A DNA stretch of 47,271 nucleotides from an uncultured Thermomicrobiales bacterium. GTDB taxonomy: Bacteria > Chloroflexota > Chloroflexia > Thermomicrobiales > UBA6265. Below are positions 1 to 47,271 of this stretch, one piece after another (within the stretch, counting starts at the first letter, position 1; each line of letters opens with the position of its first letter). Made by a program: the position numbers and the translations under genes. The notes beneath the pieces are model-generated. The model did not search any database and had not been told where the DNA came from. It saw only the letters and a list, made by a program, of their open reading frames with translations. Where the stretch lies: the NCBI GenBank assembly GCA_902806345.1, contig CADCWF010000001.1, positions 1 to 47,271 of the forward strand. The letters run 5' to 3'.

Positions 1-259
1 CGAGGGTGGCGGGCACGTCGTCGACGTGCCAGTAGACGATGACGCCGGCCGGACCGGCCGCGGCGACCTCGGACCCGCCCAGGTCCGGCAGGTAGCTGCT
101 GTCGAGCAGGCCCAGCTCGTGCTGGTAGTCGCCGAGACGGAACTCGGCGTATGCCGCGCGATCGAAGTACGGGTCGATCCCCAGGAGTTCGGCGTACCAC
201 CGCTTCGCCGCCGCCAGATCGGTCGTGTGGTAGACGGCGGTGGTCAGTCCACGCAGCAT
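1..259 (-). CDS. VOC-family (glyoxalase/dioxygenase-like) protein, C-terminus cut by window edge
   Basis: The reverse strand encodes 86 residues beginning MLRGLTTAVYHTTDLAAAKR before the window ends. The opening beta strand, the D-L-A-A-A-K-R-W-Y-A-E-L-L-G helix and the F-R-L-G-D-Y-Q-H-E-L-G-L-L strand form the first beta-alpha-beta-beta-beta module of the vicinal oxygen chelate fold. The ATG is preceded by GGGAG at good spacing. Members include glyoxalases, dioxygenases and antibiotic-binding proteins; substrate and metal ligands cannot be judged from this half. It is the last gene of a leftward run, 170 bases after an ABM-like gene. Confidence 0.8.
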   Translation of the reverse strand, partial: MLRGLTTAVYHTTDLAAAKRWYAELLGIDPYFDRAAYAEFRLGDYQHELGLLDSSYLPDLGGSEVAAAGPAGVIVYWHVDDVPATL

Positions 260-429
260 CTGATGCTCCCTGCGTTGCCACGCCCGCCTCCAGGCGGACC
301 TAGCCTGGGTTTCCAGTCGTTTCACGCGGTAGGTGACGGCGTAATTTCCGAAGCCCCGGTGTTGAGGAGCGATCTCTGCCGATCGCGTCGCCATTGCCAC
401 GACAGCAGGCGGACCCACAGCTTCCCCGT

Positions 430-738
430 TCAGTCGTAGCGGACCACCGATCGTGGGTGGAGCATCCGCAGCGTAGCCGGGTCGATCGCGTCGAGCAGCG
501 CCCGCGTCTCCGTCGCCGACATGAACTCATCCGCGGCCGAGTGTGCGTCGTCAAGCGAGGCCCAGCGGACCAGATCGATCCATTTTCCACCGTTGTCGGC
601 CAGCAGTTCGCGGGCCAGGAAGCCTGGGCGGTTTCGCAACCAGCCGGTCGCCTCTTCCGCCGCCGCGAGAAACGCCTTCGGGGCGATCCCCTCCTTCAGC
701 TCAAACATCGCGACCTCGACCACCGCACCCTGGTTCAT
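430..738 (-). CDS. small ABM-like dimeric alpha/beta-barrel protein
   Basis: A 102-residue protein starting at an ATG with an ideal AGGAGG six bases upstream. The opening strand (V-V-E-V-A-M-F-E-L-K-E-G), the helix of A-A-E-E-A-T-G-W-L-R and the W-I-D-L-V-R-W-A-S-L-D-D-A strand-helix unit resemble the antibiotic biosynthesis monooxygenase / dimeric ferredoxin-like barrel superfamily. No catalytic residue is obvious, so enzyme activity is not claimed. It lies between the WYL regulator and the VOC gene on the same strand and may be co-transcribed with them. Confidence 0.7.
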   Translation of the reverse strand: MNQGAVVEVAMFELKEGIAPKAFLAAAEEATGWLRNRPGFLARELLADNGGKWIDLVRWASLDDAHSAADEFMSATETRALLDAIDPATLRMLHPRSVVRYD

Positions 739-821
739 CCCGTCCTCCTGCCGACCTGCTTCGAGACGATGCCGCCCCGCTCACGGCGCCACGCTCATGA
801 AAGCAGCCGGGGGTGACAGCC

Positions 822-1751
822 CTATGTCAGCATCTCCGCGAGCCGCAGCGCCTCTACCCGGAGGCTCGCCCGCAGCACCGGAGGCGCGAGAACCTCCGCG
901 CCAGCGCCCCAGCCGAGCAGCCACGAGGCGATCTCGTCGGTCCGCCGCGGCGCGTAGACGGACATCCAGCATCCCTCCTCCTCCTCCTCCTCGCGGACGA
1001 AGGACCAGTGCTGCCGCTCCCGGGCGTGCCGTGCCGTTTCGGCCGAAAAGCGGACGCGGACCTCGATCGTCGGGGATGACTTCGATGGCTCCTCTGGCCG
1101 CGGCCGGAAGGGCTCCTCCGTGACAACAAGGCGCTCGATCCGGTCCAACCGGAACGCCCGCTCGCCGCCGCGGAGCCGGCAGTAGGCCGCGAGGTACCAG
1201 GTGTTGCCGCCGAAGGCGAGCACTCGCGGCTCGACCCGCCGCTCTGTCGGCGCCTTCATGCCCGGACCTCGGTAGCGGAGGGCGACCACCCGTCGTTGGG
1301 CAATCGCCGCGCGCAGCGCCGTAACCCGGGGGTCGGCCAGGTCGAGCGGGGGGTGCGGCGCGCCCGTTTCCAGAAAGCGGACGGTGTCGTCGAGGTCGTT
1401 TACGTGGCGCCGCGCCGCGTCGTCGAGGACGGCGGCGACCTTTGCCACGGCCCCGTCGGCGGCCGCGGCGATCGCCCCTGAGGCCTGGCTGGCGAGGAGG
1501 CGGGCACCCAGCAGCAACGCCGACGCCTCGGCCGGGCTGAACACCAGCGGCGGCAGGAAGTAGCCGGAGGCCAGCTCGTAGCCCTGGCCCGGCAACGAGA
1601 CGACGGGGATGCCCGCCTCCGCCATCGCCGCGATGTCCCGATAGACCGTCCGCTTGCTCACCTCGAACCGGTGGGCGAGGTCGTCGGCCCGCACCCGGCC
1701 CCGTCCCTGGAGGTAGGTCGTCATCGCGAAGAGGCGGTCGAGGCGATTCAT
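822..1751 (-). CDS. WYL-domain helix-turn-helix transcriptional regulator
   Basis: 309 residues. The N-terminus (M-N-R-L-D-R-L-F-A-M-T-T-Y-L-Q-G-R) and the H-R-F-E-V-S-K-R-T-V-Y-R-D-I helix are the DeoR-like winged HTH typical of YafY/WYL regulators. The middle carries the WYL domain (V-V-A-L-R-Y-R-G, then W-Y-L-A-A-Y-C-R-L-R and F-R-L-D-R-I). The C-terminal part is the usual WYL extension, interrupted here by a run of glutamates (E-E-E-E-E-E). Its ATG overlaps the stop of the phosphotriesterase-like gene (ATGA), so the two are probably translated together and it may control this operon. WYL domains sense small or nucleic-acid ligands; the ligand here is unknown. Confidence 0.9.
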   Translation of the reverse strand: MNRLDRLFAMTTYLQGRGRVRADDLAHRFEVSKRTVYRDIAAMAEAGIPVVSLPGQGYELASGYFLPPLVFSPAEASALLLGARLLASQASGAIAAAADGAVAKVAAVLDDAARRHVNDLDDTVRFLETGAPHPPLDLADPRVTALRAAIAQRRVVALRYRGPGMKAPTERRVEPRVLAFGGNTWYLAAYCRLRGGERAFRLDRIERLVVTEEPFRPRPEEPSKSSPTIEVRVRFSAETARHARERQHWSFVREEEEEEGCWMSVYAPRRTDEIASWLLGWGAGAEVLAPPVLRASLRVEALRLAEMLT

Positions 1752-2665
1752 CGGGCGAATGCGGCGAACGGGTTCAGGCGGGTAATCCCGTCGATCGTCG
1801 CGTCGTCGACGCCGGCGTCGGCGAGCAGCGGGAGGAAGCGCTCGAACAGGTAGGTGAAGGGGCGCGGCGTGCCGCCGCCGGGTTGGGCGGGGTCGTACCA
1901 GCCGCGGTCGTGGCTGAGGAGGAGGCGATCGCCGAGCCCGGCGTCGAGGGCGCGGAGCACGAGGTCGACGAACGTGTCGTCGGTGCCGGGTTCGCCGATC
2001 CCGTCGTACTCCAGCCAGACACCGCGCCGCCCGAGCTCGTGGTGGATTGCAACGTCGGGTTCCCGGTGGGCGTGGATCCAGACGAACCGGGTCGGCGACC
2101 CACCCGCCGCCTCGATCGCTTCGACCTGAGTGCGGGCGACCGGGCCGGAGAGGGTGTGGCTCCCGATCGCCGCCCCGGTCGCGATCGAGGCGGCCGCCGC
2201 GGCGTGGAGCACCTTCGACTCGGCCGCCGTCGGCCCATCGTCGCTTGCCGCGACCTTGATCCAGCCCGCCTGCACCCCGGTCCCCTCGATCTCGCCGGTC
2301 AACTCCTCGACCATCCATGCCGCGAGGTCCGCTTCCGACGAGGCGTGGACCCAGGGCGGCAGCCACGGCTCGCGATACACCCCGGTTGGTGCTACCAGCG
2401 GGAAGCCCGTGGCCCGCGAGATCGTAAGCAGGATATCCGCCCGGCGGCCGACGCCGATTGGCCCCGGTTCGACGATGGCGGTCACGCCCGCGGCGCGAGC
2501 GCGCTCGATCTCGGGCGCCATCAGACGGACGACATCGACCGGGTCGGCCTCGCCGTAGCCCGGCTCATCCCAGGTGCGGAGGTCGACGAAGACGTGCTCG
2601 TGGGGCAGGATGCGGCCGAGGTCGGCGAGCGGCCGAGGTCCGAGCGTGGTGATCAGCCGAAACAC
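1748..2665 (-). CDS. phosphotriesterase-family metal-dependent hydrolase
   Basis: 305 residues, GTG start chosen because GAGGAGG sits about ten bases upstream. The amidohydrolase-superfamily binuclear metal site is complete: H22-E-H24 at the end of strand 1, candidate carbamylated lysine K137 (G-W-I-K-V-A-A-S), H170 (G-S-H-T), H198 (W-I-H-A-H) and D253 (L-L-S-H-D-R-G). Family members hydrolyse phosphotriesters, lactones or other esters; most phosphotriesterase-related proteins in genomes are lactonase-like, so organophosphate activity should not be assumed. It lies downstream of a peptide-type ABC transporter and DUF998 protein and is translationally coupled to the WYL regulator. Confidence 0.88.
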   Translation of the reverse strand: MFRLITTLGPRPLADLGRILPHEHVFVDLRTWDEPGYGEADPVDVVRLMAPEIERARAAGVTAIVEPGPIGVGRRADILLTISRATGFPLVAPTGVYREPWLPPWVHASSEADLAAWMVEELTGEIEGTGVQAGWIKVAASDDGPTAAESKVLHAAAAASIATGAAIGSHTLSGPVARTQVEAIEAAGGSPTRFVWIHAHREPDVAIHHELGRRGVWLEYDGIGEPGTDDTFVDLVLRALDAGLGDRLLLSHDRGWYDPAQPGGGTPRPFTYLFERFLPLLADAGVDDATIDGITRLNPFAAFAR

Positions 2666-2774
2666 GGAAGCCTCCTCGGGCGGGCATAGCGGTGCGGTTC
2701 GGATGGGGCGGACTCCTCGCCCTCGGACCGCCGGTTCCGCGACGACCGAGCCGCGTCGTCCGCTCGGGAGGGTA

Positions 2775-3416
2775 TCAGGCGGAATCGGCCCGCAACCGGA
2801 TGGCGACGACCGTCCACCAGATGAGAACCGGGACGACGACCATCCGCATGACGACGCCGAACGGGATCGGCAACGCTGGCCAAAGCAGCTCGGCCTGGGA
2901 CAAGAACGCGCCGCCGAGCGCGATCGCGAAGAGTCTCGGACCCATCGCTGCCAGCGGCCGCCATTCCGGGTCGGACCGGAAGGCGAGGGTGGTCGCCAGG
3001 AGCGACGCCATCTGGAGCCCGACGGCCAGGGTGCCGGCGGTCTGGTGGGCATCGCCGAGGAGGGTTGTCGGGCCGAGGCCGCCCATGGGGAACGCGGCCA
3101 GTGCGAGGCAGGCGGAGGCCGCGAGGGCCAGGAGGGCGGTCCCGATTGGCAACCAGGACGAGGTCGTGGCCCCGAGCGAGAGGGCGACGGCGATTGCGAA
3201 CGAGCCGACGCCGAGGGCGAAAAAGCCGACGTTCTGGAGCCACGCCCACGGGCCGATCGCGTACTCGCTCAGGCCGCCCTCGACCAGGCCGACTTCCGGG
3301 CGGAGGAGCGGTGCCGCGAGCAGGACGGCGGCGTTGACGAGGACGCCGGCGAGACCGAACGTCGCCAGGCCGGCGACCGCGTGTCGCGACCGGGTGCCGG
3401 GCGGCGCCGCGTCCAT
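2775..3416 (-). CDS. DUF998-type integral membrane protein
   Basis: 213 residues with about six hydrophobic segments spread over the whole length. The conserved DUF998 features are recognisable: the L-S-E-Y-A-I-G-P-W-A-W-L-Q-N stretch after the first segment, F-P-M-G-G-L-G near residue 110 and D-A-H-Q-T-A-G beginning the next helix. The function of this family is not established. The ATG has GGGGAGG upstream, and the start lies 18 bases after the permease stop, so it belongs to the ABC transporter operon. Confidence 0.82.
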   Translation of the reverse strand: MDAAPPGTRSRHAVAGLATFGLAGVLVNAAVLLAAPLLRPEVGLVEGGLSEYAIGPWAWLQNVGFFALGVGSFAIAVALSLGATTSSWLPIGTALLALAASACLALAAFPMGGLGPTTLLGDAHQTAGTLAVGLQMASLLATTLAFRSDPEWRPLAAMGPRLFAIALGGAFLSQAELLWPALPIPFGVVMRMVVVPVLIWWTVVAIRLRADSA

Positions 3417-3434
3417 GACGGGTGCCTCCCCTGG

Positions 3435-4454
3435 CTAGATCTGCTCGCGGGGATCGAGGGCATCGCGCAGCCCGTCGCCAACGAAGGTGAAGGCGAGGGT
3501 GATCAGCGCGATCGCCAGCGCCGGCCCAACGAGCATCCACGGCTGCGACTGCCAGAGCTGATAGCCCTCTTGGATCATCTGGCCCCAGCTCGACGGGAAC
3601 GGGTTGTCCAGGTTCGGGCTGGGGCGGACGCCGATGCCGAGGAAGGAGAGCACGGCCTCGGCGATGATGGCTCCCGGCACGATGAAGGCGCTGGCGACGA
3701 TGATCGGACCGAGCGCGTTCGGCAGGATGTGCCGCGCGATGATCCGCCAACCGTTCGCGCCGCCGGCCCTCGCCGCCTCGACGAACTCCTTCTCCTTCAG
3801 CGACAGGGTGTCGCCGCGGACCAGCCGGGCGACGCCCGTCCAGTTGATCACCGAGAGGGTGACGAACAGGAGCACGAGCCCGTTCAACAGACTGCCGAAC
3901 CACGAGTCGCCCAACGAGATCTGGACGATGATGAAGAAGAGCAGCGCCGGGAAGGCGTAGACGATGTCCGTCAATCGCATCAAGACCGTATCGACCCGGC
4001 CTCCCAGAAAGCCGGCGGCCAGCCCGACCGGCACGCCGATTGCCAGGATCACGGCGAGCGGGATGAAACCGACGACCAGCGAGATTCGGGTGCCGTAGAC
4101 CAGCCGGCTGAAGACGTCGCGGCCGATCCCGTCGGTGCCGAGCGGGTAGTCCCAGGTGCCGGTCTTGAGGGGATTGGGGTCCGTGGTCCAGGCCGCTTGC
4201 CGATACTGGCCGGCCTCCCCCACGTTGGATTCGACCGGGTTGTGCGGCGCGATGGCGGGGGCGAAGATCGCGACCAGCGTCAGGAAGATCAGGTAGACCA
4301 CGCCGACCATCGCCATCCGATTGCGGCGGAACTGGCGCCAAGCGTTACTCCACAAACTTCGCGGGGTTCGACCGGCGGAGAGCACCGACTCGCCGGGCGT
4401 GGTCACCAACCGGCGGCTCGGCGATTGGGAGGGCGCGATGGTGGTGCTGCTCAT
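3435..4454 (-). CDS. DppC/OppC-type ABC transporter permease
   Basis: 339 residues. A cytoplasmic N-terminus is followed by a first transmembrane segment (M-V-G-V-V-Y-L-I-F-L-T-L-V-A-I), a large periplasmic loop with the D-Y-P-L-G-T-D-G-I-G-R-D signature of DppC/OppC proteins, and five further segments. The EAA loop that contacts the ATPase is intact (E-A-A-R-A-G-G-A-N-G-W-R-I). It forms the transmembrane channel with the neighbouring DppB-type permease for peptides, nickel or glycosides. No ATPase gene follows in the window. Confidence 0.92.
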   Translation of the reverse strand: MSSTTIAPSQSPSRRLVTTPGESVLSAGRTPRSLWSNAWRQFRRNRMAMVGVVYLIFLTLVAIFAPAIAPHNPVESNVGEAGQYRQAAWTTDPNPLKTGTWDYPLGTDGIGRDVFSRLVYGTRISLVVGFIPLAVILAIGVPVGLAAGFLGGRVDTVLMRLTDIVYAFPALLFFIIVQISLGDSWFGSLLNGLVLLFVTLSVINWTGVARLVRGDTLSLKEKEFVEAARAGGANGWRIIARHILPNALGPIIVASAFIVPGAIIAEAVLSFLGIGVRPSPNLDNPFPSSWGQMIQEGYQLWQSQPWMLVGPALAIALITLAFTFVGDGLRDALDPREQI

Positions 4455-4490
4455 CGTAGCTGCTCCGGTTTCCGTGGGTCGCGGGTGACC

Positions 4491-5504
4491 CTAGCGTCGA
4501 ACCCGGATGCGCGGATCGACGAAGCCGTAGCTGAGATCGACCAGCACGTTCGCGAACGCAATCAACACGGCGTAGAAGATGGCCGTCCCCATGATCATCG
4601 AGTAGTCACGCTTGCCAATGGACTCGACGAACTCCCTGCCCAGCCCGGGCGCGTTGAAGATCGTCTCGATGATGATCGACCCCGTGACGAGGTCGGCGGC
4701 GGCCGGCCCGACGATGGTGATGATTGGGATCAAGGCGTTGCGCAGCATGTGCCGGTTGACGACGATGCCGTTGGCGAGCCCCTTGGCCCGGGCCGTCCGC
4801 ACGTAGTCCTGCCGCTTGATCTCAAGCATGCTGCTCCGCGTCAGGCGGGCCATGTAGGCCATGGTGCCTAACCCCAGCACGATGCCGGGCAGCAGGTAGG
4901 CGCTCCCGAAGCCGTCCCATGCGTCTGGTCTTCGAACCGGAGAGATGCCGAATCCGCGACTCATGAGGATGACGAGGAGGAGGCCCGTCACGAACGTCGG
5001 CACCGAAATCCCGAGCGTCGAAATGAACAGACTTAGGTGGTCGATCCAGGTGTTCTGGCGGAGCGCGCTGATGATCCCCAGAGGGACTCCCACGAGCAAG
5101 GCGAAAACGATCCCGACGAGACCGATCTTGAGCGAGATGGGGAACCGCTCCGCGATCTCGCTCTGCACCGATTCGGCCCCCTTCGAGGCGTAGGAGGGGC
5201 CGAAGTCGAGCCGGGCGACGCCGAACAGATAGTTGAAGAACTGGCTGTCGAACAAGGCACGGCCCAGCACGAACGGGTTGTTTTCCCCGGCGTCGCGCTC
5301 GGCGGTGACGGCGCCGGGATTGATCCAGAGCGGCTTGTCCAGCCCGAACTTGGCATTCAAGGCCCGCTCCGTGGACGCTGGGAGGGGCTTGTCCGAACTC
5401 CAGGGGCCGCCCGGCGCCCGGTACATCAAAAAGAAGGTCACGGCCGTGACGGTGACGATCACGGGGATCACGTAGAGCACCCGGCGCAGCAAGAACTCGA
5501 CCAT
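4491..5504 (-). CDS. DppB/OppB-type ABC transporter permease
   Basis: 337 residues. The N-terminus (F-L-L-R-R-V-L-Y-V-I-P-V-I-V-T-V) and the R-A-P-G-G-P motif after the first helix are characteristic of DppB/OppB. Six transmembrane segments are visible and the EAA-like loop reads R-T-A-R-A-K-G-L. The long periplasmic loop (about residues 50-110) is larger than in E. coli DppB, as often seen in permeases of this shape. GAGG precedes the ATG. It lies 36 bases upstream of the partner permease and 155 bases downstream of the binding protein, with a strong hairpin in that gap. Confidence 0.92.
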   Translation of the reverse strand: MVEFLLRRVLYVIPVIVTVTAVTFFLMYRAPGGPWSSDKPLPASTERALNAKFGLDKPLWINPGAVTAERDAGENNPFVLGRALFDSQFFNYLFGVARLDFGPSYASKGAESVQSEIAERFPISLKIGLVGIVFALLVGVPLGIISALRQNTWIDHLSLFISTLGISVPTFVTGLLLVILMSRGFGISPVRRPDAWDGFGSAYLLPGIVLGLGTMAYMARLTRSSMLEIKRQDYVRTARAKGLANGIVVNRHMLRNALIPIITIVGPAAADLVTGSIIIETIFNAPGLGREFVESIGKRDYSMIMGTAIFYAVLIAFANVLVDLSYGFVDPRIRVRR

Positions 5505-5577
5505 CTCAGACCTCTAGTTGGGAAAGGCGACATCGACCCCAGGCGGCGCGACGGTCCCCGGCCGCGGGAAAGGGGAA

Positions 5578-5614
5578 GCGGGGGTCCGGTCGTCCTCGAC
5601 GACCGGACCCCCGC
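5578..5614 (-). terminator. perfect 16-bp hairpin between binding-protein and permease genes
   Basis: Arms 5578-5593 and 5599-5614 are perfectly complementary, enclosing a five-base loop (CCTCG on the plus strand). On the minus transcript the hairpin lies after the binding-protein stop and before the permease start. The downstream sequence is pyrimidine-rich but lacks a clean U-tract. Such structures typically reduce read-through or protect the upstream mRNA end, giving more binding protein than permease. Confidence 0.65.
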
Positions 5615-5659
5615 GCGAACGACGGCGGGATCGGGGCAACTCCGCCCCGCCGTCGACGA

Positions 5660-7339
5660 CTATTCCTTGGTGATCGTCATGAGGGAGCCGAATTCACCCG
5701 GCCACTCGACATCGCTAGCACCCGCCTCGTATCCGGTCACCGCCGGGTTGACGAGGTAGTTCGCGTTGATCGCGTGGACGAACGTCATCGGCTGGTCGGC
5801 GACCAGGATCTCCCCCGCCTGCTCGTAGAAGGTGAGCCGTTCCTCCGGGTCGAGAGTGGTGTCGCCCTGGGTGACCAGCTCGTCGAACTCTTCGTTGCAG
5901 TAGCCGAAGCGCTGGGCGAACGAGGCGTCGCACTTCCAGTAGACGCTGAGCCAGTTCTGGGGGTCCGGGTAGTCCTGGATCCAGCCGATGTTGAGCCCCA
6001 TCTGGGGGTAGGTCTCGAGGCTCTTCCGGAGGTCGGTCCAGGTCGTCCCCTCGGTCGGCTCCAAGACGAGCTCGACGCCGAGGATGTCGCGGTACTGGCC
6101 CGCGATCCACTCCGCGCGGGCGGTGTTCGCCGAGTCGTTGCTGTTGTAGAAGAAACTGATCTCCGGCAAAGCCTCGGGGCCGCCGTACGACGATTCGGCC
6201 AGCGCCTGGACGGCGGCTTCGGGGTCGAAGGCGAACGCGTCAGTCTCGATCGATCCCGGGATCCCCTGCGGGATCCAGCTCGTCAACGGCGTGCAATCGC
6301 CGTTGCGGATGGTGGTGCAGTAGGTCTCCCGGTCGAAGGCGTAGGAGAACGCCTCCCGCACTTTCTGGTCGGTGAACGGCTCCAGGGTCAGGTTGTAGCC
6401 GAGCCCGGAGCTCCAGGCCGTCGGGTAGGAGAGGAAGTTCGGGCTCAGCTCCGGATCACCCTGGACTTGAGGGATCAGCGCGGAGTTCTCGATGTCGACG
6501 ATGTCGAGTTCGCCGCTGCGGAACGCCTCGATGGCGACAGCCGATTCGGGAATGTACTGGTACTCGAGCCCGTCGAGCTGCGGCCGGCCCTCCCAGTAGG
6601 TCTCGCTCGCCTCGTAACTGATGAGCTGCTGCTCTTCGATGCCGGTGAAGTTGAACGGGCCGTTGCCGATGTGGTTCTCGGCGCTCTGCCACCAGTTGTC
6701 GGGGGCGGCGTCAACGATCTCCTGCTTGACCGGGAAAAAGACCCACAGCGCCGCTACCGTGTGGTAGTACGGGGCCGGGTTGGTGAGCCGCAGCGTCAAG
6801 GTGCGGTCGTCGACCACTTCGACGCCGAGCGCGGCCGCCGCCTCGTTGTACTGCTCGTCGGTGAACTCCGCTGGTGCGGCCGGGTCGTCTCCCGCCAGTC
6901 CGGCGAACTCGGCGCAACCCTCAATCTCGAAGAGAATGGAATTGTACTCGCCGAGTACCCGCGGGCTGCAGGTCCGCTCGACCGCGTAGCGGAAGTTGTC
7001 GGCGGTGAGGGGGGACCCGTCGCTGTACGTCAACCCCTCGCGCAGGAAGAAGGTGACCTCGGTGGCGTCCTCGTTGTATTCCCACCGCTCTGCCGCCGCC
7101 GGGATCGTCTCCCCCTGGTTCGTGAACTTGGTCAGGCCCTCATAGGCCGGCAACATGACGACGATCTCGGAGGTGAAGGAGCTCTTCTGGGGATCGAAGT
7201 CGTCCGGGTAGGTGAGTTGGTGGATGCGCAGCACGTTAGCGTCGTCTTGCGCCGCCACGCCGACCGCGAGGGTCGGGATGACGAGCGCGAAGGCGACCAG
7301 GAGTGCCGCGAGCCTGGCCCACCGAGCGGAGATCGACAT
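5660..7339 (-). CDS. peptide/nickel-type ABC transporter substrate-binding protein (SBP family 5)
   Basis: 559 residues from ATG 7339, chosen over an upstream in-frame ATG because GGGAGA lies just before it and the signal peptide then begins immediately. Signal peptide: residues 1 to about 28, ending A-V-G-V-A-A-Q. The mature protein has family-5 hallmarks: Y-E-G-L-T-K-F near the start, W-E-Y-N-E-D-A-T-E-V-T-F-F-L-R-E-G-L, and D-G-S-P-L-T-A-D-N-F-R-Y-A-V-E-R. The signal end lacks a lipobox, so the anchoring is unclear. It delivers oligopeptides, glycosides or metals to the two permeases downstream. It is the first gene of the operon. Confidence 0.92.
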   Translation of the reverse strand: MSISARWARLAALLVAFALVIPTLAVGVAAQDDANVLRIHQLTYPDDFDPQKSSFTSEIVVMLPAYEGLTKFTNQGETIPAAAERWEYNEDATEVTFFLREGLTYSDGSPLTADNFRYAVERTCSPRVLGEYNSILFEIEGCAEFAGLAGDDPAAPAEFTDEQYNEAAAALGVEVVDDRTLTLRLTNPAPYYHTVAALWVFFPVKQEIVDAAPDNWWQSAENHIGNGPFNFTGIEEQQLISYEASETYWEGRPQLDGLEYQYIPESAVAIEAFRSGELDIVDIENSALIPQVQGDPELSPNFLSYPTAWSSGLGYNLTLEPFTDQKVREAFSYAFDRETYCTTIRNGDCTPLTSWIPQGIPGSIETDAFAFDPEAAVQALAESSYGGPEALPEISFFYNSNDSANTARAEWIAGQYRDILGVELVLEPTEGTTWTDLRKSLETYPQMGLNIGWIQDYPDPQNWLSVYWKCDASFAQRFGYCNEEFDELVTQGDTTLDPEERLTFYEQAGEILVADQPMTFVHAINANYLVNPAVTGYEAGASDVEWPGEFGSLMTITKE

Positions 7340-7472
7340 CAATGGTCTCCCTTCGGGCGTTTCTTCGCCGTCGGCGGGCACCATCGCCCACCGAATAGTC
7401 CGGCAACGCTAATCGACGCTCGACACGGCGTCAAACGGGAGTCGACGAGTCGACGAGTCGGCAAGACGAGGA

Positions 7473-7510
7473 GGCGAGCGGAGGAGCAGGTTGCTCCCCA
7501 CTGCCTCGCC
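7473..7510 (-). terminator. nested stem-loop after the ChrA-type gene
   Basis: Inner stem GGAGCA/TGCTCC (7483-7488 and 7492-7497, three-base loop) is enclosed by an outer GGCGAG/CTCGCC pair (7473-7478 and 7505-7510). It begins three bases beyond the ChrA-type stop on the minus transcript. A weak pyrimidine tract follows. Likely a transcription end for the transpeptidase/ChrA pair. Confidence 0.45.
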
Positions 7511-7512
7511 GT

Positions 7513-8757
7513 CTACACCTTCCCGAGGAGCAACCCCGCAACAGCGCCACCGAGGATGAGCCAGGCCGAGTTGACCGTGAAGCGGATGAGCAGCAGTGCC
7601 GCAGCGAGCGCGAGCAGGATCGTCGGCGGGTCGACCAGGGCGTCGCGGCCGATCGTCAGCATGACCGCTGCCATCAAGGCGATCGCGGCGGCGTTGACGC
7701 CGTCGAGGAACCCGGCCGCGACGGGGTTCGCGCGCAACCGCGGGATCAGGCGGTGGGAAAGACCGACCAGGACGAACGACGGCAGGAAGATCGCGAGCGT
7801 GGCCGCCAGGGCACCGCCCCACCCACCGACCAGGTAGCCGACGAAGGTCGCGGTGGTGAAGACCGGGCCGGGGGTGAACTGGCCGACGGCGACGGCGTCG
7901 AGCAGCTGCCGGGACGAGAGCCAGCCGAGGCGCTCGACGAACTCTTCGTTGACGAAGGCGAGCAGGACGTAGCCGGAGCCGTAGAGTGTGGCGCCGATCT
8001 TGAGGAACCCAAGGAACAGGCGGAACGGGCTGTAGGGCTCTCCCGCCCCGACCGCGGCCTGGACAAGCAGGGCGGGCGAGAGGTGCTCGAGCGCGGGCGC
8101 GGCCGGCAGCAGCACCGCCGCGCCACGTCGGAGCGTCGGCAGCGCGGCGACGATCGCGAGCACCATCCCGCTGCCGAGCAACAGCGCCAGTTCATCGATG
8201 CCCAGGAGCGCCAGGGCCAGCACGGTCAGCGCCAGGGCCGGCAGCTTCCACCCCTTGAGGGCGGTCCGACCCAGGCCCCAGATGGCCTGGACGACGACGG
8301 CGACGACGACCGGCTTGATGCCGTACAGGAGCCAGCCCGCGGTCGGGGTCGTGCCGTAGGCGCCGTAGACCCACGCGAAGGTGAGGGTGATGAGTGCGGC
8401 CGGGAGGATGAAGAGGGCACCGGCGGTCAGCAGTCCGCGCCAACCGGCCCGCTCCATCCCGGCGTGCATGACGGTCTCGGTCGAGGTCGGACCCGGGATC
8501 AGGTTGGAGGCGCCGACCATATCGAGGAACGTGGCGTCGCTCAGCCACCGGCGGCGGTTGACGACCTCGTCCCGCAGCATCGCAATGTGGGCGGCGGGGC
8601 CACCGAAGGCCGTGACGCCGAGCTTGAAGGCCAGCCGGGCGACCTCGGCGAGGTCGCCCGGAGTTGTGGGATGGATTGGATCGGGGTCTGCCAGACGACC
8701 ACTCGGCGGCGGCACCGCGGCACCGGGGGAGGACTGCGGATCGGCCGAGCCGGTCAC
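7513..8757 (-). CDS. chrA: ChrA-family (chromate ion transporter) membrane protein
   Basis: 414 residues from a GTG start whose G overlaps the TGA of the upstream transpeptidase (GTGA). The protein shows the two homologous halves of long-chain CHR transporters: half one with F-G-G-P-A-A-H-I-A-M-L-R-D-E-V-V and N-L-I-P-G-P-T-S-T-E, half two with L-Y-G-S-G-Y-V-L-L-A-F and V-G-Q-F-T-P-G-P-V-F-T-T-A-T-F-V-G. Each half has about five to six membrane segments. Known members export chromate with proton exchange; many homologues have untested substrates. The first 30 or so residues are hydrophilic and poorly conserved, so the true start could be slightly downstream. Confidence 0.88.
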   Translation of the reverse strand: MTGSADPQSSPGAAVPPPSGRLADPDPIHPTTPGDLAEVARLAFKLGVTAFGGPAAHIAMLRDEVVNRRRWLSDATFLDMVGASNLIPGPTSTETVMHAGMERAGWRGLLTAGALFILPAALITLTFAWVYGAYGTTPTAGWLLYGIKPVVVAVVVQAIWGLGRTALKGWKLPALALTVLALALLGIDELALLLGSGMVLAIVAALPTLRRGAAVLLPAAPALEHLSPALLVQAAVGAGEPYSPFRLFLGFLKIGATLYGSGYVLLAFVNEEFVERLGWLSSRQLLDAVAVGQFTPGPVFTTATFVGYLVGGWGGALAATLAIFLPSFVLVGLSHRLIPRLRANPVAAGFLDGVNAAAIALMAAVMLTIGRDALVDPPTILLALAAALLLIRFTVNSAWLILGGAVAGLLLGKV

Positions 8758-9968
8758 CCGATGACGCTGACCGCGGTACCGACCGGCGCCCACTCGTAGA
8801 GGAACGCCGCGACGTCGAGCGGCAGGTTGACGCACCCATGGCTCATCGGGGTGCCGAAGTTGTTGTGCCAGTAGGCGCCGTGGAGGGCGTTGCCGAGGTT
8901 GTCGAAGTACATCACGTCCGGGACATCCTCGACGAAGTAGTACTCGTCGCTGATCGTCCCCTCCATATCCTGCACGTCGTACTTGGAGAGGATGGTCCAG
9001 TTGCCGATCGGCGTCACGGTCTCCGGGACGTTGCCGGTGCCGGTGCTGACGAAGGTGGACGTCACCACCTCGCCGTTCTCGTAGGCCCACATCTGCTGGC
9101 CGGAAATCGAGATCACGATCTCTTTCCAGGCGCCCTGCTGGGGACCGGGGCCGAGGTCGTCTGTCCCCCAGCCGGCGGCGGCCTCCGCAATCTCCTCGGC
9201 CGGATCGGTGGCTTCCTCGACCGGCTCCGGCTCCGGGGGCTCGACGAAGAGGGACTCGTCGTAGGCGGGCACGCCGTCCGGCCGCGGGATCGGCCGGGTG
9301 TCGAGGTTCTGGATTTTGGCTGCCTGTTCGCCGAGTGGCAGCGGCTGGACCCCCTGGCCTGGTCGGACCAGCAGTGCGCCCCGCTCGAAATACTGGAGCA
9401 TTGAGCCGTCCGGGGCGCGGAACGCCTCGGTCAAGGGGGCACCGAACCAGCGCTGGCCGTCGTTCTCGTCCCAGAAAGCGAGGAACGGCCCGCGAAGCGT
9501 CTGGCCTGATTCCGTGAAGGCACGGCACGTACCGGCCGCCGCGGCCGGGCCGCAGACAGATCGCGCGTCGGCTCGGAGGAGCGCTGCCGAGGGGAGCGTT
9601 TGCAACCGCTCGTCGAGCACCAATCGGCCGAGGTCCAGCGGCTGCACCTGCTCGCCCGCCGGCGCTTCGGGCAGGTATGCCAGGGCGGCGTTGCGGTAGT
9701 ACTGGACGATCCGGTCGGCCTCGGGTTGGGAGACGAAGCCGGACCGGCTCCGGAATTCTTCGCTGATGGGGTCGCCGAGGAGCGCCGGTCGCGCCCGCCA
9801 CTCGTCGAGGAACAGGCGATCCGCGGTATGGCCGCTGGCCTCGATCCAGACGGTCGGCGGCGGCGCCCAATGCTCGGCACCAACGGCCCCGACGAGGGTC
9901 GACCCGGTAGCGATCACCGCCAGCAGGGCGGCGGACAGTAATCGACGGAACGAGCGGCGCGTCGTCAC
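8754..9968 (-). CDS. secreted YkuD-type L,D-transpeptidase with envelope repeats
   Basis: 404 residues from GTG 9968, preceded by GGAGGG. A basic N-terminus (M-T-T-R-R-S-F-R-R) and hydrophobic stretch form a signal peptide to about residue 31. The middle has two related units (L-G-D-P-I-S-E-E-F ... Q-Y-Y-R and W-F-G-A-P-L-T-E-A-F ... Q-Y-F-E-R), an envelope repeat type common in Chloroflexota secreted proteins. A Glu/Pro-rich spacer leads into the YkuD domain with the catalytic S376-H-G-C379-V-N motif and the upstream H-N-N-F-G-T-P. The family makes 3-3 peptidoglycan cross-links or attaches proteins to the wall. Whether this lineage has peptidoglycan with a suitable stem is not visible here. 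Confidence 0.9.
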   Translation of the reverse strand: MTTRRSFRRLLSAALLAVIATGSTLVGAVGAEHWAPPPTVWIEASGHTADRLFLDEWRARPALLGDPISEEFRSRSGFVSQPEADRIVQYYRNAALAYLPEAPAGEQVQPLDLGRLVLDERLQTLPSAALLRADARSVCGPAAAAGTCRAFTESGQTLRGPFLAFWDENDGQRWFGAPLTEAFRAPDGSMLQYFERGALLVRPGQGVQPLPLGEQAAKIQNLDTRPIPRPDGVPAYDESLFVEPPEPEPVEEATDPAEEIAEAAAGWGTDDLGPGPQQGAWKEIVISISGQQMWAYENGEVVTSTFVSTGTGNVPETVTPIGNWTILSKYDVQDMEGTISDEYYFVEDVPDVMYFDNLGNALHGAYWHNNFGTPMSHGCVNLPLDVAAFLYEWAPVGTAVSVIG

Positions 9969-10122
9969 CCGAAGACCCTCCGAACCAACGAGGCGGCGCG
10001 GTCCCGACGGATCATGGTCCCGGAGCCTACCCCCAACCCATACCCCGAGCCATGGTACCATCCTCCTCTGCCCGTACGTTCGCGATTTACCGCGAAGAAC
10101 GTCCGCGTTTCGAGGGGTTCGG

Positions 10123-11832
10123 GTGAACATTCGCTGGATCGACCCTGTGCCCCCCGCGCCGCACCTGCCCCGCTTGCACGCGGACCCGTTGCTCCACGCC
10201 CTGCTCGCGCGCCGGGTCTCGACGCCGGCCGAGGCGGCGGAGTTCCTCGACCGCTCGCAGCGCGCCATGCCGGACCCTTTCGTGCTGCCGGGAATGGCGG
10301 AGGCGACCGCCAGGTTGGCGCGGGCCATCAAGGCGGGGGAGACCGTCGCGGTCTTCGGCGACTACGACGCCGACGGGATCACCTCGGCCGCGATCGCCAC
10401 GCTCGCCCTTCGGGCCGCTTCGGCCGGGGCGCTGCCGGCGCTCGTTGAACTGCCAACTCGCGCCGATGGCTATGGCCTGAACCCGGACGCGATCCGCCGG
10501 TTCGCGGCGGACGGCGCTTCCCTGTTGCTCGCCCTGGACTGCGGCAGCAGTGACCACGAAGCGCTGGCCCTGGCGCGGTCGCTGGGGATGGACGCTATCG
10601 TCGTCGACCACCACGACCTCCACGGCCCATCGCCGGACGGCGCGACCTTGGTCTCCGCCCGCCTGGATCCGGCGTCACCCTACCGGGGCCTCTCGGCGGC
10701 CGGTCTGACGTTGCTCGTGGCAACCGCCCTGGGGCGCTCCGGCTTCGATGTCGGCGACGGACCGGGACGCGACCCGGTCGCTTTGACGGACCTCGCCATG
10801 ATCGGCATCGTGGCGGATGTTTGCGACCTACGCGGCGTCGCCCGGGCGATCGTCCGCGACGGGCTGCGGCGGGCGCGAACGGCACCCCGGCCGGGACTGT
10901 CCGCCCTCCTGCGAGGGATGGACCTCGACCCCTCGAAGCTGGACAGCCGGCATGTCGCGCGGCGGCTCGGACCGGCGCTCAACGCCCCGGGCCGGCGGAC
11001 CGATCCGACCCCGGCGTTCGATCTGCTCCTCGCCGGCAGCGCCCTCGGCGCCAACGGGTACGTGGCGGAGGTGCTCGCCGCCCTGGAGTGGGCGCGGGCG
11101 GAGCGAACCCGCCACGCGAGCGAGCAGGCCGCCGGCTTCCGGCGCCTGCCGGGTTGGGAAGGGCGACGGGTGGCGGTGCTGGCTGCCGACGAGTGCCCGA
11201 GCGGGATCGCGGGTTCGGTGGCCTCGCACCTGGCGGCCGAACTGGCCCGACCGGTGGTGGTGCTCGGTCGCCAGGGCGACCGCCTCCGTGGGTCCGCCCG
11301 CTCCCACGGCGGATTCGATATCGGGTCCGCCTTGCAGGGGCTCTCGCACTTGCTCGTGCGCTCGGGCGGCCACCGCATGGCGGCTGGGCTGGAGCTGGAG
11401 GCGGCGAACCTGGAGCGGCTGCGGGAGGCGCTCGAAGGGGCCGCCGCCGCCGCGGGAGTCGAGCCTGGTCCGATGGGCATCCTCGATCTCGACGCCGATC
11501 TGCCGGTCGAGCGGATCGAGCGGGGGACGCTGGATCTGCTGGACGGGCTGCGCCCGTTCGGGCAGGGCAACCCGGAGCCGCTGCTGCGGGTGCCGGGTGC
11601 AGCCGTCCTCGACGCGGCGTCATTTGGTCGCGATGGCAGCCATCTCAGGCTGCGCTTGCGGACGGCCAACGGTCCTGCCAGCGTGATCGCGTGGGGGCAG
11701 GCGAGCCGCCGACACGAGGCAGTGCCGGGAGCGGCCATCGACCTCGCTGGGCGGCTGGACCGCAACGTCTGGAATGGGCAGGAAACCGTCCGGTTCGTTG
11801 CCGAGGATTTTCGCCCCGCAGTCGGTGGGTGA
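10123..11832 (+). CDS. recJ: single-stranded-DNA-specific 5'-3' exonuclease RecJ
   Basis: 569 residues from GTG 10123, supported by GAGGGG upstream. DHH-family motifs are present: F-G-D80-Y-D82-A-D84-G (motif I), A-L-D-C-G-S-S-D-H (motif II) and V-D162-H163-H164 (motif III), binding two Mn/Mg ions. The DHHA1 domain motif S-G-G-H-R-M-A-A-G is intact, followed by the C-terminal OB-like RecJ domain (L-R-P-F-G-Q-G-N-P-E-P). Length matches bacterial RecJ. It acts in recombination and base-excision or mismatch repair. It is transcribed divergently from the transpeptidase and converges on lon. Confidence 0.95.
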   Translation: MNIRWIDPVPPAPHLPRLHADPLLHALLARRVSTPAEAAEFLDRSQRAMPDPFVLPGMAEATARLARAIKAGETVAVFGDYDADGITSAAIATLALRAASAGALPALVELPTRADGYGLNPDAIRRFAADGASLLLALDCGSSDHEALALARSLGMDAIVVDHHDLHGPSPDGATLVSARLDPASPYRGLSAAGLTLLVATALGRSGFDVGDGPGRDPVALTDLAMIGIVADVCDLRGVARAIVRDGLRRARTAPRPGLSALLRGMDLDPSKLDSRHVARRLGPALNAPGRRTDPTPAFDLLLAGSALGANGYVAEVLAALEWARAERTRHASEQAAGFRRLPGWEGRRVAVLAADECPSGIAGSVASHLAAELARPVVVLGRQGDRLRGSARSHGGFDIGSALQGLSHLLVRSGGHRMAAGLELEAANLERLREALEGAAAAAGVEPGPMGILDLDADLPVERIERGTLDLLDGLRPFGQGNPEPLLRVPGAAVLDAASFGRDGSHLRLRLRTANGPASVIAWGQASRRHEAVPGAAIDLAGRLDRNVWNGQETVRFVAEDFRPAVGG

Positions 11833-11861
11833 GCGGAACTCTCACTGCTTTCCTGGGCCGG

Positions 11862-11908
11862 GATGCCGCGACTCGGCATCGCACGCCGAGCCGGCCGCGG
11901 GAGCGGCC
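11862..11908. terminator. two small hairpins between convergent recJ and lon
   Basis: GATGCCG/CGGCATC (11862-11868 and 11874-11880, five-base loop) and GGCCGC/GCGGCC (11893-11898 and 11903-11908, loop GGGA) lie between the two stop codons. The second is followed by CCCAAAAT on the plus strand. No U-tract, so termination is plausible but unproven. Confidence 0.3.
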
Positions 11909-11999
11909 CCAAAATGCAGCAGGGAGCGATCCGTGGAGGGACCGACCTCGGGGTAGGCGGCCGGAGCCGGACGCCGGGATTGGTCGCCCGGGGACTGGC

Positions 12000-14486
<2,487 letters not shown>

Positions 14487-14515
14487 GCCGCCCTCGGCAA
14501 TCGACGCCAAGCGGA

Positions 14516-14578
14516 ACGCTCCCCCGCCGGCGACGCGCAGCGACTGCACGGCCGTGGTGGCGGACGGCGGGGGAGCGT
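14516..14578 (-). promoter_or_regulatory. perfect 14-bp inverted repeat in the lon leader
   Basis: Arms 14516-14529 and 14565-14578 are exact reverse complements separated by 35 bases. They lie 30 to 92 bases upstream of the chosen lon start, so they would fold in the lon 5' untranslated region if transcription starts further out. Function unknown: leader structure or a large operator. Confidence 0.4.
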
Positions 14579-14662
14579 CTTCCCCGAACGGACAGGGACC
14601 GCATCATACCGTAGGACCGGAGGGGCGGCGAGGAAGCGGGTGGCGAACCCGGTCGGCCACGA

Positions 14663-14678
14663 TAGTGTACGAACACTA
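14663..14678 (-). promoter_or_regulatory. palindromic TAGTGT-N4-ACACTA, possible operator upstream of lon
   Basis: TAGTGT (14663-14668) and ACACTA (14673-14678) are separated by ACGA. The palindrome is AT-rich against a GC-rich background and sits about 180 bases upstream of the lon start, the only obvious promoter-like patch there. It does not match CIRCE or HAIR heat-shock operators. Confidence 0.35.
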
Positions 14679-14732
14679 ACGCCGTTGGGGACCGGGGTCA
14701 AGCCGGTCGTGCCGAGGAAGACCGAGGAGACG

Positions 14733-14779
14733 CGAGGAGACGCGAGGAGGGCACCCGGTGCCCTCCTCGCGTCTCCTCG
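14733..14779 (-). terminator. long GC-rich hairpin after the anti-sigma gene
   Basis: Arms 14733-14754 and 14758-14779 pair almost throughout, 22 bases after the anti-sigma stop on the minus strand. The left arm is preceded by a second copy of the ten-base unit GAGGAGACGC, so the hairpin could form in two registers. The downstream transcript is TCTTCCTC, pyrimidine-rich rather than pure U. Confidence 0.55.
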
Positions 14780-14800
14780 GTTAGGGGTCCTAGGCGGGGT

Positions 14801-15763
14801 TCAGGGCATCGGGGCCAAGGCAGAACCGGTCGAGCCGAGTTGGGCGTTGCCCAACTGGAGGACCACGTCATCCTCCTGCGCTTCGCCGTCGAGCCCCTTC
14901 GACACGATCTGGACGGACTCATAGGCGCTGAACGGTTGGTCGAGGCTGAACTGCGCCTTGCCCGTCCCGTCTGTCCCCACCTTGAGATCGGTGATCGGGC
15001 CGTAGTTGCCGTTGCCGTCCCAGCCCCACACCTCGTATTCGCCCGCCGCGGCATCGGAGTTGAGGTCAACCTCCAGGATTCCGGCCTGCTCGTTGGCCCC
15101 GAGCAGCAGCCGGCCTTCGGCCTGTGGCACCGCCAGTCCGGGTGACATCTGGAAGGTGGTGCCGGAGCCGAAGTTGGCGAGCTGCGCCTCCAACGAGCTC
15201 ATCCGTGAACCTTGCGCGTCGAGTTGATCCCGGAGTTGGACCCCCCAAAAACCGGTCGCGACGAGGGCAAGCAGGAGGGGGACGCTCAGAACGCTGCCGA
15301 TCCAACCGAAGGAGCGGCCGGAGGCGGCTGGGACACCCCCCGTCTGAGACGTCGGCGACGCGATCGGGGGAAGTGGCGTGGAGGCGGGCAGCGTCGGCAA
15401 CTGCCGCGCACTCGGCGCCACGTCCACCGGAGCCGCCGCGAGCATGGCCCGCTGGGTGTGTCCGATGCGGGCGAAAAGCGCCGCCTTGACGTCCGGCGGC
15501 GGAACGGCCGGGGTGGCGAGGTAGGGCAGCATCCCCGTCGTCCGCAGGTCGCGCTCGACCGTCGCCGCGCAGCGCCGGCAGAAGCGGATGTGGAACTCGA
15601 CAAGGTCGCGTTCGGGGCCGTCGAGGGCGCCTAGGGCGAACGCCGCCGAGGTCTCCTCGTCCAGGTGGTCGTCCGCGCCGGGCGCCAGATTCGGCGCCGC
15701 CTTGGGACGACTGGACCGGACTCGGGACCGCACTTCCCGCTGCTGGCCGAATGCGTCGCTCAC
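14801..15763 (-). CDS. anti-sigma factor, RskA type with zinc-finger anti-sigma domain
   Basis: 320 residues from a GTG that overlaps the sigma-factor stop (GTGA). The cytoplasmic part carries the zinc-associated anti-sigma motif H58-I-R-F-C62-R-R-C65. One transmembrane helix (about 153-177) is followed by a short coiled region (R-D-Q-L-D-A-Q-G-S-R-M-S-S-L-E-A-Q-L) and an extracytoplasmic RskA-like beta domain with G-E-Y-E-V-W-G-W and L-P/S-rich strands. It holds the adjacent ECF sigma factor inactive at the membrane until the extracellular domain receives a signal, normally followed by regulated proteolysis. Pairing and order match known SigK/RskA systems. Confidence 0.9.
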   Translation of the reverse strand: MSDAFGQQREVRSRVRSSRPKAAPNLAPGADDHLDEETSAAFALGALDGPERDLVEFHIRFCRRCAATVERDLRTTGMLPYLATPAVPPPDVKAALFARIGHTQRAMLAAAPVDVAPSARQLPTLPASTPLPPIASPTSQTGGVPAASGRSFGWIGSVLSVPLLLALVATGFWGVQLRDQLDAQGSRMSSLEAQLANFGSGTTFQMSPGLAVPQAEGRLLLGANEQAGILEVDLNSDAAAGEYEVWGWDGNGNYGPITDLKVGTDGTGKAQFSLDQPFSAYESVQIVSKGLDGEAQEDDVVLQLGNAQLGSTGSALAPMP

Positions 15764-16380
15764 GCCAACTCCACCCCGCTGCTACCGAGCGCCTCGCGGA
15801 GCTTCTGCAGCCCCAGGCGCATCCGCGTCTTGATCGTGCCCAGCGGCTCGCCGAGCGTTTCGGCGATCTCGCGTTGGGTCAGCCCTTGGTAGTACGCCAG
15901 TTCGATCGCCTGCCGTTGGGCCTGCGGCAACTCCTTGAGTGCCTCGGCCACGGTGGTCCGGAGCGACCCGAGCCAGACCTCGCCTTCGACATCGGCCCCG
16001 GCGCTCGTGTCGGCCACGCCGGCCAGGACCGTCTCCGGTTCTTCGCTGTCCGCCTTCTGCGGCCGCCGCTTGCGCTTCCGGATCTCGTCGATCGCCAGGT
16101 TGTGGGTGATGCTTAGCAGCCAGGTGACGAACGTGCCCCGTTGGGCGCTGTAGGCGCCGCCCTGCTGCCAGGCCCGGAAGAAGACCTCCTGGAGCACCTC
16201 CTCCGCGAGTTGGCGGTCGGCGACCAGCCGCAGCGCGAACGAGAAGACCACCCCCGAGTAGCGTTCGTAGAGCGTTTCCAGTGCCTGGGCGTCGCCCGCC
16301 GCGGCGCGGCCGATCAGATCGGCATCGCTCAGGTCGGCGGGGATCGGCCCCCCGCCCTCAGCCTCGACCGGTGCGGACAC
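15760..16380 (-). CDS. ECF RNA polymerase sigma factor (SigK-like)
   Basis: 206 residues from GTG 16380, with GGAGG five bases upstream. Region 2 runs from D-L-I-G-R-A-A-A-G-D-A-Q-A-L-E-T-L-Y-E-R-Y with the -10-recognition helix V-L-Q-E-V-F-F-R-A-W and T-F-V-T-W-L-L-S-I-T-H-N-L-A-I-D. A charged linker (K-R-K-R-R-P-Q-K) leads to region 4, L-K-E-L-P-Q-A-Q-R-Q-A-I-E-L-A-Y-Y-Q-G-L-T-Q-R-E-I-A, ending G-T-I-K-T-R-M-R. It is translationally coupled to its anti-sigma factor. Targets are unknown, and the operon promoter should lie in 16381-16540. Confidence 0.93.
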   Translation of the reverse strand: MSAPVEAEGGGPIPADLSDADLIGRAAAGDAQALETLYERYSGVVFSFALRLVADRQLAEEVLQEVFFRAWQQGGAYSAQRGTFVTWLLSITHNLAIDEIRKRKRRPQKADSEEPETVLAGVADTSAGADVEGEVWLGSLRTTVAEALKELPQAQRQAIELAYYQGLTQREIAETLGEPLGTIKTRMRLGLQKLREALGSSGVELA

Positions 16381-16540
16381 CGTGGCCTCCACACCTGCGT
16401 CGCCCGTGTATACGTCGGTGGCGGTGCATTCGGATTGCTTCGTCCCCCAGCCCTTCGCAGGGAGGATTCGCGCGGCAGCGCCATCCCCCCTCCGCACGGT
16501 GGCGGATGCGGTCGCGGACAGGTGGGGGCGCACGTTCAGT

Positions 16541-17956
16541 CTACCCCATCGGTCCCGTCGCCCCCTCCTCGCGACCAGGTCCCCAGGCGGGGTCGGGCAC
16601 TCCCAAGCCAAGCGCTTCGCGCGCTTCGGCGACGACGAAGAGGGAGCCGGTGACGACCACCATCCCGCCCGGGCCTGCCTCGTGGCGAGCCCTGGCCAAG
16701 GCTTCGGCAACGGTGGGAACGATCGCCGTCGGCAGGTTCGCCGAGTTCGCGGCCGCGACCACGGCACCGGGGTCGGCGGCGCGGGGTGATTCGGCTCGGG
16801 TGGCGACGAGGCCGACGATCGCGGGCGCCAACGCCGCGATCACGGCGGCTGGATCCTTGTCGGCGGAGAGCCCGAGGACGGCGGTCGCCGGCCGGTCCGG
16901 ATACGCGTCGGTGAGCGCGGCGGCGAGGGCAGCTGCGGCGGCCGGGGTGTGTGCCCCGTCGAGGACGACCGTCGATCCCCCGGCTAACGCGATCCGCTCG
17001 AACCGACCGGGCCAGTGGGAGGCCGCGATGGCTGACCGGAACGCGGCTTCACCGCCCGGATAGCCCGCCAAGCCTGCCCACCAAAGGGCGGCCGCAGCAA
17101 CCCCAACGTTCTCCAGTTGGTGATCGCCCGGCAGGGCCGAGGTGAGACTCGGCCAGGCTCCCCAGGGACCGGACAGGTCGAACCGGCGCCAGCCGCCGTC
17201 GACCGCCCAGTCGCGGCCGGCCGCCAGGACGGGACTCCCCATCTCACGGGCGCGCTGCTCGATTGTTGCCAGCACCCCCGGCGGTTGGGCGCCGACGACG
17301 ACCGGCCGTCCCGGTTTGATGATGCCGGCCTTGGCGGCGGCGATGGCCGGCTCGGTGTCGCCGAGGATGAGCGTGTGCTCGAGGTCGATCCGGGTGATCG
17401 CTGAGACGATCGGATCGACGACGTTGGTCGCGTCCCACTCGCCGCCGAGGCCGACTTCGACGACGGCGACCTCGCATGCCGCTTCGGCGAAAGCGAGGAA
17501 CGCCATCGCGGTCACGAGTTCGAACGTGGTGATCTCGCCGAGTTCAGATTCGACCGCCTCGGTGGCGGCTGCTGCAGCCTCGGTCCGCTCCGCCAGGTCG
17601 GCAAAGGTTTCCTCGCTCACGGATTGGCCGTCGATCGCGATCCGTTCCCGCCAGGCGTGGAGATGGGGCGAGGTGGCAAGGCCCGTCCGGTAGCCGGCGG
17701 CGGCGAGGGTCGCCGCCGCGAACGCCGCCGTCGAGCCCTTGCCTTTCGAGCCGGCGATGTGGATGACACCGTAGCGTCGGTGGGGCGCGCCCAGGCGGTC
17801 GAGCAGTGCCGAGACGCGCCGCAGCCCCCGCTTCCCTGCATCAGGGGTGCCGAACGGGTCGGCGACCAGTCCGCGCTCCCATGCCGACCGGCGCCAGAGC
17901 AGACCGAGCGCCCGGCGGTAGCTTGCGTTGTGTCTCCCCGGCTCGCCCGCGCTCAT
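16541..17956 (-). CDS. folC: bifunctional folylpolyglutamate/dihydrofolate synthase FolC
   Basis: 471 residues. ATP-binding loop I-A-G-S-K-G-K-G-S-T-A (about residues 67-77), the T-S-P-H-L-H-A-W-R-E-R-I folate-loop motif, T-F-E-L-V-T-A-M-A-F and V-E-V-G-L-G-G-E-W-D-A-T-N are diagnostic for FolC/MurE-type ligases. The C-terminal domain contains V-V-L-D-G-A-H-T-P and a final V-V-T-G-S-L-F-V-V-A-E-A-R. It adds glutamate to folates in the cytoplasm and, in the bifunctional form, makes dihydrofolate; the sequence alone does not settle whether both activities are present. Transcribed divergently from the next gene. Confidence 0.94.
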   Translation of the reverse strand: MSAGEPGRHNASYRRALGLLWRRSAWERGLVADPFGTPDAGKRGLRRVSALLDRLGAPHRRYGVIHIAGSKGKGSTAAFAAATLAAAGYRTGLATSPHLHAWRERIAIDGQSVSEETFADLAERTEAAAAATEAVESELGEITTFELVTAMAFLAFAEAACEVAVVEVGLGGEWDATNVVDPIVSAITRIDLEHTLILGDTEPAIAAAKAGIIKPGRPVVVGAQPPGVLATIEQRAREMGSPVLAAGRDWAVDGGWRRFDLSGPWGAWPSLTSALPGDHQLENVGVAAAALWWAGLAGYPGGEAAFRSAIAASHWPGRFERIALAGGSTVVLDGAHTPAAAAALAAALTDAYPDRPATAVLGLSADKDPAAVIAALAPAIVGLVATRAESPRAADPGAVVAAANSANLPTAIVPTVAEALARARHEAGPGGMVVVTGSLFVVAEAREALGLGVPDPAWGPGREEGATGPMG

Positions 17957-18142
17957 CGTCGGTCGAGCGTACTACGCAACGTGGAGTTGTGGTGGCCTCC
18001 AATGGTGGCGATCTTGGCAGTCCGATATCATGGGAGCCAACACCGCGTCGTTCGTCGACGCGACCGGAGCCCGGCGACGAGCCGGGAGCGACCGGGTTCT
18101 CGAATCGGTCCGCCCCGCCCCGGACCGCCCGTGGAGGAGCCT

Positions 18143-18181
18143 GTGCCCGCCACCGCTCCGTCGTTGTCGGTCCATGCCTAG
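18143..18181 (+). CDS. possible 12-residue leader peptide overlapping the next start
   Basis: GTG 18143 is preceded by GGAGGAG at good spacing and reads V-P-A-T-A-P-S-L-S-V-H-A before a TAG at 18179-18181. The ATG of the following gene at 18174 lies inside this mini-ORF in another frame. The arrangement would allow translational coupling where the main start lacks its own ribosome site. It is very short and may be coincidental. Confidence 0.25.
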   Translation: MPATAPSLSVHA

Positions 18182-19418
18182 CCGCTTTGCGGTGCGCCCG
18201 GCTCGCGACGCCGGTCCACGCCCGTTCTCTGCCGAGTGGTTGGCCGAACCCTCGGGCGTCTCGCCCACCAGGCCGTTGCTTACGCTGCCTTCCTGGATGC
18301 CCGGGGAGACGACACTCGCCGCCGGGCTCGTCCTCTTCCTGACGCTGGCGATCGCGCTCATTGCGCTCAACGGAGCGATGCCCCGATTCAGCTTCGACGG
18401 CCAACCGCAGACGCTCGTGGCACTCCCCGAGGGCCAGATCGGCTCTCCCTCGGTTGAGGTGGCCGTCTGTGGTGCGGCTCTGTCCGCAGCTATCCCGGCA
18501 CCAACGGCGGCAGTTGCGGCCGTGGGTGGGGCCGCCGCCGCTCCGGTGGCGGCCCCACCCGCGGCCGCTCCGGCGGCGGGCGTCCCGGCGTTCGTGCCCG
18601 CCCCGGCCCCTGTGGTGGCGGGGGCGCCGGTCGCTCAGGGAGCGCCCGGCGCCATCCTGCCGGCCAACCGGGTCCTGGCCTACTACGGGCACCCGCACGA
18701 CGAGAACATGGGCATCGTCGGGGAGTACCCGAAGGAAGAGGTGCTCCGGTTGCTGCGCGAGCGGGCCGCGGACTACGAGGCGGTCGATCCAACGCGACCG
18801 GTCATCCCCGCCTTCGAGCTGATTGCTACCGTCGCCCAGCGAACGCCGGGTGCCGACGGTTCGTACATCCTGGATACGGATCTCGAGACGCTGAGCGAGT
18901 ACGCCGACTTCGCCGAAGCGAACGGCGCGCTCGTCTTCCTCGACCTCCAGATCGGGCGGGGGACGGTCGCCGCCGAGATCGAGAAGGTGCGGCCGCTGCT
19001 GGAACGGCCGCACGTCCACCTTGCGCTCGACCCCGAGTTCGCGGTGGACGAGGGGGAAACCCCAGGCGAGTACATCGGGTCGCTCGACGCCGAGTCGATC
19101 GCCTACGCCCAACGCACGCTGGCTCAGACCACGGCCGACCTCGGCCTGCCGCCGAAGATGCTGATCGTCCACCAGTTCCGCGAGGACATGATCTCCAACA
19201 AGCCGTCGTTGCAGCCGGTCGAGGGCGTCCAGCTCGTCATCGACGCCGACGGCTATGGCGCGCCCGAGCTCAAGATCGACGTCTACAACATCCTCGTCCG
19301 GGACGAACCGGTCGAGTTCGCCGGGGTCAAGCTCTTCTACAAGCAAGACGTGCCGCTGATGACCCCGGCCGAGATTCTCGGGCTGACACCCGCGCCGGAT
19401 GTAGTGATTTACCAGTAG
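18174..19418 (+). CDS. unrecognised membrane-anchored extracytoplasmic protein
   Basis: 414 residues if ATG 18174 is used; the ORF remains open upstream (ATG 18030) and an internal ATG at 18297 is also possible. One hydrophobic helix (about 46-66) is followed by a long Ala/Pro/Val linker and a globular domain of about 250 residues. That domain contains V-L-A-Y-Y-G-H-P-H-D-E-N, P-V-I-P-A-F-E-L-I-A-T-V-A, L-V-F-L-D-L-Q-I-G and V-H-L-A-L-D-P-E-F-A-V. The regular spacing of strand-like motifs ending in acidic residues suggests a TIM-barrel, perhaps glycoside-hydrolase-like, but I do not recognise a named family. It stands alone, between divergent folC and a downstream oxidoreductase. Confidence 0.7.
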   Translation: MPSRFAVRPARDAGPRPFSAEWLAEPSGVSPTRPLLTLPSWMPGETTLAAGLVLFLTLAIALIALNGAMPRFSFDGQPQTLVALPEGQIGSPSVEVAVCGAALSAAIPAPTAAVAAVGGAAAAPVAAPPAAAPAAGVPAFVPAPAPVVAGAPVAQGAPGAILPANRVLAYYGHPHDENMGIVGEYPKEEVLRLLRERAADYEAVDPTRPVIPAFELIATVAQRTPGADGSYILDTDLETLSEYADFAEANGALVFLDLQIGRGTVAAEIEKVRPLLERPHVHLALDPEFAVDEGETPGEYIGSLDAESIAYAQRTLAQTTADLGLPPKMLIVHQFREDMISNKPSLQPVEGVQLVIDADGYGAPELKIDVYNILVRDEPVEFAGVKLFYKQDVPLMTPAEILGLTPAPDVVIYQ

Positions 19419-19557
19419 TCGAGGGGTCGAGGAGCGGTGGGTCGGAGGTGGTGCAGGACCGGGCCGATACTGCACCTCCCTAAAATTCACGACTGATCCC
19501 TGGCGCCTGCTCGAACCGCCGCGGGCGGGCCCTCGTCGGCCTTTGGTTGCCTGATAA

Positions 19558-20613
<1,056 letters not shown>

Positions 20614-20674
20614 GCGGTCGAAGCGGGACGAGAGATCGGCGGCCCGCCGGCGACGGGTGTGACGTGAGGATCGA

Positions 20675-22267
20675 ATGGCAGTCAGCAAGCACATCTCCGC
20701 GGAGGCTGCGGCCCGCCTCATACCCGACGGGGCGACCGTCACCGTCTCTTCGTCGAGCGGGCTCGGCTGCCCCGATGCGGTCCTGCGGGCGATCGGCGAG
20801 CGGTTCGAGGCCGAAGGGGGGCCGCGGGATCTGACGTCCATCCACCCGATCGCCGCCGGCGACATGTACGGCATCCTCGGCGTCGACCACATCGCCCGAC
20901 CCGGTTTGCTGAAGCGGATCGTCGCCGGCTCCTACCCGAGCGGTCCGTCGTCGATGGAGCCGCCGCGGATCTGGCGGATGATCGATGCGGACGAGGTCGA
21001 GGCGTACAACCTGCCAAGCGGCGTCCTCTATCACCTCCACGCCGATGCCGCAGCGGGACGGCCGGGGGTGCTGACCGAGGTCGGGCTCGACACGTTCGTC
21101 GACCCCCGCCGCCAGGGCGGCAAGATGAACGCAGCGGCGACGGAGGACCTGGTCGAGCTGGTCGAGTTCGACGGGCGGCAGTGGCTCTATCTGCGGGCGA
21201 TCCCGATCGACGTCGCCATCATCCGGGGAACCACCGCCGACGAGGCCGGCAACCTCTCCTTCGAGCATGAAGGGGCCTACCTCGGGGCCCTCGATCAGGC
21301 CCTCGCGGCACGGGCCAACGGGGGCACCGTCATCGCTCAGGCCAAGCGCCTGACGACGGCTGGCTCAATCCCGCCGCATGCGGTGCGGGTGCCGTCGACG
21401 CTGGTCGACTTCGTCGTGGTCGATCCCGAGCAAATGCAGACCACCCAAACCCGCCACGACCCCGCCATCAGCGGCGAGGTGCGGCAACCGCTCGACTCGT
21501 TCGAGCCGGTGCCCTGGGGGACGGACAAGGTCATCGCGCGGCGGGCAGCGCTGGAGCTGCGCGACGGCGAGGCGGTCAACCTCGGCTTCGGCATCTCGGC
21601 GCTGATCCCCCGTGTCCTCCTGGAGGAGGGGCTGGCCGACGCGGTAACGTGGGTGATCGAGCAGGGTGCCGTCGGCGGGGTGCCGCTGCTCGGGTTCGGA
21701 TTCGGCTGCGCCGCCAACGCCCAGGCCTACATGCCCTCGCCGGCGCAGTTCACCTATTTCCAGGGGGGCGGTTTCGACCGGACGATGCTCTCGTTCCTCC
21801 AGGTCGACGCCGGCGGGAACGTCAACGTCTCGCGCCTGGCGGCCAAGCCCCACGTAACCGCCGGCGCCGGCGGGTTCGTCGACATCACGGCCCGGGCCCG
21901 CCGCCTCGTCTTCTCCGGCTACCTGACCGCCGGCGGCCTCGACCTGTCGCTCGTGGACGGCAAGCTCGTGATCAACCGGGACGGCAAGGTCGCCAAGTTC
22001 GTGCCCGAGGTGGAACACGTGACCTTCAGCGGCCGGATGGCGCGGGAGCGGGGCCAGGACGTGACGTTCGTGACCGAACGCTGCGTGCTGCGGCTGGAGC
22101 CCGCCGGCCTGACGGTGACGGAGATCGCGCCGGGGGTGGACCTGGAGCGGGACGTGCTTGCCCAGGTGGCGATCCCGCTGGCCGTCAGTCCGGCGCTGCG
22201 GACGATGGAGGAGGGGTTGTTCCGGCCGGAGCCGATGGGGCTGGTGTTGGCGGAGAAGGGATGTTGA
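20675..22267 (+). CDS. acyl-CoA:acetate/3-ketoacid CoA-transferase, fused alpha-beta (YdiF-like)
   Basis: 530 residues, ATG preceded by GAGG. The N-terminal half has the alpha-type domain (I-P-D-G-A-T-V-T-V-S-S-S-S-G-L-G) and the C-terminal half the beta-type domain (N-L-G-F-G-I-S-A-L-I-P). The catalytic glutamate is E329 in W-V-I-E-Q-G-A-V-G-G, at the place expected from E. coli YdiF. The enzyme swaps CoA between short-chain acids through a glutamyl-CoA intermediate. Its stop overlaps the start of the next gene by seven bases, so it heads a tightly coupled catabolic operon. Confidence 0.93.
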   Translation: MAVSKHISAEAAARLIPDGATVTVSSSSGLGCPDAVLRAIGERFEAEGGPRDLTSIHPIAAGDMYGILGVDHIARPGLLKRIVAGSYPSGPSSMEPPRIWRMIDADEVEAYNLPSGVLYHLHADAAAGRPGVLTEVGLDTFVDPRRQGGKMNAAATEDLVELVEFDGRQWLYLRAIPIDVAIIRGTTADEAGNLSFEHEGAYLGALDQALAARANGGTVIAQAKRLTTAGSIPPHAVRVPSTLVDFVVVDPEQMQTTQTRHDPAISGEVRQPLDSFEPVPWGTDKVIARRAALELRDGEAVNLGFGISALIPRVLLEEGLADAVTWVIEQGAVGGVPLLGFGFGCAANAQAYMPSPAQFTYFQGGGFDRTMLSFLQVDAGGNVNVSRLAAKPHVTAGAGGFVDITARARRLVFSGYLTAGGLDLSLVDGKLVINRDGKVAKFVPEVEHVTFSGRMARERGQDVTFVTERCVLRLEPAGLTVTEIAPGVDLERDVLAQVAIPLAVSPALRTMEEGLFRPEPMGLVLAEKGC

Positions 22268-24537
22268 GCCCCCATCCGCGACTCGATGGTCTCTTGACCT
22301 TTAGCCCAGCCGAAGCCCTCACCGCGACCGCGCTCTTCGAGCGGCTCTTCCCGGCCGACGAGCGTAGCCCCGGCGCGACCAAGATCGGCGTCGTCGCCTA
22401 CGTCGATCGGGCGTTGGCTGGCGCCTACGCGGACCTTCGCGAGACGTACCGAATCGGACTGCTTGCGCTCGACGCGGCGGCCAGTTCGTGTTGGGGGGCC
22501 TCGTTCGCGGAAGGCGATGCCGCGGCCCAAGACGGGTTGCTGGCTGATCTAGAGCGGGGAACGGTCGCCGGCTGGGAGGTGCCTGAGCAGCGCCCCTTCT
22601 TCGAGACCGTGCGGCAGCATCTCCAGGAAGGGCTCTTTGCCGACCCCCTCCACGGTGGCAATGTGGACAAGCTCGGCTGGCGGGTGCTCGGCCACCCGGG
22701 CGTCTGGCTCGACAACAGCGCCGAGGAGAACCTTTCGGAAACGCCGGTCGACAAGGGCGGCGCGATCCAGTCGCTGGCCGATCTCGGCTACGCGCTCGGC
22801 ACCCCGGCGCAAGCGTTCGAGATGCCTGGCTACGACCCGCAGGCGGGGGCACAACCGCCGACCACCAAGGCGGACGTGGTGCTCGTCGGCGTCGGCGGGG
22901 TCGGCGGGGTCATCGCGCCGGTTCTCGCGGGGGCGGGGCTCCGGGTGGTCGGGCTGGAGGCGGGGCCGTACTGGCTGCCGGCCGACTTCTCGCCCGACGA
23001 ACTGGGGCAGGCGTACTACTGCCGAGCCGGGATGGGTCGGAAGTTCCTGGACGAGATCCCCCGCTGGCGAACCGCCGACGGCGAGCCAACCGGGGAGTTG
23101 ACGTTCTCGCTCGGCCGGATGATGAACGGCGTCGGCGGCTCGGTCATCCACTACGGCGCCTGGCTGCGGCGGTTCCACCCGCACCACTTCCGGTTCCGCT
23201 CCCACGCAGTCGAGCGGTGGGGCGAAGGAGTCATCCCGGAAGGGTGCACGCTGACCGACTGGCCCGTCTCCTACGACGAGTTGGAGCCCTGGTTCTGTCG
23301 GGCCGAGGCGATGGCCGGGGTCACGAGCGACGGGGGCGGCAACCCCTTCATCCGCCGCTCGCGTCTGGCGCCGCTGCCGCCGTTGCGGCCGTTCCGGCTC
23401 GGCGAGGCGTTCCGCGAGGCGACCACGGCGATGGGCCTCCACCCGCACCCGGTCCCCGTCGGCATGACGAGCCAGGCGAACGGCGGCTGGCCGGAGATGC
23501 GCTACACGGCCTGGAACAACGGCTTCGGCTCCTGGACTGGCGACAAGTGGCACCCGGGGTTGGCAACAGTGCCGGAGGCGCTGGCGACCGGCAACTTCGA
23601 CCTCCGCACCCACTGCCGGGTCATCCGGGTGGTCACTGATGGTGACGGTCGGGCGCGGGGCGTCGAGTACGTCGACGCGCTGGGGCGGCGGCAGGTGCAG
23701 GAGGCCGAAGCCGTCATCCTCGCGGCCTACACCTACGAGAACACCCGGTTGATGTTCCTCTCGGCGGACGGCAAGCACGCGGACGGTCTCGGCAACGACC
23801 GGGGCCAGCTCGGGCGCAACTACACAACCAAGATGTTCGCCCACGTCGATGGTTTCGTGCCGGACAAGGTGTTCAACCGGCACACAGGGCCGGCGGCCCA
23901 GGGCGTCGTCCTCGACGATTTCCTGGCCGAGGGGTTCGATGGTCCGGCCCACGGGTTCCTTGGCGGCGCCACTCTCGGCGCGGAGAACCAGTTCCTGCCG
24001 ATCCAGATCTCGCGCGAGTCGCTGCCGGAGGGGGTGCCGCGGTGGGGGAGCGACTACAAGCGGCATCTCCAGGAGTGGCAGCACTTCGCCGTCGTCCGTA
24101 TCCAGCCGGATGCGTTGCCCTACGCGGCCAACCGGCTCGAGATCGACCCCGATGCTCGGGATCGGAGCGGGCTCGGGCTTCCCGTCGTTCGCGTCACGTA
24201 CGACCTCCAACCGAACGAGAAGCGGCTGGCCGACCACATGGAGGGGGTGAGCGAGGAGATCCTGCGGCGGATGGGGGCGACGGAGACGTGGCGAGGACCC
24301 TCGTTCACCGGCGCCGGCTCCTCCCACGACATGGGCGCCTGTCGGATGGGCGGCGACCCGGCGACCAGCGTGGTCGATCGCGACCTTCGCGTCCACGACA
24401 CGCCGGGGCTCTACGTCTTCGGTGGCGCGACCTTCCCAACCTGCCCGGGGATCAACCCGACGCTGACGATCTGGGCCGTCGCGCTGCGCGCGGCCGACCG
24501 CTTCGTGGCGCGGTTGAAGGCCGGGGACGCGCCGTGA
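22261..24537 (+). CDS. fused gluconate 2-dehydrogenase subunit 3 domain + GMC flavin oxidoreductase
   Basis: 758 residues, ATG with GGAGAAGGG immediately upstream. Residues 13 to about 165 match the gluconate-2-dehydrogenase subunit 3 family (T-F-S-P-A-E-A-L-T-A-T-A-L-F-E-R-L-F-P-A-D-E, later H-G-G-N-V-D-K-L-G-W and H-P-G). From about residue 203 the FAD Rossmann motif G-V-G-G-V-G begins a full GMC oxidoreductase with G-R-M-M-N-G-V-G-G-S and the C-terminal S-S-H-D-M-G-A-C-R-M-G and N-P-T-L-T-I-W. In classical membrane gluconate dehydrogenase these are separate proteins and subunit 3 carries the Tat signal. Here no Tat or Sec signal is visible, so the fusion appears cytoplasmic. No cytochrome subunit is adjacent. 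Confidence 0.9.
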   Translation: MLSPHPRLDGLLTFSPAEALTATALFERLFPADERSPGATKIGVVAYVDRALAGAYADLRETYRIGLLALDAAASSCWGASFAEGDAAAQDGLLADLERGTVAGWEVPEQRPFFETVRQHLQEGLFADPLHGGNVDKLGWRVLGHPGVWLDNSAEENLSETPVDKGGAIQSLADLGYALGTPAQAFEMPGYDPQAGAQPPTTKADVVLVGVGGVGGVIAPVLAGAGLRVVGLEAGPYWLPADFSPDELGQAYYCRAGMGRKFLDEIPRWRTADGEPTGELTFSLGRMMNGVGGSVIHYGAWLRRFHPHHFRFRSHAVERWGEGVIPEGCTLTDWPVSYDELEPWFCRAEAMAGVTSDGGGNPFIRRSRLAPLPPLRPFRLGEAFREATTAMGLHPHPVPVGMTSQANGGWPEMRYTAWNNGFGSWTGDKWHPGLATVPEALATGNFDLRTHCRVIRVVTDGDGRARGVEYVDALGRRQVQEAEAVILAAYTYENTRLMFLSADGKHADGLGNDRGQLGRNYTTKMFAHVDGFVPDKVFNRHTGPAAQGVVLDDFLAEGFDGPAHGFLGGATLGAENQFLPIQISRESLPEGVPRWGSDYKRHLQEWQHFAVVRIQPDALPYAANRLEIDPDARDRSGLGLPVVRVTYDLQPNEKRLADHMEGVSEEILRRMGATETWRGPSFTGAGSSHDMGACRMGGDPATSVVDRDLRVHDTPGLYVFGGATFPTCPGINPTLTIWAVALRAADRFVARLKAGDAP

Positions 24538-25298
24538 GCGACGAGCGGGTGCTGGTCTCTCGCGACGGCGACGCTGCCACGATCCTGTTGAACCGGCCCG
24601 AGAAGCTCAACGCGCTCGACCCGGCGATGCTGGCTGCCCTCGATGCAATCCTGGCCGGGCTGGACCGCGACCCCGAGGTCCGAGTGGTGATCGTGACCGG
24701 CGCCGGGGAGCGTGCTTTTTGCGTCGGTGCCGACATCTCGGCCTGGGCGGCGCTGGAGCCGCTGGAGATGTGGCGCTCCTGGGTGCGGGAAGGCCACCGC
24801 GTCTTCGACCGGCTCGCCGGACTGCGGCAACCGACGATCTGCGCCGTCAACGGCTTTGCCTTCGGGGGCGGGCTGGAACTGGCGTTGGCGGCGGATATCC
24901 GGCTCCTGGCGGCCGAGGCCGAGGTTGGGTTGCCGGAGACCAAGATCGGGACGCTGCCGGGCTGGGCGGGCACCCGACGGCTGCCGGAGCTGATCGGGCC
25001 GGCACGGGCGAAGCAGATGGTGTTCACCGGGGCGCGGCTGGACGCCGGATCGGCGGAGCGGTGGGGGTTGGTCAACGAGGTCGTGCCTCGGGCCGGGCTC
25101 CTAACGCGGGCGCGGGCGCTGGCCACGGAGATCGCCGGTAATGCACCCGTCGCGGTCCAGCTTGCCAAGGCCGCGATCGACGGGCGGCCGGCCGCCCTCG
25201 AGGCGATCGCCGGCGCCCTCGCGGCGACGACCGCGGACGGCCGGGAGGGGGTGGCCTCGTTCAGGGAGAAACGGGCGCCGACGTTCGAGGGGCGATAG
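24534..25298 (+). CDS. enoyl-CoA hydratase/isomerase (crotonase) family
   Basis: 254 residues from a GTG overlapping the preceding TGA (GTGA). Crotonase features: I-L-L-N-R-P-E-K-L-N-A-L at the N-terminus, the oxyanion-hole motif A-F-C-V-G-A-D-I and the second one F-A-F-G-G-G-L-E-L-A-L-A-A-D. Both acid/base glutamates of true hydratases appear present (G-G-G-L-E-L and G-L-P-E-T-K-I-G). It acts on an enoyl-CoA thioester, fitting the CoA-transferase two genes upstream. Confidence 0.93.
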   Translation: MSDERVLVSRDGDAATILLNRPEKLNALDPAMLAALDAILAGLDRDPEVRVVIVTGAGERAFCVGADISAWAALEPLEMWRSWVREGHRVFDRLAGLRQPTICAVNGFAFGGGLELALAADIRLLAAEAEVGLPETKIGTLPGWAGTRRLPELIGPARAKQMVFTGARLDAGSAERWGLVNEVVPRAGLLTRARALATEIAGNAPVAVQLAKAAIDGRPAALEAIAGALAATTADGREGVASFREKRAPTFEGR

Positions 25299-25389
25299 CG
25301 GCGATAATGGGTGAGCCGATAGGTCGTCGGGCGTTCCGACGGTCCAAGGTTATCGTTGTATGTGCCAACGCAGAGAAAGGGAGCAAGAT

Positions 25390-25968
25390 ATGGAGATCGC
25401 CGTCGTCTGGGGTATCCATACCGGCCGGCCGCGCGGATCGAAGGCGTCGGAGCAGCGTGTCCTGGCCGCCGAGATGGATCGGGTGTTCAAGGGCGCCGGG
25501 GGCCGCGGCACGATCGCCGTCGGTTGGCCGGAGATGGGCGATATCGGCGCCCTGCCCCCGGACGCCGAGGCGTTCAAGCGGCGCCTTGCCGAGGTCCACC
25601 CGGACGCGTCGGCGCAATCGATCGCCAACGATGCCGCGACCCTCCTGGCCTTCGTCCATGAGGCGAAGGTGGGCGACATCGTCGTCTGGCGCTCCGGGGA
25701 AACGCGCGATGTCTGGATCGGCCATATCCGAGGTGCCTACGCCCACGTTCCCGATGCCCATGACGAGTACGTCAACCGGAGGGCGGTGAGTTGGCGGCCA
25801 CCGCAGGCCGCGACCGACTTCAGCAAGGAGGCGCTGCGGTCGCTGGGGCAGCAGCGGAGCTTCTTCCGGGTCAAGAACGAGCTGGAGTTCCGCCAGGCGG
25901 CGACGGGGATGCCCCTCTGGATGCTGCGCCAGGCGCCGACCGCGGCGATCGAGGTTGAGACCGCGTGA
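25390..25968 (+). CDS. small EVE/PUA-like domain protein resembling N-termini of Mrr-type restriction proteins
   Basis: 192 residues from ATG 25390, chosen for GGGAG eight bases upstream. The pattern I-A-V-G-W-P-E-M-G-D-I-G, then an N-D-A-A-T-L-L-A-F-V-H-E-A-K-V-G-D-I-V-V-W-R strand, V-W-I-G-H-I-R-G-A-Y and R-R-A-V-S-W closely follows the PUA/EVE-superfamily barrel placed before the nuclease in many Mrr-like restriction systems. That barrel can read modified bases. Here the protein ends after the barrel with no nuclease. It lies between an enoyl-CoA hydratase and a GH88 gene, whose start overlaps its stop. Function unknown; fold assignment by eye. Confidence 0.65.
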   Translation: MEIAVVWGIHTGRPRGSKASEQRVLAAEMDRVFKGAGGRGTIAVGWPEMGDIGALPPDAEAFKRRLAEVHPDASAQSIANDAATLLAFVHEAKVGDIVVWRSGETRDVWIGHIRGAYAHVPDAHDEYVNRRAVSWRPPQAATDFSKEALRSLGQQRSFFRVKNELEFRQAATGMPLWMLRQAPTAAIEVETA

Positions 25969-27095
25969 GCCGGGATCGGGACGGGTTCGGCGGCACGCTG
26001 GAGGAGCGGGCCGAGCAAGCGCTCGCCTTCGCCCAGGGTCAGGTCCGCGCCCTGATCGCGCGCGACCCCGACTACTTCCCGCTCTTCACCGAGGGCGGCC
26101 GGTGGCGCCACGGCAAGGAATCCTGGACCAACTGGTGCGAGGGGTTCCTCGGCGGCATGATGTGGATCTTTGCCCGCCGCACCGGCGATCCCATCTGGCG
26201 CGAGCGGGCCGAGCACTATTCGCGGCTGATCGAGGAGCGCCAGCACGACCGAGCGGTGCACGACCTCGGCTTCCTCTTCTGGTCGACCTGGAAGCGCTGG
26301 TTCGACCTCGGCGGCGACCCCGAGGTCGAGCGCCGGGTCATCACCGCTGGCCAGACGATGGGGCTCCGCTTCAATGAGCGGGGACGGTACCTGCGTTCGT
26401 TCGTTGCCCCCGAGAGCTGCTTCATCGACATCATGATGAACGTCGGGATTGTCTTCTACGCCGCCGAGCGAACGGGCAACCCCGATCTCCACCGGCGTGC
26501 CACGGAGCACTGTCTGACGACCCGCCGCTACCTCGTCCGCGGCGACGGCTCGACCGCCCACGAGGGCATCTTCGACCCCGAATCCGGCGAGTTCCTCCGG
26601 CAGGCGACCCACCAGGGGTGGCGGGACGACTCCTCCTGGGCGCGCGGCCAGACCTGGGCGCTCTACGGCTTCGGCACCGCCTACCGCCTCTCCGGCGACC
26701 GCCGGTTCCTCGACGCCGCCCAGCGTTGCGCCGACTTCTACATCGAGCGGACGCCGCCCCGCGGCGTGCCGCCGAACGACTGGGAGCAGCCCGACCCGCC
26801 GCGTCCGTACGAAACCTCGGCGGCCGCGATCGCGGCCAGTGGGTTCTTCCAGCTCGCGGCGCTAACGGACGAGCCGGCGCGGGCGGAGCGCTACAGCGCC
26901 TACGCCCGGACGATCCTCGACACGCTGCTGTCCCCGGAGTTCCTCGCCGTCGAGACGCCGGGCTGGGAGGGCATCCTCCGCCACGGCAGCTACCATGAGC
27001 GGCTTGGCCTCGGCGTCGACGAAAGCGTGATGTGGGGCGAGTACTTCTTCGTCGAGGCGCTGGACAAGCTGCTCGGGGCGCCGGCGGTGGCCTGA
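25965..27095 (+). CDS. GH88 unsaturated glucuronyl hydrolase
   Basis: 376 residues from a GTG overlapping the preceding stop (GTGA). The alpha6/alpha6-barrel fold of glycoside hydrolase 88 is indicated by H-D100-L-G-F and F-I-D155-I-M-M-N, corresponding in place and context to the two catalytic aspartates of Bacillus unsaturated glucuronyl hydrolase (D88, D149). W-A-R-G-Q-T-W-A-L-Y-G-F is also typical. The enzyme removes 4,5-unsaturated uronic acid left by polysaccharide lyases through hydration of the double bond. No signal peptide, so it acts in the cytoplasm on imported oligosaccharides, consistent with the ABC transporter that follows. Confidence 0.9.
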   Translation: MSRDRDGFGGTLEERAEQALAFAQGQVRALIARDPDYFPLFTEGGRWRHGKESWTNWCEGFLGGMMWIFARRTGDPIWRERAEHYSRLIEERQHDRAVHDLGFLFWSTWKRWFDLGGDPEVERRVITAGQTMGLRFNERGRYLRSFVAPESCFIDIMMNVGIVFYAAERTGNPDLHRRATEHCLTTRRYLVRGDGSTAHEGIFDPESGEFLRQATHQGWRDDSSWARGQTWALYGFGTAYRLSGDRRFLDAAQRCADFYIERTPPRGVPPNDWEQPDPPRPYETSAAAIAASGFFQLAALTDEPARAERYSAYARTILDTLLSPEFLAVETPGWEGILRHGSYHERLGLGVDESVMWGEYFFVEALDKLLGAPAVA

Positions 27096-27319
27096 AGCTG
27101 TATCCGGATGCCGGCAAGGAGCTTCTGCGCCACGGCCCGGGTCCGGAGTATCCGGTCGCTTGACCCTCATCCGGCACGGCGTGTATAAGCCGCTCGCATC
27201 CCGAACGCGACGATCCGCCGGCTGCGCCCCGCGCGGGCCGACTCCGGCGAGCGAGCACGGCGATGGATTCGGCGGGCGGCGTTGCCCGCTGGGACGTCAT
27301 TCCAGAGGAGGAACGACCG

Positions 27320-28657
27320 ATGACTGTTGATCTGACGAAGAAGTTGGGTGGCCGGGCGAGCCGGAGGCACCTGCTGAAGGGGAGCGCCGCCGTCGGCGCT
27401 GGCGCCCTCGTGGCTGGTCGGTTGGCTGGACTTGCGGCGGCACAGGATGCCACCCCGGCCGCATCGGCGGCGACCGGCCAGCTAGAGGTCTTCTCCTGGT
27501 GGACCTCGCCGGGTGAGGCGCCGGCGTTGCAGGCGCTGTTCGATGCCTACTCGGCGCTCTACCCGGATGTCGAGGTCATCAACGCGGCGGTTGCCGGCGG
27601 CGCCGGGGTCAACGCCCGCGCCGTGCTTGCCACCCGACTCCAGGGCAACCAGCCGCCCGACTCGTGGCAGGTCCACGTCGGCCGGGAGCTGATCGACAAC
27701 TACGTCGTCCCCGGCTACTGCGAGCCGATCACCGACCTCTACGAGAGCGAGGGGCTCCTCGAGGCGATGCCCCAGACGCTGATCGACCAGGCGTCGCAGG
27801 ACGGCGAACAGTACTCGGTGCCGGTCGGCGTCCACCGTGGCAACGGCTTCTGGTACAACCGACAGGTGATGGAGGAGAACGGCATCACCGTCGGCGAGAC
27901 GATGTCGATTGAGGAGTTCCTGACCGCGGCCGAGACGCTGCAGGCCGCCGGCATCGTACCCCTCTCGCTGGCGACGAAGGACACCTTCGCCGCCGCCCAG
28001 ACCTTCGAGAACACGCTGCTTGCCGTGGCGGGTCCGGAGAAATACGACCAGCTCTTCAAGGGCGAGGCCGACTGGGACGACGCCGACGTCCGGACCGCGG
28101 CCGAGACCTACGGCAAGATGCTGGCGTTCGTCAATGAGGACCACCCGGCGCTGACCTGGGACCAGGCCACGGCGATGGTCATCGAGGGCAACGCCGGCTT
28201 CAACTCGATGGGCGACTGGGCCTACGGCGAGGTCGTCGCCCGCGACGCCGTCGAGAACACCGGCTGGGTCTCGCACCCCGGTACCAACGGCTCCTTCGTC
28301 CTGGTGGTCGACTCCTTCACCCTGCCGGTCGGGGCGCCGAACCCGGAGAACGCCCGGAACTGGCTGCGGGTGCTTGGGTCGCGGGAGGCCCAGGAGGCGT
28401 TCAACCCGCTCAAGGGCTCGATCCCGGCCCGGACCGACATCAACCGGGAGATCTTCTCGCCCTATCACCAGTGGTCGATTGACTCCTTCGCCAACGACGC
28501 GCTCGTACCCTCGTGCGCCCACGGCCAAGCCTCGTCGCCCGCCTTCCAGCAGGCGTTCTACGACGCCCTGCTCGGGTTCGTGGACGACCAGGATGTCGAC
28601 ACGCTGGTCCTGAACCTCCAGGACGCGGCGGCGCTCGACGCCGAAATGGCCTCCTAG
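27320..28657 (+). CDS. carbohydrate ABC transporter substrate-binding protein (Tat-exported)
   Basis: 445 residues from ATG 27320 with AGAGGAGGAA upstream. Twin-arginine signal S-R-R-H-L-L-K-G at about residues 13-20, then a hydrophobic stretch ending G-L-A-A-A-Q. The mature part has the family-1 solute-binding fold: L-E-V-F-S-W-W-T-S-P-G-E, P-D-S-W-Q-V-H-V-G, V-G-V-H-R-G-N-G-F-W-Y-N and M-G-D-W-A-Y-G-E. This resembles glucose/mannose-type binding proteins more than maltose-type. It feeds the two permeases downstream and, by context, may bind an acidic oligosaccharide. Confidence 0.92.
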   Translation: MTVDLTKKLGGRASRRHLLKGSAAVGAGALVAGRLAGLAAAQDATPAASAATGQLEVFSWWTSPGEAPALQALFDAYSALYPDVEVINAAVAGGAGVNARAVLATRLQGNQPPDSWQVHVGRELIDNYVVPGYCEPITDLYESEGLLEAMPQTLIDQASQDGEQYSVPVGVHRGNGFWYNRQVMEENGITVGETMSIEEFLTAAETLQAAGIVPLSLATKDTFAAAQTFENTLLAVAGPEKYDQLFKGEADWDDADVRTAAETYGKMLAFVNEDHPALTWDQATAMVIEGNAGFNSMGDWAYGEVVARDAVENTGWVSHPGTNGSFVLVVDSFTLPVGAPNPENARNWLRVLGSREAQEAFNPLKGSIPARTDINREIFSPYHQWSIDSFANDALVPSCAHGQASSPAFQQAFYDALLGFVDDQDVDTLVLNLQDAAALDAEMAS

Positions 28658-28683
28658 CCTCGGGCTCGGTGAAGACCGGAGAA

Positions 28684-28729
28684 CCCTCACCTCCCAGCCC
28701 CCTCTCCCAATGCGTGGGGGAGGGGGAGG
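28684..28729. repeat. dispersed palindromic repeat, copy 1
   Basis: An imperfect inverted repeat of C-rich CCCCCTCTCCC and G-rich GGGGGAGGGGG around AATGCGT, flanked by CCCTCAC. It lies between the binding-protein stop and the permease start. A similar element is at 30864-30905. It resembles widespread extragenic palindromes of the CCCTCTCCC/GGGAGAGGG type. Confidence 0.55.
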
Positions 28730-28807
28730 CGGCGCGAGACGCGTCGCCTCGGCGTTCCAAGGATTGGATCTGGTCCCCGCGCCGCCTTCCATGTTCTGAG
28801 GTAGACG

Positions 28808-29854
28808 ATGGCGACCATTCCGCAAGTCTCGGCGCGCGACGCCGTCGCGGCAACGCCGAGGCGCGTGTCTCGGTCCCGCTTCTCGTTCGACCGTATCCTG
28901 TCGCCGCTGCTGCTGGCTCCGTCGGCGGTGGCGGTCTTCCTCTTCGTCTACGGCTTCATCGGGATCACCGTCTGGATCTCGCTCTCTAACTGGCGGTCGG
29001 CGGCGGAAGACCTGTCGCTCCGCCAGCCCATCGGCGACAGCTACCAGGTCCTGTTCTCCCAGTCCCGCTTCCAGATCGACCTCCGCAACACGCTGCTCTT
29101 CACCTTGATCTTCCTGCTCCTCGCGGTCGGGGGTGGCCTCGGGCTGGCGGTCCTGCTCGACCGGAAGATCACGGGCAGCGGCTTCTTCCGCAGCGTTTTC
29201 CTGTTCCCCTACGCGCTCTCGTTCATCACCACCGGCGTCACCTGGAGCTGGATCTTCAACCCCGAGACGGGAGTCAACCTGCTCTTCGACGCGATCGGCC
29301 TCAACGCCGTCCTCGCCTCCTTCGGGGTGGAGCCGCTCAAGCCCGGCTGGATCACCGACGGTACCGTCGCCTGGCAGCTCAACGGGGCGATCGCCGCGGT
29401 TTACCCGCCGGCGGCCGACTGGTCGCTCAAGCTCGGCATCCCGGTCGCCCTGATCCCGGTCACCATCGCCGCCGCCTGGCAGCTCTCGGGGTTCGCGATG
29501 GCGATGTTCCTGGCCGGGCTCGGCACCATCCCCCACGAGGTGCGGGAAGCAGCGGCGCTCGACGGCGCGACCGACCGCCGCCTCTACCAGGACATCATCG
29601 TCCCGCTGTTGAAACCGATCATGGTCAGTACCCTGATCATCCTCGGCCACGTCTCGCTCAAGATCTTCGACCTCATCTTCGCGATGAGTGGCAAAGGACC
29701 CGGCTTCGCCACCGACGTCCCCGGGATCTTCGTCTACGAGATGATCTTCCGGGCCCAGCGCTACAACATTGGCGCGGCGGCCTCGATCGTCATGCTGGTG
29801 CTCGTCTGCATCGTGATCGTGCCCTACCTGGCGCGCCAGTTGAAGGAGCTCTAG
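28808..29854 (+). CDS. carbohydrate ABC transporter permease (MalF/UgpA-like)
   Basis: 348 residues, ATG with GAGG upstream. Six transmembrane segments starting L-L-L-A-P-S-A-V-A-V-F-L-F-V-Y, and the EAA loop V-R-E-A-A-A-L-D-G-A-T-D-R-R-L-Y for ATPase contact. A roughly 65-residue insertion between the third and fourth helices (V-L-A-S-F-G-V-E-P-L ... A-D-W-S-L-K) is longer than in most UgpA-like permeases. It pairs with the next gene, two bases away. Confidence 0.93.
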   Translation: MATIPQVSARDAVAATPRRVSRSRFSFDRILSPLLLAPSAVAVFLFVYGFIGITVWISLSNWRSAAEDLSLRQPIGDSYQVLFSQSRFQIDLRNTLLFTLIFLLLAVGGGLGLAVLLDRKITGSGFFRSVFLFPYALSFITTGVTWSWIFNPETGVNLLFDAIGLNAVLASFGVEPLKPGWITDGTVAWQLNGAIAAVYPPAADWSLKLGIPVALIPVTIAAAWQLSGFAMAMFLAGLGTIPHEVREAAALDGATDRRLYQDIIVPLLKPIMVSTLIILGHVSLKIFDLIFAMSGKGPGFATDVPGIFVYEMIFRAQRYNIGAAASIVMLVLVCIVIVPYLARQLKEL

Positions 29855-29856
29855 GG

Positions 29857-30726
29857 ATGGCCTCGACCGCGCTCCGGCCTTCGCTCCAGGCGCCCCCGCC
29901 GCGCAAGAAGTCGCGGCTCGGCCACTACGTCGTGATGGCGCTGTTGATCCTGGCCACGCTCTTCTTCCTGGCGCCCGTCTACGTGATGGTCGTCAACGGC
30001 TTGAAGGACAAGTCGTACATGACCCTCGGCGACATGTGGAAGCTCCCGCTCTACCTCAACGGCGGCGGCTTCCCGCTCGCCTGGGAGACGCTCGACCAGA
30101 ACCTACTGGCCAGCTTCCGGATCGTCATCCCGGCTACCATCCTGTCGGCGGTCATCGGCGCGGTCAATGGCTACCTGCTTTCGAAGTGGAAGTTCAAGGG
30201 GTCGGACGTCGTCTTCACCCTGATCCTCTTCGGGATGTTCATCCCCTACCAGGCGATCCTGATCCCGATGATCCAGACGATGGATTTCCTCAATCTCTAC
30301 GGGAGGTGGCAGGGCCTCGTGCTCGTGCACGTTATCTACGGTATTCCGATCACCTCGCTCATCTTCCGTAACTACTTCGCGAACGTGCCGAACGAGCTAG
30401 TCGAGGCCGCGCGGATCGACGGCGCCGGGCTCGTGGGCGTCTTCCGCCAGATCATGCTGCCGCTGGCGGCACCGGCCTTCGTCGTTGTCGGCATCTTCCA
30501 GTTCACGAACATCTGGAACGACTTCCTGTTCGGCGTTACCGTTGTCTTCGACCCGAAGCAGCAACCGGTGACGGTGGCGCTGAACAATCTGAACGGTACC
30601 AACTCGGTCGACTGGACCGTGGTCATGGCGGCCGCGGTACTGGCGGCGCTGCCCACGGCCGTGGTCTACATCCTGCTCGGCCGGTTCTTCATCCGCGGCC
30701 TGCTGGCGGGGTCGATGAAGGGGTAA
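29857..30726 (+). CDS. carbohydrate ABC transporter permease (MalG/UgpE-like)
   Basis: 289 residues, two bases after the partner permease stop, GGAG upstream. Six transmembrane segments; typical P-V-Y-V-M-V-V-N-G-L-K after the first helix and the EAA loop V-E-A-A-R-I-D-G-A-G-L-V-G-V-F. Forms the inner-membrane channel with the previous gene. No ATP-binding subunit is encoded nearby, so a shared MsmK-like ATPase is presumably supplied from elsewhere, which is common for sugar importers. Confidence 0.93.
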   Translation: MASTALRPSLQAPPPRKKSRLGHYVVMALLILATLFFLAPVYVMVVNGLKDKSYMTLGDMWKLPLYLNGGGFPLAWETLDQNLLASFRIVIPATILSAVIGAVNGYLLSKWKFKGSDVVFTLILFGMFIPYQAILIPMIQTMDFLNLYGRWQGLVLVHVIYGIPITSLIFRNYFANVPNELVEAARIDGAGLVGVFRQIMLPLAAPAFVVVGIFQFTNIWNDFLFGVTVVFDPKQQPVTVALNNLNGTNSVDWTVVMAAAVLAALPTAVVYILLGRFFIRGLLAGSMKG

Positions 30727-30863
30727 GGGTGCCTTCACCCTTCGCCGCAACCCGCTGCGGGGATACTCCCGCCGCTCCGGCAGAAAAGGTCAGCCCTGCG
30801 GCGGGTCGCCGCTGCCGGCTCGGTCGCGCACGGATATGGCGACGGTACCGTTCAAGCCTTCGT

Positions 30864-30905
30864 CCCCCTCTCCTACCGTGGCGGGAAAGGGGCGAGGGGT
30901 GAGGA
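30864..30905. repeat. dispersed palindromic repeat, copy 2
   Basis: CCCCCTCTCC on the left and GGAAAGGGGCGAGGGG on the right pair imperfectly around TACCGTGGC. Similar to the element at 28684-28729. Its right end (GTGAGGAC) appears to supply the ribosome-binding GAGG of the following GMC gene. Confidence 0.5.
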
Positions 30906-30912
30906 CTCGTCC

Positions 30913-32472
30913 ATGCACCACGCCGACATCGTCATCATCGGCACCGGGGCCGGCGGCGGCACGCTGGCCTGGGGGCTGCGGAACCTCGGCGCCAGGGTGC
31001 TGGTACTGGAGCGGGGCGACTTTCTGCCGCGCGAGCCGGCGAACTGGAGCCCCGAGGCGCTCTTCGTCGAAAACCGTTACAAGACGGCCGAGACGTGGCA
31101 GAATGCCGACGGTGGCATCTTCAAGCCGGGCGTCCACTACTTCGTCGGCGGCAACACCAAGGTCTACGGCGCGGCCCTGCCTCGCCTGCGGGAGGTGGAC
31201 TTCGGCCCGATCCAGCACGCCGGCGGCGTCTCCCCAGGGTGGCCGATCAGCTACGCCGAGCTCGAGCCGTGGTACGCCGAAGCGGAACGGCTCTACAACG
31301 TCCACGGCGAGGCGAGCGTCGATCCGACCGATCCGCCGCGTTCGGGACCGTTCCCCTACCCGGCGATGCCGTCGGACCCCTACATGGAGGAGTTGGCGGG
31401 GAAGCTCCAACGGCAGGGGCTCCACCCCGCGCCGCTCCCCGTCGGGGTCGACTACCGGCCGGGCGGGCGCTGTATCCGCTGCCGCACCTGCGACGCCTTC
31501 CCGTGCCTGGTCGATGCCAAGGGTGACGCCGATGTCTGCGCCGTGCGGTCGGCGGTCGCGTCGCCGACGGTCGAGCTGTGGACGCGCGCGTTTGCCCGCC
31601 GGCTCTTCACCGACGATTTCGGGCGGCGGGTAACCGGGGTCGAGGTCGACCGGGACGGGGACATGGTGCGGGTCGCGGCAGACGTGGTCGTCGTCGCCTG
31701 CGGCGCGGCCAATTCGGCGGCGCTGCTGCTGCGCTCGATCTCCGACCACCATCCGAACGGGCTGGCGAACGGCTCCGGACTCGTCGGCCGCAACTACATG
31801 GTCCACACCAACTCGGTGCTGCTGGCGGTTGACCCGCGCAAGCGCAACCCAACGGTCTTCCAGAAGACGATCTCGATCAACGACTTCTACGGCGCCGGAG
31901 CGGACGCCGAATTCCCGTACCCGATGGGCAACCTGCAACCGGTCGGCAAGGTCCAGGCCGCCATGCTGGCCGGTAGCGTCCGCCGGGCGCCACTGCGGGT
32001 GCTGGCGGCGGTTGCGGCGCACAGCACCGACTGGTGGGTGATGTCCGAGGACCTGCCCGACCCGGCCAACCGGGTGACCGTCGCCCCGGACGGGGCGATC
32101 CGGGTCCGCTGGCGGCCGAACAACCTGGCCGCCCATGAGAAGCTGATGGCTCGGGCGAAGGCGATGCTACGGAGAGCCGGCTACCCGTTGCTGCTCGACC
32201 GCCGGATGGGGATCGAGACCAACTCTCACCAGTGCGGCACGCTCCGCTTCGGGCGCGACCCGGAGACCTCCGTGCTCGATCCGTATTGCAAGGCGCACGA
32301 GGTCGACAACCTCTACGCGGTCGACGCCGGCTTCTTCCCGTCGTCGGCGGCGGTCAACCCGGCGCTGACGATCGCGGCCCAGGCGCTGCGGGTCGCCTCC
32401 CACATCGGCGATCGATACAGCGCCGACCGGGAACTGGGGTGGGAGGATCGCGCGCTTGCCGCACGACGTTGA
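30913..32472 (+). CDS. GMC-family flavin oxidoreductase with five-cysteine cluster
   Basis: 519 residues. FAD-binding motif G-T-G-A-G-G-G at about 11-17, F-V-G-G-N-T-K-V-Y-G, C-terminal N-S-H-Q-C-G-T-L-R-F-G and V-N-P-A-L-T-I. Between them is C187-x2-C190-x2-C193-x4-C198-x10-C209, an arrangement seen in a subgroup of GMC sugar/alcohol dehydrogenases and suited to an iron-sulfur cluster. No signal peptide. Lying downstream of the sugar permeases it probably oxidises an imported sugar or derivative; the electron acceptor is unknown. Confidence 0.9.
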   Translation: MHHADIVIIGTGAGGGTLAWGLRNLGARVLVLERGDFLPREPANWSPEALFVENRYKTAETWQNADGGIFKPGVHYFVGGNTKVYGAALPRLREVDFGPIQHAGGVSPGWPISYAELEPWYAEAERLYNVHGEASVDPTDPPRSGPFPYPAMPSDPYMEELAGKLQRQGLHPAPLPVGVDYRPGGRCIRCRTCDAFPCLVDAKGDADVCAVRSAVASPTVELWTRAFARRLFTDDFGRRVTGVEVDRDGDMVRVAADVVVVACGAANSAALLLRSISDHHPNGLANGSGLVGRNYMVHTNSVLLAVDPRKRNPTVFQKTISINDFYGAGADAEFPYPMGNLQPVGKVQAAMLAGSVRRAPLRVLAAVAAHSTDWWVMSEDLPDPANRVTVAPDGAIRVRWRPNNLAAHEKLMARAKAMLRRAGYPLLLDRRMGIETNSHQCGTLRFGRDPETSVLDPYCKAHEVDNLYAVDAGFFPSSAAVNPALTIAAQALRVASHIGDRYSADRELGWEDRALAARR

Positions 32473-32481
32473 CGGCGGCGC

Positions 32482-32506
32482 TATACTATCAATAGGAAAG
32501 TATTGA
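32482..32506 (+). promoter_or_regulatory. AT-rich promoter/operator patch before the DUF1684 gene
   Basis: TATACT (32482-32487) is a good -10-like hexamer, and TCAATA/TATTGA (32489-32494 and 32501-32506) form a perfect 6-bp inverted repeat around GGAAAG just downstream. The patch stands out against GC-rich surroundings and lies about 40 bases before the next start. No convincing -35 was found. Confidence 0.4.
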
Positions 32507-32544
32507 GCGACGGTCGGGAACCGGCCGTCACCGAGGAGCACTCG

Positions 32545-33084
32545 ATGATCCCCAAGCAGCAGTCGCGGCTGGACGGGTTCCGGCACCACCGGGACCACTA
32601 CTTCGGCCACGATCCGGATTCGCCGCTGGCTGTGGCCGACCGGGACGGTTTCGCCGGGCTGGGCTACTTCCCGGAGCGGCCTGACCTCGCCCTCGAACTG
32701 CCGCTGGAACCGGACGGCGCGGGCATCGGCGAGGAGATCGACCTGCCGACCTCGGACGGAGGATCCAAGCCGTTCGTTCGGGCCGGCCGGATCTCGTTCG
32801 ACGTGGACGGCCAACCCGTCACGTTGTCCGTCTTCAAGGACGTCGAGCGGGGCAGGTTCTTCCTGCCGTTCAAGGACGGCACCACCGGAACCGAGACCTA
32901 CGCCGGCGGTCGCTACCTAGATCCTCGGGCGCGGCCCGACGGCACGCTGGTCGTCGACTTCAACTACGCCTACAACCCCTACTGCGCCTACGGCGAGGGG
33001 TGGAGCTGTCCGCTGCCGCCGGCGGAGAACGAGGTGGCAACACCGATCCGGGCGGGGGAACTGGCCTTCGTACGGAAGCAATAG
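32545..33084 (+). CDS. DUF1684 domain protein
   Basis: 179 residues from ATG 32545, with GAGGAG seven bases upstream. The family signature is clear: N-P-Y-C-A-Y-G-E-G-W-S-C-P-L-P-P-A-E-N near the C-terminus, followed by I-R-A-G-E-L. The N-terminal helix (F-R-H-H-R-D-H-Y-F) and D-S-P-L pattern also match. Biochemical role of DUF1684 is not established. It ends eight bases from a convergent gene. Confidence 0.9.
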   Translation: MIPKQQSRLDGFRHHRDHYFGHDPDSPLAVADRDGFAGLGYFPERPDLALELPLEPDGAGIGEEIDLPTSDGGSKPFVRAGRISFDVDGQPVTLSVFKDVERGRFFLPFKDGTTGTETYAGGRYLDPRARPDGTLVVDFNYAYNPYCAYGEGWSCPLPPAENEVATPIRAGELAFVRKQ

Positions 33085-33092
33085 GTCCGGCG

Positions 33093-33452
33093 TCAGGCGT
33101 TCGGCCGGTCGGCCGCAAGCTGCCAGGAGGCGAGACGGGCGGCGATCTCCTCTACCTCGGCCTCGCCGAGAGCCATCGCCCGGCCGAGGAGGACGCCGGC
33201 GGCCTCGCGGGGCCAGTCGTAGCGTGCCCGGCGGATTTCCCGATAGGTACAGGCGCTGGGGTCGAACCGGAGCTCGGCAAGCACCCACCCGATAGGTTCC
33301 CGATCCAGGATCCAGAGTGAGCGTCCGTGCTGCCACGAGAAGGGCCGTGGGGGCGCCGCCGGGAGGAGGCCCGTGACGGCGAAGATCGTCGTCCAGGCCG
33401 GGCGGGCAGGGCCGTCCGAGAAGGGCGGGTCGAGGGGGCGCCGTCCGGTCAT
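33093..33452 (-). CDS. hypothetical protein
   Basis: 119 residues from the ATG of M-T-G-R-R-P-L-D-P-P. No recognisable domain. The middle is a strand-rich stretch (S-W-Q-H-G-R-S-L-W-I-L-D-R-E-P-I-G-W-V-L-A-E-L-R-F-D) followed by a helical end. No good ribosome site was seen, so the start is uncertain. Convergent with the DUF1684 gene. Confidence 0.5.
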   Translation of the reverse strand: MTGRRPLDPPFSDGPARPAWTTIFAVTGLLPAAPPRPFSWQHGRSLWILDREPIGWVLAELRFDPSACTYREIRRARYDWPREAAGVLLGRAMALGEAEVEEIAARLASWQLAADRPNA

Positions 33453-33831
33453 GGGTGGTATCCGGCCGCGTCGCGGCTCCCTCGCCTCGTCGCGGGGAGT
33501 CGCCCGTGTGTCCAGAGCCCGGGGAGTTCCCCCGGATCGATCCGGCCGCTGGTGGCCACGCCTACTGAACCGGGCAACGGGCTGCCCGGGTGGAACGATG
33601 GGTCCGGCTGGCGATGAGCGTAGCACCGAATCGCGCGCACCTGCAAGGAATACCCGACGGCCGTAGGGCAATCGCTTGTCACAGGGCAAGGGTCGGCTTC
33701 TCGTGTTCCGGTGGACGATCAAGCGGCCTGACGGAGGCGGCACCTCGCCGAATCTCGGCGCGCGGACCGGTCACGGACGCCACGGTCGGCCAGGATCGGG
33801 CAGAGCGCGCCCGAACCTTCGCAAAACGGTC
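33453..33831. other. intergenic stretch, nothing recognised
   Basis: Between the hypothetical gene and the lipoprotein gene. Open frames here are low-complexity and lack ribosome sites; no hairpin or RNA gene was recognised. Confidence 0.5.
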
Positions 33832-34491
33832 TCATGGGATTGACCTGCCGACGGCCGTCGCCCCCACCTCCCCCTCGGCGTCGACCACTTCGACGGCGGC
33901 GCGCAGCGCCCGTTGCGCGTCGACCGTAATCACGACCTCGTAGCTGCCGGTGGGCCACGTTTCGCCCTCCGGGATGGCGATGACGAAGTTGACCCACCGA
34001 CCGTCGCCCGCTCCATCGACCATGATCTCCGACGACATCCCGTCGAGCGGGGTGTCGTTGTAGCGCCAGTCGGCGCGGAACCGGGTGCCTGCGGGCGCGC
34101 GCTCGATCGGCACCGCGGCGACGATCGCCGGAGCTTCTGGGGCGAAGCCGCGAACCGGTGCGACCGGCGCTCCGGTCGCCGGATCGGTGCTCAGCGCCCA
34201 GACCACGTCCCCGGTCGCGACCGCGCCGAAACGGAACCCGGGGGTGGGGGTGGCCGGAGGCGTGGCGGCCTGGGTAGCGGCGGCCGGACTCGGTGTCGGC
34301 ACCGGAGACGCCGGCGGTGAAGGCGCCATTGCCTCGGAGGGGGGGACCCCTTGGGGGTTCTCTGCCAAGCCGCCGCAGCCGGACAGCAGCAGACAGCAGG
34401 CGGCGACGTTCCCCCAGCGTAGCCGAGGACGGCGCAACGGGCGGGTGGGAGAGGATCGGTAGGTTGGCGCTGGATCGTTCGGACCCGTCAT
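33832..34491 (-). CDS. predicted lipoprotein with Pro/Ala/Thr-rich linker
   Basis: 219 residues from M-T-G-P-N-D. A basic N-terminus and hydrophobic stretch end in the lipobox L-S-G-C39, indicating lipid anchoring at the outer face of the cytoplasmic membrane. A P-T-P-S-P-A-A-A-T-Q linker follows, then a small beta-rich domain (W-R-Y-N-D-T-P-L-D-G, P-T-G-S-Y-E-V-V-I-T-V-D) resembling an Ig-like or C2-like fold. No named family recognised. The start lacks a Shine-Dalgarno and sits right after a -10-like box. Confidence 0.65.
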   Translation of the reverse strand: MTGPNDPAPTYRSSPTRPLRRPRLRWGNVAACCLLLSGCGGLAENPQGVPPSEAMAPSPPASPVPTPSPAAATQAATPPATPTPGFRFGAVATGDVVWALSTDPATGAPVAPVRGFAPEAPAIVAAVPIERAPAGTRFRADWRYNDTPLDGMSSEIMVDGAGDGRWVNFVIAIPEGETWPTGSYEVVITVDAQRALRAAVEVVDAEGEVGATAVGRSIP

Positions 34492-34499
34492 CGCGCCAG

Positions 34500-34505
34500 A
34501 TTCTA
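34500..34505 (-). promoter_or_regulatory. -10-like TAGAAT, possible leaderless start of the lipoprotein gene
   Basis: TAGAAT on the minus strand ends eight bases before the lipoprotein ATG, so transcription would begin at or next to the start codon. There is no Shine-Dalgarno. No clear -35. Confidence 0.3.
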
Positions 34506-34631
34506 TCGAGCGTGGGCTCGGCCGTCGCATTCCCGCATCCGGCTCTGGTTGCGCAGGGTGGTACCGAACCGTATAGTCGCCTCTCGGTATCACAACATGA
34601 ACGGTGATGATCGCGACGGGGGTCCGGGCGC

Positions 34632-35726
34632 ATGGGGGTGGGGGTGCAGGCGGCCAGCGGGGGAATCGCGTTGGCCCCCGTTCGGGATGCGTCCCGCGTC
34701 GCCCCGACCGCGACCATGGCCGCGGAGACCGTTCCCCCCGTTGCTGGCGTCAGCATCGTCGTGCCCGTCTACAACGAGGAAGGCAACCTGCGCGAACTCC
34801 ACCGGCGGGTGGTGGTCGCGATGGAGCGGATCGGCCTGCCGTGGGAGCTGATCGTCGTCGACGACGGATCCCGTGACGGAGGGTGGGCGGTGCTCCGGGA
34901 GATCGTCGTCGCCGACGATCGGGTGAAGGGGCTGCGACACCGCCGCAACTTCGGCAAGGCGCGGGCGCTGACCACCGGCTTCGCGGCGGTCGGCCACGGC
35001 CACGACCTCGTCGTGACGATGGACGGCGACCTCCAGGACGACCCCGACGAACTGGACCGCTTCGTCGAGGCCATCGACGGCGGCTACGACCTTGTCTCCG
35101 GCTGGAAGCAGAAGCGGCAGGACCCGCTCGGCAAGACGCTGCCCTCCAAGCTCTTCAACGCCACCGTCCGCCGCGTCTCCGGCGTCCAGCTCAACGACTT
35201 CAACTGCGGCTTCAAGGCGTACCGGGTCGAGGTCGTCCGCACGATCCGGCTCTACGGCGAGCTGCACCGGTTCACCCCGGTCCTCGCCAACGCCGAGGGT
35301 TTCCGCATCGGCGAGTTGCCGGTCACCCACCACCCCCGCCGCTGGGGCCGCTCCAAGTACGGCTGGTCGCGCCTGCCGAAGGGCTTCCTCGACCTGCTGA
35401 CGGTGACGTTCATCACCAAGTACCGGCAGCGGCCGATGCACATGCTCGGGGTTCCCGGCCTGGTGACGATGGCGCTCGGCGTCCTGATCGGACTCTGGCT
35501 GACGGCCGAGAAGGTCCTGACCGGTGCCGCGATCGGGACCCGACCGCTGCTCCTGCTTGCGGTGCTCCTCGTGGTGATCGGTGCCCAGTTCTTCGGCTTC
35601 GGCCTCCTCGGTGAGTTGCTAGCCCACGGTGCCCACGAACCGGACGAGGCGGCGCGGCTGGCGCCGCTCCGAGAGACCCTGGGGCCAATGCCGCATGGGC
35701 TTTCGGGAGCGGCGCGTGACGGTTGA
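34632..35726 (+). CDS. polyprenyl-phosphate-type family 2 glycosyltransferase (GtrB/DPMS-like)
   Basis: 364 residues; start could also be the in-frame ATG at 34716. The GT-A domain begins S-I-V-V-P-V-Y-N-E-E-G-N-L, contains V-V-D-D-G-S-R-D and the metal site M-D-G-D-L-Q-D-D-P, and ends with R-R-W-G-R-S-K-Y-G-W. Two C-terminal transmembrane helices follow (M-L-G-V-P-G-L-V-T-M-A-L-G and L-L-L-L-A-V-L-L-V-V-I-G). Such enzymes transfer a sugar to polyprenyl phosphate on the cytoplasmic side for later use outside. Overlaps the next gene. Confidence 0.92.
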   Translation: MGVGVQAASGGIALAPVRDASRVAPTATMAAETVPPVAGVSIVVPVYNEEGNLRELHRRVVVAMERIGLPWELIVVDDGSRDGGWAVLREIVVADDRVKGLRHRRNFGKARALTTGFAAVGHGHDLVVTMDGDLQDDPDELDRFVEAIDGGYDLVSGWKQKRQDPLGKTLPSKLFNATVRRVSGVQLNDFNCGFKAYRVEVVRTIRLYGELHRFTPVLANAEGFRIGELPVTHHPRRWGRSKYGWSRLPKGFLDLLTVTFITKYRQRPMHMLGVPGLVTMALGVLIGLWLTAEKVLTGAAIGTRPLLLLAVLLVVIGAQFFGFGLLGELLAHGAHEPDEAARLAPLRETLGPMPHGLSGAARDG

Positions 35727-36744
35727 GATCGGAGCGGCCGAGGGTGCGGTGGCCGGTCCCGCGCAACGGTCGGGGTGGCGGCGGTTCCTAGCCGTGCCGA
35801 CCCCGATTCTCTTCGCGGTCAGCGTGCTCGTCGGATTGGCGTTGCTGGCGCGGCAGGGTGCCCTTGCGGATGTGGGCGCGGCTGCCGCGAGGGTCCACCC
35901 GGCGATCATCGCCGCGACCCTCGCGCTCTATGCTGGCGGGCTGCTGCTCCTGTCGCTCCGCTGGCACGCACTGGCTAGGATGGCCGGCGGCACGGTGGCT
36001 GCTCAGGTCGCGGCCGAAGTGTTTCTGACCTCTGTCGTCGTAAACTACGCAGCGCCGATCGGGCTGGCGGTGCCAACCCGGGCCGCCCTGTCGAAGCGCG
36101 ACCTCGGCCTCAGTCCCTCCGGCAGCGGCGCGGTCGTGCTTTGGGAGGCGCTGCTCGACCTCGGCATCCTGGCCGCCATTGGCGTCCTCTGGCTGGTGCT
36201 CGGCGGCGGCGAAGCGGCGACGGCGATGGCGGCCGAGGGGCAGGCATGGACGGTCGCCGCGGCGGTGCTCCTCGCCCTCGTCGCCGGAGCCGGAGTCGCC
36301 CTCTTCATCGTTTCACGCCGGGTGCGGGCACGGGTCCGACGGTTCGGGGGCGAGGCGCTTGCCCTGCCCGTGAAGAGGCCCCGTGAGGCACTCACGGCGC
36401 TGGTTCTGTCGCTGGCGTTCTGGGCGCTTCAGACGGGCATCCTCCGGCTCTTGCTGGAGGCGTTCGGGGTCGTCTCTCCGTCCTCAGCGCTCGTACTCGG
36501 GCTGCTCGGCTGGCCGACATTCATCGGGATGGTCAGTCCGGTGCCCGGAGGCGCCGGCGTCCGCGAGGCGCTGATGGTAGCGGTGGCGGGGGTGTCTCGG
36601 GTGGACGGCGCGGCGGTCCTGCTGGCGGCGCTCGCCTACCGGGTCACCCTGTTCGTGACGCTGCCGTTCGTCTTCCTGGCGGCGCGGGGGTGGCGAGCCC
36701 TTAGCCCCGCCCGCGCGGTTCGTGAAGGGGGGCTCCATGGCTGA
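35716..36744 (+). CDS. UPF0104/AglD-like integral membrane protein (putative lipid flippase-type)
   Basis: 342 residues from GTG 35716, with GGGAGC upstream, overlapping the glycosyltransferase by 11 bases; ATG 35695 is an alternative. About eight transmembrane helices with family motifs L-R-W-H-A-L near the second helix, N-Y-A-A-P-I-G-L-A-V-P-T-R and P-V-P-G-G-A-G-V-R-E near the end. Relatives include the MprF synthase/flippase membrane domain and AglD-like proteins. Together with the upstream GT2 it suggests making or moving a lipid-linked sugar. Confidence 0.88.
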   Translation: MTVEIGAAEGAVAGPAQRSGWRRFLAVPTPILFAVSVLVGLALLARQGALADVGAAAARVHPAIIAATLALYAGGLLLLSLRWHALARMAGGTVAAQVAAEVFLTSVVVNYAAPIGLAVPTRAALSKRDLGLSPSGSGAVVLWEALLDLGILAAIGVLWLVLGGGEAATAMAAEGQAWTVAAAVLLALVAGAGVALFIVSRRVRARVRRFGGEALALPVKRPREALTALVLSLAFWALQTGILRLLLEAFGVVSPSSALVLGLLGWPTFIGMVSPVPGGAGVREALMVAVAGVSRVDGAAVLLAALAYRVTLFVTLPFVFLAARGWRALSPARAVREGGLHG

Positions 36745-37408
36745 ACCAGGGCAGGTCGGGACGGCAACGGGGCGGCAGATTACCCTCTCTGACCATGCCC
36801 GGGTGTCGAGCAACTACCGCAAGCACACGACCGCCAATCCAATCCAGCGGGCCTTGATCGAGCGGTTCCACCGGACGATCGCCGATCGGGTCGTGGCCCT
36901 GGCGCCCGAAAGCTTTCTCGACGCGGGGTGCGGAGAGGGATTCGTTGCCCAGGTGCTGTTGGAGCGGCTGCCGGCGCTGGATCTGACCGGGATTGACTTC
37001 TCGGCCGACGCCGCCGGGGTCGCCCAGGCGAAGTTGGCCGGGGCGCGGTTCCAGGCCGGGGACGTGACCGGCCTCCCGTTCCCCGACGGGACATTCGACG
37101 TCGTCGGCTGCTTCGAGGTGCTCGAGCACCTCCGGGGCGACGGGCCAGAGCAGGCGCTGGTCGAGTTTGCGCGGGTGGCGCGGCGGGCGGTGGTGCTGAG
37201 CGTGCCGCACGAGCCGTTCTTCTCCCTGGCGAACGCGGCACGAGGCAAGAACCTCGGGGTCCGGCCCCGCGGCAGCGACCCGGACCACGTGAACTTTTGG
37301 GGACGGCGCGAGTTCGCGGCCTTCGTCGGCCAGCGGTTCGATGTTACCTGGCTCGGAGGGTCGTTCCCGTGGACGGTGTGCGTGGCGACGAAGCCGGGCG
37401 ACCGCTAG
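36737..37408 (+). CDS. class I SAM-dependent methyltransferase
   Basis: 223 residues from ATG 36737, overlapping the previous stop by eight bases, with AAGGGGGG upstream. SAM motif I F-L-D-A-G-C-G-E-G-F, acidic D in L-T-G-I-D-F-S-A, motif F-D-V-V-G-C-F-E-V-L-E-H-L, typical of the Methyltransf_11/25 group. Coupling with the glycosyltransferase and membrane protein suggests methylation of a sugar or polyprenyl glycan. Confidence 0.9.
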   Translation: MAEPGQVGTATGRQITLSDHARVSSNYRKHTTANPIQRALIERFHRTIADRVVALAPESFLDAGCGEGFVAQVLLERLPALDLTGIDFSADAAGVAQAKLAGARFQAGDVTGLPFPDGTFDVVGCFEVLEHLRGDGPEQALVEFARVARRAVVLSVPHEPFFSLANAARGKNLGVRPRGSDPDHVNFWGRREFAAFVGQRFDVTWLGGSFPWTVCVATKPGDR

Positions 37409-37601
37409 CCTCTCCGGCGACGAACGGCACCGGTTCGAGGACCCCTCCGGTTCTCCGCGTCCAGCCTTCGTCCGCTGAGGAGTTGCCTGCCCCTTTGCGT
37501 GCCGCCGGGGTGGAGAGATCGGGCAATCGGGCGGAACGGGCCGTGGGGGCACGGTCCGGGGTATCCTTTCCAGATCGGCCCACCCCCGCCGTCGGTCCCC
37601 T

Positions 37602-39251
37602 ATGGCAACTTCAATCTGGTCCTGCACAACCTGCGGCCAACGCGCTCCCGAAACGCGACGCTTCTGCGTCGGCTGCGGGACGCCGATGGCCGCCTCTCGC
37701 CCCGGTCTGCAGCGCCCGTCGCAGACGCAGTTCACCCTGCCCGACTACCTGCTCGCGGCCCGGGAACGGGACGCGATCGGGCGGCGGCGAGCTCGGGACG
37801 CCGAGGAGGGTTCGGGCAGCGGGCTGATCCTGATCGGGGCGGCGGGGGCAGCGGGCGCGCTGCTCTTCAGCTCCCTCTCCCCTGTCGGTCTGGGGTTGCT
37901 CGCGGCCGGTCTCCTGGTGATGCTCATCGGCCTCTGGCGGATGCGGGTCGAAGTCTCGGCCCTGGAGCGAGCCGGTTGGCTGGTGGCTCTTGCCGGGCTC
38001 GTCGCCCTCGCTGGCGTCGGGGTCCAGGTGCTCGATCCGATCGATCCTGGAGTTGCGGAGGCACCGAGGGCGTCCGAACAATCGGTCGACGCGGGTACGG
38101 TCGCGACCGTGGCACGGGGGGTGCCGGCACCGCGCGGCGCGTCGCCGATGTTCCGCGGCGACGCCGCCCACTCGGGAATCCAGCCCGGCCCGGCGCTTGT
38201 CGGCGGCCCGGCGACGCGGTGGCGCACCTACCTCGGTGGAGAGATCTACTCCTCGCCGGTGGTGGCCGATGGTCGGGTCTTCGTCGGCACGAAGAGCGGG
38301 TTCCTCGTCGCGCTCGACGCCGGGGACGGCCGAGAAGCCTGGCGCGCCGACCTCGGTGGCTACGTGACCCGGTCGACCCCGGTCGTCGTCGGCGGCACAG
38401 TGTTCGCCGCCTCCGGCTACGCCGTGTTCGCGTTCGACGCGGCCGACGGGCGGGAACGCTGGCGGGCTCCCATCCGATTTGCCGGATCCGCCTCGCCGAC
38501 GTTCGCCGACGGTGTCCTCTACGTGCCGACCCAAGAGGGCAACGTCTTTGCCTTCGACGCCGCCACCGGCAAGGAACGCTGGCACCGCCGGACGGAAGGG
38601 CTCGTCTTCGGCGGCGTCGCCGTGGCCGACGGGGTGCTGGTCTACGGCGACGAGGCCGGAATGGTCTACGCCTTGTCGACCGAGAGCGGGCGGGAGGAGT
38701 GGCGGGCGGATGTCGGGGGTCAGGTCGTCGGGTCGCCGGCGCTGGCGAATGGCGCGGCCTACGTGAGCACCGGAACACCGGCGCTGCTCGCTCTGTCAAC
38801 GGAGGACGGCTCCGTGCGCTGGCAGGTGGAGATCGGCGGTGGTGCCTCGCCCGCCGTGAGCGACGATTTGGTCGTCGCCGCCGGCGACGACCAAGGACTC
38901 TACGGCTTCGCGGTGGCCGATGGCTCGCACCGCTGGCTGCTCCCGACCGGTGGTGCGATCCGGTCCTCTCCCGCGATCGTCGGCTCCGAGGTCTACGCCG
39001 CGAGCGGCCGCTCGATCTACGCCGTCGACGCCGCCGACGGAAGCCCCCGCTGGAGTTTTCCGACCGGAGGGGAGGTCACGTCCTCGCCGACGGTGGTCGA
39101 CGCCGTACTCTACGTCGGCGGCCACGACGGGTTCCTCTACGCCATCGAGGGGGACGGCCGGCGGCCGTTGGCGGCCGTTGCCGATGAGACGCGCTCGGAG
39201 ACAGAGCCCGGTCAATCGGCCGCCCCGGGCGCTCCCCGGGTCCAAAATTAA
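37602..39251 (+). CDS. zinc-ribbon, triple-membrane-segment, PQQ-type beta-propeller protein
   Basis: 549 residues. A four-cysteine ribbon C8-x2-C11-x10-C22-x2-C25 opens the protein, followed by three hydrophobic segments (about 74-90, 94-112, 125-144). The rest is seven to eight PQQ-like/BamB-like repeats with the regular signature of D-A-x-D-G-x-x-x-W and V-x-S-S-P-x-V-x-D-G-x-V-Y. No quinoprotein dehydrogenase active-site residues were recognised, so it is more likely a scaffold than an enzyme. Start ATG has only a weak ribosome site; TATCCT at 37562 may be its -10. Confidence 0.85.
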   Translation: MATSIWSCTTCGQRAPETRRFCVGCGTPMAASRPGLQRPSQTQFTLPDYLLAARERDAIGRRRARDAEEGSGSGLILIGAAGAAGALLFSSLSPVGLGLLAAGLLVMLIGLWRMRVEVSALERAGWLVALAGLVALAGVGVQVLDPIDPGVAEAPRASEQSVDAGTVATVARGVPAPRGASPMFRGDAAHSGIQPGPALVGGPATRWRTYLGGEIYSSPVVADGRVFVGTKSGFLVALDAGDGREAWRADLGGYVTRSTPVVVGGTVFAASGYAVFAFDAADGRERWRAPIRFAGSASPTFADGVLYVPTQEGNVFAFDAATGKERWHRRTEGLVFGGVAVADGVLVYGDEAGMVYALSTESGREEWRADVGGQVVGSPALANGAAYVSTGTPALLALSTEDGSVRWQVEIGGGASPAVSDDLVVAAGDDQGLYGFAVADGSHRWLLPTGGAIRSSPAIVGSEVYAASGRSIYAVDAADGSPRWSFPTGGEVTSSPTVVDAVLYVGGHDGFLYAIEGDGRRPLAAVADETRSETEPGQSAAPGAPRVQN

Positions 39252-39271
39252 CCCCCCAATGGGAGGGGTTA
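39249..39271 (+). terminator. short hairpin overlapping the propeller-gene stop
   Basis: TAACCCC (39249-39255) and GGGGTTA (39265-39271) pair around nine bases, the left arm containing the stop codon. No U-tract follows. Confidence 0.35.
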
Positions 39272-39291
39272 CGCGGGAGGGCCGCGGGTAG

Positions 39292-39297
39292 TACAAT
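39292..39297 (+). promoter_or_regulatory. -10-like TACAAT before the small exported protein
   Basis: TACAAT lies about 95 bases before the gene at 39391, inside a GC-rich region. The same ACAAT core recurs before ppc, the S9 peptidase and mauE-like genes. Confidence 0.35.
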
Positions 39298-39390
39298 CGC
39301 TTGGGCATCGGGGATGCCCGACGCGGGGCGGTCGGGGGGCCGCCCGTTGCGACAGACGGGCTCGGGGTGAGCGTCGCGGAGGGAATGGAC

Positions 39391-39654
39391 ATGACGGGTA
39401 TCGCAATTCGCCGCGGACTGCGGCTGGGCGCTGCGGTCGCCGGGTTGGCGGCGCTGGGCTTCGCCGCGCCGGCGTCGGCGCAGGAGGCCCCGGCCGAGGT
39501 GGCCGCGGTCGAGATCGTGTGCATCGACCTCGGGTTCGACACCTCTGAGTGCACGTCGGCGGTGTCGTCGGCGCTGGTGACCGGGATCGAGGGCGCGACC
39601 AACGCCAACCTCGCCGCCGCCGGAATCGGCGTGGTCGTCGACCTCGACATCTAA
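39391..39654 (+). CDS. small exported protein, unknown function
   Basis: 87 residues from ATG 39391, preceded by GGAGGG at seven bases; the ATG at 39385 is too close to it. Signal peptide with I-R-R-G-L-R-L and cleavage after A-P-A-S-A (residue 30). The mature part is only about 57 residues with two cysteines (C44, C54), which could form one disulfide, and is rich in Ala, Val and Asp. I do not recognise it. A promoter-like -10, strong ribosome site and perfect terminator suggest an abundant independent transcript. Confidence 0.75.
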   Translation: MTGIAIRRGLRLGAAVAGLAALGFAAPASAQEAPAEVAAVEIVCIDLGFDTSECTSAVSSALVTGIEGATNANLAAAGIGVVVDLDI

Positions 39655-39680
39655 GACCTCGGGTACCGATCCGAAACGAG

Positions 39681-39717
39681 CGAGCCGGGGGACAGCCCCC
39701 CGGCTCGTTTGCGTTTT
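39681..39717 (+). terminator. rho-independent terminator after the small exported protein
   Basis: An 11-bp perfect GC stem (39681-39691 and 39697-39707, loop ACAGC) is followed by TTTGCGTTTT, a textbook intrinsic terminator on the plus strand. It lies just before the convergent ppc stop. Confidence 0.85.
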
Positions 39718-39721
39718 CGCC

Positions 39722-42442
<2,721 letters not shown>

Positions 42443-42800
42443 CCGCCGCTCCCCACGAGTGCCGCCGCCGGGAGGTTCGGCGGCTCGGGCCCGATTGTAG
42501 ACTCGCCGGCCGGTAGGGTTCGTGTTGTGGCGACGGCCGGGGACCGCTTCGGTGAGTGGATGATGGGGGTCCACGCGGTGGGCGTCGCCGGCTACCCGAC
42601 CTCCCCGATCGCCAGCAGTCTGATCCGTCGGGCTAGTGCTCCGAAGGCGAAGGCACGTCCCGCCGCTGCTCGACCGAAGTCGGAACTCTGCGCGGCACCA
42701 CAACCAGTACGCCACGAAGGAGCGCGTACCCGGGGTCGCTGGCCCGCCCCGAAAGGGACACAATGGAAACGGCAATAGACACGATCGTTCGAGGAGACCC
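42443..42800. promoter_or_regulatory. divergent promoter region between ppc and S9 peptidase
   Basis: TACAAT on the minus strand (42494-42499) is a candidate -10 for ppc. CACAAT on the plus strand (42759-42764) is a candidate -10 for the peptidase, about 36 bases before its start. No gene is supported in the rest of this stretch. Confidence 0.4.
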
Positions 42801-44723
42801 ATGTCCGAACCTGTTCTCGCGGCGGCGCGGCCGCTCACCCCGGAGGAATTGGCCGACCGGGAAGTTCCGGCCGAGCCACGGATCTCGCCCGATGGCCGGA
42901 GCGTCGTGTTCGTCGTCGCGACGGCGGGCCAGCAGGGCGAGCATCCCCAGTCGGCACTCTGGATCTCCCGCGACGGTGCGCCCGTCCGTAAGCTGACCGC
43001 GGGCGTGTTCGAGGACCGCGCCCCCCGCTGGTCGCCCGACGGGTCGAAGCTGCTCTTCCTCTCGGACCGCGTCGAGCGCGGCAAGGAGAAGGGGCTCTAC
43101 GTGCTGCCGATGGACGGCGGCGAGGCCTTGCAACTCGGCGATCTCGCGGGCAAGCTGGAAGCGCCGGCTTGGTCGCCCGACGGCGCCACGGTAGCCGTGC
43201 TCCGGACCGACCCCACGCCCGAGGCACGGACGAAGCGGGAGGAGGAGCGCGACGACGCGGTCGAGGTCGACGCCGATCCTCGGTTCACCCGGCTCTGGGC
43301 GATCGACGCCGCCTCCGGCAAGGCCCGCTGCCTGACGACCGGAGAGCGGGAGGTGCGCTCGTTCTGCTGGCTGCCGGACGGGAGCGGCCTCGTCGCCGCG
43401 ACGACCGCCCTCCCCGGCTGGAACGAGCGGTATTCCGGCGCGGAACTCCGGGTGGTGCCCGCGAGCGGCGGCCGATCCCGCCCGATCGCCGCGTTCCCGC
43501 TCTTGCCCGGCGATCCGGTCGTCGTCGGGGAGGCAGTGGTGGTGCCGGGCGAAGGCGGCCGGCCCGATCCCGCCGTCGGCGTTTCCATCGTAGACCTGGC
43601 CGGCTCCAATCCGCGCAACCTGCTGCCCGGCTGGGAGGGCGAGGTGTCCGAGGTGGCGGCCCTGCCGGGGCGCCCCGACGTGGTCGCGTTCCACGCCGTG
43701 CAGGGGGTGCATGGGGGGATCTTCTCCCTCCAACTGGCGGACGGGTGGCCGGAGCCAATCACCCCCGAACCGATCCGGGACCGGGGCTCGGTCGAGCGTG
43801 GCGCGACGTTCTCGGCGGATGGCAACCGGGTTGCCTTCGTCTGGTCGGACGGCTCGACCCCTGAAGAGGTGTGGATCGGCGATGTCGGCGGCCCCGCGGC
43901 GCCGTTGACGAGCTTCGGCGAGTCGTTCGCGGGTCGGTTGCAGCCGGTCGAGACCGTGCGCTGGGTGGCCGACGACGGGGTCGAGATCGAGGGCCTGTTG
44001 ACCTACCCGGCCGGGTACGAGGAGGGAACCCGGTACCCGCTGGTGGTTGAGGTCCACGGCGGCCCCTCTTGGCAGTGGGAAGACCGGGTGATGCTCGAAT
44101 GGCACGACTGGGCCCAGATGCTGGCGAGCAATGGCATCGCGGTGCTGCTGCCGAACCCGCGGGGGAGCACCGGTCGGGGTGCGGAGTTTGCCCGGCTCCT
44201 GCAGGACGATGTCGGTGGCGGCGAGTCGCAAGACTTGATCGCTGGCACCGAGGCGATGGTCGCCCGCGGCATCGCTGACGCCGACCGGCTCGGGATCGGC
44301 GGTTGGAGCTGGGGCGGTTATCTGACGGCGAAGACGACGACCCGGACGGGGATGTTCAAGGCCGCGGTGAACGGCGCCGGCGTCGCCAACAACGTATCGG
44401 ACCACGCCCAGGGCGACATCCCGGCGGCGAACCTTCTCTACTTCGCGGGCGAGCCCTACCACCACCCGGATGCCTACTGGGCCGCTTCTCCGGTGCGCTA
44501 CGCCGCGAACGTGACGACCCCGACGCTGATCCTCCACGGAGACGCGGACGCCCGGGTTCACCCGGGCCAGGGAATGGAGTGGCACCGGGCGCTGAAGACG
44601 CTCGGGGTGCCGGTCGAGTTCGTCCGCTACCCGCGAGAAGCGCACCCGATCAAGGAGCGAGCCCACCAGATCGACTTGATGCGGCGGGTGCTCGCCTGGT
44701 ATCGGCGGTGGCTGGTGACCTGA
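42801..44723 (+). CDS. prolyl-oligopeptidase family (S9) serine peptidase
   Basis: 640 residues from ATG 42801 with GAGGAG upstream. The N-terminal part is a WD40/TolB-like propeller (R-I-S-P-D-G-R-S-V-V-F-V-V, P-R-W-S-P-D-G-S-K-L-L-F-L). The C-terminal hydrolase has the triad S503 (G-W-S-W-G-G-Y), D583 (L-H-G-D-A-D) and H615 (R-E-A-H-P). No signal peptide, so cytoplasmic. Such enzymes are dipeptidyl or acylaminoacyl peptidases; substrate is not evident. About 150 bases upstream of the Mau-like cluster and possibly unrelated to it. Confidence 0.93.
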   Translation: MSEPVLAAARPLTPEELADREVPAEPRISPDGRSVVFVVATAGQQGEHPQSALWISRDGAPVRKLTAGVFEDRAPRWSPDGSKLLFLSDRVERGKEKGLYVLPMDGGEALQLGDLAGKLEAPAWSPDGATVAVLRTDPTPEARTKREEERDDAVEVDADPRFTRLWAIDAASGKARCLTTGEREVRSFCWLPDGSGLVAATTALPGWNERYSGAELRVVPASGGRSRPIAAFPLLPGDPVVVGEAVVVPGEGGRPDPAVGVSIVDLAGSNPRNLLPGWEGEVSEVAALPGRPDVVAFHAVQGVHGGIFSLQLADGWPEPITPEPIRDRGSVERGATFSADGNRVAFVWSDGSTPEEVWIGDVGGPAAPLTSFGESFAGRLQPVETVRWVADDGVEIEGLLTYPAGYEEGTRYPLVVEVHGGPSWQWEDRVMLEWHDWAQMLASNGIAVLLPNPRGSTGRGAEFARLLQDDVGGGESQDLIAGTEAMVARGIADADRLGIGGWSWGGYLTAKTTTRTGMFKAAVNGAGVANNVSDHAQGDIPAANLLYFAGEPYHHPDAYWAASPVRYAANVTTPTLILHGDADARVHPGQGMEWHRALKTLGVPVEFVRYPREAHPIKERAHQIDLMRRVLAWYRRWLVT

Positions 44724-44865
44724 TTGCGGGTAGTGACCGGGCGGAAACCAACCGTCGGTTCGGCGCGTTAGAACTTAGCGGGGCGGGCGTCGCTTCGCGG
44801 CGTCCGTACGCGCCTTCGTCGGTCAAAGGTGGCCCGCGAGGGTGTGTTGCCGAGGATGCGGGGTA

Positions 44866-44871
44866 TACAAT
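44866..44871 (+). promoter_or_regulatory. -10-like TACAAT at the mauE-like start
   Basis: TATACAAT overlaps the first ATG of the mauE-like gene. If this is the -10, transcription starts about seven bases further on and translation must begin at the GTG at 44930, which has CGGAG upstream. Confidence 0.35.
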
Positions 44872-45496
44872 GACCGCCGTCGCTCCCCGCGGCGCGGCGC
44901 CGTCCGCCGTACCTACTCGGAGTCTGCGCGTGTCCATTGCCGTCCTGGCGCTGCAACTCGCGCTGGCGCTCGTCTTCGTGGCGTCGGCGGCGGCCAAGGT
45001 GCTGCGCTCGGACGAGTTCGTCGCCGCGCTGCGTCTCAGCCACCTCCCCGAGCCGATCGCCGTGCTGACAGCCGTCGCCGTTCCAGCCCTGGAGATCGGG
45101 TTGGCCTTCTGGTTGGTCCTGGCGCCGCCGGATCGGGTGCCGTCAGCGTTCGTCGCGGCGGGGGCGCTCCTGATCGCGTTCACCGTTTGGATGGGATGGG
45201 TCGAGGCGCGTCGCCTGCGCGTGCGGTGCGGCTGCTTCGGCGCCGGGGGCGGCGAGGTCGGCCCGCGGACGATTGCCCGGAACCTGGGGCTGCTGGTGCT
45301 GGCCCTGACCGGATGGGGTGTCGCGTCGCGCGTCGCCTCGCCCCTGTCGGGGCTTTCGGTGGAGTTGCTGGCCACGATGGTGGCTGTCGCCCTATGCGTC
45401 GCGTTGCTCCAGGCACTCCGGATGGCTTGGCCCCATATGGTCATCGACTACGAATCGTTCCAGCGGCGGGGCGCGACCGCGCTCGAAGGGGAGTAG
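44870..45496 (+). CDS. MauE-like (DoxX-type) membrane protein for disulfide maturation
   Basis: 208 residues from ATG 44870; GTG 44930 is a good alternative and gives a start like other MauE proteins. Four hydrophobic segments; the first ends in the family pattern L-V-F-V-A-S-A-A-A-K-V-L. C120-G-C122-F-G between the third and fourth segments is the conserved MauE cysteine motif. In methylotrophs MauE acts with MauD to form the disulfides of the methylamine dehydrogenase light chain in the periplasm. First of three genes whose order E-D-A matches the mau operon. Confidence 0.85.
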   Translation: MTAVAPRGAAPSAVPTRSLRVSIAVLALQLALALVFVASAAAKVLRSDEFVAALRLSHLPEPIAVLTAVAVPALEIGLAFWLVLAPPDRVPSAFVAAGALLIAFTVWMGWVEARRLRVRCGCFGAGGGEVGPRTIARNLGLLVLALTGWGVASRVASPLSGLSVELLATMVAVALCVALLQALRMAWPHMVIDYESFQRRGATALEGE

Positions 45497-45503
45497 AGCC
45501 GGG

Positions 45504-46145
45504 ATGTCGGGATTGTTGCTCGTCTCGTACGTTGCCCTCTGGGTGCTCGTCGCGGTGATGGCGGTGCTGCTGCTGCTGCTCTACCGCCACTTCGGGATGA
45601 TGTCGCTCGGCACCCTCGAAGGGGTCCAGCGCGACGGCCTGCCGGTCGGCAGCATCGCGCCGTCGATCAGCGGGATCACCGCCGACGGCGTGGATCGGGG
45701 ATGGGAGCCCAAGACGGGGCGCTACCAGTTGCTCCTGTTCGCCGCTCCCGACTGCGAGCCCTGTGCCACGGTGATGCCCGAGGTCAACCGGCTCGCCCGG
45801 ACCCGCGAGGCGGGTATCGATGTGGCGGCGATCGTGCCGGGGCCGAAGTCTGAAGCGGTGCGGATGGTCAACCGGTACGCCTCGCCGTTCGAGACGCTGG
45901 CCGAGGATGGCAGCGGCGCCTTCGGCCGGTTCCGGGTCCGGGTGACGCCGTTCGGCTTCGTCATCGGCCCGGATGGCCGAGTCCTTGCAAAGGGGCTCTG
46001 TGGCGACATCGGTCGCCTCGGCAACTTGCTCCACGCGGCAGGACTGAAGGATGCCGCGACGCACTTGCAGTCGCAGGCCCATCCGTTGACGCTGGTTACG
46101 AGCGGGTCGAACGGCGCGAACGGCGTCGCGGCGTCGCGCAGCTAG
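45504..46145 (+). CDS. MauD-like membrane-anchored thioredoxin-fold protein
   Basis: 213 residues. An N-terminal transmembrane anchor (Y-V-A-L-W-V-L-V-A-V-M-A-V-L-L-L-L-L-Y) is followed by L-P-V-G-S-I-A-P and a thioredoxin-like domain with redox motif C84-E-P-C87, a cis-proline region V-T-P-F-G-F-V-I and G-R-V-L-A-K-G-L. The gene begins eight bases after the mauE-like stop. Methylotroph MauD is needed for light-chain disulfide formation, and this domain order and cysteine pair agree with that role. Confidence 0.88.
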   Translation: MSGLLLVSYVALWVLVAVMAVLLLLLYRHFGMMSLGTLEGVQRDGLPVGSIAPSISGITADGVDRGWEPKTGRYQLLLFAAPDCEPCATVMPEVNRLARTREAGIDVAAIVPGPKSEAVRMVNRYASPFETLAEDGSGAFGRFRVRVTPFGFVIGPDGRVLAKGLCGDIGRLGNLLHAAGLKDAATHLQSQAHPLTLVTSGSNGANGVAASRS

Positions 46146-46232
46146 AGACAAGACGGGGAAACGGGACGGGGAGCGGGCGTGCCGGCGCCGGGAAGCGGCG
46201 GCACCACGATTGGTTGGGGAGGGTCTCGATCG

Positions 46233-46769
46233 ATGGCACTGGTAGGGCGCGTCGGCGAAGAGCTGGCGAGGACGATCAACCGGCGGTCGGCGGTCAAGCG
46301 GACGGCGGCGGCGGTGTTCGGCGCGGTCGCGGCCTGGTCGGTGGAAGGGTTCTCGCGGAACAAGGCGCTGGCCGACCATTGCGCCTACGTCACAACCGGC
46401 GACTGCTCCTGCAACCCGCCGTATGGCGAGTTCTGCGGCCGGATCGACCGCTCGTATTGCGCCGGCTCGGCCTGCTCCGGCGGCTGCACCTACGACGAGT
46501 CGTGGCGTTACGTGGGCGGCTGCTGGTGCTCTGCCACCTGCTCCTACACGGGGGAGGACGGCTCGCCGATCAACGGCTATTACAAGTGCTGCGACTGCAA
46601 CTGCTACGGCACGCAGTGCTCCTGCCGCGAGTTCGTGCCTGGCGGCAGCTCGAGCCACGACGACGGCTCAGACGCGTTCGTGCCGCCGCCGCCGAGCAAC
46701 GAGGACCCCGGGGTCGTGTTCCAGCCGGGCGGTGGGTTCGACTTCACGGACCCCTTCTTCGACGATTAG
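46233..46769 (+). CDS. Tat-exported cysteine-rich protein resembling the methylamine dehydrogenase light chain
   Basis: 178 residues from ATG 46233 with GGGGAGGG upstream. Twin-arginine signal R17-R18-S-A-V-K ahead of a hydrophobic stretch. The mature core (residues 50-131) has 16 cysteines and no other strong feature. W98-C-S-A-T-C followed by K-C119-C120-D-C-N-C and C129-S-C131 aligns by eye with S-W-V-A-S-C ... D-C-C-G-Y ... R-C-P-C of the Paracoccus light chain, W98 falling on the first TTQ tryptophan. The second TTQ tryptophan region is missing: after C131 the protein is a 47-residue Pro/Gly/acidic tail without Trp or Cys. So it is MauA-like but probably not a TTQ enzyme. Confidence 0.85.
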   Translation: MALVGRVGEELARTINRRSAVKRTAAAVFGAVAAWSVEGFSRNKALADHCAYVTTGDCSCNPPYGEFCGRIDRSYCAGSACSGGCTYDESWRYVGGCWCSATCSYTGEDGSPINGYYKCCDCNCYGTQCSCREFVPGGSSSHDDGSDAFVPPPPSNEDPGVVFQPGGGFDFTDPFFDD

Positions 46770-46795
46770 TTCCACGGCATTGCCAGGACTCAACG

Positions 46796-46825
46796 AAGGC
46801 GCCGGGTTCAGAACCCGGCGCCTTT
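46796..46825 (+). terminator. rho-independent terminator of the Mau-like cluster
   Basis: A 13-bp perfect stem (AAGGCGCCGGGTT and its complement around CAG) runs into TTTGCGTGTTGCG. Strong, and placed 27 bases after the stop. Confidence 0.85.
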
Positions 46826-47162
46826 GCGTGTTGCGTGGGCGGGTTTGGCAGGTCGGCGAGGCGATCTACCGGGTTCAGCCGGGTTTCCCGGGCTTCGCGC
46901 CGGTCAGGTCAAGCCGTTCAAAGACGCCCACAGGGTATCTTCGCCCTCCGCTCGCAACCCCGCAAGCCCGTGGCGGGGCAGGACGAACGGTGCTCCCTCT
47001 GTTCGGCCTTCCACAACGGCCAGTGCGAGTACGCGGCGAGGGCGTGGGCTCAAGCGCGCGTTCGCCATCACGCCGACCGGTTCCAAGCCGGACTCCACGA
47101 CCACGATCGACCTCACCCCATCCGGTCCAACCCCGTGCGCTTGCCGCAAACGCCGTCCAGCG
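46826..47162. other. intergenic stretch, no supported gene
   Basis: Between the terminator and the partial gene at the right edge. Open frames on both strands lack ribosome sites and recognisable domains. Confidence 0.5.
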
Positions 47163-47271
47163 TCACTCGGCTCCCAGTGGGAACTCGATCAGGTGGTAAC
47201 CCGCGTTCACCGTTCCACTGTTCATGCACATCACCTCGCCGGAGGCGACGGCAATCAACGACCGCGTTTCG
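47163..47271 (-). CDS. unidentified protein, C-terminal 35 residues only
   Basis: The minus strand carries an in-frame ending of E-T-R-S-L-I-A-V-A-S-G-E-V-M-C-M-N-S-G-T then V-N-A-G-Y-H-L-I-E-F-P-L-G-A-E and a TGA. The composition looks like a real protein end, but the 5' part lies beyond the window and no family is recognised. Confidence 0.5.
   Translation of the reverse strand, partial: ETRSLIAVASGEVMCMNSGTVNAGYHLIEFPLGAE

Follow-up and report, generated by a model that had tools for sequence, protein, structure and literature searches.

In Paracoccus denitrificans the mau genes are arranged in the order mauRFBEDACJGMN (L066), and formation of the TTQ cofactor requires two tryptophans, W57 and W108 of the Paracoccus light chain. 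MauE and MauD have been reported to be essential for methylamine metabolism, and MauE has been proposed to take part in making the beta-subunit disulfides (as cited in PMC7794033); oxidation of client cysteines by MauD and MauE has been inferred in published work. The passages of that report drawn on here also describe candidate RiPP clusters of Streptomyces, detected with decRiPPter, in which MauE, and in one family also MauD, is encoded beside cysteine-rich precursors having at least eight cysteines, and the authors put forward a similar idea of disulfide formation for these clusters (PMC7794033). The Streptomyces clusters resemble the locus presented here in combining MauE, with or without MauD, and a cysteine-rich precursor with no other mau genes, and differ from it in being candidate RiPP clusters of another phylum, with no mention of MauF in those passages, whereas the third protein here has a Tat leader (PMC7794033). 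Given this precedent, the pairing of mau helper proteins with another cysteine-rich client is not a new concept (PMC7794033). The literature covered, which was partial and included few subscription journals, contained no description of a Chloroflexota module that joins E, D and a Tat-leader client to a short MauF.

The DNA analysed here, referred to as the window, is a stretch of 47,271 nucleotides from an uncultured bacterium of the Thermomicrobiales, the order that also contains Thermomicrobium. On the megaplasmid of T. roseum (NC_011961.1; L065 4783–13415) and in two relatives (L030 15055–18534 and L044 3430–6909), genes for a light chain, a propeller-like–MauE fusion, a MauD-like protein and a MauF-like protein follow one another in a single block, and the MauD-like and MauF-like genes are annotated as hypothetical proteins. 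Like the window genome, the T. roseum megaplasmid lacks PF06433 and PF03150. Unlike the third protein of the window, the Thermomicrobium light chains are of the PF02975 type (E 2e-13 against MADH light chains in the PDB), retain both tryptophan positions, occur as several paralogues, and adjoin propeller-like proteins, one of which is fused to MauE. This block is possibly a diverged amine dehydrogenase system. The window genome shares with P. denitrificans a MauF homologue and the order of MauE, MauD and a small cysteine-rich protein with a twin-arginine leader. It differs in lacking mauB, MauG and PF02975, in a third protein that has no Trp108 and no detectable sequence match to MauA, and in a MauF that is short and encoded apart from the other three genes.

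Gene organization of the locus

Near the end of the window, genes for MauE, a MauD-like protein and a small cysteine-rich protein (the putative client) lie consecutively on the plus strand (Table 1), bearing out the E-D-A-like gene order proposed in the preliminary description. The stop codon of mauE and the start of the mauD-like gene are separated by 7 nt. The hairpin downstream of the client gene folds with −28.8 kcal/mol (z −5.7) and is strong. A consensus terminator scan does not accept it and no real U-run stands behind it, so that the strong terminator of the preliminary description is here a possible one. Upstream of mauE are an S9 prolyl-oligopeptidase gene on the same strand (42636–44723) and a phosphoenolpyruvate carboxylase gene on the opposite strand, the adjacent genes being taken from mechanical ORF calls. 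The S9 gene also adjoins mauE in two relatives (L032 and L040), indicating synteny within the family. A role for this peptidase in processing was weighed and dropped; its N-terminus reads as cytosolic, and beyond the family the gene is not conserved.

Table 1. Features of the locus, in window coordinates.
Feature	Position	Strand	Description
mauE	44870..45496	+	polytopic membrane redox protein, CGCF motif; PF07291 E 6.6e-22
mauD-like	45504..46145	+	membrane-anchored thioredoxin-fold protein, CEPC site; TIGR02661 E 4e-13
client (third gene)	46233..46769	+	178-aa Cys-rich protein; homologues in 8 relatives
twin-arginine leader of client	46233..46373 (end approximate)	+	RR invariant in 11 homologues
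15-pair hairpin 3' of client gene	46794..46826	+	possible terminator, poor U-tract

MauE and MauD-like proteins

The window MauE scores 78.6 bits against PF07291, for which the cut-off is 27, and its CxCF motif is present in every aligned homologue, as is the CxxC site of the MauD-like protein. The best NCBIfam match of the latter is TIGR02661, at 49.3 bits compared with an equivalog cut-off of 188.6, and BLASTP aligns it to P. denitrificans MauD with 27% identity over 188 positions (E 4e-14). Judged by these comparisons the protein is homologous to MauD, yet it is not a TIGR02661 equivalog. Its closest relatives in the PDB are of the ResA and CcmG type, and its dN/dS is 0.23–0.26. The source genome encodes a second MauE (L046 6443–8467, on G000:C212), which is fused to three thioredoxin-like domains with one CxxC each and outscores the window MauE on PF07291.

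Missing dehydrogenase components

Profile searches of the whole source assembly found no PF06433 (mauB; P. denitrificans control E 2e-212), no PF03150 (MauG; P. denitrificans control found) and no PF02975 (mauA). Since the source MAG is ∼90% complete in 377 contigs, mauB or mauG could have been missed. Among the 16 genomes or records tested, PF06433 occurs solely in the P. denitrificans control and PF03150 solely in that control and one other genome (G362). The reported absence of mauB, MauG and MauF is thus accurate for the window, and for mauB and MauG it extends to the genome, where no TTQ-competent PF02975 light chain was found either; MauF is present elsewhere in the genome. The window also encodes a beta-propeller protein of the PQQ/BamB-like kind (37602–39251), which has membrane segments and begins with a zinc-ribbon-like region. 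As a stand-in for the heavy chain it was rejected on account of that N-terminus and because no link to MauE was seen in relatives.

The cysteine-rich client protein

Behind its twin-arginine leader the client has 16 cysteines in the mature core and a tail rich in proline, glycine and aspartate. All core cysteines are conserved within the family in an alignment of 11 homologues. TatC is encoded in the source genome, and TAT_signal_seq gives weak matches in four family members (best E 0.026); the leader and the machinery together mark the client as a predicted Tat substrate. The dN/dS of the client core is 0.12–0.48, a range that indicates purifying selection and argues that the gene is not debris.

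Searches of Pfam, NCBIfam and the PDB gave no match for the client, and neither PF02975 nor TIGR02659 matched it or any of its 11 homologues. W98 is the sole invariant tryptophan among these homologues, and the C-terminal part of the protein contains no tryptophan at all. Examined for the two TTQ tryptophans, W57 and W108, the client has no counterpart of MauA Trp108 and, on this basis, is not expected to make TTQ in the established way. The best local alignments bring W98 onto MauA W57 and also superpose the CC pair and the CxC pair on those of MauA. Shuffled sequences scored as well in 114 of 1000 trials for the window client, which is not significant, and in 6 of 1000 for one homologue, which is marginal; HMM tests did not raise MauA above shuffled sequences, and altogether the profile, HMM and shuffle tests gave nothing significant for the window client. 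A W..C..CC..CxC motif was discarded as evidence because it was written post hoc, fails in several members and occurs in 0.4–16% of shuffles. AlphaFold2 produced poor models for both the full-length client with 11 homologues (pLDDT 43.8) and the mature core with 21 sequences (pLDDT 52.5), and a Foldseek search with the poor client model returned no match below E 1. The description of the third gene as light-chain-like can be kept for its position, leader and cysteines but not for its sequence, which finds no significant MauA match; the client is MauA-like in position, leader and Cys/Trp pattern, and these features suggest descent from MauA.

MauF as a fourth member

A MauF homologue is encoded in the source genome on a contig other than that of the trio (G000:C276:53835–54389). 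The profile of this short protein aligns with P. denitrificans MauF over 137 columns (hhalign E 3.4e-10), compared with E 0.31–0.98 for three decoy membrane proteins, and by profile comparison it is homologous to MauF. It is ∼190 residues long and matches residues 98–238 of the 277-residue P. denitrificans protein. In three relatives (L034, L035 and L037) a membrane protein of ∼190 residues is encoded directly 3' of the client, and in L033 one gene intervenes; in G007 the client and MauF lie at contig ends (L039 and L061), which fits adjacency without proving it. MauF is present in six of the eight client-bearing relatives, the other two being incomplete MAGs. The conserved unit is MauE, MauD, a small cysteine-rich protein and MauF, and in the genus of the window, where MauF is on a separate contig, it is split.

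The source-genome MauF lies near a LuxR-type response regulator gene. Such a regulator recurs at four loci (L033 9202–13529, L059 6064–9645, L060 19–3280 and L041 1174–4247), where its neighbour is MauF or a client paralogue, and in the first three MauF, a small protein of 80–100 residues and an ATP-grasp-like protein come after it. No lost copy of the client was recognisable in six frames between the response regulator and MauF of the source genome (L059 8391–8793).

Distribution among relatives and across Chloroflexota

A search of 150 genomes recovered client homologues in eight relatives beyond the source genome, and six of these eight, spread over the genus, family and class, keep the E-D-client order (L032, L034, L035, L038, L039 and L040). 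Among 400 Chloroflexota genomes searched with the MauF profile alone, 17 are carriers. Twelve of these are outside the order; nine have MauE within 3 kb, and eight have a small cysteine-rich ORF in the same cluster, seven of them with a strict RR leader. The expectation that the trio would recur without mauB and mauG is thus borne out both in relatives and in distant Chloroflexota. The third slot is occupied by a true PF02975 light chain in L094 (37.5 bits compared with a cut-off of 25, both tryptophan positions present) and by a different cysteine-rich protein in L093, L095–L099 and L103. Across Chloroflexota the client slot changes while MauF, MauE and MauD persist. Because some members have TTQ-competent light chains, use outside the enzyme is not general.

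A probable folding module for a non-TTQ client and its alternatives

We consider it probable (roughly 0.6) that one small exported, disulfide-rich protein other than a TTQ subunit is folded oxidatively in the envelope by a module dedicated to it, made up of MauE, MauD and the short MauF encoded elsewhere in the genome. The client would leave the cell through the Tat system by means of its RR leader; MauD, with its CEPC site, would make or shuffle the ∼8 disulfides estimated for the client and would be re-oxidised by MauE, presumably toward the quinone pool; MauF may assist within the membrane; and the folded client would work at or outside the cell surface. We infer the steps after export, the disulfide count and whatever contacts the parts of the module make with one another. 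The gene order, the family membership of MauE, MauD and MauF, the RR leader, TatC, the recurrence, the purifying selection and the absence of PF06433 and PF03150 are the observations on which the reading is built. The occurrence of the trio without mauB and mauG in relatives, together with their absence from the genome, makes a client other than a TTQ subunit the better reading. This agrees with the preliminary description insofar as it proposed a dedicated export-and-disulfide system for a different product; its statement that MauF is absent holds for the window but not for the genome, MauF being the fourth module member on C276. With similar pairings recurring across Chloroflexota, the mau helpers resemble a protein-folding kit that can be put to repeated use.

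Alternatively, MauE and MauD might be a general envelope thiol-disulfide pair comparable to DsbB/DsbA, VKOR or CcdA/ResA, with the cysteine-rich gene as one of many substrates or a passenger. The ResA and CcmG types are the nearest solved relatives of MauD, and the genome has another MauE-thioredoxin fusion, as would be expected of a general pair; nevertheless, we find this unlikely, because small cysteine-rich ORFs recur beside MauF, MauE and MauD in distant families despite their changed sequence, MauF and the client are found together in relatives, and the client is present in only 8 of about 149 relatives. The same cysteine-rich slot holds true PF02975 light chains, with propeller-like proteins adjoining, in L094 and Thermomicrobium, and the invariant W98 pairs with MauA W57 in the best-scoring local alignments. 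Both facts would suit a cryptic amine dehydrogenase in which the client is a light chain with a non-TTQ tryptophan cofactor, while its partner and the enzymes modifying it are distant or encoded elsewhere. However, the genome lacks PF06433 and PF03150, the second conserved tryptophan is missing from the client family, and within the client family neither a propeller nor a modifying enzyme is a recurrent neighbour, making such a dehydrogenase unlikely. A more radical variant, in which the cysteine-flanked invariant tryptophan, likely at the site of MauA Trp57, carries a new cofactor such as a Cys-Trp quinone without MauG, and F-E-D serves single-tryptophan redox proteins needing no known heavy chain, is a speculation to which we assign very little weight.

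The Streptomyces candidate RiPP clusters, in which MauE and MauD accompany cysteine-rich precursors (PMC7794033), and the S9 peptidase gene upstream of the trio here and in L032 and L040 raise the question of whether the cluster is devoted to a ribosomal natural product or an antimicrobial miniprotein, MauE and MauD acting as tailoring disulfide formers. This is improbable, as the S9 enzyme is apparently cytosolic and conserved only within the family, neither a transporter nor an immunity gene is a recurrent neighbour, and the client has ∼90 residues and a Tat leader. Least credible of all is the idea that the trio is what is left of a methylamine dehydrogenase operon in decay. The missing mauB and mauG and the absent Trp108 position would be expected of a remnant, but none of the genes is broken, purifying selection acts on the client core and on MauD, the cysteines are conserved, and the same arrangement is found in distant families.

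If MauE, MauD and MauF do constitute a folding module, the light-chain maturation genes F, E and D are separable from their namesake enzyme as a portable unit with exchangeable cysteine-rich clients, and the individual roles of the three proteins become testable with a client that may need neither cofactor nor heavy chain. In this module bacteria may have a route reserved for proteins very dense in disulfides. The hypothetical labels on the Thermomicrobium MauD-like and MauF-like genes are annotation gaps exposed by the comparison.

Several arrangements of these genes were observed in passing. Two Chloroflexota genomes without PF06433 and PF03150 carry clusters of MauE, MauD, a light chain with both tryptophans, and MauF (L094 7093–9401 and L063 7175–9525). 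In L095 (1457–2899) the MauE and MauF matches fall within one ORF of 480 residues, suggesting a natural fusion, and in L099 (5480–8288) a cluster carries a pair of MauD-like genes and a tandem pair of client paralogues upstream of MauF.
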